IMG/VR virus record: IMGVR_UViG_3300043434_000693
Coordinates: 32,241-96,240 of that record
Strand: one strand, 5' to 3'
Length of the DNA: 64,000 nt
DNA from: a virus
Shown here: in pieces, positions 1 to 64,000 of the stretch
Position numbering within the stretch: the stretch's first letter is position 1
Layout of the letters: the number at the start of each line of letters is the position of its first letter
Notes under the pieces: generated by a model
What the model was told of the DNA's origin: nothing
Seen by the model: only the letters and a program-made list of their open reading frames with translations
The model's database searches: none
Program-made: the position numbers and the translations under genes

Positions 1-3000
1 CGACATCGGTGTCATATACATGTATTTTTCCAGATCCAGCTGCTATCAATTCTAAGTCTTGATCAACTGTTATTGTTTGTATTGTATTACTATTAACTGT
101 AACAACATCGTCAACATTAAGAGTGGTTACAAATAAAGTATTCCATACTTTAGGATCTAAATCTCGATGCCCTAAATCATAAGTTTGATCTAATTTTGGA
201 TTAATTGTTTGATCGAGTTTTGGTATAATAGTAATGTTGTCAAATGGAGTATCACCTAGATAAAGTGTACCTTTGATAACAACATTACCACTGATATCTT
301 GATTACCGGTAATATAAACATCGGTGTTTAGATATGTATCAGTTGATGCAGAATAAACATTTACAGGACCTGATAATGATTCGATAGTATTATCAAATAT
401 ACGAATGTTCCCTGTTTGTACTTGGGTTGCATCAATAATCGTAATGCCGTTAGGCCCTTCAAATGTAATGTTTCCTTGCGCTGATAGATTGATACTTTGA
501 GCATCAAACGATATTTGTCCGGTTTGTTGGTTAACATAGAAGATGTCGCCTATTCGATAATCGCCTTTGTGATCCATGCTATCATAATAGATCACTCCGT
601 GATTTACTGCTACTACTTCGTTAGATTGAATTACTAAACCATAGTCGTTATTTGAATCTGCACCGCATCCTATGTAGCCAAAATTATGACCAATTAAGTA
701 CGCAAGCGTATTAAAGCCATCTGCAACTGCACCGTTTAATCCGTATACATTTGCACTATTAATACTTCTCAGCTCTGCACCGAAATCACTATAATCTAAA
801 TTTATAATTCCAGTAGCAGTTGCATTTGTAAATTTTAAATTTTGTGTCGGAGGAGCACTATCAACAATAACTGTTGATCCATTTTCTCCGTCAAAGTGTA
901 ATAATAATGCAGAAGAAGAATCCGATGTAAACGGTGAAGACGGCGGTGTAAAATCTGATGAATATCGAGCAGTAAGTTTACTTACGCGAACTTCGTCGAT
1001 ATATCCATAATAGTAATCAGTATCTCCGGTTGAAAACCCAAGATTAAAAGATCCAGTGCTGTTATTAATTATTGCACCAGAACTTAATGTTAATTGTATT
1101 TTCTTAACACCACTTATATATACTGTAATTGTATCACCGACGCGAGTTAATGCAATATGTTGCCAAACATTTAAAATAATTGCAGAGTTTTCACTTATAA
1201 ATGGTTCTCCATTTTCATCTGTTAATATCTGACCATCTTCAGATAACAAATATTCTAACCCGCTTTCAGCTGATGTGTTTGCCCCGTCATTAAGATAAAC
1301 TTTTACTTCTCCAGTTGGCAATATTGTAAGTTTAAATGACTGTTCAGATGGTGATGATCCCCATTGAGAAAAAATTGTTACTTCTGTAGTTGGAAACCCT
1401 ACTGTGTAAATCCAACTTTCTACGCAAAATGGTTGATTACTAAATGTAAAATCATAACTGTCGTTAGTTTTAAAATAACTAGTGGTTCCTTCTAAATAAA
1501 GACTAGCTGTTTCAAATTTATAATTTGCAGTACTAAGTTGGGCTAAACCTTGTGTATAAAAGACCGGAGAATTGATTTCACTTAGAAGAATTAGGTTATG
1601 AACATTACCATTTAATTTATAAATGTTACTATCAATCTCATTAACCACTCCTGATGCTATAACTGTTGATTCATCGTCGCTGTAATAAGTGAAGGTATCC
1701 CCAATTTCAACAGTACCGGTAACTCCTGCAAGTTCAACATTTGTTGTACCTAATCCTGCTAGACCACCTTCGCCGGAAAAGATTTTAATTCCATTCTTTG
1801 CATAGTAAGTAAACGAATTTAACCATTCTATCCGAGTGCTGTTTGTGGCTACTAGTCCATCAGCATTTGGAACTATAAAAGTAGTCGAAAAGAACAAGCA
1901 CGACGGTAATGTTGTCATTGACGGATCAGCAACTACGCCGTCAATATATGCTCCGCCTCCTGCTGTTCCTTGATTGTATCCAAGAGGATCCGAAATAGAA
2001 TATGTTCCGCCGTACGGGTTGGATGTAATAGTTCCGCTCCATGTTGCTTGCCATGGATAGTCAGTGTCGCCAACTCCTGTTGCAATAACTCCTACGGTAT
2101 TGTTATAATATTCCCACTCTGTTCCAGTCCATGAAAGTGTTTCATCTACATATTGATAAAAGTTCTTGCCGTTAAGTGTTCCGTTTAGAGCCAATATTCT
2201 CCAACTTTGGCCGTAAACTCCAGAGTTAGGATCTCCTGGTACAACATACCATCCATCCATATACACCGATGCATCGAGAGGTATACCTTTAGTTAGAACA
2301 GTTACGTTGTAAATATATGGGCTTCGATACAAAGTTTCAAAATTTGTTGAAAGTTTAAATGCATATCCTTCGTAAAAATTTTGAACTGTTAAGAACGAGA
2401 CAGTGGTATCTCCGTTTAACAAAAATGCATCAGATCTATTTGTAGTTGCAGAAGGTTGTATTGCAACTGATCGGATACCTGCTCCACGAACCGATACTCC
2501 TTGCGGTACTGTTAACGGAAAGTCTTCAGTATATATTCCGGGAAATATAACAACTTCGTCGCCAGATTGAGCAACACTTAATGCATGTTTTATAGTTCTA
2601 AACGGACTATGAGGATGAGTTCCATCATTCGCATTAATTTCTGTTAATACCCATCTTGAAAGATCGGTAGTAGGGTATCCGCTAGTTCCAGAATCTAAAA
2701 TTCTTCTATAATAATCTCCGTCGTCTAGAACAATATCCCCAACATTATATGAGGTTATACTGCTATAGATACCTACATAATTAAATCCTATAGAGGTTAA
2801 ATCGTCGTTTCCGTTAACCGACACATAGATAGTATTACCTTGCCTTAACAATAAATCTATATCATTAATAGTAGTCGAATTAGTAGTAAGAGAATCTACA
2901 GTTACAGTATTTGAATAAACTGTTTTCCACGATTTGTTTAATGTTCCTACATCATACTCGTCGGATATATCAGGAATTAAATTGCTTGAAAGATCTGAAT

Positions 3001-3535
3001 TAAAATTAACATTATCGCTATCGTTATTTCCGATAATAATCGACGAGCCGTCCCATGTTATATCACCAGTTGCATGTAAATTACCATTAACATTAACAAC
3101 TGTTGTATAAAATTGTAATTCTCCTAAACCATTAAGATTGATATTAATATCACTGTCATTAATTAAGTTTTCGATTAATTGGTTTGTAACGCTAAGATTT
3201 GCGGTACGGAATTCAATTCCTTTTACAATTGGATCAGAGAGTTGATCAGGAATTAACGATATGCTGTTAGTTACATTTTGAATTTGATTGTTAACAAATT
3301 CGATGTTAGCAACATTTAAGTTATTATCTGAAAGTAGATAGGTAGTGTGACTAGTACCATTGACTTGCAAGTCGCGCGACGGGGAATCTGTGTTAATTCC
3401 TATAAATCCGTTTATAACATCGATGTATAATAAATCAGTTTCAAATGCTAGATTTACTTCGCCCGATGTTTGTCCGGCTCTAAGAAGATTATTAACTAAT
3501 AAAGGGCCGCTTATTCTTCCAAGTTGTTGGGCCAT
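1..3535 (-). CDS. Large fibre-like virion protein with beta-helix and LamG-like regions (C-terminus outside window)
   Basis: The reading frame is open from ATG at 3533-3535 to the left edge, giving about 1178 residues with no stop, so the gene is partial. The N-terminus (MAQQLGRISGPLL) is followed by beta-rich, Asn/Thr/Ser-rich sequence. Around residues 270-350 a 'DGTHPHSPFRTIKHAL...GDEVVIFPG' stretch matches the start of pectate-lyase-like right-handed beta-helix domains in phage fibres, and a short 'W/Y..GDIV..G.YYR' module sits inside it. Roughly residues 680-880 read as a LamG/concanavalin-like fold (FCVESWIYT, VWQHIALTR, GYIDEVRVS). The following region again resembles fibre shaft sequence. 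It is the most distal visible gene of the minus-strand capsid block, 9 bases after the 255-aa gene. A fibre or whisker role is inferred from the domains; attachment site and receptor are unknown. Confidence 0.75.
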   Translation of the reverse strand, partial: MAQQLGRISGPLLVNNLLRAGQTSGEVNLAFETDLLYIDVINGFIGINTDSPSRDLQVNGTSHTTYLLSDNNLNVANIEFVNNQIQNVTNSISLIPDQLSDPIVKGIEFRTANLSVTNQLIENLINDSDININLNGLGELQFYTTVVNVNGNLHATGDITWDGSSIIIGNNDSDNVNFNSDLSSNLIPDISDEYDVGTLNKSWKTVYSNTVTVDSLTTNSTTINDIDLLLRQGNTIYVSVNGNDDLTSIGFNYVGIYSSITSYNVGDIVLDDGDYYRRILDSGTSGYPTTDLSRWVLTEINANDGTHPHSPFRTIKHALSVAQSGDEVVIFPGIYTEDFPLTVPQGVSVRGAGIRSVAIQPSATTNRSDAFLLNGDTTVSFLTVQNFYEGYAFKLSTNFETLYRSPYIYNVTVLTKGIPLDASVYMDGWYVVPGDPNSGVYGQSWRILALNGTLNGKNFYQYVDETLSWTGTEWEYYNNTVGVIATGVGDTDYPWQATWSGTITSNPYGGTYSISDPLGYNQGTAGGGAYIDGVVADPSMTTLPSCLFFSTTFIVPNADGLVATNSTRIEWLNSFTYYAKNGIKIFSGEGGLAGLGTTNVELAGVTGTVEIGDTFTYYSDDESTVIASGVVNEIDSNIYKLNGNVHNLILLSEINSPVFYTQGLAQLSTANYKFETASLYLEGTTSYFKTNDSYDFTFSNQPFCVESWIYTVGFPTTEVTIFSQWGSSPSEQSFKLTILPTGEVKVYLNDGANTSAESGLEYLLSEDGQILTDENGEPFISENSAIILNVWQHIALTRVGDTITVYISGVKKIQLTLSSGAIINNSTGSFNLGFSTGDTDYYYGYIDEVRVSKLTARYSSDFTPPSSPFTSDSSSALLLHFDGENGSTVIVDSAPPTQNLKFTNATATGIINLDYSDFGAELRSINSANVYGLNGAVADGFNTLAYLIGHNFGYIGCGADSNNDYGLVIQSNEVVAVNHGVIYYDSMDHKGDYRIGDIFYVNQQTGQISFDAQSINLSAQGNITFEGPNGITIIDATQVQTGNIRIFDNTIESLSGPVNVYSASTDTYLNTDVYITGNQDISGNVVIKGTLYLGDTPFDNITIIPKLDQTINPKLDQTYDLGHRDLDPKVWNTLFVTTLNVDDVVTVNSNTIQTITVDQDLELIAAGSGKIHVYDTDV

Positions 3536-3544
3536 TTCACTCCT

Positions 3545-4312
3545 TTACTGGTCGAAACCGTGATATACTGTTACTATTTTTCCTAATGGTACTGGAGAAT
3601 CAAATGCAATATAGTATCCTAACGAATACGGACCTACTATTGATATAGTATTACCTTCTGTTTCTGTAACTACTGCTTCGTCAACTACTAATGTACTTGA
3701 GGTAACAGTATTAATAGTATATGTTCCGTCGTTACTTCCAGATCCTGATATAGTAATAACATTATCAGGCTGAAATTTTAAAGAAGAAAAATTAATAATT
3801 GAAGTATTACTACTAGTAATAGTCTTTGTTCCAGAATCAAACGACAAAATATTGCCCGACGTTCTAGCAGGATTTAAAATTAAAGAAAAGTTTGTACCGC
3901 TAATTTGAATCACGTTGTCTACAAGAACAATTAATTGTTTTGCTTGTTGAACAATGTTCCATGTAAGACCCGATTCTGCAATTGTAGGCGGAGCAGGGTT
4001 TAGAATGCCAAACAATACTTCCACGGCATCCCCGGGACCTAGATTTTGTTGCACGATCTCAGTTGGTTCTTTAAATCGTAAACTTCTCCAAGACTCACTG
4101 CCGACTACACCTTGATAAATTTCTACTTCATTAGTAGTTGTATTATATCGAATCATTCCTGTTAACGGAGACACTGGTCTATCCGATGTTGCTCCCTTCG
4201 GCATTAATAGGTTATTTGTAGTATTCATTACTACACCGTTTGTGATATCTACTGCAAGACGAGAGTCTGCCGGTGCTCTTCGATTTAATACTTGTTTTCT
4301 TAAATATCTCAT
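3545..4312 (-). CDS. Conserved virion-type protein, 255 aa
   Basis: This is a 255-residue protein of unknown function. The N-terminus (MRYLRKQVLNRRAP) is basic; residues 30-80 contain 'MPKGATSDRP..PLTGMIRYNTTTNEVEIYQG', a motif common at the base of phage fibre proteins where a trimeric shaft begins. The remainder is beta-rich (SGSGSNDGTYTINTV). It lies 1 base from the 110-aa gene and 9 bases from the fibre gene, so the three are probably one late transcript. No catalytic motif is visible. A small fibre-connector or tail protein is the likeliest role, inferred from composition and neighbours only. Confidence 0.6.
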   Translation of the reverse strand: MRYLRKQVLNRRAPADSRLAVDITNGVVMNTTNNLLMPKGATSDRPVSPLTGMIRYNTTTNEVEIYQGVVGSESWRSLRFKEPTEIVQQNLGPGDAVEVLFGILNPAPPTIAESGLTWNIVQQAKQLIVLVDNVIQISGTNFSLILNPARTSGNILSFDSGTKTITSSNTSIINFSSLKFQPDNVITISGSGSNDGTYTINTVTSSTLVVDEAVVTETEGNTISIVGPYSLGYYIAFDSPVPLGKIVTVYHGFDQ

Positions 4313-4313
4313 G

Positions 4314-4646
4314 TTATACCGCCAATGTACTTACCGTTGATACTAAATTTGCAGGACTATCACTATTCGCAATTAATCGATCGCCGTCTGCTAACACCAT
4401 TTTTTCTTGATCAAAGCTAACGGTTTCGCCAGCTGGTATCGGCAATCCATTAACAATTAAATTAGTTGTAGATGCAGATTGTCCATATGGTACTGCATGT
4501 AGATACAAATTAGTTTGCCCTGTTAACGGGTTCAACGAATCGTAGGTTGCAGTATTACAAATAATAACAGTTGTAATGGCATTATTACCTGAACTTGTAT
4601 AAATTGTAGTATCTGAAGTTGTAATTTGTGTATTTGTAATAGCCAT
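4314..4646 (-). CDS. Small conserved virion-associated protein, 110 aa
   Basis: A 110-residue, Thr/Asn-rich, mostly beta protein (AITNTQITTSDTTIYTSS...NAITTVIICN). A short protein of this type is common beside the capsid and fibre genes of T4-like marine phages, where it is usually called a structural protein of unknown function. There is no signal peptide, membrane segment or metal site. The 'PIPAGETVSFDQEKMVLADGDRLIA' stretch near residues 68-92 reads as a compact beta-sandwich hairpin. It is tightly packed between two other virion-type genes. Function not recognised. Confidence 0.6.
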   Translation of the reverse strand: MAITNTQITTSDTTIYTSSGNNAITTVIICNTATYDSLNPLTGQTNLYLHAVPYGQSASTTNLIVNGLPIPAGETVSFDQEKMVLADGDRLIANSDSPANLVSTVSTLAV

Positions 4647-4655
4647 ATTTTATCC

Positions 4656-5609
4656 TTAGAATAACATACTGAATAATAACGCACGATTTTTAGCAACTAA
4701 TTCATCTGACACAGTTGAATTAGTAAAAAAGATTCCACTTTTTCCCGGACCAACTATCGATTTAGAATATATTTTGTTTTTTCCTAAAGACGATGTTGGA
4801 GTGGTTATTTGATCTGTTAAAGAAAGAACAGCGTCAACTTCGACTAAGTTATTATTCGCAGTTAAAATTAATTGAGCAGTTGAATTATTTTTAATTGTAT
4901 TGTTTAAAATGTTTACATTATTAACAGTAAGTCCTAATGTTGTTATTTCTGCTCTAAGATAACTGTTTACTATAAAGTCAATTGAACTTGCTGTTGCTTC
5001 TACTCTCGAAAGCTCTGGGGTTCCTACTAAAGGATAATGAATATTAGTTACATTAGCTGTACCGCCAGTTGCTGATACATAATCAGTAACAAATTTTCTA
5101 TTTGGGACATCATCGTCGCCGAGTACCCGAGTTTCGTAATCAGTAGAATTAACAATTGTTAAAATGCTATCAAAATTTTGCATGTCGAATAATATGTTCG
5201 ACAATCCATCTGTTGTAATAGTTGAAAGTTGAAGTGCAGACAACTTTCCATCTTCAGTTTTAAGAACAAAAGTTCCGGGTGAATCGTCTACTAGATACGG
5301 ATCATAGTGAGTAACTTGTTCGTCGAAAATAATCTGAGCATCAGATAAATTTCCTCGATCAATTTGAATTCCTGCACGATAATTTAATGTACTACCTATA
5401 CCATTCCCAGTTTGTCCAGCATTAATATAGATAATGTTGTCTTTAATAGTAGTATTAGTTGACTCAACCGTAGTTGTTGTTCCTTTGACGTCAAGATTTC
5501 CGGTAATAGTTACAAGTCCAATTGCAGTACCAGTATCTAAAATGATATTCCCGCCAGATTGAACCTGAAGTCGGTAATCGCTTTGATTAACTTTTAATAT
5601 TCTTGACAT
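4656..5609 (-). CDS. Fibre-like virion structural protein, 317 aa
   Basis: A 317-residue protein starting MSRILKVNQSDYRLQV. Residues 20-75 carry 'GGNIILDTGTA.GLVTITGNLDVKGTTTTVESTNTTIKDNIIYIN', the repetitive beta-strand pattern seen at the base of long phage fibre proteins (values of a shaft counted by 'GNLDVKGTTT'). The rest is Asn/Thr-rich beta sequence with 'VPNRKFVTDYV' near residue 168, another fibre-associated motif. It starts 43 bases after the stop of the 342-aa gene, with a hairpin in the gap, and ends 9 bases before the 110-aa gene. A fibre or whisker subunit is inferred. Confidence 0.6.
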   Translation of the reverse strand: MSRILKVNQSDYRLQVQSGGNIILDTGTAIGLVTITGNLDVKGTTTTVESTNTTIKDNIIYINAGQTGNGIGSTLNYRAGIQIDRGNLSDAQIIFDEQVTHYDPYLVDDSPGTFVLKTEDGKLSALQLSTITTDGLSNILFDMQNFDSILTIVNSTDYETRVLGDDDVPNRKFVTDYVSATGGTANVTNIHYPLVGTPELSRVEATASSIDFIVNSYLRAEITTLGLTVNNVNILNNTIKNNSTAQLILTANNNLVEVDAVLSLTDQITTPTSSLGKNKIYSKSIVGPGKSGIFFTNSTVSDELVAKNRALLFSMLF

Positions 5610-5622
5610 TTTTAATCCTAAA

Positions 5623-5645
5623 TAAGGGGAGGGTTACTCCCCTTA
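5623..5645 (-). terminator. Intergenic hairpin, possible weak terminator
   Basis: A 9-base inverted repeat (TAAGGGGAG / CTCCCCTTA) with a 5-base loop lies in the 43-base gap between two minus-strand genes. On the minus strand it is followed by ATTTAGG rather than a clean U-run, so it may attenuate or process the transcript more than stop it. It could also tune expression between the capsid-proximal gene and the fibre genes. Confidence 0.4.
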
Positions 5646-5652
5646 TGCATTA

Positions 5653-6681
5653 TTATGCGTTTTCAATTTGGACAACTGATCCACTTGCTGCTGCGAAAGA
5701 CCATTGTGCAACTTCACCGGTTGCAAATAACCAATCTAAGTCACCACCGTCGTCAACTAAGCGGGTTAACTTTGCTTTATGTGCAGTTAATTTAGTAACA
5801 TAATATGTGTTACCGTTCGCATCTGTTGCAATAATTGTTGCTTCGCCTGCTGCTGGAGTATCTGCAACTAATGTCACACGGCCTACACCTTGTGCAGTCT
5901 TAACAATATACTTCTTGCTTCCAACTTGACGAAGAATATCGCCTAATACTGCTGATGTTCCATCTCCTGAAACATTTCCTGCTGCACCTGCTGCAGGGAC
6001 CCATGCAGTAATTTGAATAGCGTTTTCTTGATTGGTTACACTACCGACATTACCTGTATCAGTAGTTAATACTGCTGTTTTAGTTGCATTACCGGTCATA
6101 GTAATTGCAGGAGCAGAAACATATCCTGAACCTTTTTCGTCAATTGCTACTGCTAACACGCCCCATGTAATGTCAACTCTTAGATTGTTACCGGTGCCGC
6201 CTGTTGTAAACATACTAGCAACTGTGCTACCTGGATCACTAACTGCTGTAGCTCCATTATATGCAAGTACAGTATATGAACCGCCGTCTACAAGTTCAAC
6301 TGTAGTAGCTGCTCCGCCACCATCAACACTTTTAATTCTAAAACTTGCACGAGTAGTATAGGTACCGTCAACTGTTCCAGTGCCACCAGGTAAAGAACCG
6401 CTTCCTAATTCTACTAGTTCTTCATCGATATAGCTTCCGCCGCCATTATCAATACTAACTGATTTAACTACCATTGTTACAGTACCAGCTGTTGCAGTTA
6501 CACCAGTAGGTAAAGTTGGTGCTGCAAAGGTTACTGAAGGAACTGCAATGTAGTTATTGTTTGTTCCACCGATAGTTACACTTGCAACTCCTTGACCGCC
6601 AATTCCATAATTGTCAGCGGTTGTGCTTGCGGAACCGACATTGCGGTTACCAAAAAATTTCTTATTTAATGGGCGTCCCAT
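5653..6681 (-). CDS. Conserved virion structural protein next to gp23, 342 aa
   Basis: This protein starts MGRPLNKKFFGNRN, an N-terminus seen in structural proteins encoded next to gene 23 in T4-like marine phages. It has several copies of a glycine-rich strand-turn motif of the form 'GSGYVSAPAITMTG' (clearest near residues 190-205, weaker copies near 45 and 85), which suggests a repetitive beta fold. A good ribosome binding site (AAAGGAG) precedes the ATG. The gene has its own late promoter behind the gp23 terminator, so it can be made independently of capsid protein. A head decoration or tail role is possible; which one cannot be told here. Confidence 0.65.
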   Translation of the reverse strand: MGRPLNKKFFGNRNVGSASTTADNYGIGGQGVASVTIGGTNNNYIAVPSVTFAAPTLPTGVTATAGTVTMVVKSVSIDNGGGSYIDEELVELGSGSLPGGTGTVDGTYTTRASFRIKSVDGGGAATTVELVDGGSYTVLAYNGATAVSDPGSTVASMFTTGGTGNNLRVDITWGVLAVAIDEKGSGYVSAPAITMTGNATKTAVLTTDTGNVGSVTNQENAIQITAWVPAAGAAGNVSGDGTSAVLGDILRQVGSKKYIVKTAQGVGRVTLVADTPAAGEATIIATDANGNTYYVTKLTAHKAKLTRLVDDGGDLDWLFATGEVAQWSFAAASGSVVQIENA

Positions 6682-6715
6682 TTGTTTTCTCCTTTAAAAC
6701 GTTCTAGGTTTACGC

Positions 6716-6730
6716 AGAGGGATTCTGCAT
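6716..6730 (-). other. Short leader hairpin upstream of the 342-aa gene
   Basis: GCAGA/TCTGC form a 5-base-pair stem with a 5-base loop in the transcript leader between the late box at 6745-6752 and the start codon at 6681. Leader hairpins like this can protect 5' ends of phage mRNA; here the stem is short and the role is speculative. Confidence 0.3.
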
Positions 6731-6744
6731 AATTTTAGACAAAG

Positions 6745-6752
6745 TATTTATC
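6745..6752 (-). promoter_or_regulatory. T4-type late promoter box (GATAAATA)
   Basis: Read on the minus strand the sequence is GATAAATAC, matching the NATAAATA box found before other late genes in this window. It lies 63 bases upstream of the 342-aa start and directly beyond the U-run of the gp23 terminator. The phage-coded sigma factor gp55 is expected to recognise it. Confidence 0.55.
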
Positions 6753-6785
6753 AGATAAAAAGAAAGGACTCCGAAGAGTCCTTTC
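6753..6785 (-). terminator. Rho-independent terminator of the gp23 transcript
   Basis: On the minus strand AAAGGACTC, a TTCG tetraloop and GAGTCCTTT form a perfect 9-base-pair stem, followed by CTTTTTATC. A UUCG-capped stem with a U-run is a textbook intrinsic terminator. It lies 25 bases past the gp23 stop codon and would insulate the abundant capsid mRNA from the genes beyond. Confidence 0.85.
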
Positions 6786-6809
6786 TAAACGTTCGATAAA
6801 GAACAGCTA

Positions 6810-7979
6810 TTAACTGAACTTAACGTTACCGCTAGTGATACCAACAAGACCTAAGTAGTCTGCTGCATTACCAAGAGATGATGCAGTATTTGAAAGTTCA
6901 ACATAACCATAACGTGTCATGAAGCTAACAACTGGTTCGAAAGTACTTGGATCAAGTACAACACCGCTTGACATTAACGGAATGTATGGGCAGTAGAACG
7001 CAGGTGCGTCTGATTCTGAACCACCCTTATAACCAATAAGGATAGAAGCATTGTCAGTTGCATAAGTGTTTACATAAACCTTCATTGAGTTGTTTAAAGT
7101 ACCAACAAACTTAGTGTTAGTTGGAGCTTCAAAAGTACCTTCAGTTGTACGAGCAAATGCTGAAGTAGTTGCTGATTGAAGGATAGTTAATGCAAATGGG
7201 CTAACTACAGCGTAGTTACCTGCACCACGACGAGTACGTTGTGCAATTAAGTTAGAAACACGATTGATTTGAACAGCTAATGCAGCGTGTTCGTCACCAA
7301 CAAATGTTGCTGTACCAGAAACGTTTGCTTGGTTGTAAGTTTCAATCGGTGATCCTGCAAGAGTTGTTAATGAACCGATGATTTCTTGATCGATTTCAGC
7401 GGTAATTTCTTGTGCAAGAGCAGCCATAATTTCTGCTTCAACGTCAATTCCTTGTTGTGATTGAGCATCTTGTGCAGCTTCGAAAGTCCAGCGAGCTGAT
7501 AACTTACGAGTCTTGGCTTCAACAGTTTGCTTCAAGATTTGAATTGACATTCTCTTACCAGCTGCACCTTCAAGTGTAGCTGTAGAAGCTGCCTTAGAAC
7601 CTGGATCTGCGTCGTTACCTGAGTAACCTGCTGCAATCTTGAATGGGCTAAGTGCTTCTTCACCTGCTACAACACCTGTTGCGCTATCTGCATAACGAAC
7701 ACGTAATGTATGGATTTGACCAACTGGGCCAGTCATCGGTTGAACACCAACTAATTCGTTAGCAATAACGGTTGGCATAACACGACGGATAACTGGTAAA
7801 ATAACACGATTTAATGTGGCAACGTTGCCGGCAGAAGTAGCACCAGCAGTTGGGGATTCAATCAAATACTTACGAGTATTTTCAAGGGTTACACCCATTA
7901 CTGATTTTTTTGTGCCTGATAAGCCTTCTAATAGGGCTTCTTTCGTTTCTGCCCAACGGCCAGTAAGTAGTTCTGACAT
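6810..7979 (-). CDS. 23: Major capsid protein gp23
   Basis: A 389-residue homologue of T4 gp23, the HK97-fold subunit that forms the hexamers of the head. Recognisable segments include 'LNRVILPVIRRVMPTVIANELVGVQPMTGPVGQIHTLRVRY' in the N-terminal third, the residue 225-260 'NRVSNLIAQRTRRGAGNYAVVSP' region, and the C-terminal 'FYCPYIPLM...DPSTFEPVVSFMTRYGYVELS'. It is shorter than T4 gp23 (521 residues). A gp21-type cleavage motif (L-x-E) at residues 39-41 (LIE followed by SP) is a plausible site for removal of the N-terminal propeptide. An AAGGAG ribosome site precedes the ATG, and a strong terminator follows. It is the last gene of the gp67-like-gp21-gp22-gp23 block. Confidence 0.97.
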   Translation of the reverse strand: MSELLTGRWAETKEALLEGLSGTKKSVMGVTLENTRKYLIESPTAGATSAGNVATLNRVILPVIRRVMPTVIANELVGVQPMTGPVGQIHTLRVRYADSATGVVAGEEALSPFKIAAGYSGNDADPGSKAASTATLEGAAGKRMSIQILKQTVEAKTRKLSARWTFEAAQDAQSQQGIDVEAEIMAALAQEITAEIDQEIIGSLTTLAGSPIETYNQANVSGTATFVGDEHAALAVQINRVSNLIAQRTRRGAGNYAVVSPFALTILQSATTSAFARTTEGTFEAPTNTKFVGTLNNSMKVYVNTYATDNASILIGYKGGSESDAPAFYCPYIPLMSSGVVLDPSTFEPVVSFMTRYGYVELSNTASSLGNAADYLGLVGITSGNVKFS

Positions 7980-7990
7980 TTAAATTCTCC

Positions 7991-9085
7991 TTAAACTTTA
8001 AGTCCAGCGAGTTTACGAATTTCGATGATATTATTTTCATCCTCGCTGCTACGATTGGGGTTGGAAATCTTATTTCCGGTTATTTCTTTAGCCTCTACTA
8101 GTGCCTGTTTCTTCTGCGGAGCTTTGCCAGCAATTACTGCCGGAAGATACTTTTCAAAACTTTCATTGAGTTTTGAAGTTTTCACACTCTCCATCAATTC
8201 ATTCATGATCGAACGTTGATCTGCACTTAATGGTGCAAGTAGTTCACTCATAATTTCTTTTCTTTGTTGCGACTCTTTTAATGTCGCAATCTCTGCTTCT
8301 TTGCTTTCTAGTATTTTTTCGGCTTTTACAACTGCATTTGCAGCTTCTTTCATTGCCAAATCTTTCATGTCTATGACTTTGAGCAATTTTGCAGTTTCTG
8401 ATTTTTCATTAAGGTAACTAGCTTGATATTCAGAAGCAAACGCTTCGAATAGCTTACGACCAAATTCCATACGACGAGCTGATTCGATATCTTCTTTTAA
8501 TGAAGTAATCTCTGATCTTAGTGTCTTATTAACAACACCTTCAACCATTACCGCAGCACGTTGAACAAAATCTTGTTTTACCTTCTTGAGTTGTTCACGT
8601 CCTTCACGAACTAAGCGAACTTTAGTTGCTGCTAAGTCCTGTTTGTCTTTATAAAACTCTGTAATTTCTTGAGCTAAAGCTTCAACTACAAATTGTTCTA
8701 ATGTTCCAAATTTGCCTGCCATAGAAACTTGATCTTCGTGTAGTTCACGAACTTCAGAAGCTAATTGACGAGTAACAAACTCTTTCATTAATTTTGAATC
8801 GCTCGACATCTTCTTAGCATACTTTACTTTCATTTCTGCTAATGAATTACGATCATCTACAAACTCAACAATTTCGTCTTTGATTCCATCAGTGATCATA
8901 CGTTCAACTGCTTCAATCATTACTGACTTGTCATGTTCGTATTTTTGAGCAAATTCTTCTCGTAGTTGTTGAGAAACTTGTTCGCGATTTTCATTGATCT
9001 TCGCATCCCAAGCCTTTTCAATTGACTCTTTAATCTCTTCCGAAACCACATTGTTTTCAAATAACGTTTTTAATGCATCCAACAT
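7991..9085 (-). CDS. 22: Prohead core scaffolding protein gp22
   Basis: A 364-residue, highly charged, mostly helical protein with long predicted coiled-coil stretches (residues 10-270, rich in K, E, Q and A). This is typical of gp22, the main internal scaffold on which the gp23 shell assembles and which gp21 later degrades. The C-terminal part 'LLAPLSADQRSIMNELMESVKTSKLNESFEKYLPAV' is the best conserved gp22 segment. The gene sits between protease and capsid genes, as in T4, with an AAGGAG ribosome site. It is longer than T4 gp22 (269 residues). Confidence 0.9.
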   Translation of the reverse strand: MLDALKTLFENNVVSEEIKESIEKAWDAKINENREQVSQQLREEFAQKYEHDKSVMIEAVERMITDGIKDEIVEFVDDRNSLAEMKVKYAKKMSSDSKLMKEFVTRQLASEVRELHEDQVSMAGKFGTLEQFVVEALAQEITEFYKDKQDLAATKVRLVREGREQLKKVKQDFVQRAAVMVEGVVNKTLRSEITSLKEDIESARRMEFGRKLFEAFASEYQASYLNEKSETAKLLKVIDMKDLAMKEAANAVVKAEKILESKEAEIATLKESQQRKEIMSELLAPLSADQRSIMNELMESVKTSKLNESFEKYLPAVIAGKAPQKKQALVEAKEITGNKISNPNRSSEDENNIIEIRKLAGLKV

Positions 9086-9098
9086 GTGATTCTCCTTA

Positions 9099-9725
9099 TT
9101 ATTGGAGTTTGCTTATTATTCCTAATAAGCTCTCTTTGAGATATTGTTGTGCTTTTGGATCGCCCTTCACCTCTTGCGCTATGCGAAGAGCATTATAACC
9201 ACCTTTTGTATTTAAAAGGTGCTCATAAATTGGTGTTGGGTATGCACCAGGAGCACTAGGTTGAGCTACCATATCTACTGTGATAATCTCAAAATCTGAA
9301 ACTTCACCTGACCCGTCTTCTCTTACGTTGCCGGATCCACGTGAACTTACGCCTAATTTCACACCACTTTCAAGCATGGTACGAATTAATTGTCCCATTG
9401 GGGTTGGTAAAATTTTTAATTTACCATAACCATTTGGACCGTCCATCCACATATTTGTTATCATGTGACTAACACGGTCCAAATTTATCTTTAAATCGTC
9501 GGGATGATCTACTTCTCCGAGGACTGAATAACCGTTCTGAATCTGATCATTGAGGGTCTTAACAGCCTTGCTAATTTCACTCACAGGATAAACACGCTGA
9601 TTAGCGTTGCGGATACCGCCTTGTATACAAATTCCACTCATATACAAGTTTTTCCCATCTCTGTCGTCAGATTCAACGACCATCTTTGCTTCGTTGAAAC
9701 TTAGATTTTCTCGGAGATGTAACAT
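9099..9725 (-). CDS. 21: Prohead core maturation protease gp21
   Basis: A 208-residue serine protease of the herpesvirus-assemblin-like prohead protease fold. The expected catalytic His lies in 'GEVDHPD' (His74) and the nucleophile in 'GVSSRGSG' (Ser127 or Ser128); 'DFEIITVDMVAQPSAPGA' follows as in T4 gp21. In the prohead it cleaves scaffold, capsid and internal proteins after (L/I)-x-E motifs, and then itself. It is 1 base from the acidic core gene upstream and 13 bases from gp22 downstream, so dosage is set by one transcript. Confidence 0.95.
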   Translation of the reverse strand: MLHLRENLSFNEAKMVVESDDRDGKNLYMSGICIQGGIRNANQRVYPVSEISKAVKTLNDQIQNGYSVLGEVDHPDDLKINLDRVSHMITNMWMDGPNGYGKLKILPTPMGQLIRTMLESGVKLGVSSRGSGNVREDGSGEVSDFEIITVDMVAQPSAPGAYPTPIYEHLLNTKGGYNALRIAQEVKGDPKAQQYLKESLLGIISKLQ

Positions 9726-9726
9726 C

Positions 9727-10560
9727 TTACTTCTTTCCGCCGATTAAACTTTTCTTGTTATCTGCTTTTTCACTTTGGCCTTTCTTTTCAGGACCATGAC
9801 CTGGTTCCTTGTGTGTAAATGCAGACTTTGCTGCTTTTGCACCAGGAACATTAATGTTTCCAAAGTTTTCTTCCTTAGTTGCCGGATTTAAAAGACCACC
9901 TTTAGTGCCTTCTCCTTTAGCTTCTCCGCCGAACTTAGGTGCTGTTCCGCCCATGTCGTTATACTTTGGCTTATTGAATAAGCTCTTTGTATTTTGTCCG
10001 TTATCACCATGCTTCGGTTTTGCAACAGCGTTTACATATTCAAGCATTGCTGCAAGTTCGTCAACAGGTTCTTCTGGGCCAAACTCATCTCCGCCCATGT
10101 CGTCCATTCCGCCCATGTCGTCGTTGCCAAACATGTCATCATGTTCTGGTTCATCTTGCTCGTCGGCCATTAATTGGTCGAATTCTGCTCTTAAATCGTT
10201 TAATGCGTCTTCGATGTCAAGTACTCGATCTTCGAGGTCACCTTCTGGCTGTTCAGAATCAAATGACGGAGCTTCATCGCTGTCGCCTTCATCGTCGTCA
10301 CTTTCTTCTTCCTCTTCTTCCTCTTCTTCACCGAACGCTTCTTCTACTGACTCTTCTTCCTCTTCTTCTGAAGCTTCATCCATAGATTCTTCTTCTTCCT
10401 CTTCTGATTTTTCATTGAGGTCAAAGTCTTCTGATAATAATTCTTCGTAAATTTCGCGAGATTTCGCAACTACGATGTTATGAAAAATTTCTTTTGCGGT
10501 TTCTTGATCTTCGTTGATCAAAGCATCAAGCATTGCTTCAAATTGAGCACGATCAGTCAT
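9727..10560 (-). CDS. Acidic prohead core protein (gp67/gp68-like)
   Basis: A 277-residue protein with an N-terminal helix pair 'FEAMLDALINEDQETAKEIFHNIVVAKSREIYEELL', a pattern seen in prohead core proteins of T4-like marine phages. Residues 53-100 are almost entirely Glu/Asp/Ser runs, and residues 110-165 continue acidic with DDMGG repeats. The last third is Gly/Lys-rich (KFGGEAKGEGTKGG, ending KKSLIGGKK). T4 gp67 is likewise a small Glu-rich core protein near gene 20-21, so position and composition agree, though this one is longer. The acidic tract is encoded by a GAA/GAG-type repetitive stretch that could slip in replication. Assignment to gp67 rather than gp68 is not certain. Confidence 0.75.
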   Translation of the reverse strand: MTDRAQFEAMLDALINEDQETAKEIFHNIVVAKSREIYEELLSEDFDLNEKSEEEEEESMDEASEEEEEESVEEAFGEEEEEEEEESDDDEGDSDEAPSFDSEQPEGDLEDRVLDIEDALNDLRAEFDQLMADEQDEPEHDDMFGNDDMGGMDDMGGDEFGPEEPVDELAAMLEYVNAVAKPKHGDNGQNTKSLFNKPKYNDMGGTAPKFGGEAKGEGTKGGLLNPATKEENFGNINVPGAKAAKSAFTHKEPGHGPEKKGQSEKADNKKSLIGGKK

Positions 10561-10636
10561 GTTAATTCTCCTAATTTGTTAATAATTACAAGGCTGTAAT
10601 ATATTTACACTACTTATATCAAAATAGTGGAAATAT

Positions 10637-10650
10637 GGTGTAAAAACACC
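10637..10650 (-). other. Leader hairpin between late promoter and gp67-like gene
   Basis: GGTGT and ACACC form a 5-base-pair stem around a 4-base loop. It lies in the roughly 110-base leader between the late box at 10669-10676 and the start at 10560, a gap that otherwise holds A/T-rich sequence and no gene. On the plus strand the stem is followed by TTGTTTTT and would look like a weak terminator, but no plus-strand gene reads into it. Confidence 0.3.
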
Positions 10651-10668
10651 TTGTTTTTGATCATTTTT

Positions 10669-10676
10669 TATTTATA
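10669..10676 (-). promoter_or_regulatory. Perfect T4 late promoter (TATAAATA) for the capsid block
   Basis: Minus strand reads GTATAAATAAAAA, an exact T4 late box. It overlaps the TAA stop of the 79-aa gene and lies about 108 bases upstream of the gp67-like start. It is the only exact late box found ahead of gp67-like, gp21, gp22 and gp23, so it probably drives that block. Confidence 0.65.
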
Positions 10677-10911
10677 CTGCCGGGGCAGGAGGATTAGCAT
10701 ACATTGCGTGGATAAATTCTAATTCATTCTCTTGTTCAAGTATGTGAGCTTCGCTTGCTTTTCGAAGTTCGTTTAACTGTCGAAGAGTTAAACGAGTTTT
10801 CCTAGTATCTCCGCGATGCATTGTAGTTGTATCACGAGAAGGATTGTATCTTAGATCACTCGTCTGCGATCTAGTATCCGGATCAATATAAAAAAGTTCT
10901 CTAAGAATCAT
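10672..10911 (-). CDS. Small conserved protein between gp20 and the core gene, 79 aa
   Basis: A 79-residue, charged protein: an N-terminal 'MILRELFYIDPDT', then 'RGDTRKTRLTLRQLNELRKASEAHILEQENELEFIHAMY', a helix likely to form a coiled coil, and a Pro/Ala tail. A small protein with an RKT(R/K)LTLRQ(L/I)N-type helix is a regular neighbour of gene 20 in marine T4-like phages, which suggests a prohead core or portal-associated role like T4 gp67/gp68. It follows gp20 by 7 bases, with its stop codon inside a late promoter box. Function is inferred from position. Confidence 0.65.
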   Translation of the reverse strand: MILRELFYIDPDTRSQTSDLRYNPSRDTTTMHRGDTRKTRLTLRQLNELRKASEAHILEQENELEFIHAMYANPPAPAV

Positions 10912-10918
10912 ATTGTAT

Positions 10919-12667
10919 TTATGCTACTGGTGGTGGAGTTGTAGGTGGTGTTAATGGTGATGCTTCTCCGGCAACAGGATTCGTTGCTCCTATCTCGCCT
11001 TCCATGTCTTCAGGTGCAGATAAGTCGCCGGCCATTCCAAGATCCCCTTCTATCCCTGCTGCACTCAGACCTGCTGAACGTAACTCGCCGGCGGCATCTG
11101 TATGCGTCGGCATTCCTTTACCGTTCTCTTCACCCCATAAACGTTCGTTTTCGGCTACTTCTTCGTCGGTTAATCCTAAAAATCTCTTTAATGCAAATCG
11201 ATTACTAATAAAAGGAATAGCTTGAATTGTATTAAAGGTATTAATTCTTTCTGCATCTATACTTGCTTGGCGAGAACTTGCAAAGTTCATAGGAGGATTA
11301 AAGTTAATTTCAAATAAACTTGGATCGATGTTTAATCCTTTGGTATACATGAACATTTTGAATTCTGTATCAAAGACTTCTGTTAAAAGATATTGAAGTC
11401 TTTCGCAATACTTGTTAAATCTCAGTTCTTGAATATATGCTGTTCCAACACGACCGTCGTTGAAACTTGCTTGACTGTCATCTGCTCCGGTAGGCAAGTA
11501 ACTGCTTGGGATTCTTAATCCGCGGAAAAGTTTGTTTGTAAAATATTTTAAGTCGTCGATTTCACCTAAGTTTGTTCCGCCTGGCAAGGTATCTACTTTA
11601 CTTCCTCTACCGTCAGATGTTTGCGGGAAGAAGTAATCTTCATTAATAGATAATGGATTATAAGCACTATCGATAACATTTTGGCCGCCGCCAGATTGAC
11701 TCGGGATTCTTCTTTGATGTATTTCGTTTTTGATTCTTTCTACATACGCCATAGCTAAGTGGCTTGGCATGTTACCAACATCAATGTAAAATATTCTACG
11801 TTCCGGTGCTCTTTGTATTCTGTAAATTAAAATAGCATCTTCTAATAATTCTTTTTGTTTGTATACTTTAAAAACATTTTCTAATAAACTATTACCAAAC
11901 GGATAATTGTTATCTAATCCTTCTGACAGACTAAGATGAACTACATGTTCAGCATCGATTGCGCATTCGGTTTCCGATAATCCAAATCTACTGCCTGAAC
12001 TTGATGTGGGATACGGCCCACTTGTTCCCCGTTGTGTAGCATTTGCACCTAAATAACCACTAGAAGGGATAACTCCTCCGCCGTTTTGTCTCGGATTAAT
12101 GTTAGGTGTGATTTGAGTAGCAACTAAATGTTCAAAATTTGGTGCTAAATCTTTGATTATATATTGTTCAGGTCGTTTTCCGTCGCTTTCATTGACAATA
12201 ATCTTTACAATTTTGCTTGGGTCAATCCAGTGCCATTTTTGAGTTTCTGGATCTCTAATAAAAAATGAGTCACCGTACTTAAATGTGTTACGAATTATTC
12301 TAAAAATTCTAGTATCAAACTTTTGTATTTTGTTCCATTGCTGCATGTATTCGCTTAGAATTCGAACTTCTGAGTTCGTAGCTTTGCTACGCCACTTAAC
12401 AGTAAAAGGACTTTTGCCGTCTTTTAATTTTTGTGTACAAAATTCAGCAAGAATGTCCAATGCTGCATTGATTTCAGGATCGCTATCCATAACTTCATAT
12501 TGTTGATATCTTTCAATACGATTCGGACTTCCTGTATAAACATCAGGCAAGTAACTAGAATAATTTGTTTGAGCAGGGCCAGGACGAGATGTGATCGATC
12601 TTCCAGGTATAGTGCTTATTTCAGAACTTTCTGTATTAACCGGGGTAAAATATTTTTTCCATGACAT
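10919..12667 (-). CDS. 20: Portal vertex protein gp20
   Basis: A 582-residue portal protein; twelve copies form the ring through which DNA enters and leaves the head and to which the tail joins. Recognisable gp20 segments are 'YEVMDSDPEINAALDILAEFCTQ' near residue 60, 'RIIRNTFKYGDSFFIRDPETQKWHWIDPSKI' near 125, 'LLEDAILIYRIQRAPERRIFYIDVGNMP' near 275 and 'LGEIDDLKYFTNKLFRGLRIPSSYLP' near 365. The C-terminus is Pro/Ala/Glu-rich. It is 8 bases from the upstream tape-measure-like gene. Genes 18 and 19 (sheath and tube), neighbours of gene 20 in many T4-like phages, are not upstream here. Confidence 0.96.
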   Translation of the reverse strand: MSWKKYFTPVNTESSEISTIPGRSITSRPGPAQTNYSSYLPDVYTGSPNRIERYQQYEVMDSDPEINAALDILAEFCTQKLKDGKSPFTVKWRSKATNSEVRILSEYMQQWNKIQKFDTRIFRIIRNTFKYGDSFFIRDPETQKWHWIDPSKIVKIIVNESDGKRPEQYIIKDLAPNFEHLVATQITPNINPRQNGGGVIPSSGYLGANATQRGTSGPYPTSSSGSRFGLSETECAIDAEHVVHLSLSEGLDNNYPFGNSLLENVFKVYKQKELLEDAILIYRIQRAPERRIFYIDVGNMPSHLAMAYVERIKNEIHQRRIPSQSGGGQNVIDSAYNPLSINEDYFFPQTSDGRGSKVDTLPGGTNLGEIDDLKYFTNKLFRGLRIPSSYLPTGADDSQASFNDGRVGTAYIQELRFNKYCERLQYLLTEVFDTEFKMFMYTKGLNIDPSLFEINFNPPMNFASSRQASIDAERINTFNTIQAIPFISNRFALKRFLGLTDEEVAENERLWGEENGKGMPTHTDAAGELRSAGLSAAGIEGDLGMAGDLSAPEDMEGEIGATNPVAGEASPLTPPTTPPPVA

Positions 12668-12675
12668 AATTTTTA

Positions 12676-15120
12676 TTATCCAAATCGATTACCGGACAAC
12701 CGTTGTGTCTCTTTAATCTGTTTATTGCTCGCTTCGTTAATGGCTTCTGTGTGTTCAGTCATTCTACCAATATTGTTATTTAACTCAACTAATATATCAT
12801 ACACATCATTTAAGGAGACTGATCTTGCTACAACTTTTGGCTGTTCTTGAGGCACAGGTGTTGCTTTTTGAGTTTCTTTTGCTAATACTCCTGATTGTTC
12901 CGCTTCGTATTTTGCTTTTAATGCTGCTGCATCATCGCCTGCACCGAGAGTTGACATTGAAACTTTAGGTTCTTCGGGTTTTTTAATTTCAGCTAATGAA
13001 GATTTGATATTAGTTGTATCAATTTTTGGTGCAACTACTGATTTATCTGTTTCTACAGGCTTTTCTGCGCCAGTTAACTTATCATAAAGGTTTCCGAATT
13101 CATCTCCGATACCAAACATAGCATCTGATATCCCTGTCGGAACTAAATCACTTGCAAATGAAGTTAAGTCATCAAAGAAACTAGAATCGTCTCCGGTTTT
13201 TTCTTCTTCTAATTTTTTCTCTTCTTTAATCGAGCTTGTATCTAAAGGTATAATTTTAGATAGTTCATTTACAATAGAATTTCCGATATCATCAAATTGT
13301 GGAAGAATTTTTCGAGTACTTGCTGCTATTGATTGTGCATCTGCTGGTTTGTTTTCGCTAAATGCATCGCCTAAACTTTTAAATTGCTCAGTGAAATCAA
13401 ATTTTGAAAATAATTTTTGCATTTGGGCTTTGTTTGCTACAATTTCTTCACCGTGAAGTAATGCTGGAGTACCAGATGAGCTAAATTTTTCAAACATTCC
13501 ATTAAAATCTAACCCGCCGTCTAAGAATTTTTGAAAATTTGGAGTTCCGTCTGCATATTCTTGTTTAAATTCAGGAACTTTAAGCATGTCTTCTACACTT
13601 TGAGAAGGTTTTACTCCTAAGTAGTCTTTTATTTTACCCATAGCTTCAGGAACAATGTTCTTTTGCATTTCAGCTGCTTGCTCAGGAGATTGTCTAACAA
13701 TGCTGTCGTTTAATTGTTTTATAGTTTCATTTAATTCTTTATTTGAATTAACAAGATTATCCATGTTTACATTAAGACCAGCTGTTTGATCAAGTAGAGC
13801 CGCATTACTTTGAGCAATCGTGTGTGCTAATTCGATCGAAGTTTTATCTAAAGGACGACCTTCTCTATCTACTCCGGTCATTTCTCCAGTAACTTCTTTT
13901 TTCATTTGTGCCGCTGCTTCTTCAGGGGATAAAGGTTCTTTGCCCGCAGTTTCAATTTCTTTTACCTTTGCGCTAGTTGCCCTTAATGCTTCTTGGCTAC
14001 CGGTCATAATATCTTTAGATGCGGTGTTTAATCCGCCAGTTACTAAGGTAATTTGGTCTCTAAAGGCTTCTGTTTTTTGATATTCAAGTACAGAAACTTT
14101 AGCTCTTTCCATTGCTGCTTGTGCTTCAGCTTTTTGTTGATCAGTTACTGCATTTTTTTGCATCATGACTGCTTGCTCAAGTTCTGCCCCTGCAGGACCC
14201 AATGCTGATATTAGTTCAGTTCCTCGTTGAGTTCTTATGCCGCCTGTGAAAATTTCGTCTGTTAAATCTTTAACTGCGGGGCCTAATGCATCGAGCTCGC
14301 TGTTCATTTGACGATATCGATCTTGTGCTGCCTCGTCTAAATGCATTAATTCAGCTTGTATTTGTACATTGTCGAGTCTTGATTGCTGTTCTTTTATCTG
14401 TGCTTCACGACTAGTTCCGTATAATCTAGTATTTTGCTCCATTGATACTGCAAGTTCTTGTGCAGACTCAGTAAGTTGGCGTTGCGATCTTTCACTTGAA
14501 AGATCCATATTGTACCGTTTATATGCAGATGTAACCATAATGTTGTTAATGTCATCTGTTGACATTCCTAATTTGGTTAATTGCTGTATAACTCCTGATT
14601 CTCTAAGATTTTTGCCGAATAACAAGAAGTTTTCTTGAGATCTATTAACTGTAGACCCTAACCCTGCTAGATTTTCTGAATTGTTAGCTACAACTGATCG
14701 GTATTGTTCGAGAGACATCCCTGCACCGGTGACTTGTTTGGCCATTCCGGTTAGGTCTTGATTGAAGTTTGCGCCTGATTTTTGTAGATCTTGCTGAACA
14801 TTGTATGTTGACATTACCATGTCTTGTGCAGAGCTTCCTACACTTGATAATGCTGCTCCGATCCCAGGAACTTTCGACATTGCTTGGTTAAATGTGTCGA
14901 ATGCTGTGGATACATTTACAGATCCTTTATATAAACCAGCTAACCCTGATGATGCCTTGTCTACTGCTGTGTTAAAAACTCCTAAACCAGGTACAGAACC
15001 GCTTAACGAGCTTCCTGCACTAGGTGCCGGGGCACTTGCATTTGGTCGAACTATCGATGCTAGAGTGCTCGTTTGCTCTCTAATTAGGTCTCGCATGTCT
15101 TCTTTTGTTAGATCAGTCAT
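12676..15120 (-). CDS. Probable tail tape measure protein, 814 aa
   Basis: An 814-residue Ala/Gln/Ser-rich protein with long helical stretches and heptad-like runs (residues 60-320 and 395-470). Near residues 547-560 it has 'SGTPALLHGEEIVANKAQMQ', close to the 'tpaLlHGeE.v' motif found in many tape measure proteins. 'VPGIGAALSSVGSSAQDMV' and 'GLGSTVNRSQENFLLFGKNL' are also typical of this class. The C-terminal third is low-complexity with KPEEPK linkers and a final helix. T4's own tape measure is gp29 (590 residues); this protein may fill that role. It is divergent from the gp26/gp51-family gene, which would be its assembly chaperone. A general structural protein is the alternative. Confidence 0.6.
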   Translation of the reverse strand: MTDLTKEDMRDLIREQTSTLASIVRPNASAPAPSAGSSLSGSVPGLGVFNTAVDKASSGLAGLYKGSVNVSTAFDTFNQAMSKVPGIGAALSSVGSSAQDMVMSTYNVQQDLQKSGANFNQDLTGMAKQVTGAGMSLEQYRSVVANNSENLAGLGSTVNRSQENFLLFGKNLRESGVIQQLTKLGMSTDDINNIMVTSAYKRYNMDLSSERSQRQLTESAQELAVSMEQNTRLYGTSREAQIKEQQSRLDNVQIQAELMHLDEAAQDRYRQMNSELDALGPAVKDLTDEIFTGGIRTQRGTELISALGPAGAELEQAVMMQKNAVTDQQKAEAQAAMERAKVSVLEYQKTEAFRDQITLVTGGLNTASKDIMTGSQEALRATSAKVKEIETAGKEPLSPEEAAAQMKKEVTGEMTGVDREGRPLDKTSIELAHTIAQSNAALLDQTAGLNVNMDNLVNSNKELNETIKQLNDSIVRQSPEQAAEMQKNIVPEAMGKIKDYLGVKPSQSVEDMLKVPEFKQEYADGTPNFQKFLDGGLDFNGMFEKFSSSGTPALLHGEEIVANKAQMQKLFSKFDFTEQFKSLGDAFSENKPADAQSIAASTRKILPQFDDIGNSIVNELSKIIPLDTSSIKEEKKLEEEKTGDDSSFFDDLTSFASDLVPTGISDAMFGIGDEFGNLYDKLTGAEKPVETDKSVVAPKIDTTNIKSSLAEIKKPEEPKVSMSTLGAGDDAAALKAKYEAEQSGVLAKETQKATPVPQEQPKVVARSVSLNDVYDILVELNNNIGRMTEHTEAINEASNKQIKETQRLSGNRFG

Positions 15121-15145
15121 AAAAAAATCTCTAAAAATATTGGTT

Positions 15146-15153
15146 TATAAATA
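15146..15153 (+). promoter_or_regulatory. T4-type late promoter (TATAAATA) for the tail assembly gene
   Basis: An exact TATAAATA box lies 24 bases upstream of the ATG at 15178, with an AGGAG ribosome site between. It faces a second late box on the other strand 6 bases further on, so both promoters share a 57-base gap. Confidence 0.7.
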
Positions 15154-15159
15154 CTCTTA

Positions 15160-15167
15160 TATTTATC
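15160..15167 (-). promoter_or_regulatory. Late promoter box (GATAAATA) for the tape-measure-like gene
   Basis: Minus strand reads GATAAATATAAG, matching the NATAAATA pattern, 39 bases upstream of the ATG at 15120. Transcripts from it would overlap the first bases of the opposing transcript. Confidence 0.5.
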
Positions 15168-15177
15168 AGGAGTTATT

Positions 15178-16005
15178 ATGGCTGAAAATCCATTACAGCA
15201 ATTTTTTCGTCAACCTAAAATTTACATTTCGCTTCCGTCAAAAGGAATCTACAATCCCCCGGGATCAATTCAAGGTGAAGTAGAGAATATTGCAATTTAT
15301 GGCATGACCGGGATGGACGAGATTGTTATTAAGACTCCTGATGCATTACTATCCGGGGAAAGTACAGTAAAAATTATCGAAAGTTGCTGTCCTTCAATTA
15401 AAGATGGGTGGTCAACTTCTGCATTAGATACCGATTTGTTATTAACTGCGATAAGAATAGCAACTTACGGAAATCAATTATCTGTAGACAAGAAATGTGC
15501 AAAATGCGGCGAAGAAAACAGCTATGATATAGATCTAAGTAACATTATTGACCATTTTAATCGTTGTAACTTCGAAAATAAAGTAGTATTAAAGGATTTT
15601 GTAATTAAATTACAACCATTAAGCTATCGTCAAACTACAAATTTTTCCATTAAAAACTTTCAAATACAACAAAGACTTGCACAATCAGATTCTATTCAAG
15701 ATGAAACTGAAAAGAAAAATATCATTACGCAATTATTTAAAGAACTTGCTGAATTACAAAATGAGATTTTTTCTGCAAGTGTAGATTCTGTTGACTTAGG
15801 AACAACAGTTGTAACTGAAAGGGTTTATATCGACGAATGGTTAAAAAACTGCGAATCTATTATTTTTGATGAAATTAAAAAAGTTTTCAATCAAAATAGA
15901 GAAACTTGGCGTATTCCGTCGGTTAAAGTTCAATGTTCTGCGTGTGAACACGAGTCTGATCTAACTATAAATCTTGATAATTCAAGTTTTTTCGCGAGAG
16001 CCTGA
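15178..16005 (+). CDS. 26: gp26/gp51-family baseplate hub / tail assembly protein
   Basis: A 275-residue member of the T4 baseplate family that contains gp26 and gp51. The N-terminus 'PKIYISLPSKGIYNPPGSIQGEVE', followed by 'MTGMDEIVIKTPDALLSGESTVKIIESCCPSIKD...DTDLLLTAIRIATYGN', is diagnostic. Two CxxC pairs, 'CAKCG' near residue 105 and 'CSACEH' near 261, form a probable zinc ribbon. In T4 these proteins are needed to build the baseplate hub and load the tape measure. The start has an AGGAG site and its own late promoter. The last codons contain a slippery heptamer (15987-15993), and a conserved-looking -1 frame follows, so two products are likely: 275 residues, and about 349 residues by frameshift. 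Confidence 0.85.
   Translation: MAENPLQQFFRQPKIYISLPSKGIYNPPGSIQGEVENIAIYGMTGMDEIVIKTPDALLSGESTVKIIESCCPSIKDGWSTSALDTDLLLTAIRIATYGNQLSVDKKCAKCGEENSYDIDLSNIIDHFNRCNFENKVVLKDFVIKLQPLSYRQTTNFSIKNFQIQQRLAQSDSIQDETEKKNIITQLFKELAELQNEIFSASVDSVDLGTTVVTERVYIDEWLKNCESIIFDEIKKVFNQNRETWRIPSVKVQCSACEHESDLTINLDNSSFFARA
15987..15993 (+). other. Candidate -1 ribosomal frameshift site (T TTT TTC)
   Basis: In the zero frame of the gp26/gp51-family gene the bases read T-TTT-TTC, an X XXY YYZ heptamer of the type used for -1 slippage (UUU and UUC phenylalanine codons re-pairing with UUU). It lies four codons before the stop at 16003-16005. Slippage enters a frame that stays open to 16226. About 10 bases downstream, GATTAGA could pair weakly with TCTAATT; no strong stimulatory stem is visible. 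Confidence 0.6.
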
Positions 16006-16226
16006 TTAGACTAGACCAATCTCAAATAGCAGATCATCTAATTGGGCTTGACAACGATGTTAAAAATTTCAAATTAGAGCTTTATCGGCTTGTTTGGTAT
16101 ATGCGCGGGGGCGTTAGTATCGATAATCTGTTGTATAATTTAAGTTATGACGACAGATCTGCGATGTACGCTGTTGTAAAAGACAACATCGAATTAACTA
16201 AAGAAACAAAAATGCCCCTTATTTAG
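15993..16226 (+). CDS. -1 frame C-terminal extension of the tail assembly protein (no start codon of its own)
   Basis: Entered by -1 slippage at 15987-15993, this frame adds 77 residues: an acidic/helical linker, then 'LELYRLVWYMRGGVSIDNLL', and a helix ending 'ELTKETKMPLI'. The open frame begins after a TAA at 15978-15980 and contains no ATG, GTG or TTG before ATG 16101, which lies inside the WYMRG motif itself, so ordinary initiation would discard half the domain. A non-canonical ATT at 16005, overlapping the TGA stop, is the only other option. Short W/R-rich domains added by frameshift are typical of tail assembly chaperones such as lambda gpGT. The stop overlaps the stop of the convergent 332-aa gene by 4 bases. 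Confidence 0.65.
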   Translation, partial: RESLIRLDQSQIADHLIGLDNDVKNFKLELYRLVWYMRGGVSIDNLLYNLSYDDRSAMYAVVKDNIELTKETKMPLI

Positions 16227-23970: not shown

Positions 23971-24273
23971 ATGGCTGCAAGATACACAAATACAAGTCCT
24001 TGGTATAAAACTCCTATTCAACAAGACTATTTAGATATACTAACAATTAGACCAGTGAGTGCAGAGGTAGACGATGTGTTGTTTACTATCACACCGCAAT
24101 ATGCATATAGACCGGATTTGTTAGCATATGATGCATACGGTGAAGCAAGTTTATGGTGGGTGTTTGTTCAACGGAATTTAGATGTGTTGCAAGATCCGAT
24201 ATTTGATTTTACCCCGGGTAAACAAATTTATTTGCCGAAGAGTAGTAAACTAAAAGAAGTATTAGGAATTTAA
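23971..24273 (+). CDS. 53: Baseplate wedge protein gp53
   Basis: A 100-residue protein: 'YTNTSPWYKTPIQQDYLDIL..RPVSAEVDDVLFTITPQYAYRPDLLAYDAYGEASLWWVFVQRNLDVLQDPIFDFTPGKQIYLP' is the gp53 core, including the LysM-like C-terminal half. It helps join the wedges of the baseplate around the hub. It is shorter than T4 gp53 (196 residues), as in marine relatives. The stop is 1 base before the next ATG. Confidence 0.9.
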   Translation: MAARYTNTSPWYKTPIQQDYLDILTIRPVSAEVDDVLFTITPQYAYRPDLLAYDAYGEASLWWVFVQRNLDVLQDPIFDFTPGKQIYLPKSSKLKEVLGI

Positions 24274-24274
24274 A

Positions 24275-26473
24275 ATGGCAATATTAGATTCAGCAACTAC
24301 AATTACTTCGACAGCATCTAATGTAATTAGTGCTGCCGGATCAGCAATTAACTTGTCCGCAATAGGTGAGTTTTTTACAACAATACCTAATTTAAAGTTA
24401 CCCCTAGCTAACCCGTTAAGTGAGTTTGCGTCGTACACTTATATTTTAAGTATTGGTGTTTTGCGTGATGACGAATTAAATTTTCCCGATACAACATATC
24501 GTGCCGGAAAAAAGTTAAAGTTGATTTGTAAATCGGCAAATGCTGATCCAAACAATAGAATTAATACTTCATATGGAAAGTTTGACTTTTTTATCGACAA
24601 CTTAACGTTATCGAGTATTATTGGCCATGAAAAGAATAATAATACTAATGTAACAAAATTTACTTTTGATATTACAGAACCCTACAGCATGGGAATATTC
24701 CCTATAGCTTGCCAACAAGCGGCATATGAAGCTGGACACAAAAACTGGAGATCAGCTCCGTTTATTCTAACGATTGAATTTAAAGGTAATAGAGAAAATG
24801 GAACGATGGTATCGATACCAAATACTGATAGATACATTCCATTTAAGTTTACTGAGTTATCTATGACAGTAAATCACACTGGTAGCAAATATACTTGTAA
24901 TGCAATCGCTTATAATCAAACTGCTCTAACTTCTAAACATGCACAATTAAAACATGAAGTTTCGGTAAAAGGAAAAACAGTACAAGAAGTTCTCCAAACT
25001 GGAGAAAAGAGCTTACAAGCCGTTATTAATCAGCGATTGCAACAATTAGCAAAAGATGGAATTGTTCCAGTTCCTGATGAAGTTGTTATACTTTTCCCTA
25101 AAGATATTTCATCATCAGCAGGCGCAGCAGGTGCATCAACTCCTTCACAAGGAGCAACTACAGGATCAGGTGCAGGCGGTTCGGTCATTCAAAAATTAGG
25201 ATTAACCCGTAGTAAAATTAATCAGACGTTAGTACAAGATATAAAACAAGTTAATGAATTAGGGTCATCAATTATTACAACTGGAGAATCGTCTATTGGC
25301 AAGGATAATGCAGTTTATGACAAAGATAAAAATGTATATATTCGTGCAAATAATACATTAGAAATTGACGGCGGAGAATTAAAGTTTAATCAAGATACTG
25401 ACATTATCAATGTTATCAATCAAGTTCTAATAAAAAGCGAATATCCTAAGGCTGCACTTGGAGCTAAGACTGTTACTAAAGAAGGATTTAGAAAGTGGTG
25501 GAAAATTGACACTCAGGTGTTTAATATATCATCGGACGAAAATTTAAAGTCGACCGGTGTAAAACCTCAAATTATTGTGTATCGTGTTATACCTTCTAAC
25601 CATCATTTAAGCTCAGGTCCGATGCCCCCGAATGTAAAACCGCCTGGTTTTCAAGACCTTGCTAAACAAGCTGTTAAGGTATACGACTACATTTATACTG
25701 GAAAAAATACTGAAGTTTTGAAGTTTGATATTACGTTTAAAAATTCGTTTTCCACAATGTTATCGGCTGATGCAGGGCAATTTAATCAAGATATTCAAAA
25801 CCCAGGATCAGTTCAGTTCATCGAAAAGGCAGTGAATAAACTATTAATGATTGGTAATGAGCCTGACAAAACATTGGGAGTAACACCGACACAAGCGACC
25901 TATGTAGCGACAAAATCGACAACAGATCATAAAGGAGGCGGCGGCCCTGAAACAGCAGCATCAAGAGCTGCAAGAACATTCCACGATCAAATTAACTCAG
26001 GGAATGATATGATTATGCTTGATATGACAATAATAGGAGATCCTTATTTTATTGCTCAAAGTGGTACAGGTAATTATACAGCAAAATCGTCGCAATTTGT
26101 AAATTTAAACACTGACGGATCGGTAAACTATCAAAATGGTGAAGTTGATATTGTAGTAAATTTTAGAACTCCTGTTGATATTAATCAGGTGTCGGGATTA
26201 TACGATTTTGGGGGAGCGTCAAAAACATCACCGGTGATGCAATTTAGCGGACTGTATCGAGTTACAACAGTTACTAGCAGATTTTCAAACGGTGAGTTTA
26301 AACAAGACCTAAAAGGAATGAGACGCAGACAACAAGAATCTACACAAGAGTCGTCGTTATCAGTTGGGTTTAATATTGATAATATTGTACAGGGATTAAC
26401 TGACACTGGCCAATCATTATTAAGTGGTGCAGCAGATTCGATATCAAATTTTGTAGGCAAAATAATCAAATAA
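24275..26473 (+). CDS. Baseplate/hub virion structural protein, 732 aa
   Basis: A 732-residue protein found in the same place (between gp53 and gp5) in marine T4-like phages. Residues 50-240 contain 'YTYILSIGVLRDDELNFPDTTYRAGKKLKLICKS' and 'FKFTELSMTVNHTGSKYTCNAIAYNQTAL', compatible with a hub-type beta domain. Residues 275-300 are an Ala/Ser/Gly linker. Later parts have 'VFNISSDENLKSTGVKPQIIVYRVIPSNHHLS' and the C-terminal 'YDFGGASKTSPVMQFSGLYRVTTVTSRFSNGEFKQDLKGMRRRQ', which is close to a LysM/tail-hub closing motif. It may replace T4 gp27 as the hub ring on which gp5 sits, an inference from position. Confidence 0.65.
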   Translation: MAILDSATTITSTASNVISAAGSAINLSAIGEFFTTIPNLKLPLANPLSEFASYTYILSIGVLRDDELNFPDTTYRAGKKLKLICKSANADPNNRINTSYGKFDFFIDNLTLSSIIGHEKNNNTNVTKFTFDITEPYSMGIFPIACQQAAYEAGHKNWRSAPFILTIEFKGNRENGTMVSIPNTDRYIPFKFTELSMTVNHTGSKYTCNAIAYNQTALTSKHAQLKHEVSVKGKTVQEVLQTGEKSLQAVINQRLQQLAKDGIVPVPDEVVILFPKDISSSAGAAGASTPSQGATTGSGAGGSVIQKLGLTRSKINQTLVQDIKQVNELGSSIITTGESSIGKDNAVYDKDKNVYIRANNTLEIDGGELKFNQDTDIINVINQVLIKSEYPKAALGAKTVTKEGFRKWWKIDTQVFNISSDENLKSTGVKPQIIVYRVIPSNHHLSSGPMPPNVKPPGFQDLAKQAVKVYDYIYTGKNTEVLKFDITFKNSFSTMLSADAGQFNQDIQNPGSVQFIEKAVNKLLMIGNEPDKTLGVTPTQATYVATKSTTDHKGGGGPETAASRAARTFHDQINSGNDMIMLDMTIIGDPYFIAQSGTGNYTAKSSQFVNLNTDGSVNYQNGEVDIVVNFRTPVDINQVSGLYDFGGASKTSPVMQFSGLYRVTTVTSRFSNGEFKQDLKGMRRRQQESTQESSLSVGFNIDNIVQGLTDTGQSLLSGAADSISNFVGKIIK

Positions 26474-26482
26474 GAGAATAAT

Positions 26483-28066
26483 ATGGAAGCAAATAATGAT
26501 GATTTTTCCCCCAGTCAACCTGGCGGAGAATCAAAATCAGGGCCATTTTTAGCCAAAGTAGTAAGCCATTTAGATCCTTCATACATGGGAACATTAGAGG
26601 TTACTATTTTAAGACCTGTAGGAAATACCGCATCTGAAGGACAATTGCATCATGTAAGTTATATGAGCCCGTTTTATGGAGTTACTGGTATTGATCACGT
26701 AGGCGCTGATCCCAACGATTATAACAATACACAAAAAAGTTATGGTATGTGGATGATTCCGCCTGACCCTGGATCAGTTGTAGTTGTGTTCTTTATTGAT
26801 GGAGATCCAAGAAGAGGATATTGGATCGGGTGTGTTCCTGATGAAAACATGAATTTTATGGTCCCGGGGTTAGCAGCCGCTGAAAGTGTAGTTGATGGGA
26901 AATCAATCGATGGTCAAACAGTTAGATATCCAGCTGCTGAATACAATAAAAAAATAAACGGTTCTGCAAAGGATCCTACACAACTTAAAAAGCCAAAGCA
27001 TCCGATCGCTGAAGCAATTGAAGCTCAAGGATTATTATTAGATGATACGAGAGGTATTACTACTAGTAGTGCCCGCCGTGATACACCGAGCATGGTTTTT
27101 GGTATATCGACACCTGGTCCGATCGATAAAAGATCTGGTGCAAAACAAGGAGCAATTGGAAAAAAAGAACATCGAATACCTAATGCGTTTGTTAGTCGTC
27201 TTGGCGGAACAACCTTTGTTATGGATGATGGAGATGACAAATTTTTAAGGAAAGGATCTCCTGCAACTACAGCACCAGAGTACGCTGCAATAGAACAAGG
27301 TGAAAAAGCACCTGCAGATCCTACTAGGTTACACAACGAATTGTTTAGAATTCGTACTCGAACAGGGCATCAAATTTTATTACATAATTCTGAAGATTTA
27401 ATCTATATTGGAAACTCGCGAGGCACAGCTTGGGTAGAGTTGACTAGCAATGGTAAAATTGATATTTTCTCTGAAGATTCGATTAGTGTACATACAAACC
27501 AAGATTTTAATTTTTATGCCGGGAGAGATATTAATTTCGAAGCAGTAAGAAATATCAATATGCGGGCCAATCAAGAACTACAAATAGAAACAGTTACCGA
27601 CATGAATTTAGTTATTGGGCGAGAAGGAAGAATCACAACCAAACAAAATTTAAATGTAAAAACAACTCAATCTAATTTCTTTTCAGCAGGGCAAACAACT
27701 GAAATTAAGTCAGGTGGAAATCATATTGAAACCGCTGCAAAAATTCACATGAACGGACCAGCTGCAAAAGAAGCAGTTCCTGTAACACCGTTAGTATCAC
27801 ATATTTTGCCAACAACTGTTGATAAGCAAACTATTCGGTCTATAATGCGTCGAATCCCTACACATGAGCCTTATCCGCAGCATGAAAATTTACAACCTGC
27901 AGATTATACCCCGGAAAAAACAAATAGAGACCTAGATGGTAGAACAATCACAGGTGACGAATCGAAAGATAATGACACGTTAAAAGCGCCCGCAACTGTG
28001 TGGAAAAAATATGCTACAAAAACTGACACATTTGCAAAAGTTAAAGGCGAGGAGAAAAAATCATGA
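26483..28066 (+). CDS. 5: Baseplate hub spike gp5, without lysozyme domain
   Basis: A 527-residue protein. Residues 20-135 form the OB-fold domain ('FLAKVVSHLDPSYMGTLEVTILRP...SYMSPFYG', 'MWMIPPDPGSVVVVFFIDGDPRRGYWIG'). Residues 225-310 contain the conserved 'VSRLGGTTFVMDDGDD' and 'LHNELFRIRTRTGHQILLHNS'. Residues 316-430 are the spike's triple-strand beta-helix repeats (SNGKIDIFSEDSISVHTNQDFNFYAGRDINFEA). T4 gp5 carries a lysozyme domain between OB and beta-helix; I see none here, which is common in marine relatives. It ends overlapping gp25 by 4 bases. Confidence 0.9.
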   Translation: MEANNDDFSPSQPGGESKSGPFLAKVVSHLDPSYMGTLEVTILRPVGNTASEGQLHHVSYMSPFYGVTGIDHVGADPNDYNNTQKSYGMWMIPPDPGSVVVVFFIDGDPRRGYWIGCVPDENMNFMVPGLAAAESVVDGKSIDGQTVRYPAAEYNKKINGSAKDPTQLKKPKHPIAEAIEAQGLLLDDTRGITTSSARRDTPSMVFGISTPGPIDKRSGAKQGAIGKKEHRIPNAFVSRLGGTTFVMDDGDDKFLRKGSPATTAPEYAAIEQGEKAPADPTRLHNELFRIRTRTGHQILLHNSEDLIYIGNSRGTAWVELTSNGKIDIFSEDSISVHTNQDFNFYAGRDINFEAVRNINMRANQELQIETVTDMNLVIGREGRITTKQNLNVKTTQSNFFSAGQTTEIKSGGNHIETAAKIHMNGPAAKEAVPVTPLVSHILPTTVDKQTIRSIMRRIPTHEPYPQHENLQPADYTPEKTNRDLDGRTITGDESKDNDTLKAPATVWKKYATKTDTFAKVKGEEKKS

Positions 28067-28494
28067 GTTCAGAATTATACGATAGAATTACACTTCCGGC
28101 AGCTCCGGTTTCAAAAGATATAAAAACTAAAATGTATCGTGGATTCGGTTCTAATGCCGAGAACTTTAGTCTTTACGATTTTGAGTTAATAAAGCAAGAC
28201 ATCTTAAATCATTTTAACATTCGTCAAGGCGAAAAGCTAATGAATCCAGAATTTGGTTGTGTTTTATGGGACATACTTTTTGAGCCTTTAACTGAGCAAG
28301 TTAAAAGTATTATTTTGCAAAATGTAAGTCAGATCATTAATTATGACCCCAGAGTTACAGCTGACGAAATTGTAGTAACTGCATATGAAACAGGCATACA
28401 AATAAGTTGTTCGTTAACTTACCTCCCATATAACATCTCTCAAAAACTACAGTTAAGATTTGATCAAGCCAACGGGTTGCTAATACAGCAATAA
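28063..28494 (+). CDS. 25: Baseplate wedge protein gp25
   Basis: A 143-residue gp25/GPW family protein: 'YRGFGSNAENFSLYDFELIKQDILNHFNIRQGEKLMNPEFGCVLWDILFEPLT' contains the family core, including the 'G.K...P.FGc.l.d.lFE' loop. In T4 it is part of the inner baseplate that triggers sheath contraction. It overlaps gp5 by ATGA and precedes gp6 across a 47-base gap with a late box. Confidence 0.93.
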   Translation: MSSELYDRITLPAAPVSKDIKTKMYRGFGSNAENFSLYDFELIKQDILNHFNIRQGEKLMNPEFGCVLWDILFEPLTEQVKSIILQNVSQIINYDPRVTADEIVVTAYETGIQISCSLTYLPYNISQKLQLRFDQANGLLIQQ

Positions 28495-28515
28495 ACTGCA
28501 TAGTTAATTTTATTC

Positions 28516-28523
28516 AATAAATA
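28516..28523 (+). promoter_or_regulatory. Late promoter box (AATAAATA) for gp6 and beyond
   Basis: AATAAATATAC in the 47-base gp25-gp6 gap, ending 18 bases before the gp6 ATG, with AGGAC as ribosome site. It matches the other late boxes in spacing and sequence. Confidence 0.6.
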
Positions 28524-28541
28524 TACATATTAGGACAAGAT

Positions 28542-31500
28542 ATGAGTGCAACAGACAGACAAAATAGGCTACTTCTAGCTGAAGATTGGAAAAAAGTTTA
28601 TCAATCATTCCGAAATGCAGATTTCCAAAGTTATGATTTTGAAAATCTTCGTCGTACAATGATTGATTATATTCGTCAAAATTATCCAGAAGATTTTAAT
28701 GATTATATTGAAAGTTCTGAATATCTTGCACTTATTGATTTAATTGCATTTTTAGGGCAAAGTATTGCATTTAGAGTTGATTTAAATGCACGAGAAAACT
28801 TTTTAGAACTAGCAGAACGTAGAGAAAGTGTTTTAAGATTAGCTAGACTCATTAGCTACAATGCCAAAAGAACAATTGCAGCTAGCGGTCTTTTAAAATT
28901 CTCTACGGTACAAACTACTGAGAATATTCTTGATAGTAATGGTCGAAACTTATCAGGACAGGTTATTAGTTGGAATGATCCTTCTAATCCAAACTGGTAC
29001 GATCAATTTATTAAGGTAATGAATGGAGCAATGTCGACTAGCCAACAATTTGGAAACCCGTCAGATAAAGCTACAATCTATGATATTCCTACTGAACAAT
29101 ATAGATTAGAAAGCTCGAATAGCGGAGTCCCAATTTTTTCTTTTTCTAAAGTAGTTGCAGGAAGATCAACACCTTTTGAAATTTGTAGTACTACATTTAC
29201 TGAACAAGAATACGTTTATGAAGAGGCTCCTAAAGTAGGTAATAAACTTGCATGTATATTTAGAAATGACGGAAGAGGTTATGGAAGTGCCGGCACTGGG
29301 TTTTTTCTTTATTTCACACAAGGAACTACTAATACAGGAACATTTTCTATAACACAACCGAGTACAACAGAAACAGTTGATATTGATTCTGCAGGAATCA
29401 ATGACTCCGATGTATGGCTATATCGATTAGATAAAGACGGAAACGAATCAGAAAGTTGGACAAAAGTTTCGAGTTTAGAAGGCAACAACATTATCTATAA
29501 CAGCCTTAATAAAAATATTAGAAATATATATGCAGTTATTACTCGCAATAATGATACTGTTAGTTTAACATTTGGAGATGGTACATTCGGAAATATCCCA
29601 CTCGGCACTTTTAAAGTGTATTATAGAGTGAGCAACGGATTATCTTATACTATTAATACACAAGATATAAGAAATGTATCAATTAGCATACCTTATATTT
29701 CAAATTTAGGACAGCAAGAAACATTAACAGTTACATTAGGGTTAGTTTCTTCAGTTTCGAATGCCGAAACATCTGAAACAAACATTAGCATAAAAAATAA
29801 TGCTCCTGCTACATATTACACACAAAATCGTATGATTACAGGAGAAGATTATAATATTAGTCCGTTAAGTGTCAGCCAACAGATTATTAAAGTTAAGTCA
29901 GTTAACAGATCTTCTAGCGGGATCAGCAGATATTTTGACTTAGTAGATCCTACCGGAAAGTACAGTTCTACGAGGTTATATGCAAATGACGGGGCATTAT
30001 ATAAAGAAAATTACGAATCATATACACGATTCTCTTATTCAAATAGAACAGATATTGAAGGTGTAATATACAATGATATCTATTCGATATTGAAAAAAAC
30101 AGAATTAAGAAACTACTATTATTCTAAATATTCTTACAAAGTAGCATCGAGTTTAAATGTTACATGGGAGCCGGTAACTGTTGATTCGAATTACACAACT
30201 GGGTATGTAAAAAGTCCGGTTGACAATGTCATTTATAAAGTTGGGTCTTTTACTGCAACAGATCTAAAATATTTCAAAGTAGGATCGTTGGTAAGATTTT
30301 CTGCTCCAACTGGTCAATATTTTGATACAATAAATGACAACGTCCTTAAAGATGGTGACGGAACAGCAGCAGGTGCAGCAACATACATTTGGGCCGAAGT
30401 AGTGTCAATTACCGACGACGGAACGGCATTAGGGACTGGTAGATTATCTACTGGATTTGGACCAATAGCATTGAATCGAGTAGTTCCTAGATACGCTATT
30501 ATTTCGCAAATTATTCCTAAATTTAGAACTACGATCGAAACCGATACAATTACTACTATGAACGACTTAATTTTTTCAAACAAGCCGTTCGGTCTAAGGT
30601 ACGATTCTGTGACACAAACATGGAAAATTATCTTCGAATCAAACTTAAACACTTCGAATAATTTTACATTAGGAAACCAAGGAGATGTGACAAATAAACA
30701 ACGAGATTCTAGTTGGTTGTTATTGTTTACAACTGATAATGAATTTTATACAGTAACAAGCAGAGAGTTAAGATTTATTTTTGAAAGCGATCAACAATTA
30801 AGATTTTATTTTGACACATCATCAAAGATTTACGATACTAGATCCAATTCCTTAGTTAAGGACACTATAAAAATTTTAAGTGTTAACACCCGACCTGACA
30901 ACACAATTTCTTTCTCGTCAGACTTTTCGTGGGATGTTACTTCGAATTTTATCGGTCTTGATGGATATGTTGATAACAAAAAAATTATAGTGTCATTCTC
31001 TGACGCTGATGAAAACGGTGTAGTTGATGATCCGGAATTGTTTGACACAATTATTGATCCAACAACATCTATAACTACCAAGTATATTATACAAGAAAAA
31101 TATACTATTTCGCAAGGCCAAGAAGATTACAAATATGTTTCGAATAGTGATGGAAAGGTGTTAATTTTTAATTCGGAATCAGATATTACTTCTTTATTAG
31201 CATATAATGATTCGTCAAAGACCTATTATTTTTATTTTATTGATAAGGATGTTGTTAAAAAGTTAACTACTACCGGAAAACTAGTTCCTACACTTGATTA
31301 CAAAGTTTATGTTGGGCGAGACAATTTAAAATTTGAGTACGTTCATAGTGCAGATGCAGAATCTAGAATTGATCCGGGTGCAAGCAATATTATTGACATT
31401 TATGTATTAACTAAAAATTATGATATTGAATTTAGACAATGGGTAGTAGGAGCAAGGAGTGATAAACCGTTACCTCCAAGCTCAGACGAGATTTATAATA

Positions 31501-32003
31501 CTGTTTCTCCGTCGCTTAACCTAATTAAATCGATATCAGATGAGATTATATATCATCCAGTTGAATACAAAGTTTTATTTGGTCAGTCTGCGCCTTTAGA
31601 ATTACAAGCAATATTCAAAGTTACAAAGACTCCGGATCAAACTATATCTGATAATGATATCAAATCGAAAGTTATTAATTTAATAAATGAATTTTTTGCA
31701 TTAGAGAATTGGGATTTTGGTGATACATTTTATTTTACAGAGCTAGCTACATATGTAGTCAGCAAGTCGGCACCATACATTTCTAACTTTGTGATTGTTC
31801 CGAGAAAGAGCGGATTAAACTTTGGTAGTTTATTTGAAATTAAGGCATCTAATAATCAATTGTTTATTAGTGGAGCTACTGTTAATGATATTGAAATTAT
31901 ATCAGGAATTACTATGAGTAATATTAAATCAGTTAGCGGAACTACAACTGACATGACACAAAATTCACAACAACTTACTAGCTCAACTTATGGGAGTATA
32001 TAA
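28542..32003 (+). CDS. 6: Baseplate wedge protein gp6
   Basis: A 1153-residue gp6 homologue, far longer than T4 gp6 (660). The N-terminus 'SFRNADFQSYDFENLRRTMIDYIRQNYPEDFNDYIESSEYLALIDLIAFLGQSIAFRVDLNARENFLELAERRESVLRLARLISYNAKRT' is highly characteristic. Residues 325-420 and the C-terminal quarter (near 1000-1120: 'EIIYHPVEYKVLFGQSAPLELQAIFKV', 'IINLINEFFALENWDFGDTFYFTELATYVVS') form the baseplate-J-like core. gp6 makes the inner ring of the baseplate. Its stop overlaps the next ATG by one base. Confidence 0.93.
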   Translation: MSATDRQNRLLLAEDWKKVYQSFRNADFQSYDFENLRRTMIDYIRQNYPEDFNDYIESSEYLALIDLIAFLGQSIAFRVDLNARENFLELAERRESVLRLARLISYNAKRTIAASGLLKFSTVQTTENILDSNGRNLSGQVISWNDPSNPNWYDQFIKVMNGAMSTSQQFGNPSDKATIYDIPTEQYRLESSNSGVPIFSFSKVVAGRSTPFEICSTTFTEQEYVYEEAPKVGNKLACIFRNDGRGYGSAGTGFFLYFTQGTTNTGTFSITQPSTTETVDIDSAGINDSDVWLYRLDKDGNESESWTKVSSLEGNNIIYNSLNKNIRNIYAVITRNNDTVSLTFGDGTFGNIPLGTFKVYYRVSNGLSYTINTQDIRNVSISIPYISNLGQQETLTVTLGLVSSVSNAETSETNISIKNNAPATYYTQNRMITGEDYNISPLSVSQQIIKVKSVNRSSSGISRYFDLVDPTGKYSSTRLYANDGALYKENYESYTRFSYSNRTDIEGVIYNDIYSILKKTELRNYYYSKYSYKVASSLNVTWEPVTVDSNYTTGYVKSPVDNVIYKVGSFTATDLKYFKVGSLVRFSAPTGQYFDTINDNVLKDGDGTAAGAATYIWAEVVSITDDGTALGTGRLSTGFGPIALNRVVPRYAIISQIIPKFRTTIETDTITTMNDLIFSNKPFGLRYDSVTQTWKIIFESNLNTSNNFTLGNQGDVTNKQRDSSWLLLFTTDNEFYTVTSRELRFIFESDQQLRFYFDTSSKIYDTRSNSLVKDTIKILSVNTRPDNTISFSSDFSWDVTSNFIGLDGYVDNKKIIVSFSDADENGVVDDPELFDTIIDPTTSITTKYIIQEKYTISQGQEDYKYVSNSDGKVLIFNSESDITSLLAYNDSSKTYYFYFIDKDVVKKLTTTGKLVPTLDYKVYVGRDNLKFEYVHSADAESRIDPGASNIIDIYVLTKNYDIEFRQWVVGARSDKPLPPSSDEIYNTVSPSLNLIKSISDEIIYHPVEYKVLFGQSAPLELQAIFKVTKTPDQTISDNDIKSKVINLINEFFALENWDFGDTFYFTELATYVVSKSAPYISNFVIVPRKSGLNFGSLFEIKASNNQLFISGATVNDIEIISGITMSNIKSVSGTTTDMTQNSQQLTSSTYGSI

Positions 32004-35000
32004 TGGCTGAAAATATCAATCCAACTGGAAATAACAATCTTTCTCAAAATTTTTTACCTAAAAATTTTAGAACAGATTCGAATAAAAAATTCTTACAGGC
32101 AACGATTGAGCAGCTAATAAAGCCAGGTTCTGTTAAAAAAATTAATGGATTTGTTGGTAGAGAAAATGCAAAATCTGTTATCAAATCAGATGTATTTGTT
32201 GATGCTCCTTCTCAAGAAAGAAGAAACTATCAGTTAGAACCTAGTTTTACTGTTAATGATACTTTAGACAATGTAACATTCTTTAAGGATTATCAGGATT
32301 ATATTCATCAGCTTTCGGTGTTCGGTGGCGATGTTACGAATCATTCAAGATTAAATTCTCAAGAATTTTATAGTTGGGACCCTCATATCGATTGGGATAA
32401 GTTTGTTAATTTTCAAAATTATTATTGGCTTCCTAACGGTCCTAGTGAAATTAAAATTTATGGACAAGCTGAAAACATCATAAGCAGGTATTCGGTAAAA
32501 GTTCAAAATAACGGTGATAATAATGTATTTGTTTTTACCCCAAATGGTTTAACACAAAATCCTATATTAACATTATATCGAGGCCAAACGTACGAATTTG
32601 ATATAAAAACGGATGGTCATCCGTTTAGTATCAAAACCGAAAGGCAACCAGTTGGGTATGATTTATCTGGTGTTCCTGTAGAGCAAGGAATATTAACATT
32701 TACAGTTCCGAATAATTCTCCAGATGTAATTTATTATCAAAGTTCTACCGATATCGATGTTGGGGGTGTTATACATGTTTTAAATGTGAATGAAAACAGT
32801 TCGATTAATGTAGAAACTGAAATTCTAGGAAAAAAACAATATCAAACCTCCAGCGGAATTAAATTAAGCAACGGCATGAAAGTATCGTTTGGAGGAAAGG
32901 TAGTACCTGAAGAATATTCAAATAAAACATTTTATGTCGAAGGAGTTGGGTCAGCGATTCAGTTAGTGGACGAAACGGTGTTAGAACTAGTTGCTCAATA
33001 TTCTATATCTGAATCAATCTTATTTGATTCGAGTCCTTTTGATAAGCAACCGTTCAGTGAAGCAACTTCATACGCAGGAACTCCTGACTACATTGTGATT
33101 AATCGGGCAAGTAACGATAGAAATCCTTGGAGTCGATATAATAGATGGTTCCATAAAGATGTTATTGAAACTAGTGCAGCAGAAAATAACACTATTGCAG
33201 AATTAGATCAAACATATCGTGCAGTCAGACCTATTATAGAGTTTGAACCGAATTTAAAATTAGAAAACTTTGGTACTATATCGATTGACGAAATTGATTT
33301 AATCGACACATATACAACTGACGCATTTTCGATGATAGAAGGGTCGTTCGGTTATAATGTCGACGGCATTGACTTAGTAAATGGGCATAAGATTATTTTT
33401 ACTAATGACTCCGATGTGTTAGTTAAGAACAAAGTCTTTGAAGTAGAAATGGTAGATGTCATTCGTGCTACTCAAACTAAAAAATTAACTGTTCCGGTTA
33501 CAGGAACAACTATGTTAGGAAATACAGTCATAGTTAGTTCTACTCAAAATATGGAAGTTGGTCAACCTATTAGATTCTCTGGTATTGCTTTTGGTAATAT
33601 TATTCCGGATAAAACTTATTATATTTTAGGAATTCTTAATAGTACATCTATTACTATTTCTGGATCAGTGAACGGTGAAATTTTACAGCAGATCGATGCA
33701 TTAGGATCAATGACTGCATTTTCAGTTTATGAAACAACAAGTAGACAAATTCATTTAGTTGAAGTTGTTAATCCAGCGTACGGACATGTAGCATTAATTC
33801 ACGCGGGCAAAGAAAATCAAGGATTGTCTTATTGGTTCAATGGCTCAGCGTGGATCAAAACTCAACAAAAGTTAACGTTAAATCAACCGCCAAAGTTTGA
33901 TATTTTTGATAGTAACGGCGATAGTTATTCTGATGAAATAGCATATCCTGGTACCACATTTAATGGTACAGAAATATTTTCGTATAAAGTCGGAACTGGA
34001 ACAAATGATTCTATATTAGGATTTCCACTATCATATCGAACAATCAATAACGTTGGGGACATAGTTTTTAACTTTACCCTTGCTACTGATACAATGGAAT
34101 ACGAAGAAGCATCGGTTATAAAAAATAAAAAGATAAGTGTTGGGTATTTGTTAAGAACAGTTCAATTAGGACAAGTTGAATATGTAAACGGTTGGCAAAA
34201 AAATAATCTTACACGTACTCAAGCGGCTATTCGTATCTATAAAGACTCCCAAATTCTTAACAATTTTACCTTAGATATTTTTGATAATTTAGATGATCTT
34301 GATGATCTTGTAGTAAAGGCGTATGTTAATGGAAAGAGATTATCGGACGAGTTATGGTACATTGCAACTGAAACAACTGTTGATACTTTACTACCGATAA
34401 GAAAGATTATCATTCTTGAAACTGATCTTAGTGCTGAAGATGTATTATCGATCAAAGCGTATGCCAAGCAACCTATTAATTCAAAAGGTCATTATGAGAT
34501 TCCGATCAATCTTCAAAATAATCCGTTAAACGGAACAATAAACGATTTTACATTAGGGGAAGTTATTGATCACGTTTCAACAATTGTTGACGCTACAGAG
34601 TTAGAATTTACAGGTACTTATCCAGGTAATGGAAATTTAAGAGACCTAGGAAATGCAACTCAATATGGAACTAGATTTGTTCAACACAGTGGACCAGCTA
34701 GTTTATCTTTATATCATATTACTTCTAAAACTCATAATATTGTTCGAGCAATAGAAAAATCAAGAGAAGATTATAATATTTTTAAGAAGAATTTCATTAC
34801 AGTTGCAAATTCTCTAGGAGTAGATACTGACACAGTAACGCATGTTGACTTAATATTACATGAAATTAATAAAAATAAGCCAACTAACGCACCTTATTAT
34901 TTTAGTGATATGGTTCCGTTTAGTGCTAAACAAAAGACTACATTCACGGTTATAGACTATCGAAACATCTATTATCCGTTAAAGACAGTTTTTGATTTAT

Positions 35001-38000
35001 CAAAATTATCAACTAATGCTGTTGGCGTATATTTAAATGACACGCAATTATTGCATGGAAGAGATTATACTTTTAATAATCAAGGATTTGTAGTTATATC
35101 CGCTACCCTTAAAAATGACGATAAAATTGTTATATATGAATATGAAAGTACTGATGGTTCTTTTGTTCCTGAAACACCGACAAAGTTAGGTATTTGGCCA
35201 AAGTATGAACCAAAGACTTATCTCGATACATCTTATGTAACCCCTCAAATTATGATACAAGGTCATGATGGTAGCCAAGTATTAGCATACGGTGATTATC
35301 GAGATGAATTAATTTTAGAATTAGAAAAACGAATTTACAACAATATTAAAGTAGAATATAATCCAGACATATATGATATTAATGACGTAATACCTAGTTA
35401 TAATCGAACAACTCCTTATAGCTTATCAGAATTTAATAAGGTATTATCACCGAGTTTTTACAAGTGGTTAGGGCTAATTGATCGAGATTTTACTAAACCG
35501 CTAAGTTATGACGAGAACAATTCATTTACTTTTAATTATCGAGGTCAAGCTGCACCGAACGGTACTGAAACACCCGGTTATTGGAGAGGAATTTATCGAT
35601 GGCTTTTAGACTCGGACAGACCAAATGTATGTCCTTGGGAAATGCTAGGATTTACTGAAGAACCAATTTGGTGGACAGAAGTATATGGTATTGCTCCATA
35701 TACTAGCGACAATTTAATTCTGTGGAATGATATTAAAGATGGTATAATTCGAGAACCGAATAAGCCTATTATAAAAAATGAAAAATACGCTAAGCCGTTT
35801 ATTATTGATAGAATTCCAGTCGATAATGATGGCAACTTATTAAGCCCGAGAGACTCTGGACTTGCAATCGGTATTATTACCGGAGTTGTTGAGAATGATT
35901 TTGTATTCGGTGATGTATCTCCGGTTGAATCTTCATGGAGACGCAGCTCTTTCTATCCGTTTAGTGTATTAATTGCATCAATTCTATTAACGCCAAGTAA
36001 AACATTTGGAGTATTATTAGATAGATCTCGCATTGTTCGTGACTTAACCGGGCAGTTAGTGTATAAAGATACTAATTTAAGAATAACACCAAAAGATATA
36101 CAACTTCCGAGTATATATTCGAGTGATACTAGACTGCAAACATCGGGCATAATAAATTATATTGTAAATTATATTCTAAGTGATAATTTAAAATCATATT
36201 CTCAGTACAAATATGATTTAACTAATATTGCAAGTTGTTTAAGTTATCGTGTTGGATCGTTTACTAGTAAAGAAAAGTTTAATTTATTACTTGATTCTAA
36301 AAATCCAACATCTTCAGGAAGCGTATTTGTACCTCAAGAGAACTATAAGATAATTGTTAATCGATCATCTCCGATTAAGAAGATCGATTATAGTGGTGTC
36401 ATCATTACAAAACTTTCAACCGGTTTTGAAGTTAAAGGATACAATCGAACATCACCATTTTTTACAAGGTATGAATATCTTCCGTTTAGTCCGGGAGTTA
36501 CAGTTAATGTAGGCGGAATCTCTGAAAGCTATACAACTTGGGCTCCGAGACAACAGTATGCAGAACAAAAAATTGTATTTTTTAATCAAAAATATTACAG
36601 AGTAAAAACAACACATACTGCAAAAGATGAGTTTGAGCCATTGTATTTTACTGTATTAAATTCTTTACCGATAATAGGCGGAGTATCTGCATTATTTAGA
36701 AGACAGTGGAATAAAACTTTTAACTCTATTGTTCCATATGGTACTGTATTTGAAACAGTACAAGATGTTGTTGATTTCTTATTAGGATACGGGGAATGGT
36801 TATCGGACCAAGGATTTGAATTTGATGAATTTAGCGGCATATCTGAAACTGTAAAAAACTGGGATTCGAGTGCGAAAGAGTTTATGTTCTGGACCACACA
36901 AAAGTGGTCTGCAGGACAAGACAAGTGGGAAGAATGGGATTCTAATTTAGTAGTAAGATTTGGATCTATTGTGCGATACAATGGTGATTATTATCGAGCT
37001 ATTAGAACAGTTCCACCGTCTGCTACTTTTGATTATGATGCATATGTAAAAATTGACGGGTTGAGTTCAGTAGGAAGCTCGGTTATATCATTGAGTCCGG
37101 CAGCAGCTAAGATTACCTTTGATCTTAATTTAACAGTAGTCGATGATATAAATGATGCATTTAATGGATATGAAATATTTAGAGTCGATGGAACCCCAAT
37201 ATCGTCTCAATTCTTAAATTCTTATAGAGAAGATAATTCGGTATCATATATTCCTTCAACAGAAGACGGAATTTATGGAGCAAGTTTCTTCTTAGTACAA
37301 GATGAACATGTAGTAATTTTAGATAACACTACTATGTTTAACGATGTTATTTACAGTCCAGTAACTGGGTATAAACAAGATCGTATTAAGGTTGCAGGTT
37401 ATGTAAGTAACAGTTGGAATGGCTCGTTCAATGTGCCAGGTTTTATATTCGATCAAGCAAAAGTCAACGATTGGCAATCATGGACATCTTATGCGTTAGG
37501 AGATATTGTTAAATTTAAACAATTCTACTACAGTTCGTTAACTGCAACAGCCGGATCTCAAACTTTTAATCCTTCGGATTGGGTTAAGTTAGATGAAAAA
37601 CCAACACCGAGCTTATTACCAAATTGGTCATATAAAGCAGCACAATTTACTGACTTTTATGATTTAGACAGTGATAATTTTGATATCGGCCAACAAAAAA
37701 TGGCTCAGCATCTTATAGGATATCAAAAGAGACAATATTTAGAAAATATTATACAAAATGATGTGAGTGAGTTTAAGTTCTATCAAGGAATGATTACAGA
37801 AAAAGGAACAACTAACGTACTAAACAAGTTATTTGATGTATTAAGTTCAGATGGACAAGAAAGCATAGATTTTTATGAAGAATGGGCTCTAAGAGTTGGA
37901 CAGTACGGAGCTAGTGCAGCATTTGAAACTATTGAATTTAATTTAGACGAGTCGTTATTTAAAAATAATCCTCAAGGTTTTGAATTAGTGACAGTAGTTG

Positions 38001-41000
38001 ATACTACAAAAACTGATTTTATTATTAGACAAAATCCAAGCCAGATTTATTTAAAACCATTAGGGTACAATTCTAATCCTTGGCCGATACTAGAAAAAGA
38101 AAATGTATTTTTAAGATCTTCTGGGTATGTTAGAACTGACGAAGTCTTACTTACTTTAAAAAGTATCGATGACATTGTTAATTACAATGTTGATGAATTT
38201 ACTGATGGCGATTATGTTTGGTGTACATTTGAATCTTTTAGATGGAATGTTTATAGATATACAAACATTAATTTAAATATAACCAATGTCATAGTAGCTA
38301 ATGGCCAAATGACTATCACCACAGATTCATTAGTTCAAATTAACGAAGGGTCGTACATTGGAATTGACCAAACTACTGATTTAAATGGATTCTATAAAGT
38401 TATTTCTGTAGAACTAAACACCGTTATAGTTTCGGCTCCTGACCTACAAGATCAAGAAGATTTTTCTGAGTATAATACTATTATTGTTTATAACTTTAAA
38501 TCTCAAAGAGCGATATCAATTAATACAATTAACGGAGTACTTCCGAGAAAATTAAAAGATTCTGAATTAGTGTGGACTGACGATGACGGGCAAGGGAGAA
38601 CATCGAGTTGGGTGTACTCACCTGTTTACACTGGTGACGAAATTGTTAATTTTGATCCGTTGCCGAACGGATATTATGGACGAGATATTAGTGTTAATAT
38701 TAGAGGTAATTTAATTGCAATCTCTACAGCAGCAGGTGAAGTTTTAATTTTCGATAAGGCGTCGTTAACAAGGCCGTGGACTCAACGACAAGTAATATTA
38801 CCTCCTTATCTTTGCAGCGACATTGAAGGCAACTCATTGAATCCGCTATCGTCTATTGCTAAAGTTGTTGCTATTTCGCCTGACGAACGTTGGTTAGCAA
38901 CCGGCTCTCCGGAAGTAGGTAATGTTGAAAGTAAATTTAACGGCGATTACAATCCAAATATTGAGTATTTAGAAGATGATATTGTAGTATTAGAGTTAAC
39001 CTATTATAGAGCATTAACCGATGTACCAAGATTTACTAGCCCGGACGCTAATACAAGTTTTTGGGAAAAAATTCCTTATATTCCTGTGGAGGATACCGGG
39101 TTTGCATCATCTCTTTATAACCAAGGTGTAATTTCTATATACGAAAAAGATATCAATAACATTTACACATTAGTTAATACTATTATTAGTCCCGTACCGT
39201 CAAACAACGAACAATTTGGATCGTCAATATCGTTTGGTAATAATGAATTATTTGTTACAGCTACAACTGAAAATAATGCCGGAAAAGTATATAATTTAGT
39301 TTATGCTGATACAGTACAAGTAACTGCGTTCTATAATCCAAACGGTAGTACAGGAACAACATTAAAAGTATCTAATACTGACAAGATTAAAGTTGGGATG
39401 AAACTGTCGGGTGTTGGATTTATCTCATCACAAACTGTAATTAATATTGTAGATGATACAACCCTATTAATTAGTAACAACCCAGATAGCCAACCGGACG
39501 GGATTATAGAATTTATAACAACTGGGTGGAAATATAATCGATCTTTTGAATTAGAAGGAACCGAAGAAAATAGTTATTTTGGAAAAGACGTAGTAATTAG
39601 TTCTGATTATTCGACATTGGTTATCACTTCTCCTAGCCAAGATGGAAGAGTGTTTGTTTATAAGAAATCTAATGGTGTTTATTCTTTAATACAAGAAATC
39701 ACTGGCTCAAGGGTACATCCGTATTTTGGTAGAGGCGTAGCAGTTTCTAATACCGGTGATTACATTGCAATTTCTGATGTAAAAGCGCAAGGAGAGTTTT
39801 TAGCAGAAGGGGTTGTTTACGTTTATAGTTACGATAGTACGCTTAACGAATACCAACAATATCAAAGAATTGCAAACAGAGCTCCAGAACCTTCGCAAGA
39901 CTTTGGAAATAAGTTATTTTTTGCTAACGATTCAAAGACATTAATCATCTTTAGTTCTAATGCAGATAGTGTTATACCTTTAACATTTGATTCTAATACT
40001 ACAACCTTTGATAATAATTCAACCGCATTTGTTACAAATTATATCGATAGTGGTAGAGTTGATGTTTACGATCGTTACGATGTTTTATGGGTATACAGCG
40101 AAAGCCTTAAAAATTCTAACGTTGAACGTGATAGCTATGGAGCTAGCATTGCGGTATGTGATAATAGCATATTCGTAGGAGCTCCATATGTATCAAATCA
40201 ATATTCAAACGAAGGAAAAGTTTATCAATATATCAAGACTCCGGGACAATACAGCTGGACAATTAATCATACAATTATAGATAAACCGGATGTTTATAAA
40301 ATTAAACAAGCATTTTTATATAACAAAAAGACGAATGATCTAATTACATATCTTGATGTAATTGATCCTTCTCAAGGAAAATACCCGGGAATTGCTGATC
40401 AAGAAATCAAGTACAAGTCATTTTATGATCCGGCTACTTATTCAACTGGTAACTCTCAAGTTAATGTTGACGAGGGTGTAGCATGGTCAACTGATCAAGT
40501 CGGTGCATTATGGTGGGATTTAAGAACAGTTAAATTTATCAATAGTTATGATAATGATATTGTATATAGAAATAGCAATTGGAATACTTTAGCAATAGGT
40601 GCATCGGTTGATATTTACGAATGGGTTGAAACTTCACTACTTCCATCAGAATGGGATGCTGACGCTGATACTGAAGTAGGATTATCTTTAGGTATTAGTG
40701 GTACTTCGTTGTACGGTGATACTGTTTATAGTTTAAGACGTCGATATGACAATATAAGTCGAACATTTAGAAATACCTATTATTATTGGGTAAAGAACAA
40801 AAAGACGATCCCGAATGTTATCGGAAGAAAGCTCGCTGCAAGTTCGGTTGCAAATTTAATCGCTAATCCGAGAGGAGAAGGGTATCAGTATCTTGCATTG
40901 ACTGGAAGCAACTCATTTAGTTTAGTTAATGTCAAGAATTTATTAAGTTCTACAGATGTTGTTCTTTCAGTTGAATACTGGACTGTTGATGCAAAAGAAC

Positions 41001-44000
41001 AAAATATACATTCTCAATGGAAATTAATTAGCAATAGCATATCGACGAATATACCGAACGAAGTTGAATCTAAATGGATTGATAGTTTATGCGGGAAAGA
41101 TATTGAAGGTCGAAAAGTTCCGGACCTAAGCATTCCGTTCAAACTAAGATACGGTATTGAAAACAGACCTATGCAAACTATGTTTGTTAACAGATTTGAA
41201 GCATTGAAACAACTAATTGAACAAGCAAACATTGTTTTAAAGAACAATATGATTGCTAAAATTCGAGATATCTCTTCATTAAAGTCATTTGATCCTGAAC
41301 CGAATATTATTAGAGGATTATATGATACTGTAAGAGATACTGAAAAAGAATTAAGATTTGAAGTATTAAATTTATATTCAAAGCCTGTACTAACTCCGAT
41401 TATTGTAGATGGAAGAGTGACCGGTGTTAACATTGTATCATCGGGAAGAGGATATGTAACTGCTCCGTATATCGAAGTTTATGGATCGGGTAAAGGAGCA
41501 AGTATTCGGTCTAAAATTGACTCCTTAGGCAGATTTATCGGATATGAGGTCATATCTTCAGGCCAGGGTTATGACGATAATACCGTTCTAACTGTAAGAA
41601 ATTATTCAGTATTAGTTCATAGCGATTCAGAAGCAGGAAATGTGTGGAGTATATACTCTTTTGATAAAGAAACTAGAACTTGGTCAAGATCAACATCTCA
41701 GACATATAATACAACAAAATATTGGAATTATATTGATTGGTATGCTACCGATGTTAATCAGTTTAGTATAATTAATCATGCAGTTGACACATATTCTGAT
41801 CTTGTTAATTTAGAAGATGAAATTGGAGAATTAATAAAAGTTCGGGTTGCTGATCAAGGTAATTGGACATTACTTAGAAAATATGCAGAATCGTCTTCAT
41901 ATGATTGGACACAATCGTATAAAGTTGTTGGTATACAAAACGGTACAATACAATTAAGTTCGACATTATATGAGTTTACTAATTCAGTTGTAGGGTACGA
42001 CGGATTGTTATACGACGGCGGAGTATTTGATAATGGCGCCTCAAATGAATTGAGAATTATACTTAATTCTTTAAAAGACAAAATTTTCGTAGACGATTTA
42101 AAATTAGATTATTTAAATCTATTCTTTACTAGTGTAAGATATGCGTTGAGCGAACAAGTATATGTAGATTGGATTTTTAAAACTAGTTTTGTCAAAGCTC
42201 AACATAATGTAGGACAATTACATCAAGCAGTAACGTATAAAAATGACAATCTTCAAAATTTTGAAGATTATATTTCCGAAGTTAAGCCTTATAGAACACA
42301 AATTAGAGAATACGTAAGTTCTTATCTTAACACCGATGTAACATCGACCGCAGTAACTGACTTTGACTTACCGCCTATCGATGACGAAAATATAATATCA
42401 GCGATAGTTACAAATGATGTATTCAACATCAGTAATCCAGAAGTTCAACAATACCCTTGGAAATTTTGGCTAGATAATGTAGGTTTCTCAGTAACAGCAA
42501 TTAAGATTATTGACGGCGGATCTGGATATATTAATCGTCCGGTAGTTAGAGTTGTTGGAAAGTGTAGTGAAACAGCAACAGTTTCTGCATTTATTACTAA
42601 TGGTAAATTAAGCAGAATTGTAATAATTAATCCTGGAAAAGGATATCTTTCAGCACCTACAATCTATATTGAAGGAGGGATATCTGCAGAGGGATCTCCG
42701 GCAAGGGCTGTTTCTATTATTGGAGACAGTTTAGTTAGAACTAACACGATAAAAATGAAATTTGATCGAATTTCAAATACTCCTTTAATTGCTCAGCTTG
42801 AAGAAACCGAAACTTTTATTAGTAACGGAAATGTTCAGTATGCATTAACTTGGGGCCCGGATATTAGAATAGGGTTATCTAGTGTTTCGATTGATGGAGT
42901 TGATGTACTACGTGATTTATACACATTAAAGACAACTAAAAATAAAGTTAATGGCGAAACAAAATATTTTGGAACAGTAACTTTTTCTGAAGCTCCGAAG
43001 AATGGAAGTACTATAATAGTAAAGTATAGGAAAGATTGGGACCTTTTATCTGCGGCAGATAGAATTCAATATTATTACACACCGGAATCTGGCGGGTTAG
43101 GCAACGATTTATCACAGTTAATGACTGGAGTAGATTATGGCGGAGTAATTGTCACTGGATTAGGTTTTGAATCAACTGGTGGATGGGGCTCATCGTTATA
43201 TTCATCAGAATCTTGGGATAATTATGATTCTGAGTTTGACGACTATATTGTTAAAGTTGCAGGAAACACTCATGATTTTACTTTACCGTATACACCTGAT
43301 CAAGGCACTAAATTAAATGTTTATTATGCAGAAAAAGAAATAACATCTTATGTGTCTGACGGCCAACAGACAGAATATGATTTTAACTTATATGCAGAAA
43401 CTCCGTCAGTGTCTATTAGTAAAATTGCTAGCATTGTTACACCGATAAATGTCTCTGCAAATATTGCCGGATCGAATTTGTTGTACATTGACGATACAAC
43501 AAATATACAAGTTGGTGATGTTGTTACAGACATGACTAATTTTGGTTCAGTAGGTAGAATATTAATAACCGGAACGAACAAGGATAGTAACTATATTACA
43601 GTTACAGAAACCACTAATCTTAAAGAAGATATGCCGATATATGTGCATGGTGCAAGTATTGGCGGTCTAGTTGAAGGTATGTATTATATTTTAACTATTG
43701 AAAATAACACAACAATAACCGTAAGCCAGACTACAGGTGGTTCAGTTTTTGATATTATAAAAACAGAAACTGGCATTCAAACAATTGTTTATGGTATCTT
43801 TAATTTCAATACAACGGTATTAGAAGTAGTTAGCACTAACATTGTAAAATTAAATCAACCTATATATTCAGATATTTCATTAGGAGATGAGGTTAAATTT
43901 TCGAGACAACTAGACAAATTCAATGGAATCAGCTCGTTCTCTCCGAAAAAAGTTGTTTTAACTCAACCGATACCGACAGGAATGACTATTGAAGTTGACG

Positions 44001-46507
44001 GCTATTTGCAAACTATAAGATTAGATGATCTTGATTATGGCACACCAGAACAGACTAATGATGATGCAATTATGGCAACAGTGATAGCAAATGGTACTTC
44101 GAATCAAGTGTCTATCCCTCTTACATTTACTATTAACAATGGCGATATTATTACTATTCGTAAAAGCACAAGTGACGGATCAAGGAATCCGGTCGAAAGT
44201 GAATATGATACTGCTCTTAGTGGCGGCGACTTAACATATTCTACTGCATTAGGTATAGCTGCTGATGATATTATTATCGATGGTGACGATTTTGTTACTG
44301 CTACAACAAGCCCTGCTACTGAAGAAGTAGTTCCGGGACAAGTAGTTGATGCAGTAGGGATTAAAGTATTTGATAGGGCATTAAATGTACAAGCTAATGT
44401 AAAAGTTGACAATTTTGTGTCAAACGGCACTCAACTTGATTATGTAATGTCGATACCAATGAATAGTAGTCAATCTACGATAGTAAAAGTTATCGATGGT
44501 AGTAGTCAGTTGATATTATCAATTAACGAAGATTATATAGCAGACATTCAAACTAATTCGATTAAATTCATTACTGCTCCTGCTTTAGGTAGCATTATTT
44601 CGATTTTTACATTTGGATATAACGGGTATGGAATTTTAGAACTTAATAGTATAATTTCTAACGGAGTTGACACGGTATTTGTGTCCGATGTAGCATATGA
44701 TTCAACTTTTAGTGGAATAGTATATGTAGATGGAACCCCAACGGATGCGTCGATATTTGATAACGGCGATTATCTTTCATTTAGAGTTTCTTCTCCGCCT
44801 GTAGAAGGATCGATTATAACTTATATCGTAACAAATGTTATCGAACAAACAGTTTCGATTACTAAGACACAGCGTATATTAGCAAATGGTTCCGATACCT
44901 ATACATTAACTAATATATCAGGTACATCATTGCCTATTGAAAATAGCATGTTAATTAGAATTAACGATTCTTTCTTAACAGGACCAAATAACAGTTACTT
45001 TGATATTAAAAGTAATAGATTAAATTATAGTTTAAATCAATCAAAGGTCCCTCCATATTCTGCTAGTATTTCTGATTTTATAGTGTATGCAGATGGAGAC
45101 GAATTAGTATTAGGGTTAGATTATACAGTAGATCTTTCTGGAGTTGTAATTAAAATTACACGAAATGTATACAACAAGTATTCTGGAAATGTATTAACAG
45201 TTACATTAAAGAATGGTTACACATATAGTGAGCCGGCAGGAATTCCAACTATTGTATTCGATCAAACATATAGTTCTCCTGATGTAATCGAAGTAATAAC
45301 TTCATATAACCACACATCATTAGATATGCATAGAACAACTGTTAAAGTAGCAGAAAATAAAGTTGAATACTTTAACGAAGCAGGAAATTATAGTAATGAA
45401 ATTATATTAGACAGAGCTGTGCTAAATGACAGCTATGTTTGGGTAACAAAAAATGGAAGCATTCTAACACCGAGTGTTGATTTTAAACTTAAAACTGATA
45501 GAAAAACTATTACATTATTGGAAGATAGAACATTAGCTGACAACTACGAAGTAATAACTTTTGGCAGTAATCTTGAATTCCAAACAATATCATATATGCA
45601 ATTTAAAGACATGTTGAATCGCGTTCATTATAAGAGATTGAATCAAAATAAAATTACTAAGTTAACTAAGGATCTTAAGTTTAGTGATACAACAATTGAA
45701 GTTGAAGATGCATCGATATTAGAATTGCCTCAGCCAGGAAAAAATAAACCCGGCATTATCGAAATTCGTGGAGAAAGAATAGAGTTCTTCAAAATTGAAG
45801 GAAATACGTTAGGTCAATTAAGAAGAAGCACGTTAGGAACAGGCTGCCCTACAGTTCATAAAACTGGTGCTATTGTTCAAGATATCGGGCCTAGTGAAAC
45901 ATTACCTTATCTAGACAAAACTGTAGTTTCACAACATGTTGCTGATGGCACACATTTTGTTGATATTAATTTTGTACCAGTTAAGGTAGCAGGTAATTGG
46001 GAATTTGATACATCATTTAATAGCACTATACCGCAGTTCTATGACCAATCTGATGAAATAGAAGTATTCGTTGGGGGATACAATGATAGTGTTGCATGGT
46101 CTTCGAGTACCCCTTATAAAGAAAATGATATTGTTAAGGTGGGATCTTACACATACAGATGTGCGGAAGATCATACAAGCAGTTCGTTATTCAAAGATGA
46201 CATGACAAAATGGAAATTCTTTGTCGGAAATATCAGATTAAAGAAAGCGCCGTACAAGATACATGATGTTAACAAACATCCATATAGTACAACTGGTGAT
46301 GTCCAATTTGATCCTGACTTTTCGGTAAATGGATACTCAAAGCAAATTCGATTAACGAATGTTTTAGATCCGGGAACACTAGTTACGGTAGTAAAAAGAA
46401 CAGGAGTAGAATGGGGCAGCTCGACAAACATAAGAGAAAATCCATCTAAAGTAGCAGAATTTATAAGATCTGTTCCAGGATCTTGGTATTCTATAATAAA
46501 ACAATAG
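32003..46507 (+). CDS. Giant baseplate/fibre protein in the gp7 position, 4834 aa
   Basis: One uninterrupted frame of 4834 residues starts one base inside gp6, where T4 has gp7 (1032 residues). Residues 1-150 ('LEPSFTVNDTLDNVTFFKDYQDYIHQLSVFGGDVTNHSRLNSQEFYSWDPHIDWDKFVN') match large structural proteins found after gp6 in marine T4-like phages. Residues about 174-260 form a cupredoxin-like domain without metal ligands. Four 'W/Y..GDIV..G.YYR'-type carbohydrate-binding-like modules occur (near 1640, 1830, 2320 and 4700). Residues about 2210-2800 read as an FG-GAP-type beta-propeller ('FGSSISFGNNELFVTA', 'FGKDVVISSDYSTLVITSP'). 'GxGY..aP' modules lie near 3140-3180 and 3505-3560. A gp7-like wedge core plus fibre functions is inferred. 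No frameshift seen. Confidence 0.75.
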   Translation: MAENINPTGNNNLSQNFLPKNFRTDSNKKFLQATIEQLIKPGSVKKINGFVGRENAKSVIKSDVFVDAPSQERRNYQLEPSFTVNDTLDNVTFFKDYQDYIHQLSVFGGDVTNHSRLNSQEFYSWDPHIDWDKFVNFQNYYWLPNGPSEIKIYGQAENIISRYSVKVQNNGDNNVFVFTPNGLTQNPILTLYRGQTYEFDIKTDGHPFSIKTERQPVGYDLSGVPVEQGILTFTVPNNSPDVIYYQSSTDIDVGGVIHVLNVNENSSINVETEILGKKQYQTSSGIKLSNGMKVSFGGKVVPEEYSNKTFYVEGVGSAIQLVDETVLELVAQYSISESILFDSSPFDKQPFSEATSYAGTPDYIVINRASNDRNPWSRYNRWFHKDVIETSAAENNTIAELDQTYRAVRPIIEFEPNLKLENFGTISIDEIDLIDTYTTDAFSMIEGSFGYNVDGIDLVNGHKIIFTNDSDVLVKNKVFEVEMVDVIRATQTKKLTVPVTGTTMLGNTVIVSSTQNMEVGQPIRFSGIAFGNIIPDKTYYILGILNSTSITISGSVNGEILQQIDALGSMTAFSVYETTSRQIHLVEVVNPAYGHVALIHAGKENQGLSYWFNGSAWIKTQQKLTLNQPPKFDIFDSNGDSYSDEIAYPGTTFNGTEIFSYKVGTGTNDSILGFPLSYRTINNVGDIVFNFTLATDTMEYEEASVIKNKKISVGYLLRTVQLGQVEYVNGWQKNNLTRTQAAIRIYKDSQILNNFTLDIFDNLDDLDDLVVKAYVNGKRLSDELWYIATETTVDTLLPIRKIIILETDLSAEDVLSIKAYAKQPINSKGHYEIPINLQNNPLNGTINDFTLGEVIDHVSTIVDATELEFTGTYPGNGNLRDLGNATQYGTRFVQHSGPASLSLYHITSKTHNIVRAIEKSREDYNIFKKNFITVANSLGVDTDTVTHVDLILHEINKNKPTNAPYYFSDMVPFSAKQKTTFTVIDYRNIYYPLKTVFDLSKLSTNAVGVYLNDTQLLHGRDYTFNNQGFVVISATLKNDDKIVIYEYESTDGSFVPETPTKLGIWPKYEPKTYLDTSYVTPQIMIQGHDGSQVLAYGDYRDELILELEKRIYNNIKVEYNPDIYDINDVIPSYNRTTPYSLSEFNKVLSPSFYKWLGLIDRDFTKPLSYDENNSFTFNYRGQAAPNGTETPGYWRGIYRWLLDSDRPNVCPWEMLGFTEEPIWWTEVYGIAPYTSDNLILWNDIKDGIIREPNKPIIKNEKYAKPFIIDRIPVDNDGNLLSPRDSGLAIGIITGVVENDFVFGDVSPVESSWRRSSFYPFSVLIASILLTPSKTFGVLLDRSRIVRDLTGQLVYKDTNLRITPKDIQLPSIYSSDTRLQTSGIINYIVNYILSDNLKSYSQYKYDLTNIASCLSYRVGSFTSKEKFNLLLDSKNPTSSGSVFVPQENYKIIVNRSSPIKKIDYSGVIITKLSTGFEVKGYNRTSPFFTRYEYLPFSPGVTVNVGGISESYTTWAPRQQYAEQKIVFFNQKYYRVKTTHTAKDEFEPLYFTVLNSLPIIGGVSALFRRQWNKTFNSIVPYGTVFETVQDVVDFLLGYGEWLSDQGFEFDEFSGISETVKNWDSSAKEFMFWTTQKWSAGQDKWEEWDSNLVVRFGSIVRYNGDYYRAIRTVPPSATFDYDAYVKIDGLSSVGSSVISLSPAAAKITFDLNLTVVDDINDAFNGYEIFRVDGTPISSQFLNSYREDNSVSYIPSTEDGIYGASFFLVQDEHVVILDNTTMFNDVIYSPVTGYKQDRIKVAGYVSNSWNGSFNVPGFIFDQAKVNDWQSWTSYALGDIVKFKQFYYSSLTATAGSQTFNPSDWVKLDEKPTPSLLPNWSYKAAQFTDFYDLDSDNFDIGQQKMAQHLIGYQKRQYLENIIQNDVSEFKFYQGMITEKGTTNVLNKLFDVLSSDGQESIDFYEEWALRVGQYGASAAFETIEFNLDESLFKNNPQGFELVTVVDTTKTDFIIRQNPSQIYLKPLGYNSNPWPILEKENVFLRSSGYVRTDEVLLTLKSIDDIVNYNVDEFTDGDYVWCTFESFRWNVYRYTNINLNITNVIVANGQMTITTDSLVQINEGSYIGIDQTTDLNGFYKVISVELNTVIVSAPDLQDQEDFSEYNTIIVYNFKSQRAISINTINGVLPRKLKDSELVWTDDDGQGRTSSWVYSPVYTGDEIVNFDPLPNGYYGRDISVNIRGNLIAISTAAGEVLIFDKASLTRPWTQRQVILPPYLCSDIEGNSLNPLSSIAKVVAISPDERWLATGSPEVGNVESKFNGDYNPNIEYLEDDIVVLELTYYRALTDVPRFTSPDANTSFWEKIPYIPVEDTGFASSLYNQGVISIYEKDINNIYTLVNTIISPVPSNNEQFGSSISFGNNELFVTATTENNAGKVYNLVYADTVQVTAFYNPNGSTGTTLKVSNTDKIKVGMKLSGVGFISSQTVINIVDDTTLLISNNPDSQPDGIIEFITTGWKYNRSFELEGTEENSYFGKDVVISSDYSTLVITSPSQDGRVFVYKKSNGVYSLIQEITGSRVHPYFGRGVAVSNTGDYIAISDVKAQGEFLAEGVVYVYSYDSTLNEYQQYQRIANRAPEPSQDFGNKLFFANDSKTLIIFSSNADSVIPLTFDSNTTTFDNNSTAFVTNYIDSGRVDVYDRYDVLWVYSESLKNSNVERDSYGASIAVCDNSIFVGAPYVSNQYSNEGKVYQYIKTPGQYSWTINHTIIDKPDVYKIKQAFLYNKKTNDLITYLDVIDPSQGKYPGIADQEIKYKSFYDPATYSTGNSQVNVDEGVAWSTDQVGALWWDLRTVKFINSYDNDIVYRNSNWNTLAIGASVDIYEWVETSLLPSEWDADADTEVGLSLGISGTSLYGDTVYSLRRRYDNISRTFRNTYYYWVKNKKTIPNVIGRKLAASSVANLIANPRGEGYQYLALTGSNSFSLVNVKNLLSSTDVVLSVEYWTVDAKEQNIHSQWKLISNSISTNIPNEVESKWIDSLCGKDIEGRKVPDLSIPFKLRYGIENRPMQTMFVNRFEALKQLIEQANIVLKNNMIAKIRDISSLKSFDPEPNIIRGLYDTVRDTEKELRFEVLNLYSKPVLTPIIVDGRVTGVNIVSSGRGYVTAPYIEVYGSGKGASIRSKIDSLGRFIGYEVISSGQGYDDNTVLTVRNYSVLVHSDSEAGNVWSIYSFDKETRTWSRSTSQTYNTTKYWNYIDWYATDVNQFSIINHAVDTYSDLVNLEDEIGELIKVRVADQGNWTLLRKYAESSSYDWTQSYKVVGIQNGTIQLSSTLYEFTNSVVGYDGLLYDGGVFDNGASNELRIILNSLKDKIFVDDLKLDYLNLFFTSVRYALSEQVYVDWIFKTSFVKAQHNVGQLHQAVTYKNDNLQNFEDYISEVKPYRTQIREYVSSYLNTDVTSTAVTDFDLPPIDDENIISAIVTNDVFNISNPEVQQYPWKFWLDNVGFSVTAIKIIDGGSGYINRPVVRVVGKCSETATVSAFITNGKLSRIVIINPGKGYLSAPTIYIEGGISAEGSPARAVSIIGDSLVRTNTIKMKFDRISNTPLIAQLEETETFISNGNVQYALTWGPDIRIGLSSVSIDGVDVLRDLYTLKTTKNKVNGETKYFGTVTFSEAPKNGSTIIVKYRKDWDLLSAADRIQYYYTPESGGLGNDLSQLMTGVDYGGVIVTGLGFESTGGWGSSLYSSESWDNYDSEFDDYIVKVAGNTHDFTLPYTPDQGTKLNVYYAEKEITSYVSDGQQTEYDFNLYAETPSVSISKIASIVTPINVSANIAGSNLLYIDDTTNIQVGDVVTDMTNFGSVGRILITGTNKDSNYITVTETTNLKEDMPIYVHGASIGGLVEGMYYILTIENNTTITVSQTTGGSVFDIIKTETGIQTIVYGIFNFNTTVLEVVSTNIVKLNQPIYSDISLGDEVKFSRQLDKFNGISSFSPKKVVLTQPIPTGMTIEVDGYLQTIRLDDLDYGTPEQTNDDAIMATVIANGTSNQVSIPLTFTINNGDIITIRKSTSDGSRNPVESEYDTALSGGDLTYSTALGIAADDIIIDGDDFVTATTSPATEEVVPGQVVDAVGIKVFDRALNVQANVKVDNFVSNGTQLDYVMSIPMNSSQSTIVKVIDGSSQLILSINEDYIADIQTNSIKFITAPALGSIISIFTFGYNGYGILELNSIISNGVDTVFVSDVAYDSTFSGIVYVDGTPTDASIFDNGDYLSFRVSSPPVEGSIITYIVTNVIEQTVSITKTQRILANGSDTYTLTNISGTSLPIENSMLIRINDSFLTGPNNSYFDIKSNRLNYSLNQSKVPPYSASISDFIVYADGDELVLGLDYTVDLSGVVIKITRNVYNKYSGNVLTVTLKNGYTYSEPAGIPTIVFDQTYSSPDVIEVITSYNHTSLDMHRTTVKVAENKVEYFNEAGNYSNEIILDRAVLNDSYVWVTKNGSILTPSVDFKLKTDRKTITLLEDRTLADNYEVITFGSNLEFQTISYMQFKDMLNRVHYKRLNQNKITKLTKDLKFSDTTIEVEDASILELPQPGKNKPGIIEIRGERIEFFKIEGNTLGQLRRSTLGTGCPTVHKTGAIVQDIGPSETLPYLDKTVVSQHVADGTHFVDINFVPVKVAGNWEFDTSFNSTIPQFYDQSDEIEVFVGGYNDSVAWSSSTPYKENDIVKVGSYTYRCAEDHTSSSLFKDDMTKWKFFVGNIRLKKAPYKIHDVNKHPYSTTGDVQFDPDFSVNGYSKQIRLTNVLDPGTLVTVVKRTGVEWGSSTNIRENPSKVAEFIRSVPGSWYSIIKQ

Positions 46508-46531
46508 TTAAACTAGTACTTAATAACACTT

Positions 46532-46539
46532 GATAAATA
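46532..46539 (+). promoter_or_regulatory. Late promoter box (GATAAATA) for the fibre genes
   Basis: GATAAATATAAAG ends 21 bases before the ATG at 46561, in the 53-base gap after the giant gene, with AGAGAGAG as a purine-rich ribosome site. It matches the other late boxes. Confidence 0.6.
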
Positions 46540-46560
46540 TAAAGATACAGAGAGAGCATT

Positions 46561-47166
46561 ATGAACTATAAAGACATAACAGGAGTTCACATCGAAGGGC
46601 ATATTAAAATTTATGACCCTGTTGAACAGATAGAATATGTTAACAAACGGAATGCAATTCATTATGAAAATATGAGCATTGCGTTAGCCCAAAGCATTAG
46701 CAATAGCGGTCAAGGATTTGTAAATCAAATGGTTTTTGGTAACGGAGGAACAACAATTGATCCTACCGGAATTATTACTTATTTGACTCCGAACAGTTCA
46801 GGATCTAATGCAAGTTTATATAATGAAACCTACTCTAAAGTAGTTGACGATCGATCGAGTAATACCGATCCAACTAGAAATTTTATTGAAACTCGACATG
46901 TTACAGGAACAAACTATACTGACATTTTTGTAACATGCTTACTAGATTATGGCGAACCTTCCGGGCAAAATGCATACGATACTACAAACAATAGTGAATC
47001 AGCATATGTCTTTGATGAATTAGGATTGAGATCATTTAGCTCAACCGGAACAGGATTATTGTTAACTCATGTAGTGTTCCATCCAGTACAAAAATCTCTT
47101 AATCGATTAATACAAATTGATTATACAGTTCGTATTCAAACATTAACTGGTTTAGTAGGAGTATAA
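46561..47166 (+). CDS. Conserved baseplate-associated structural protein, 201 aa
   Basis: A 201-residue protein starting MNYKDITGVHIEGHIKIYDP with 'VNKRNAIHYENMSIALAQSISNSGQGFVNQMVFGNGGTTIDPTGIITYL' (residues 28-80), a highly conserved block in marine T4-like phages. It lies in the position of T4 gp8 but is shorter (T4 gp8 is 334 residues), so I do not use that symbol. The C-terminal half is beta-rich. It is 1 base upstream of the collar-type fibre gene. Confidence 0.7.
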   Translation: MNYKDITGVHIEGHIKIYDPVEQIEYVNKRNAIHYENMSIALAQSISNSGQGFVNQMVFGNGGTTIDPTGIITYLTPNSSGSNASLYNETYSKVVDDRSSNTDPTRNFIETRHVTGTNYTDIFVTCLLDYGEPSGQNAYDTTNNSESAYVFDELGLRSFSSTGTGLLLTHVVFHPVQKSLNRLIQIDYTVRIQTLTGLVGV

Positions 47167-47167
47167 T

Positions 47168-49309
47168 ATGTCGTATCAAGTTAAATTTACAGAATTTACA
47201 GATCCTTCAAAACCTGCTATTACAGTTGAAGATTTGACTTTAAATCAGCAAACATCTCTAACATTCGTCGGTAAAAATTATTCAGGATGGGCGCCTGTTG
47301 TTGCAGAAAACTTTTTACATCTTCTTGAAAATTTTGCAAAAAACTTACCTCCATCTAATCCAGTCGAAGGCCAATTATGGTATGATAATACTACAAATGT
47401 TAATTTGCTTAAGGTATTCGACGGAACAACATGGATTCCTACAGGATCGATTAAAAAAGCAACAGTAGCACCGTTAGTATCAAATAGCTTAACTGGTGAT
47501 TTATGGGTAGATACCGACAATCAACAGCTTTATATTTTTTCAGGGTCGACTTGGATTTTAATAGGACCTCAATTTAGCGAAGGATTAAAGACTGGGCCCG
47601 AAGTTGAAGTACTAACAGATATTAGTAATAACGACCATCCAGTTGTAGTACTTTATGCAAACAATGAACGAATAACAATTGTTAGTGATTCTGAATTCAC
47701 ACCAAAAACTACTATTCCGGGGTTTAGTGTTGTTCGCCGAGGAGTAAATTTAACATCAAGAACTTCAGTTCCGGACTTATTCTCCCCAAAATTTTGGGGA
47801 ACATCAAGCGGCGCAGATTCGTTAATTATTAATGGATCCTCGGTAGTATCTTCTAATTTTTTAAGATCAGATGCAACCGTTCCGATGAACGTTCCGTTAA
47901 TTATTAGATCTGAAACTGGTCTTAGTATCGGCAGTGATTTAAGTTTTAACATTAGCATTGGGGAAACTACTACTAATTTTAATTCAAAAACCGCTGGAAA
48001 AAGTTTTGAATTCATTGTTACAAACGACAATGGCACTTCAACGGTAATGCATATAGATGCATTGTCTAAAGTTGGTATTGGTAATAACAATACAAATCCT
48101 CAAGCAGAACTTGATGTGTTAGGAAATGTGATTGCATCTGGTTCAGCTACTATCGGCGGAGACTTAGAGTTAACAGGAACTATTACGGTTGGATCTAGTG
48201 CAGATTTTAACGGCGCAGTATCATTTAACGAAACAATTGTAATTAATAATTTAGATTCTAATACGTTATTACCAACTGCTGGAAGCGTAATATTGCCTGG
48301 ATATACAACTAGTTTAACAAATCCTCCTTTATACGACATTGGATCAGAAACTAAAACATTTAGAAATGTTTATGCAGAATCATTTAAAGGTAGTTTTACT
48401 GGAACAGTAATTGGTAATTTAGTAGGTGATATTACTGGATCAGCTGCAAAACTTGCTAGTCCTACAACATTTAGTTTAATTGGAGATGTAACTAGTAATT
48501 CAGTTGCATTTAACGGTCAAACACAAGACGGAACACTAATTCTTGAAACATCAATTAGTCAAGACTTAATCACTAGTAAAACACTAGTAACTGATTCGTT
48601 GTTAGACGATCAATTTTTAATATATCGTTCTTCAAATGTTGGTACTGGTGTTAGAAGGATTTCTAAACAAACAATTATTTCAAATATTCCAACTGTTCCT
48701 GTCGGTGCAATTTTTCCTTATGCAGGAAGATCGGCTCCGACTGGTTATTTGTTATGTGACGGTAGTGAAGTATTAATATCAACTTATGTTGAACTATTTA
48801 ATATTATAGGATATACATATAGAGACGTTACATTGTTAGTTGGAATTGGAACTTTTGCACTACCAGATTTAAGAGGTAGGTTCCCGTTAGGTAAAGACAG
48901 TATGGACAATGAGTTAACTGTGGTAACAGGTGACGGAAATATTGTTAATGCGGGAGGAAATAGAAACGGGTCTAATCCAAGCAGTAGCCCGGCAAACAGA
49001 GTTACTGATGTAACAGCAGACAATGTAGGATCAGCAAACGGATCTGAATATCAAACATTGAGTTTATCAAATCTTCCTGATCACAACCACAGCTTTGCAA
49101 CAGAACAAGCAGAATATTATGCAGGTAGTTTGCCAAACCCAGCAGCAGATCCGAATTCAACTAGCCAAGCAGGATTTAGTGCAGGAGCAACAACTAGTCA
49201 AGGAATTCCAAGAACTGGCGGTGTAAGATCCCCAGTTCTTGGCCAAGCATTCACAACTATGAATCCTTACCAGACTATCAATTATATCATATTTACTGGT
49301 GTATTATAA
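47168..49309 (+). CDS. Tail fibre with C-terminal tail-collar domain, 713 aa
   Basis: Residues 1-230 form a domain shared with the next two genes ('LNQQTSLTFVGKNYSGWAPVVAENFLHLLENFAKNLPPSNPVEGQLWYDNT', 'LTGDLWVDTDNQQLYIFSGSTWILIGP', 'IPGFSVVRRGVNLTS'). Residues 300-420 are shaft-like (DVLGNVIASGSATIGGDLELTG). The C-terminus from about 515 is a phage tail-collar domain ('VPVGAIFPYAGRSAPTGYLLCDGSEVLIS', 'FALPDLRGRFPLGKD', 'LSNLPDHNHSF'), as in T4 gp12, where it ends the short tail fibre and can bind sugars. It overlaps the next gene by 1 base. Confidence 0.8.
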   Translation: MSYQVKFTEFTDPSKPAITVEDLTLNQQTSLTFVGKNYSGWAPVVAENFLHLLENFAKNLPPSNPVEGQLWYDNTTNVNLLKVFDGTTWIPTGSIKKATVAPLVSNSLTGDLWVDTDNQQLYIFSGSTWILIGPQFSEGLKTGPEVEVLTDISNNDHPVVVLYANNERITIVSDSEFTPKTTIPGFSVVRRGVNLTSRTSVPDLFSPKFWGTSSGADSLIINGSSVVSSNFLRSDATVPMNVPLIIRSETGLSIGSDLSFNISIGETTTNFNSKTAGKSFEFIVTNDNGTSTVMHIDALSKVGIGNNNTNPQAELDVLGNVIASGSATIGGDLELTGTITVGSSADFNGAVSFNETIVINNLDSNTLLPTAGSVILPGYTTSLTNPPLYDIGSETKTFRNVYAESFKGSFTGTVIGNLVGDITGSAAKLASPTTFSLIGDVTSNSVAFNGQTQDGTLILETSISQDLITSKTLVTDSLLDDQFLIYRSSNVGTGVRRISKQTIISNIPTVPVGAIFPYAGRSAPTGYLLCDGSEVLISTYVELFNIIGYTYRDVTLLVGIGTFALPDLRGRFPLGKDSMDNELTVVTGDGNIVNAGGNRNGSNPSSSPANRVTDVTADNVGSANGSEYQTLSLSNLPDHNHSFATEQAEYYAGSLPNPAADPNSTSQAGFSAGATTSQGIPRTGGVRSPVLGQAFTTMNPYQTINYIIFTGVL

Positions 49310-50976
49310 TGAGTTATATCATAAACAGAACAGATGGGTCAATTTTAACAGAAGTAGTCGATGGTACAATAGATCAAACATCTACCGATATTACATTAAT
49401 TGGGAAGAACTCAAGTTCATTTGGAGAGTTCCTAAATGAAAATATGGTTAAACTTCTTGAAAACTTTGCAAATACTAATCAACCACAAAATCCTATTTTA
49501 GGTCAACTATGGTATGATACAAGCGAAGGCAGATTAAAAGTATATGACGGAACTGGATTTAAAGTGAGCGGTGGAACAATACTTTCGCCGGTTGTTCCTA
49601 GTTCTATTTCTCAAGGTGATTTATGGATCGATAGTAGACGGCGCCAGTTATACTTTAATGACGGCTTGTCTACAATGCTAGTAGGACCAGTTTATACAGA
49701 AGATCAAGGATTATCAGGGTTTCAGACGACTACTATATTAGATACTAATGGAATTAGTAGAAATGTTGTATCTTTATATGTAGCAAAAACCTTAATTGGA
49801 ATTTTTAGTAAAGACGCTTTTACTCCTGCCACTGCAATTGCTGGATTCAGCGGAACAATTGAAGTTGGGTTTAACGTAGGAACCCATTCCGGAATTAAAT
49901 TCCATGTTCCGGTAGAATCTGCGTCGGCATTGATTGATTCGTATATGAATCTTCGAACAGCGGAAGATTTTTTATATTCAACTGACAACTCGGCTACTAC
50001 TGGAACAATTACAATTCAAAATGAAAAGCCTTTAATTTTAGGTGCTAATAGCGAAAATGAGATACGCATTGACTCGTTAGCATTCGAATTAAACGCCAAC
50101 AGAGCAGACCAGAACGTTAAAATCAATGTATTACATAATGGACAGTTATTACCGAGTATTTTTGTTAATACTACAAATCAATATGTAGGTATTTTTACTA
50201 ATGCACCTACTGCAACATTAGATGTTAATGGAGATGCTGTTATTCAAGGTAGTCTAACAGTAAAGGGAACGTTAACAAGTATTAATACTACTAATTTAGA
50301 AATTAAAGATAAGTTAATTGAATTATCAAAAGTTGATGTTCCGTTAAATGATACAGCAAATGGTGGCGGAATTCGAGTATTAGGCGGAGTCGAAGGAGAT
50401 AAGGATTTTAAATGGGACCTTTCATCACTAAGTTGGAATTCTTCAGAATCCATTAATTTAGCATCTGCTAAATCATACAAAATTAACGGGTTCGAAGTAT
50501 TAAGTTATACTAGCCTTGGCAGTTCTGTTGAATCAGCACCTGGGCTATCGAGCATCGGAACATTATTAAATCTTCAAGTTGATAATATCAACATTAACGA
50601 TAATACTATTAGTTTTCAAAATATTGCACAAACTAATGGGGATATTTATCTCAAACCAAAAGGCACTGGATCAGTTGATGTTGTATCATCGAGAATTACA
50701 AGTTTGTCGGATCCGATAGCCGATACTGACGCAGTTAATTTTTACAAACTAAAACAACAGATTCAAGAAAAACCGTTAGCGATTTCTTTAGATATAACAG
50801 GGTTGTCAAATAGTGATATTGCTACGGTCTATCTAAATAAAATATTTCCTCCGGCAGAACTTACATTATCTTCTCCAGTTTGTAGAGTAGTTTGTACAGA
50901 TACAAGTACAAGCATAGTTTCTATTAGAGAATTTTCATTGTTATCCGGAGTATGGACTTACCAGCTCACTTTATAA
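49309..50976 (+). CDS. Second member of the fibre family, 555 aa
   Basis: The first 230 residues repeat the N-terminal domain of its neighbours ('IDQTSTDITLIGKNSSSFGEFLNENMVKLLENFANTNQPQNPILGQLWYDTS', 'SQGDLWIDSRRRQLYFNDG', 'AIAGFSGTIEVGFNVG'). Residues 300-365 have the shaft pattern 'NGDAVIQGSLTVKGTLTSINTTNLEIKDKLIELSK', nearly the same as in the 317-aa protein at 4656-5609. The C-terminus is a short beta domain without collar motif. It probably shares one attachment site with the two flanking paralogues but has a different tip. Confidence 0.75.
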   Translation: MSYIINRTDGSILTEVVDGTIDQTSTDITLIGKNSSSFGEFLNENMVKLLENFANTNQPQNPILGQLWYDTSEGRLKVYDGTGFKVSGGTILSPVVPSSISQGDLWIDSRRRQLYFNDGLSTMLVGPVYTEDQGLSGFQTTTILDTNGISRNVVSLYVAKTLIGIFSKDAFTPATAIAGFSGTIEVGFNVGTHSGIKFHVPVESASALIDSYMNLRTAEDFLYSTDNSATTGTITIQNEKPLILGANSENEIRIDSLAFELNANRADQNVKINVLHNGQLLPSIFVNTTNQYVGIFTNAPTATLDVNGDAVIQGSLTVKGTLTSINTTNLEIKDKLIELSKVDVPLNDTANGGGIRVLGGVEGDKDFKWDLSSLSWNSSESINLASAKSYKINGFEVLSYTSLGSSVESAPGLSSIGTLLNLQVDNININDNTISFQNIAQTNGDIYLKPKGTGSVDVVSSRITSLSDPIADTDAVNFYKLKQQIQEKPLAISLDITGLSNSDIATVYLNKIFPPAELTLSSPVCRVVCTDTSTSIVSIREFSLLSGVWTYQLTL

Positions 50977-50986
50977 TTTAAAACAG

Positions 50987-50994
50987 CATAAATA
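50987..50994 (+). promoter_or_regulatory. Late promoter box (CATAAATA) for the 503-aa fibre gene
   Basis: GCATAAATACAC ends 24 bases before the ATG at 51019, with AAGGA as ribosome site. It separates the third fibre paralogue from the first two. Confidence 0.55.
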
Positions 50995-51018
50995 CACTAG
51001 AACTAAGGAATTACCAAG

Positions 51019-52530
51019 ATGTCATATATTATTAACAAATATAATGGAGATCAACTAACAGTAGTTGAAGATGGAACCATCAATACTACTCTAGATATCA
51101 AATTAATCGGAAAAAATTATGCCGGTTATGGTGAAGCACAAAATGAAAATTTAGTGTATTTGCTAGAAAATTTTGCAAGTATTAGCCAACCAGACCGTCC
51201 TATTGCAGGGCAGATTTGGTTTGATAGCGGAAACAGCAAATTAAAATTCTTTGATGGAGATCAATTTAGAACTACCGGAGGAGCCGAAATTGGCTCAGAA
51301 CCGCCTTCAGGTTTAACAGAAGGCGATTTTTGGTGGGATACTGTAAGCAAGCAACTAAGTGCATGGGATGGAACAAAGTTTGTTGTCATCGGACCAGAAA
51401 CAGCTGGTTCCGGTATTACACAAATGAGATCACGAACAGTTAAAGCTACAATTGCAACAGGAGGCGGTACTCACTCTATTATTGAAGCTATTGTAAACAG
51501 TGACACTATTTTTGTTATTAGCAAAGATGCAATGTTTGAGCTTGATAGTTCAGTAAATGCAATTGCTGGTTTTACAAAGGTTCAGCAAGGTATTACATTA
51601 AGAAACACTAATAACGATGCTGATTTAGGAGTAACACAAACTAATCATAGATTTTGGGGAACAGCATCAAATTCTGATAGATTAGGTGGATTAGAAGTTG
51701 GCGACTTTATCCGATCTGATAATGCTAACTTTAGTACTTTAGTTAATTTTGCAGATGTTGGGTTTTCTGTCGGTAATCCTAATCAAAGATTATGGGTTTA
51801 TAACGAAAGTAGTTTAATCCCAACAATTCATAATAAAATTAATGATCAAATTGTTTTTAAAACAACTAGCGGATCAGTTACTAAAACTCCGTTAAAGTTA
51901 GTAGGATCGGATATTTTACCGGGCGACAATTTAATTACAAATTTAGGATCTACAAGTTTACGATTTGCAACAATTTTTACAACTGTTGTTGACGGAACCG
52001 CTACACAAGCTGACAAATTGAATGTAGGAGGAACTTACAGAACTGCATCAACTTCTTCGAGTCCTAGCACAATTGTATGTAGAACAACCTCTGATGAAAC
52101 AATAAGCGGAATTAACGTAACAGCTGGGTCGATTAAGGCAGAGTATTTTGTAGGAACTGCAACAACTGCTTATTATGCTGACTTAGCAGAAAAATATTTA
52201 CCTGATGCAGATTACGAAGTTGGAACAGTTATGGTAATCGGCGGTGAAAAAGAAGTTACTGCAAGTTCGTATGGAAAAAGAGCAATTGGAGTTATTTCCG
52301 AAAATCCTGCATATATGATGAATTCGGATTTAGAAGGCGGAGTATATGTTGCATTAAAAGGACGAGTTCCTGTTAAGGTTTCCGGTCCAGTTAATAAAGG
52401 TGATTCATTAGTAGCAGCATCAAATGGAACTGCTAGTATTGTTAATACTGTAGATAGTAGAGTGTTCGCTATTGCATTAGAATCAAATAATTCTCATGAT
52501 GTTAAATTAGTTGAATGCGTGATACTCTAA
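51019..52530 (+). CDS. Third member of the fibre family with 'DLAE' C-terminal domain, 503 aa
   Basis: Residues 1-225 repeat the shared domain ('LDIKLIGKNYAGYGEAQNENLVYLLENFASISQPDRPIAGQIWFDSG', 'LTEGDFWWDTVSKQLSAWDGTKFVVIGPE', 'AIAGFTKVQQGI'). Residues 310-375 are shaft-like ('NLITNLGSTSLRFATIFTTVVDGTATQADKL'). The last 120 residues ('TAYYADLAEKYLPDADYEVGTVMVIGGEKEVT', 'RAIGVISENPAYMMNSDLEGGVYVALKGRVPVKVSGPVNKGDSLV') are a domain that recurs at phage fibre C-termini, perhaps a folding or self-processing module. It has its own late box. Confidence 0.75.
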   Translation: MSYIINKYNGDQLTVVEDGTINTTLDIKLIGKNYAGYGEAQNENLVYLLENFASISQPDRPIAGQIWFDSGNSKLKFFDGDQFRTTGGAEIGSEPPSGLTEGDFWWDTVSKQLSAWDGTKFVVIGPETAGSGITQMRSRTVKATIATGGGTHSIIEAIVNSDTIFVISKDAMFELDSSVNAIAGFTKVQQGITLRNTNNDADLGVTQTNHRFWGTASNSDRLGGLEVGDFIRSDNANFSTLVNFADVGFSVGNPNQRLWVYNESSLIPTIHNKINDQIVFKTTSGSVTKTPLKLVGSDILPGDNLITNLGSTSLRFATIFTTVVDGTATQADKLNVGGTYRTASTSSSPSTIVCRTTSDETISGINVTAGSIKAEYFVGTATTAYYADLAEKYLPDADYEVGTVMVIGGEKEVTASSYGKRAIGVISENPAYMMNSDLEGGVYVALKGRVPVKVSGPVNKGDSLVAASNGTASIVNTVDSRVFAIALESNNSHDVKLVECVIL

Positions 52531-52551
52531 AATTAATAACAGAGGATTTAC

Positions 52552-55500
52552 ATGGCCGGTCAAAGAACACCCATTGTCTCAAACGACTTTAATAATTTAC
52601 AAGGAAGGATCTCTCGTGTTTTAGGTATAGGTGACGGGGATTACGGGTACGGACAACAAGTTTCGAGTATTTCTACTATTCCAAAGACTACTATATCTGC
52701 AAGTCAATGGAATGAATTAAGAACAGATATCTTAAAATCAAGACAGCATCAAACAGGGCTTGATGAAAGTTCATCTTTAAATTTAGTCGTAGCTAAAACA
52801 GAAATTTCGAATGCTATATATGATGCATTCTCTAGTCTGTTAACTATTGTTGAAACTGATAGGCTAGTTACACCGCCGAGTACACAAGCAACGAGAGAAA
52901 ATTTAGCAGTTGGTACTAGAACAACCCCATGGAATGCGGTAGTTACTCATACCGTTACTACTGAGTTTGATACTGAAGATAGTTTAAGATGTTTTTTCAA
53001 TGCCGGTGGAGCTATTGAAATAAGTGCCAGCAGAACTGGCGGAATCGCATCGATTAAAAACAATACATGGTCAACCTTGTTGACTAATATGGGAACTATT
53101 AAATTTACTCGTTCTCAAACAACTTCGACTGGTTCTGGTACTGGTTCTCAAATAGGATATGATGGATTAACACAAGTAAATCAATTAGTATTTCAGAAAC
53201 TTGCAGGAAATGGATCTTATTATTCATTAAACGAATATAACATATATGCAAGACTTGGTGTAATCGAATCTGAAATTGTATTTACAATAGAATTTAATGA
53301 TGTTTTTGACGATTCAGTAGGGGATAACATTGACGGTACACTAACTAGCACCGTACAGATTTATCGATCATCTGGGTCAAATGTTTCTAATCGTCGCCCT
53401 TCAGTTGCATCCGAAATGGACGGCGGTACAGTTGTAGTAACACCAGTTGATCCGCCAGTTAATGTTACATATTTAATTACACCTAATACTGTAACAATAG
53501 GCGAAGCAAGTACGGCGGTTATATTTACAATTACAACCACTAATGTGCCTGACAACACTACATTGTATTGGACAACAAACGGCGGATTACAACTATTGGC
53601 GAACGATTTTGTAGACAACATAATGTCTGGATCAGTTGTAATTAATAATAATACCGCTTCGGTAATTCGTGCAGCGAAAGAAGACTCATTAACTGAAGGA
53701 TTAGAATCTTTCTTTTTAGAACTTAGAACTACTTCGATAGCTGGTCCGGTTGTAGCGACATCTTCCGTAATTGCAATACAAGATTTATCAGTCTCACCGA
53801 CACCTCTACCTGCTACATATGCAATTTCTTCTGTTGCATCAATCATGGCTGAAGGCGGAGTTAATGTGACATTTAACATTGTTACAACTAACATTCCGAA
53901 CGGTACTGTTCTATATTGGACCACTGTAGGAAGTGCAGGAATTTCGTCAGCAGACTTTGTTGATAGTACAACGACTGGATCTTTTGTTATAAACAATAAT
54001 ACAGGAACTATTAATCGAATCGCACGAGCAGATAATTATACAGAAGGATTAGAATATTTTAATATTGAACTTAGATCAATTTCTATATCAGGCCCAGTTC
54101 TTGCAGTTTCGAATAATGTTAGCATTATTGATGCATCTTTAACTCCGGCATTGTCGTTATCAGTTTTACCAACAGTAATTGACGAAGGCGCAACATTAAC
54201 TATTACCTTAAATGCTTCAAATATCGAATCAGGTAGGACGTTGTACTTAACATATACAGGAACAATATCAGATCAAGATTTATTAATACAAAATGGGCCA
54301 TCGGTTAATGTAACTACTAGAGAATTTACTTATACGACATCACCGACCGTGTGGACTTATCAAATTTTAGCTGATCAATTAACTGAAGGAACAGAAACTG
54401 GAACATGGCAGATCAGAGAAAATTCAAAAACAGGAACGGTATTAGCAACTAGCAGTACAGTTACAATTGGCGATAGTTCTCAGACAATAACACCTGCTTA
54501 TTCTATTGTAAATTCGACAAATGTTACTAACGAAGGAACCTCAGTAAACTTTACATTTATAACTACAACAGCAGATGGTACATATGAATGGGAAAATATC
54601 GGCACTTCTACAGCTAGCGATTTTACTGACAATATTAATTTAGGAACTTTTACTGTTGCAAGTGGAACCGGAGTAATCCAACGTATAGTTAAAGCAGATA
54701 AAACGACAGAAAATTTAGAAAGTATAATTATACAAGTCAAAAAAGACGGAGTTCCGGTAGTTACAAGCACACCGGTTACTATTAATGATACTTCTATAAC
54801 CCCGGCATATTCTATTATTAGTTCTGCATCGCTCGTTGATGAAAATTCAGCTGCGTTTACATTCACGTTTACAACTACTGATGCAAATGGAACTTACTAT
54901 TGGGAGAATATCGGAACCTCGACAGCAGCAGATTTTGTTGACAATTTAAATTCGGGGTCATTCGTTGTAACAAGCGGAGTCGGTACAATTCAAAGATCAG
55001 CAAGAGCTGATTTAATAACTGAATCTAACGAAACAGTAATTCTTCGAATTAGAGCAACTGAATCTGGTGAAGTATTAGCAACAAGTAATGCAGTTACTAT
55101 TAATGATACCTCAAGAACTCCTCCAGGAAGCATTAGTTATGCTGCTGGTCAACATGCATTCACAGTTCCAGCAAATGTTTATGCTTTACGATTCAATGTG
55201 TCAGGTGCTGGCGGTGGAAATGGCGGTCAAGATGCATCTAATATTCCGGGACAAGGATCGACTGGATCAAGAGTTACCGGAGAAATGGCAGTTATACCTG
55301 GGACAGTTGTTATGGTTTACGTTGGATCTGCCGGTCAAACTGGTGCAACAGGAGCATCAGCAATTGGCGGAGCCGGCGGATATTCATATGGCATCGGTTA
55401 TGATGGCGGTCGAGGCGGATCATCGGGTTGGAAAGGAACATCGGGGGCCGGCGGAGGCGGTGGAGCTGCATCAGTCTTACAATATAATGGCGTTATAAGA

Positions 55501-55836
55501 GTAGTTGCCGGCGGAGGCGGAGGCGGAGGCGGATCCGGCCAATACGGTGCAGGATCGCCGGGTATATATAGTCCTCCGGGCGGATTGCCATATTCTGGAT
55601 CTGGAAGTGCAGGAAAAAATTGTGGCTGGGCCGATGGAGGCGGTGGCGGAGCCGGAGGCGGTGGTCGAGGAGCAGGAGCTGGAGCATCAGTTGATCCTCC
55701 GGCCTACGATACAGGCGGGAGAGGAGGCCAAGCTGGCGGATCTTGGTTTGATGGCGAACTTGTAGCCGACGGATCTTACAGCATAGGATCATTAAAGGGA
55801 TCACCTGGGACAGTATCATTCTCATGGGGCGGATAA
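52552..55836 (+). CDS. Adhesin-like protein with five Calx-beta-like repeats and Gly-rich tip, 1094 aa
   Basis: Residues 1-300 form a domain shared with the next two genes ('MAGQRTPIVSNDFNNLQGRISRVLGIGDGDYGYGQ', 'SASQWNELRTDILKSRQHQTG', 'LVTPPSTQATRENLAV', 'LRCFFNAGGAIEISA'). Residues 305-860 hold five repeats of about 105-110 residues, each with an 'E(G/N)...V.F...T...G.tyYW' start and a '..TEg.E.f...lR......vla.S..v.I.D.S' end, like Calx-beta/VCBS-type sandwiches. From residue 870 the tip is glycine-rich (GAGGGNGG, GGRGGSSGWKG, GGGGGGGSGQYG), resembling T4-type gp38 adhesin tips. Its bases are noticeably richer in G+C than the neighbouring sequence. A receptor-binding role is inferred. Confidence 0.75.
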   Translation: MAGQRTPIVSNDFNNLQGRISRVLGIGDGDYGYGQQVSSISTIPKTTISASQWNELRTDILKSRQHQTGLDESSSLNLVVAKTEISNAIYDAFSSLLTIVETDRLVTPPSTQATRENLAVGTRTTPWNAVVTHTVTTEFDTEDSLRCFFNAGGAIEISASRTGGIASIKNNTWSTLLTNMGTIKFTRSQTTSTGSGTGSQIGYDGLTQVNQLVFQKLAGNGSYYSLNEYNIYARLGVIESEIVFTIEFNDVFDDSVGDNIDGTLTSTVQIYRSSGSNVSNRRPSVASEMDGGTVVVTPVDPPVNVTYLITPNTVTIGEASTAVIFTITTTNVPDNTTLYWTTNGGLQLLANDFVDNIMSGSVVINNNTASVIRAAKEDSLTEGLESFFLELRTTSIAGPVVATSSVIAIQDLSVSPTPLPATYAISSVASIMAEGGVNVTFNIVTTNIPNGTVLYWTTVGSAGISSADFVDSTTTGSFVINNNTGTINRIARADNYTEGLEYFNIELRSISISGPVLAVSNNVSIIDASLTPALSLSVLPTVIDEGATLTITLNASNIESGRTLYLTYTGTISDQDLLIQNGPSVNVTTREFTYTTSPTVWTYQILADQLTEGTETGTWQIRENSKTGTVLATSSTVTIGDSSQTITPAYSIVNSTNVTNEGTSVNFTFITTTADGTYEWENIGTSTASDFTDNINLGTFTVASGTGVIQRIVKADKTTENLESIIIQVKKDGVPVVTSTPVTINDTSITPAYSIISSASLVDENSAAFTFTFTTTDANGTYYWENIGTSTAADFVDNLNSGSFVVTSGVGTIQRSARADLITESNETVILRIRATESGEVLATSNAVTINDTSRTPPGSISYAAGQHAFTVPANVYALRFNVSGAGGGNGGQDASNIPGQGSTGSRVTGEMAVIPGTVVMVYVGSAGQTGATGASAIGGAGGYSYGIGYDGGRGGSSGWKGTSGAGGGGGAASVLQYNGVIRVVAGGGGGGGGSGQYGAGSPGIYSPPGGLPYSGSGSAGKNCGWADGGGGGAGGGGRGAGAGASVDPPAYDTGGRGGQAGGSWFDGELVADGSYSIGSLKGSPGTVSFSWGG

Positions 55837-55848
55837 TAGAGGAACGTA

Positions 55849-58800
55849 ATGACTGGTCAATATACACCGATTATTTCAATTGATTACAATTCACTGCAAT
55901 CGAGAATAGCACAAGTCTTAGGTGTAGGTTCGGGAAATTATGGTTACGGACAAAATTTAAAAAGTTCACAAAGTAGACCTCGTAGTGCTATTACTCGCAC
56001 TCAGTGGAACAATTTAAGAGAAGACGTATTAAAAGCTCGCCAACATCAAACAGGTGTTGATGAATCGGGTAATGTACCGCCTATTATTCCTGCTCCAAAT
56101 TATACAGCCACCCCTCCAGTCCTTCCTACAAGATTGATAACTAGCGATATTCAAAAATTTGCAGATATTATTACATTAATAGAAAATGATCGACTAGTTA
56201 CGCCTCCTAGTAATCAAGCAACTCGAGAAAACATTTCGGTTATTACTAGAACAGTACCTTGGAATAATGTTTTAACTTATACAGTTGATGTACAATATGC
56301 AAGTGAAGAAGCAGCAAGATGGTATTTTAATACTGGAAGTACTATAGAATTTAGTGCTATCAGAGTTGGCGGTACTGTAAATGTTAAGAATCAAAATTGG
56401 TCCGATTTATTGTCGAGCATGGGTACAATAACATTTGATTTAAATTCGACTTCTGCATCCGGTACAGGCACAGGTTCAGCATTTGGTTACTACAATTTAC
56501 CAACGACTGACGAGTTGATTTTTAGAAAAACTGCGGATTCAGGGACATATAGTGCTAACAGGTATTCTATATATGCTCGAATCGGCAATGATAGGTCCGC
56601 TATTATTTTTACTATTGAAATTGCCGATAATGATACTGGTATAACAGATGAAAATATTGATGGAACATTAACAAATACGGTTCAAGTTTACAGAGCATCG
56701 GGGACTAATGTTTCAGTTCCTCGCCCTGGAGCTCCATTACCACTCAATCCAGATTATTATATTGCACCTCAGATTACATCAATCGGTGAAGGCCAGATAG
56801 CAGTAGATTTCATTGTAACTACACAAGATGTACCGAATGGTACGTTATTATATTGGACAACATCAACCACTTTAGGTATTTCCTCAGCAGATTTTACAGA
56901 TAATGTATTGTCTGGTTCTGTACTAATTTATAGTGATACAGCAACAATACCTCGTGCCGCAATCGCTGATCAAAAAACTGAAGGGACTGAGTCATTTTAT
57001 TTGGAATTAAGAGCAGATTCGATTGGCGGACCTGTGTTAGCAGTTAGCGATCCGGTTCAAATTTTAGATTTGTCAACTGATCCTATACCGCCAGGCGCTA
57101 CTTACGAAATCACCCCAGACGCAACAATACTAGTTGAAGGCGCACCAGAAGGCGTGACCTTTTTTGTTAATACTACAGGAGTTCCGGACGGAACTACACT
57201 ATTTTGGTCTACATCAGCTACAGCCGGTATTTCAGCAGCAGATTTTACAGATAACACGTTAGTCGGTACTGTAACAATAAAAAATAATACAGGTTCTTTT
57301 AAGAGGGTTACTACTGCTGATCTTACAACAGAAGGTTCCGAAGTATTTTTCATGGAGTTACGAACAGGGTCAACTTCGGGTACAGTTGTTGCATCTAGTA
57401 TAACATTATTAATTTTAGATATTTCATTAACTCCGTCGTTGAGTTTAGATTCATATCCGTTGTATGTTGATGAAGGCGGAGCATTAACAGTTGAGTTAAA
57501 TGCTTTCTTTATACCAACAAACAAAAAATTATATCTTACATTCTCTGGAAGTGCTACTGAAACTGATTTAAATCAGTTGTCTGGCCCTACAATTAACAGT
57601 TCTACAAGAGAATTTGTTTATACAGAATCGCCTACTTTGTGGACATTTGAAGTGCTAGCAGACAGGACAACAGAAGGCACCGAAAACATAGTTTGGCAAG
57701 TAAGATCAGATTCGAAAACAGGTACCGTACTAGCCGAAAGTCCGAGTATTACGATTAACGATACATCAAGAACACCGATATATACGTTGCAAGTTAATCC
57801 GTCGACAATAAACGAAGGTGGCACAGTTACAACAACCCTAACTATGCAAAATGTGTCAGTTGGTACTACGTTGTATTTAAAACTTGATACGTCGTCTCAA
57901 GCAACGAGTTTAGATTTAACACAAGCATCAGGACCTTCGATTAGTGGAGATTATTCATTCTCAGTTACTTCGACTAGTTTAGAGTGGACGCATACGATAG
58001 TTGCAGATTCTTTAACAGAAGGAACAGAACTTTTTAATTGGGTTCTTGCAACTGATGCAGCATTTTCAAAGGTAGTTGCAACTAGCAATACTGTAACAAT
58101 TCAAGATACTTCGTTAAGTCCGACAGAATATCAAATTGTGCCATTCCCTGTCGAAGTTGTTGAAGGTGAATTAGTAACTGGTAATACAACATATAGTATA
58201 ATGGATTCCCCAATTGGATCATTAGTTGCTTGTTGGGCTATGGACGAAGCTGACGGAATAACATTAAATGATAAAGTTGATAGTGGCAATCAAGTAGCAA
58301 CCGGCGGAACTTTTGGGTGGGCTACTATTAACGGAAAATCCGCTGCATCGTTTAACGGTAACGCAGCAAGTTTTGCACAAGTTAAACAAGATTCAGAAGG
58401 ATTAAAACTTACATCAAAACCAGGCAGTTCTTATACAATAGAAGCATGGATTTATCCGACCGGTCCAGGACAAGATTCGGTGTACGGCGGAGAGATTATT
58501 AACCATGACAGAGATTTTGAAGTCGCAAGAAGACCTAATGGACAAATTATGGTTGCTTCTGACTGGGGAATAGGTACGGATATTAATTTACCCGGAGGAG
58601 GATGGATTATTCCTCCGGCAGGAGTTGCAGTAGCACCTTTAAATACTGCAACACATGTTGCTGTAGTGATTGAAAATACTGTTTTAAAGATTTATATAAA
58701 CGGTGCGCTTGTGTGGACTAAAACAGGTCTTAATAGATTAAGATCGAATAGTATCAATAATAAAACTTTTATTGGTAACAGAAGGGGTAAAACAGCCGGT

Positions 58801-60294
58801 TTTAAAGGTTATATCAATAGTTTAAGAGTATGGAATATAGCGAGAACTGCGACTCAAATACAGACTTGGTACAATACAATTGGATGTGCCGGAGTTCAAG
58901 CAATACCGACAGTATTATCATCTGCAGGTAATTCAGTTCAATTTAACATTTCGAGTAAAAATGTTCCGAACAATACTAAGGTATATTGGAGCACATTGGG
59001 CGTTGAGCCCGGACTTAATTCTTTTGATTTCACTGATAATTTATTAGACGGTGAAGTAATTATTAATGATAATAAAGGTGTTATCACTCGAACAATGACT
59101 GCTGATGCAACATTAGAAGGTGAAGAACATTTTACAATATCACTATATTCAGATGAAGCTCTTGAAAATATACTAGCAACTAGTCCTTCAGTTACTGTTC
59201 TTGATTCGTCCGTTAAAGCAGCAGCATCGATAGAATATACTAGACCTGGCCCAAATGCTTATGCACCATTTACTGTACCGTCAGGAGTTACAAGTTTACT
59301 AATTGAAATGGCTGGCGGTGGCGGATCTGGTGGATACTCGTGGAGAGACAATCCACAATGTGGTGGTGGTGGTGGCGGTTCCGGCGGATTCATCACAAGA
59401 ACCATCAATGTAACTCCTGGACAACCTATACATATAAATGTAGGAGCGGGCGGAGCAGCGTCTTTGAATGAAGTAGAATACAATAGAAATGGACAAACAA
59501 CTAGTATAACAATCGCAGATATTATAGGAACAGTTACATATGGAGGGACTCCGTATCCTCCTATTAAAAATCCGTGGCCGAATTCCCTCATGAAATCATA
59601 TGCTGTTTGGTTATCTGGTTTATATCAAAGAAATATAATGAGATGGGATTTGTATATTACTACTACTGGAAATTATACAATTAAAGGTGTCGGTGATGAT
59701 CAAATGACAATGTGGATTGACGGTAATGTTATATTCAATGCAGTTAGCGGATTTAAATCAAGTTCGACTCCTACCGTAGTTAAGCAATTAACTGCCGGAT
59801 TACATACTATTATTATTTCAGGAAAAGATACTGTTGGCGGAGTTTCGGGTGTTGCTGCAACAATTCAAACAGGAACAAATATTATCTGGCATACTAGAAT
59901 GGGACCAGATGCATCAATCAGTGCCGGAACAATTCATGTTAGTGGTGGATTACAAGGTAATGACGGCATGAAAACTGGTAATGTGTCAACAGCAGGAAGA
60001 GGTGGACTTCGCGGAATGCCCGCAGGTCAAGACGGAACTATTGGTGAGCGTGTTGCAAACAACGCTAATGCCCATCCGGGACAAACACCGGCAGGAACTG
60101 CGTGGGGAGGAACAGCAGGTACCTCTCATTATGGGCCCGGTGGAGAAGGCGGAAAAGGCACACAAGGGCAAGATGGCCGTGGCTATGGAGCCGGCGGCGG
60201 CGGCGCAGGAGCCCCACAAAAGATTGGGTCGACACAGAAAGTATATACGGGCGGAAACGGAATCGGCGGCTATATTAAAATTAGTTGGGGATAA
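55849..60294 (+). CDS. Large modular adhesin: Calx-beta-like repeats, LamG, PA14-like and Gly-rich tip, 1481 aa
   Basis: Residues 1-300 repeat the shared N-terminal domain (MTGQYTPIISIDYNSLQSRIAQVLGVGSGNYGYGQ). Four Calx-beta-like repeats follow (about 300-760). A fifth begins at 'YQIVPFPVEVVEGE' and is interrupted by a LamG-type domain (about 785-1010: 'SYTIEAWIYPTGPG', 'ATHVAVVIENTVLKIYINGALV', 'GYINSLRVWNIARTATQIQTWY'), then resumes at 'AIPTVLSSAGNSVQFNISSKNVPNNTKVYW'. From about 1135 the tip starts 'TVPSGVTSLLIEMAGGGGSGG', is interrupted by a PA14/GLEYA-like region (about 1245-1340: 'RNIMRWDLYITTTGNYTIKGVGDDQMTMWIDGN'), and ends in a glycine-rich stretch. Sugar binding is inferred. Confidence 0.75.
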   Translation: MTGQYTPIISIDYNSLQSRIAQVLGVGSGNYGYGQNLKSSQSRPRSAITRTQWNNLREDVLKARQHQTGVDESGNVPPIIPAPNYTATPPVLPTRLITSDIQKFADIITLIENDRLVTPPSNQATRENISVITRTVPWNNVLTYTVDVQYASEEAARWYFNTGSTIEFSAIRVGGTVNVKNQNWSDLLSSMGTITFDLNSTSASGTGTGSAFGYYNLPTTDELIFRKTADSGTYSANRYSIYARIGNDRSAIIFTIEIADNDTGITDENIDGTLTNTVQVYRASGTNVSVPRPGAPLPLNPDYYIAPQITSIGEGQIAVDFIVTTQDVPNGTLLYWTTSTTLGISSADFTDNVLSGSVLIYSDTATIPRAAIADQKTEGTESFYLELRADSIGGPVLAVSDPVQILDLSTDPIPPGATYEITPDATILVEGAPEGVTFFVNTTGVPDGTTLFWSTSATAGISAADFTDNTLVGTVTIKNNTGSFKRVTTADLTTEGSEVFFMELRTGSTSGTVVASSITLLILDISLTPSLSLDSYPLYVDEGGALTVELNAFFIPTNKKLYLTFSGSATETDLNQLSGPTINSSTREFVYTESPTLWTFEVLADRTTEGTENIVWQVRSDSKTGTVLAESPSITINDTSRTPIYTLQVNPSTINEGGTVTTTLTMQNVSVGTTLYLKLDTSSQATSLDLTQASGPSISGDYSFSVTSTSLEWTHTIVADSLTEGTELFNWVLATDAAFSKVVATSNTVTIQDTSLSPTEYQIVPFPVEVVEGELVTGNTTYSIMDSPIGSLVACWAMDEADGITLNDKVDSGNQVATGGTFGWATINGKSAASFNGNAASFAQVKQDSEGLKLTSKPGSSYTIEAWIYPTGPGQDSVYGGEIINHDRDFEVARRPNGQIMVASDWGIGTDINLPGGGWIIPPAGVAVAPLNTATHVAVVIENTVLKIYINGALVWTKTGLNRLRSNSINNKTFIGNRRGKTAGFKGYINSLRVWNIARTATQIQTWYNTIGCAGVQAIPTVLSSAGNSVQFNISSKNVPNNTKVYWSTLGVEPGLNSFDFTDNLLDGEVIINDNKGVITRTMTADATLEGEEHFTISLYSDEALENILATSPSVTVLDSSVKAAASIEYTRPGPNAYAPFTVPSGVTSLLIEMAGGGGSGGYSWRDNPQCGGGGGGSGGFITRTINVTPGQPIHINVGAGGAASLNEVEYNRNGQTTSITIADIIGTVTYGGTPYPPIKNPWPNSLMKSYAVWLSGLYQRNIMRWDLYITTTGNYTIKGVGDDQMTMWIDGNVIFNAVSGFKSSSTPTVVKQLTAGLHTIIISGKDTVGGVSGVAATIQTGTNIIWHTRMGPDASISAGTIHVSGGLQGNDGMKTGNVSTAGRGGLRGMPAGQDGTIGERVANNANAHPGQTPAGTAWGGTAGTSHYGPGGEGGKGTQGQDGRGYGAGGGGAGAPQKIGSTQKVYTGGNGIGGYIKISWG

Positions 60295-60303
60295 GTTAGA
60301 TAC

Positions 60304-60311
60304 AATAAATA
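60304..60311 (+). promoter_or_regulatory. Late promoter box (AATAAATA) for the 312-aa gene
   Basis: CAATAAATATATC ends 21 bases before the ATG at 60333, with AGGGGAA as ribosome site. It matches the other late boxes in spacing. Confidence 0.6.
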
Positions 60312-60332
60312 TATCGGAAAATAGGGGAACAT

Positions 60333-61271
60333 ATGGCCGGTCAAGGAACGTTAGTTGTTGCAACTGATTATAATACAATTCAATCTAAAATTCAAGCAGT
60401 ATTCGGTGATGGAGGAACAAATCCTAATACTGGATTGCCTGACGGGTCTTTTGGGTACGGGCAAACTTTAGTTAGTATCCCTGTTTCTGCAAATGCAAAA
60501 GTTTCAGTAACACAATGGAATAATTTAAGAACGGATTTAGTAAAAGCTAGACAACATCAATTAGGAATTACTGTAGGAACAAAAGAATCATCGGACCCTT
60601 TGTATGTGCCTGGTCAAGATTTAAAAATCCCTACTACTGCAAACAAAGTTACAGAAACTGATCGAGCATCTTTTAATCAAATGGCTGACTATGTTATTTC
60701 GGATCGATTAGTAGCAGCAGCTGGTCAATTATCTCGAGATACAGTATCAAATTTAACATATTCATCAAATTGGAGTGCAACAATTACCCATTCTGTGACT
60801 ATGACATTTTCTACTACTAACAGACCTAGAAATTTTTTTAACGCAGGCGGATATGTTGATATAACAGCAAGCCAACTAATTACTGGAACTAATACTAAGA
60901 ATGATGCATGGAAAAATCTTATTAATACAATCGGAGTTGTAACATTTTCTAGGACTACAACTACTACTACCGGCTCTGGAACTGCATCTGCAATTGGGTT
61001 TACTCAGTTAACCACATCTGATCAATTGATTTATCAAAAACTTAGTTCAGCATATTCTCCTAATGTATATAGAATATATGCAAGAATCGGTGCAACGGCT
61101 AATATTTTAATATTCACTATTCAATTTGCTGATTTAAATACTCCTGCCGATCCTACATGGGGAATTGACGAGGTTATAACTGGTTCAGTTACTAGCAAAG
61201 TGGAAACTGTTCGTGCAACAGGCACAAATGTGTCTTCAGCATTACCGACAATTACTGCATCGTTTACATAA
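60333..61271 (+). CDS. Third adhesin paralogue, N-terminal domain only, 312 aa
   Basis: All 312 residues correspond to the shared N-terminal domain of the two adhesins before it ('MAGQGTLVVATDYNTIQSKIQAVFGDGG', 'SFGYGQTLVS', 'SVTQWNNLRTDLVKARQHQLG', 'PRNFFNAGGYVDITAS', 'GSVTSKVETVRATGTNVSSALP'). It stops where the repeat region would begin, with no repeats and no glycine-rich tip. It could be a base plug, a mixed-oligomer subunit or a truncated adhesin. It has its own late box, which argues that it is used. Confidence 0.75.
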   Translation: MAGQGTLVVATDYNTIQSKIQAVFGDGGTNPNTGLPDGSFGYGQTLVSIPVSANAKVSVTQWNNLRTDLVKARQHQLGITVGTKESSDPLYVPGQDLKIPTTANKVTETDRASFNQMADYVISDRLVAAAGQLSRDTVSNLTYSSNWSATITHSVTMTFSTTNRPRNFFNAGGYVDITASQLITGTNTKNDAWKNLINTIGVVTFSRTTTTTTGSGTASAIGFTQLTTSDQLIYQKLSSAYSPNVYRIYARIGATANILIFTIQFADLNTPADPTWGIDEVITGSVTSKVETVRATGTNVSSALPTITASFT

Positions 61272-61278
61272 TCAAAAA

Positions 61279-61320
61279 AAATATTGATGTTTTTTTAAAT
61301 TGCTAATTAATTAGTAGTTT
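61279..61320. other. A/T-rich gap with weak palindromes
   Basis: The 59-base gap before the 116-aa gene holds an A-run and a T-run that could pair around TATTGATG, and a short palindrome CTAATTAATTAG. No late box or clear terminator is seen. The stem is all A-T, so any transcription stop would be leaky. Confidence 0.25.
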
Positions 61321-61330
61321 AGGAGAACGT

Positions 61331-61681
61331 ATGGACGAACGAATTGAAAAAGCGTTTGAAGTTGCAAATTATATGGCAACATTATCAAATCAACGAAGAA
61401 TAATTCTCGAAGAATTAGATCAAAAATTAACATATTATGTTAACGGAGCTACATTCAAAATCGATTCTCAGTTGATATCTTTTGTAAAATCGGTTATTGA
61501 CCTAGGACATACACAAAACATTCCTTTTCTCGATTCAAACAAGTTTCCAGTTATAATCGATGATGTTCAAGGATTTTTCGATGAAATTACATCTATATAT
61601 TTTGAGTCAATTAATGACTATTCTGTAAAATATGCTGACCTATCTAAAAAACGAAGAGTTGAGGATATTGTTAGTTTATGA
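61331..61681 (+). CDS. Small conserved protein after the adhesins, 116 aa
   Basis: A 116-residue helical, charged protein ('IEKAFEVANYMATLSNQRRIILEELDQKLTYYVNGATFKIDSQLISFVKSVIDLG'). A relative of this protein is usual near fibre genes of marine T4-like phages. It overlaps the first glycosyltransferase-like gene by 4 bases (ATGA), so it is probably translated with it. AGGAGA is the ribosome site. Function unknown. Confidence 0.6.
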   Translation: MDERIEKAFEVANYMATLSNQRRIILEELDQKLTYYVNGATFKIDSQLISFVKSVIDLGHTQNIPFLDSNKFPVIIDDVQGFFDEITSIYFESINDYSVKYADLSKKRRVEDIVSL

Positions 61682-62526
61682 GTACTGGTGCTGTTATATT
61701 TGCACAAAATAATAAAAATGTTGATTATGTTAAACTAGCAATATATTGTGCAGAACGAATTAAACAATATTTAGAAATTCCAGTTTCGATTATTACAGAT
61801 TCGACTAACTGGTTGTTAGATTCGTATCCTAATCATCCGTTTGATCAAATTATATCAGTAAATTATTATGAGCTGTCTCAAAATAAACGATTTTATGATA
61901 GTACATTATCGTCTAAAGTACTAGAATGGAAAAATTTCTCTCGATGTCAAGTATACAACCTAACACCATATGATAATACACTAGTTGTCGATAGTGATTT
62001 TATCATAAATTCTTCAATTTTAAAAAAAGCATTTAATAGAGAATCAAATTTTCAAATATACAAGCAAGGGTTTGATTTAGCAGGATGGCGATCGACTTTA
62101 GAATTTGAAAGAATTAATCAATTTTCGATACCTTTTTATTGGGCAACTGTTATATTTTTTAGAAAATCGGAGCTTGTTGAATCAGTTTTTAATTTAGTTT
62201 CGTATATTAAAGATAATTGGGAATATTTTAGGGTGTTGTATAATATTGATACGGCTCTATACAGAAACGATTATGCATTTAGTATTGCAATTCATATAAT
62301 GAATGGTAAAACGAACGGACAGTTTGTATCAGAGCTTCCGGGAAAAATGACATATATTTTAGACCGTGACATATTAGTTGAACACAAAAACGAAAGTATG
62401 TGTTTTTTAGTTGAAAAACAAGATTATCTAGGTGAATATATAGCAGTTAAAACAACAGGTATTGATGTACATGCAATGAATAAATTTAGTTTGTTAAGAT
62501 TAATCGACGGAGGTACCGGTGTCTAA
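61678..62526 (+). CDS. Glycosyltransferase-like protein, first of a tandem pair, 282 aa
   Basis: A 282-residue protein beginning with a Rossmann-like strand 'GAVIFAQNN', then 'KLAIYCAERIKQYLEIPVSIITDS'. 'TPYDNTLVVDSDFII' (Asp105-x-Asp107) has the DxD motif expected of GT-A glycosyltransferases, which bind a metal and a nucleotide sugar. It shares its plan with the next gene. It might decorate fibres, other virion proteins or host sugars; the substrate is unknown. Confidence 0.6.
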   Translation: MSTGAVIFAQNNKNVDYVKLAIYCAERIKQYLEIPVSIITDSTNWLLDSYPNHPFDQIISVNYYELSQNKRFYDSTLSSKVLEWKNFSRCQVYNLTPYDNTLVVDSDFIINSSILKKAFNRESNFQIYKQGFDLAGWRSTLEFERINQFSIPFYWATVIFFRKSELVESVFNLVSYIKDNWEYFRVLYNIDTALYRNDYAFSIAIHIMNGKTNGQFVSELPGKMTYILDRDILVEHKNESMCFLVEKQDYLGEYIAVKTTGIDVHAMNKFSLLRLIDGGTGV

Positions 62527-63355
62527 AGGATTTGTAATATTAGCACAGAATACCGGATCGTGTAATTATGTGCAACAAGCATATGCATTGGCATTATCTA
62601 TTAAATGTACTCAACTTAAAATTTCGTCGGTATCTTTAATTACAAACGATAAGGTACCGGAAAAGTATTTTAGTGTATTTGACGAAATTATTCAAATTCC
62701 GTGGGATGATAGCGCAAAGTATTCTGAATGGAAAGTTGAAAATCGTTGGAAAATTTATCATTGTACACCTTACGAGGAAACAATAGTTTTAGATGCAGAT
62801 ATGTTGATGTTAGAAGACATATCTCTTTGGTGGGATTATTGCAGTAATTATGATCTTAAATTTTGTTCTCAAATTAAGAACTACAAACTTGACATTGTAC
62901 ACGATACTGTTCATCGAAAAGCATTTATAGAAAATCAATTACCTAATGTATACTTTGCTCTACATTATTTTAAAAAAAGTGATTTAGCATTTAAATTTTA
63001 TAAAGTATTAGAGTTTGTATCTAATAATTGGGAATGGTGTTATACAAAATTTGCTCCTAACGAATATCAAAATTGGTTAAGCATGGATTTAGCATCTGCC
63101 ATTTCAGTTGAAATGTTAGGGTTAAGTGATACTGTCGTTGATATTACATCTCCTTTAGAATTCATTCACATGAAACCGGCTATTCAAGGATGGTCGGTAA
63201 GTGTTTCGAGTTGGCAAGATGTAATTCATAGTTCTTTAAGGTCGCCTAGTGATTTAACAGTTGGCAACATTAAGCAGTCTAAGTTGTTTCATTATGTAGA
63301 ACCGAGTTTTTTAACAGCAGAGATAATCAACCGATTAGAAAGTTTTTATGAATGA
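62519..63355 (+). CDS. Glycosyltransferase-like protein, second of a tandem pair, 278 aa
   Basis: A 278-residue paralogue of the previous protein: 'GFVILAQNTG', 'YALALSIKCTQLKISSVSLITND', 'FDEIIQIPWDD' and 'TPYEETIVLDADMLML' (Asp92-x-Asp94, the DxD motif). Start is GTG, chosen because a GGAGG site lies just before it and the frame overlaps the previous stop by 8 bases. The later half has 'NVYFALHYFKKSDLAFKFYKVLEFVSNNWEW', also paralleled in its neighbour. Enzymatic role inferred from the fold signature only. Confidence 0.6.
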   Translation: MSKGFVILAQNTGSCNYVQQAYALALSIKCTQLKISSVSLITNDKVPEKYFSVFDEIIQIPWDDSAKYSEWKVENRWKIYHCTPYEETIVLDADMLMLEDISLWWDYCSNYDLKFCSQIKNYKLDIVHDTVHRKAFIENQLPNVYFALHYFKKSDLAFKFYKVLEFVSNNWEWCYTKFAPNEYQNWLSMDLASAISVEMLGLSDTVVDITSPLEFIHMKPAIQGWSVSVSSWQDVIHSSLRSPSDLTVGNIKQSKLFHYVEPSFLTAEIINRLESFYE

Positions 63356-63902
63356 TATATTAGAAACAAATTACTTTGTATATTACGATAAAAAGACCAA
63401 TCATATTTTGTCTGTAACAAACGAAATTCATGCGGTGTTTGAGGATAAGATTACCGTATCTCCTGAAACATATGAAAGATTGGTGACAGGGGTGGACAAG
63501 TTTAGCGACTATCGAGTTGGACAAACAGCTGACGGTGCAACCGAGTTAGTGTCAATAATTAAAGAGCAATATTGTTTTAATTACAAATTACTAACGATGA
63601 TCAAAGATACGCCGGATATCAATACTAATCTAGTTGTTGAGTGGCACGAAAAAACTAAAGTTTGGAAATTTTGTTTATCAAAATTTCCTCAAGGTGAATT
63701 GCCGCATATGCTTATGATTTTTGCAACGTTAAATAATGATTATGATTTTTTAATAAGAAAATTTGAGATTGATGTTGATCAACTCATCAAAGGACCGATG
63801 TATATACCTTTCGATAATAAGTTCGAGTTACAAATAGAAAATGTTAGTATTTTTACAAAAACTAATGCGTTATCTTATGGATTAAGAGTTATACATGAGT
63901 AA
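63348..63902 (+). CDS. Conserved protein of unknown function, 184 aa
   Basis: A 184-residue protein starting MNDILETNYFVYYDKKTNHILSVTNEI; mixed alpha/beta, no membrane or catalytic motif seen. It overlaps the second glycosyltransferase-like gene by 8 bases and the next gene by 8 bases. This places it in the same translationally coupled run, so a role with the sugar-related proteins is possible. Confidence 0.55.
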   Translation: MNDILETNYFVYYDKKTNHILSVTNEIHAVFEDKITVSPETYERLVTGVDKFSDYRVGQTADGATELVSIIKEQYCFNYKLLTMIKDTPDINTNLVVEWHEKTKVWKFCLSKFPQGELPHMLMIFATLNNDYDFLIRKFEIDVDQLIKGPMYIPFDNKFELQIENVSIFTKTNALSYGLRVIHE

Positions 63903-64000
63903 AATAAACATTATCGATCAAGACGTTATATTCTTAAGTTATGACGAACCGAACGCTGAGAAGAATTATGCTGATTTATTATCTAAAATACCTTGGGCTA
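63895..64000 (+). CDS. Start of a further gene (runs out of the window)
   Basis: ATG at 63895 opens a frame of 35 codons to the edge: MSKINIIDQDVIFLSYDEPN, then AEKNYADLLSKIPWA. 'DVIFLSYDEPNAE.NyADLL.K.PWA' is a conserved start of a marine T4-like phage protein, possibly also sugar-related. Too little is visible to assign a function. Confidence 0.5.
   Translation, partial: MSKINIIDQDVIFLSYDEPNAEKNYADLLSKIPWA

Follow-up and report, generated by a model that had tools for sequence, protein, structure and literature searches.

The window analyzed here, a stretch of 64,000 nucleotides taken from a 96,240-base viral record, carries at 15178-16005 on the + strand a gene encoding a 275 aa protein, the candidate short tail assembly chaperone (TAC-N, or "G" product). 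The sequence-only reading had placed this gene in the gp26/gp51 family, an assignment confirmed by a profile match to PF12322 (T4_baseplate, gp26/gp51-type) at 47.9 bits, above the curated cut-off of 24.5. Profile search of the whole 96,240-base source record yielded this single PF12322 match. The predicted structure of the product has an AlphaFold pLDDT of 89.8, and its matches in BFVD include T4-like hub assembly proteins, the SP-15 hub subunit and gp26 of Aeromonas phage 25.

The gene ends with ...AGT TTT TTC GCG AGA GCC TGA. Re-reading of the sequence located the reported in-phase slippery heptamer T TTT TTC, exact to the base, at 15987-15993 (+ strand), three sense codons before the 0-frame stop TGA (16003-16005, + strand). 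The -1 frame extends from stop to stop over 15981-16226 (+ strand) and encodes the "T" domain, FFRESLIRLDQ...WYMRGG...MPLI. As had been proposed, this frame remains open for 77 more codons, from 15981 to the TAG at 16224-16226 (79 if the two Phe codons of the heptamer are included). It contains no ATG, GTG or TTG ahead of the Met in WYMRG, and it stops 4 bases inside the convergent gene. The latter, for which no family was found, occupies 16223-17221 on the - strand, and its stop, with its end at 16223, overlaps that of the -1 frame by these 4 bases. The divergent neighbour (814 aa, 12676-15120, - strand) is conserved beside the chaperone gene. Fusion of the two frames would give a predicted product of ~349 aa.

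Conservation of the heptamer and of the -1 frame

A tblastn search retrieved 88 phage records with a homologous protein, jumbo phages nearly throughout. At all -1-clade loci examined from those records (phages 121Q, RaK2, CBB, JNE01, 7t3, PA5oct-like, Atu_ph07, Phosso and Vibrio 2.275.O), the gene has T TTT TTC at its end, with a T domain in the -1 frame beyond it; the heptamer of Stenotrophomonas phage CM1 is T TTT TTT. The 13 first relatives were too divergent for one profile, and viral contigs were searched with three subclade profiles, which gave more than 100 further loci; the window clade alone has more than 550 relatives in these contigs. The 112 loci analyzed were reduced to 90 non-redundant ones at <90% nucleotide identity, which comprise giant-genome phages of enterobacteria, Agrobacterium, Pseudomonas and Vibrio together with freshwater viral contigs. 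The -1 counts do not include L053 or the distant loci L132-L142. Alone in its clade, L053 has a chaperone gene that stops early (237 aa) and lacks the FF shift site.

The heptamer is T TTT TTC in 89 of the 90 non-redundant relatives and T TTT TTT in the remaining one, and the start-less -1 frame is conserved in the same set, a positive outcome of the check on homologues that the earlier reading had proposed. The residue preceding FF is variable (N in 44 cases, S in 27, D and H in 6 each, also R, G, Y and T; A is listed too when relatives and cyanophages are taken together), yet the third base of its codon is T throughout the 90 relatives. Elsewhere in the ORFs of the same sequences, T TTT TTC is used at ~5% of the other Phe-Phe pairs. 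On this comparison, conservation of the heptamer is far beyond chance. Because the sequences share ancestry, a product of probabilities cannot be read as a p-value, and more weight attaches to a wobble base that stays constant while the residue changes.

The -1 frame is open in all complete relatives, with a length of 72-82 codons and FFR at its start in nearly all of them. Selection was analyzed beyond codon 10, on 60 relatives of the window clade that align without gaps. The dN/dS ratio is 0.21 in the -1 frame, versus 0.93 and 1.67 in the other frames; stops are absent from the -1 frame and frequent in the two others; and variability is highest at the third codon positions of the -1 frame. 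By these measures the -1 frame genuinely codes for protein, under purifying selection. Its T domain is confidently predicted to be helical (pLDDT 90.8), with helices at residues 2-7, 11-38, 45-51 and 54-74.

The contig is a metagenomic fragment, and one could suppose that a single long frame was broken by an indel, through an assembly error or gene decay, or that the -1 frame is meaningless. This explanation was rejected and its probability is negligible: the same break occurs at the same heptamer in the independently sequenced phages 121Q, RaK2, CBB, Atu_ph07, PA5oct and Phosso, and it recurs in 112 loci, with purifying selection acting on the frame beyond it.

It could also be supposed that the -1 frame holds a small gene of its own, whose translation would begin by termination-reinitiation at a start codon that overlaps the stop or is non-standard. 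Three observations go in this direction: in the window a CTG at 16002 overlaps the TGA, the junction reads ATGA in some relatives, among them Phosso, JNE01 and Atu_ph07, and gp51 of cyanophage S-PM2 is annotated as a free 57-aa protein. The distribution of possible starts argues against it. At the -1 codon that overlaps the main stop, 55 of the 90 relatives have CTA, 8 ATA, 7 ATG and 4 TTA; since CTA prevails, the window's CTG is no conserved start. An ATG is found within the first three -1 codons in 6/90 relatives, and in 55/90 the first one comes after codon 33, so that a normal start with a ribosome site, which would have spoken against frameshifting, is not the general case. Moreover, the first conserved -1 codons (FFR) are located upstream of any such start, and reinitiation leaves unexplained the invariant heptamer, the stem described below and the collinearity with the one-piece gp51 of T4. 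We therefore regard reinitiation as improbable, and programmed -1 frameshifting as the preferred reading.

The stem downstream of the heptamer

The sequence-only reading had seen no strong stem downstream of the heptamer, and only a weak one. This has to be corrected, as a strong, covarying stem of 12 bp is present. Its 5' arm, AGCCTGATTAGA, is located at 15999-16010 and its 3' arm, TCTAATTGGGCT, at 16037-16048, both on the + strand. The spacing from the heptamer is 5 nt in the window, whereas the family consensus is 6 nt, with a stem starting from 16000. The predicted energy is -15.6 kcal/mol, and for the window sequence alone the stem is moderately strong (z -1.76).

Pairing was analyzed over 62 sequences: 92.5% of the cells are paired, and double changes occur in 6 of the 12 pairs. 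None of 500 shuffles matched the observed value for paired cells, for double changes or for the covariation score. When the partner is slid by one base, pairing falls to 38.7-52.6%. RNAalifold, run with no structure supplied, gives the same helix from column 14, six bases past the heptamer. The Atu_ph07-like clade has different 5' arms and loops; for the majority of its members, position 14 is again where the stem begins, with partners ending at 50, 74, 75, 81 or 84. As the arms also encode protein, part of the covariation could reflect codon use. Codon use is unlikely to be its whole cause, because compensatory changes affect six pairs and the start of the stem is constant.

The stimulator of a -1 frameshift element is either a downstream structure at 5-9 nt or an upstream Shine-Dalgarno, and the stem, at 6 nt, corresponds to the former. 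Upstream Shine-Dalgarno sequences show no enrichment in the window clade. The stem search of the relatives found no strong stem in the RaK2/CBB subclade, and Rfam gave no match for the stem element.

Cyanophages, T4 gp26/gp51 and the +1 sister clade

PF12322 genes are present in one copy in the genomes of cyanophages S-PM2 and P-SSM4, versus two in T4 and two in a Klebsiella T4-like phage. The gp26 gene of S-PM2 ends with TCT TTT TTC GCA TAA. Its -1 frame tail is what is annotated as "gp51 baseplate hub assembly catalyst" in the same phage (57 aa; L287:3691-3864, i.e. 151190-151363). The cyanophage "gp51" is probably not a free-standing gene. Beside this gp26/gp51 locus, S-PM2p209 (L287:3857-6501) contains an ADP-ribosyltransferase-like domain (PF01129, E 7e-6).

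In non-redundant cyanophage-type loci the heptamer is T TTT TTC in 73 of 74 cases and T TTT TTT in the last one. The Kyanoviridae (S-PM2, P-SSM4) resemble the window in their heptamer and in the T domain carried by the -1 frame. They differ in that the heptamer is situated one codon before the stop, that a GAGGG is present 9 nt upstream, and that the T frame is annotated separately. A strong anti-SD duplex upstream of the heptamer is found in 88% of the cyanophage loci, versus 14% of the controls. The duplex ends 9 nt ahead of the heptamer in each of the 69 loci where it occurs, and the Glu codon there is GAG in 56 of 69 sequences, versus 30% elsewhere in these genes. In cyanophages the stimulator is probably this internal Shine-Dalgarno-like GAGGG, in place of a strong stem.

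These signals also bear on a slippage of the RNA polymerase on the T run, which would yield mRNAs with one base more or less and frames fused by ordinary translation. The heptamer does contain a T6 run, and transcriptional slippage on A/T runs is a known route to fused frames. In bacteria such slippage usually needs runs of 8-9 or more, for which six T are short. The run is exactly T6 followed by C in 162 of 164 relatives and cyanophages, and the spacings of the stem (6 nt) and of the GAGGG (9 nt) fit a ribosome, not a polymerase. Polymerase slippage is accordingly very improbable, still more so than reinitiation.

Profile comparisons relate the fusion products to the T4 proteins. The fusion of jumbo phages of the window clade matches that of cyanophages over its length (98.0% probability, E 1.7e-13). 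The cyanophage fusion matches T4 gp51 from end to end and is collinear with it through the junction (98.9%, E 2e-17), and the cyanophage T domain matches the gp51 C-terminus (96.9%, E 1.8e-10). As for the short form, that of cyanophages matches gp26 (99.1%, E 1.6e-18), which ends at the same FF. Within T4, gp26 and gp51 are homologous across all of gp26 (99.4%); the Pfam model PF12322 spans only residues 1-201 of gp51. Since the fusion aligns with gp51 and the short form with gp26, which stops at the same FF, T4 makes as two genes, according to these alignments, what cyanophages and jumbo phages make from one. T4 and the other Straboviridae hold the pair as two paralogous genes, whereas the 96-kb record of the window phage contains a single such gene, with a shift signal. 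The PF12322 domain of the T4 proteins is homologous to that of the window, the short protein ending at FF and the long one adding a helical C-terminal domain. T4 gp26 and gp51 have been named hub assembly chaperones, and gp51 is given as absent from the particle (PMC3004832).

The T domain of the window, taken alone, matches the gp51 C-terminus weakly (38% with 6 gp51 sequences, 20.7% with 41) and appears to connect to gp51 only via intermediates. A direct homology between the T domains of the window and T4 was considered and dropped, as hhalign on single sequences did not single out gp51 among all T4 ORFs. Likewise, HMMER found no match to the T-domain profile in the genomes of T4, 44RR and G5211, and Foldseek of the T domain gave weak matches only, with gp51 of phage ZZ1 at rank 20 (E 4.7).

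A sister clade comprises Flavobacterium phage immuto, Microcystis phage Mel-JY01 and ~80 viral contigs. There the T domain is in the +1 frame, after a conserved YTT TGG CCT GAC or a near variant at the 3' end of the PF12322 gene (loci L143-L222, L017 and L018), and the T frame has no conserved start. The T-domain profile of this clade matches that of the -1 clade (88%). A +1 frameshift is the probable source of the same long product in the immuto-like clade.

Proposed mechanism and relation to known chaperones

Programmed -1 frameshifting very probably makes the short and long tail assembly chaperones, of T4 type, at this locus. Comparison with relatives establishes four of its elements, namely the heptamer, the open and selected -1 frame, the covarying stem and the homology to T4 gp26; what we infer is that ribosomes shift here, and how efficiently, that both proteins are present, and that they bind tape measure and tube. 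Most ribosomes would read to the 0-frame stop and release the 275-aa short form. A minority would pause at the stem, 5-6 nt downstream of the heptamer, and two tRNA-Phe would slip one base back on U UUU UUC, from UUU to UUU in the P site and from UUC to UUU in the A site. The shifted ribosomes would read the 77 codons of the -1 frame and produce the fusion with its four-helix T domain ("GT", or TAC-NC). If the analogy with lambda holds, the tape measure protein would be coated by many short forms, and a few long forms would recruit tail tube subunits, so that the tube would polymerise to its correct length. T4 has two genes for these products: gp26 ends at the frameshift point of its relatives, and gp51 is collinear with the fusion.

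Gene order in relatives, together with the homology to T4 gp26/gp51, supports the reading of these products as tail assembly chaperones. In Flavobacterium phage immuto, Bacillus phage SP-15 and Listeria phage LIS04, the order is sheath, tube, PF12322 gene, T-domain frame, and tape measure or its equivalent. In the window clade the chaperone gene is not located between tube and tape measure.

As in the window, the G/GT system of lambda, which has counterparts in other long-tailed phages, has a heptamer near the 3' end of the chaperone gene, a start-less -1 frame, and a short and a long product, and its placement between tube and tape measure is matched in some relatives. The lambda heptamer is different from the T TTT TTC of the window, which in the window clade is followed after 6 nt by the conserved stem. 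Searches revealed no resemblance of the window protein to known G proteins, in sequence or in fold. A Foldseek search of PDB with the predicted model of the short form gave no match at E <= 0.001, so the fold lends no support to shared ancestry with lambda gpG or HK97 gp13. In BFVD, the fold predicted for the short form recurs in jumbo-phage proteins of 450-690 aa from RSF1, phiEaH2, Special G and Eowyn; judging by these models, the chaperone family may reach further than Pfam shows. The Vandenendeviridae/Andersonviridae, represented by phage Adele, likewise show a conserved -1 shift on poly-T where the short chaperone gene ends; their invariant motif is GTTTTT, unlike the window (PMC12846349).

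A review of 2016 stated that G-T frameshifting is conserved in long-tailed phages "except T4" (PMC5009743). The sequence-only reading knew of no description of such an arrangement in the T4 gp26/gp51 family; T4-type chaperones had in fact been described in 2022. The work of Vladimirov, Gautam & Davidson (Virology 2022;566:9-15) is known here through two papers that cite it. According to the PRFect paper (PMC10885494), some T4-like phages have one short and one long chaperone gene and no frameshifting; according to the Adele paper (PMC12846349), poly-T slippery sequences occur in T4-like chaperone genes. As represented in these citing papers, the principle of a T4-type short/long chaperone pair, made by frameshift or by two genes, is already known, and a claim of novelty for the T4 gp26/gp51 pair replacing a frameshift was dropped, the 2022 paper preceding it. 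In the literature searched, which includes that paper as relayed by the two citing ones, neither the conserved stem nor the start-less jumbo-phage clade nor the +1 variant appeared.

Taken together, it seems likely that one family has reached its short/long pair by four routes: -1 frameshifting helped by a downstream stem (window clade, Atu_ph07-like), -1 frameshifting helped by an internal Shine-Dalgarno (cyanophages), +1 frameshifting (immuto-like) and gene duplication (T4). Recoding signals would have been exchanged freely while the requirement for two products was kept. Long-tailed phages need two forms of the tail chaperone in a set ratio, and the present data link the gp26/gp51 pair of T4 with a frameshifting family, one that abounds in T4-like cyanophages and giant-genome phages. 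One implication is that the annotations of hundreds of genomes miss the long chaperone or list its end separately, as "gp51" or "hypothetical protein". The exact signals are usable in reporters.

The divergent neighbour of 814 aa adjoins the chaperone gene in 56 relatives. CBB_251, which occupies the same position, is a major CBB virion protein, among the most covered. CBB_250 is absent from the CBB virion mass-spectrometry table in which its neighbour CBB_251 is present, a non-detection that is weak, indirect evidence for the absence of a lambda-type chaperone from the finished virion. The 814-aa protein is possibly a structural or tape-measure protein; identification as a tape measure was not retained, as it has no similarity to T4 gp29 or to annotated tape measures. 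Finally, window positions 17779-18860 on the - strand contain two ORFs with a 4-base overlap: the first has a weak homing endonuclease match (phrog_314, E 0.0022), and the second resembles a GIY-YIG start, YLITNLTNGRMYIGKK.
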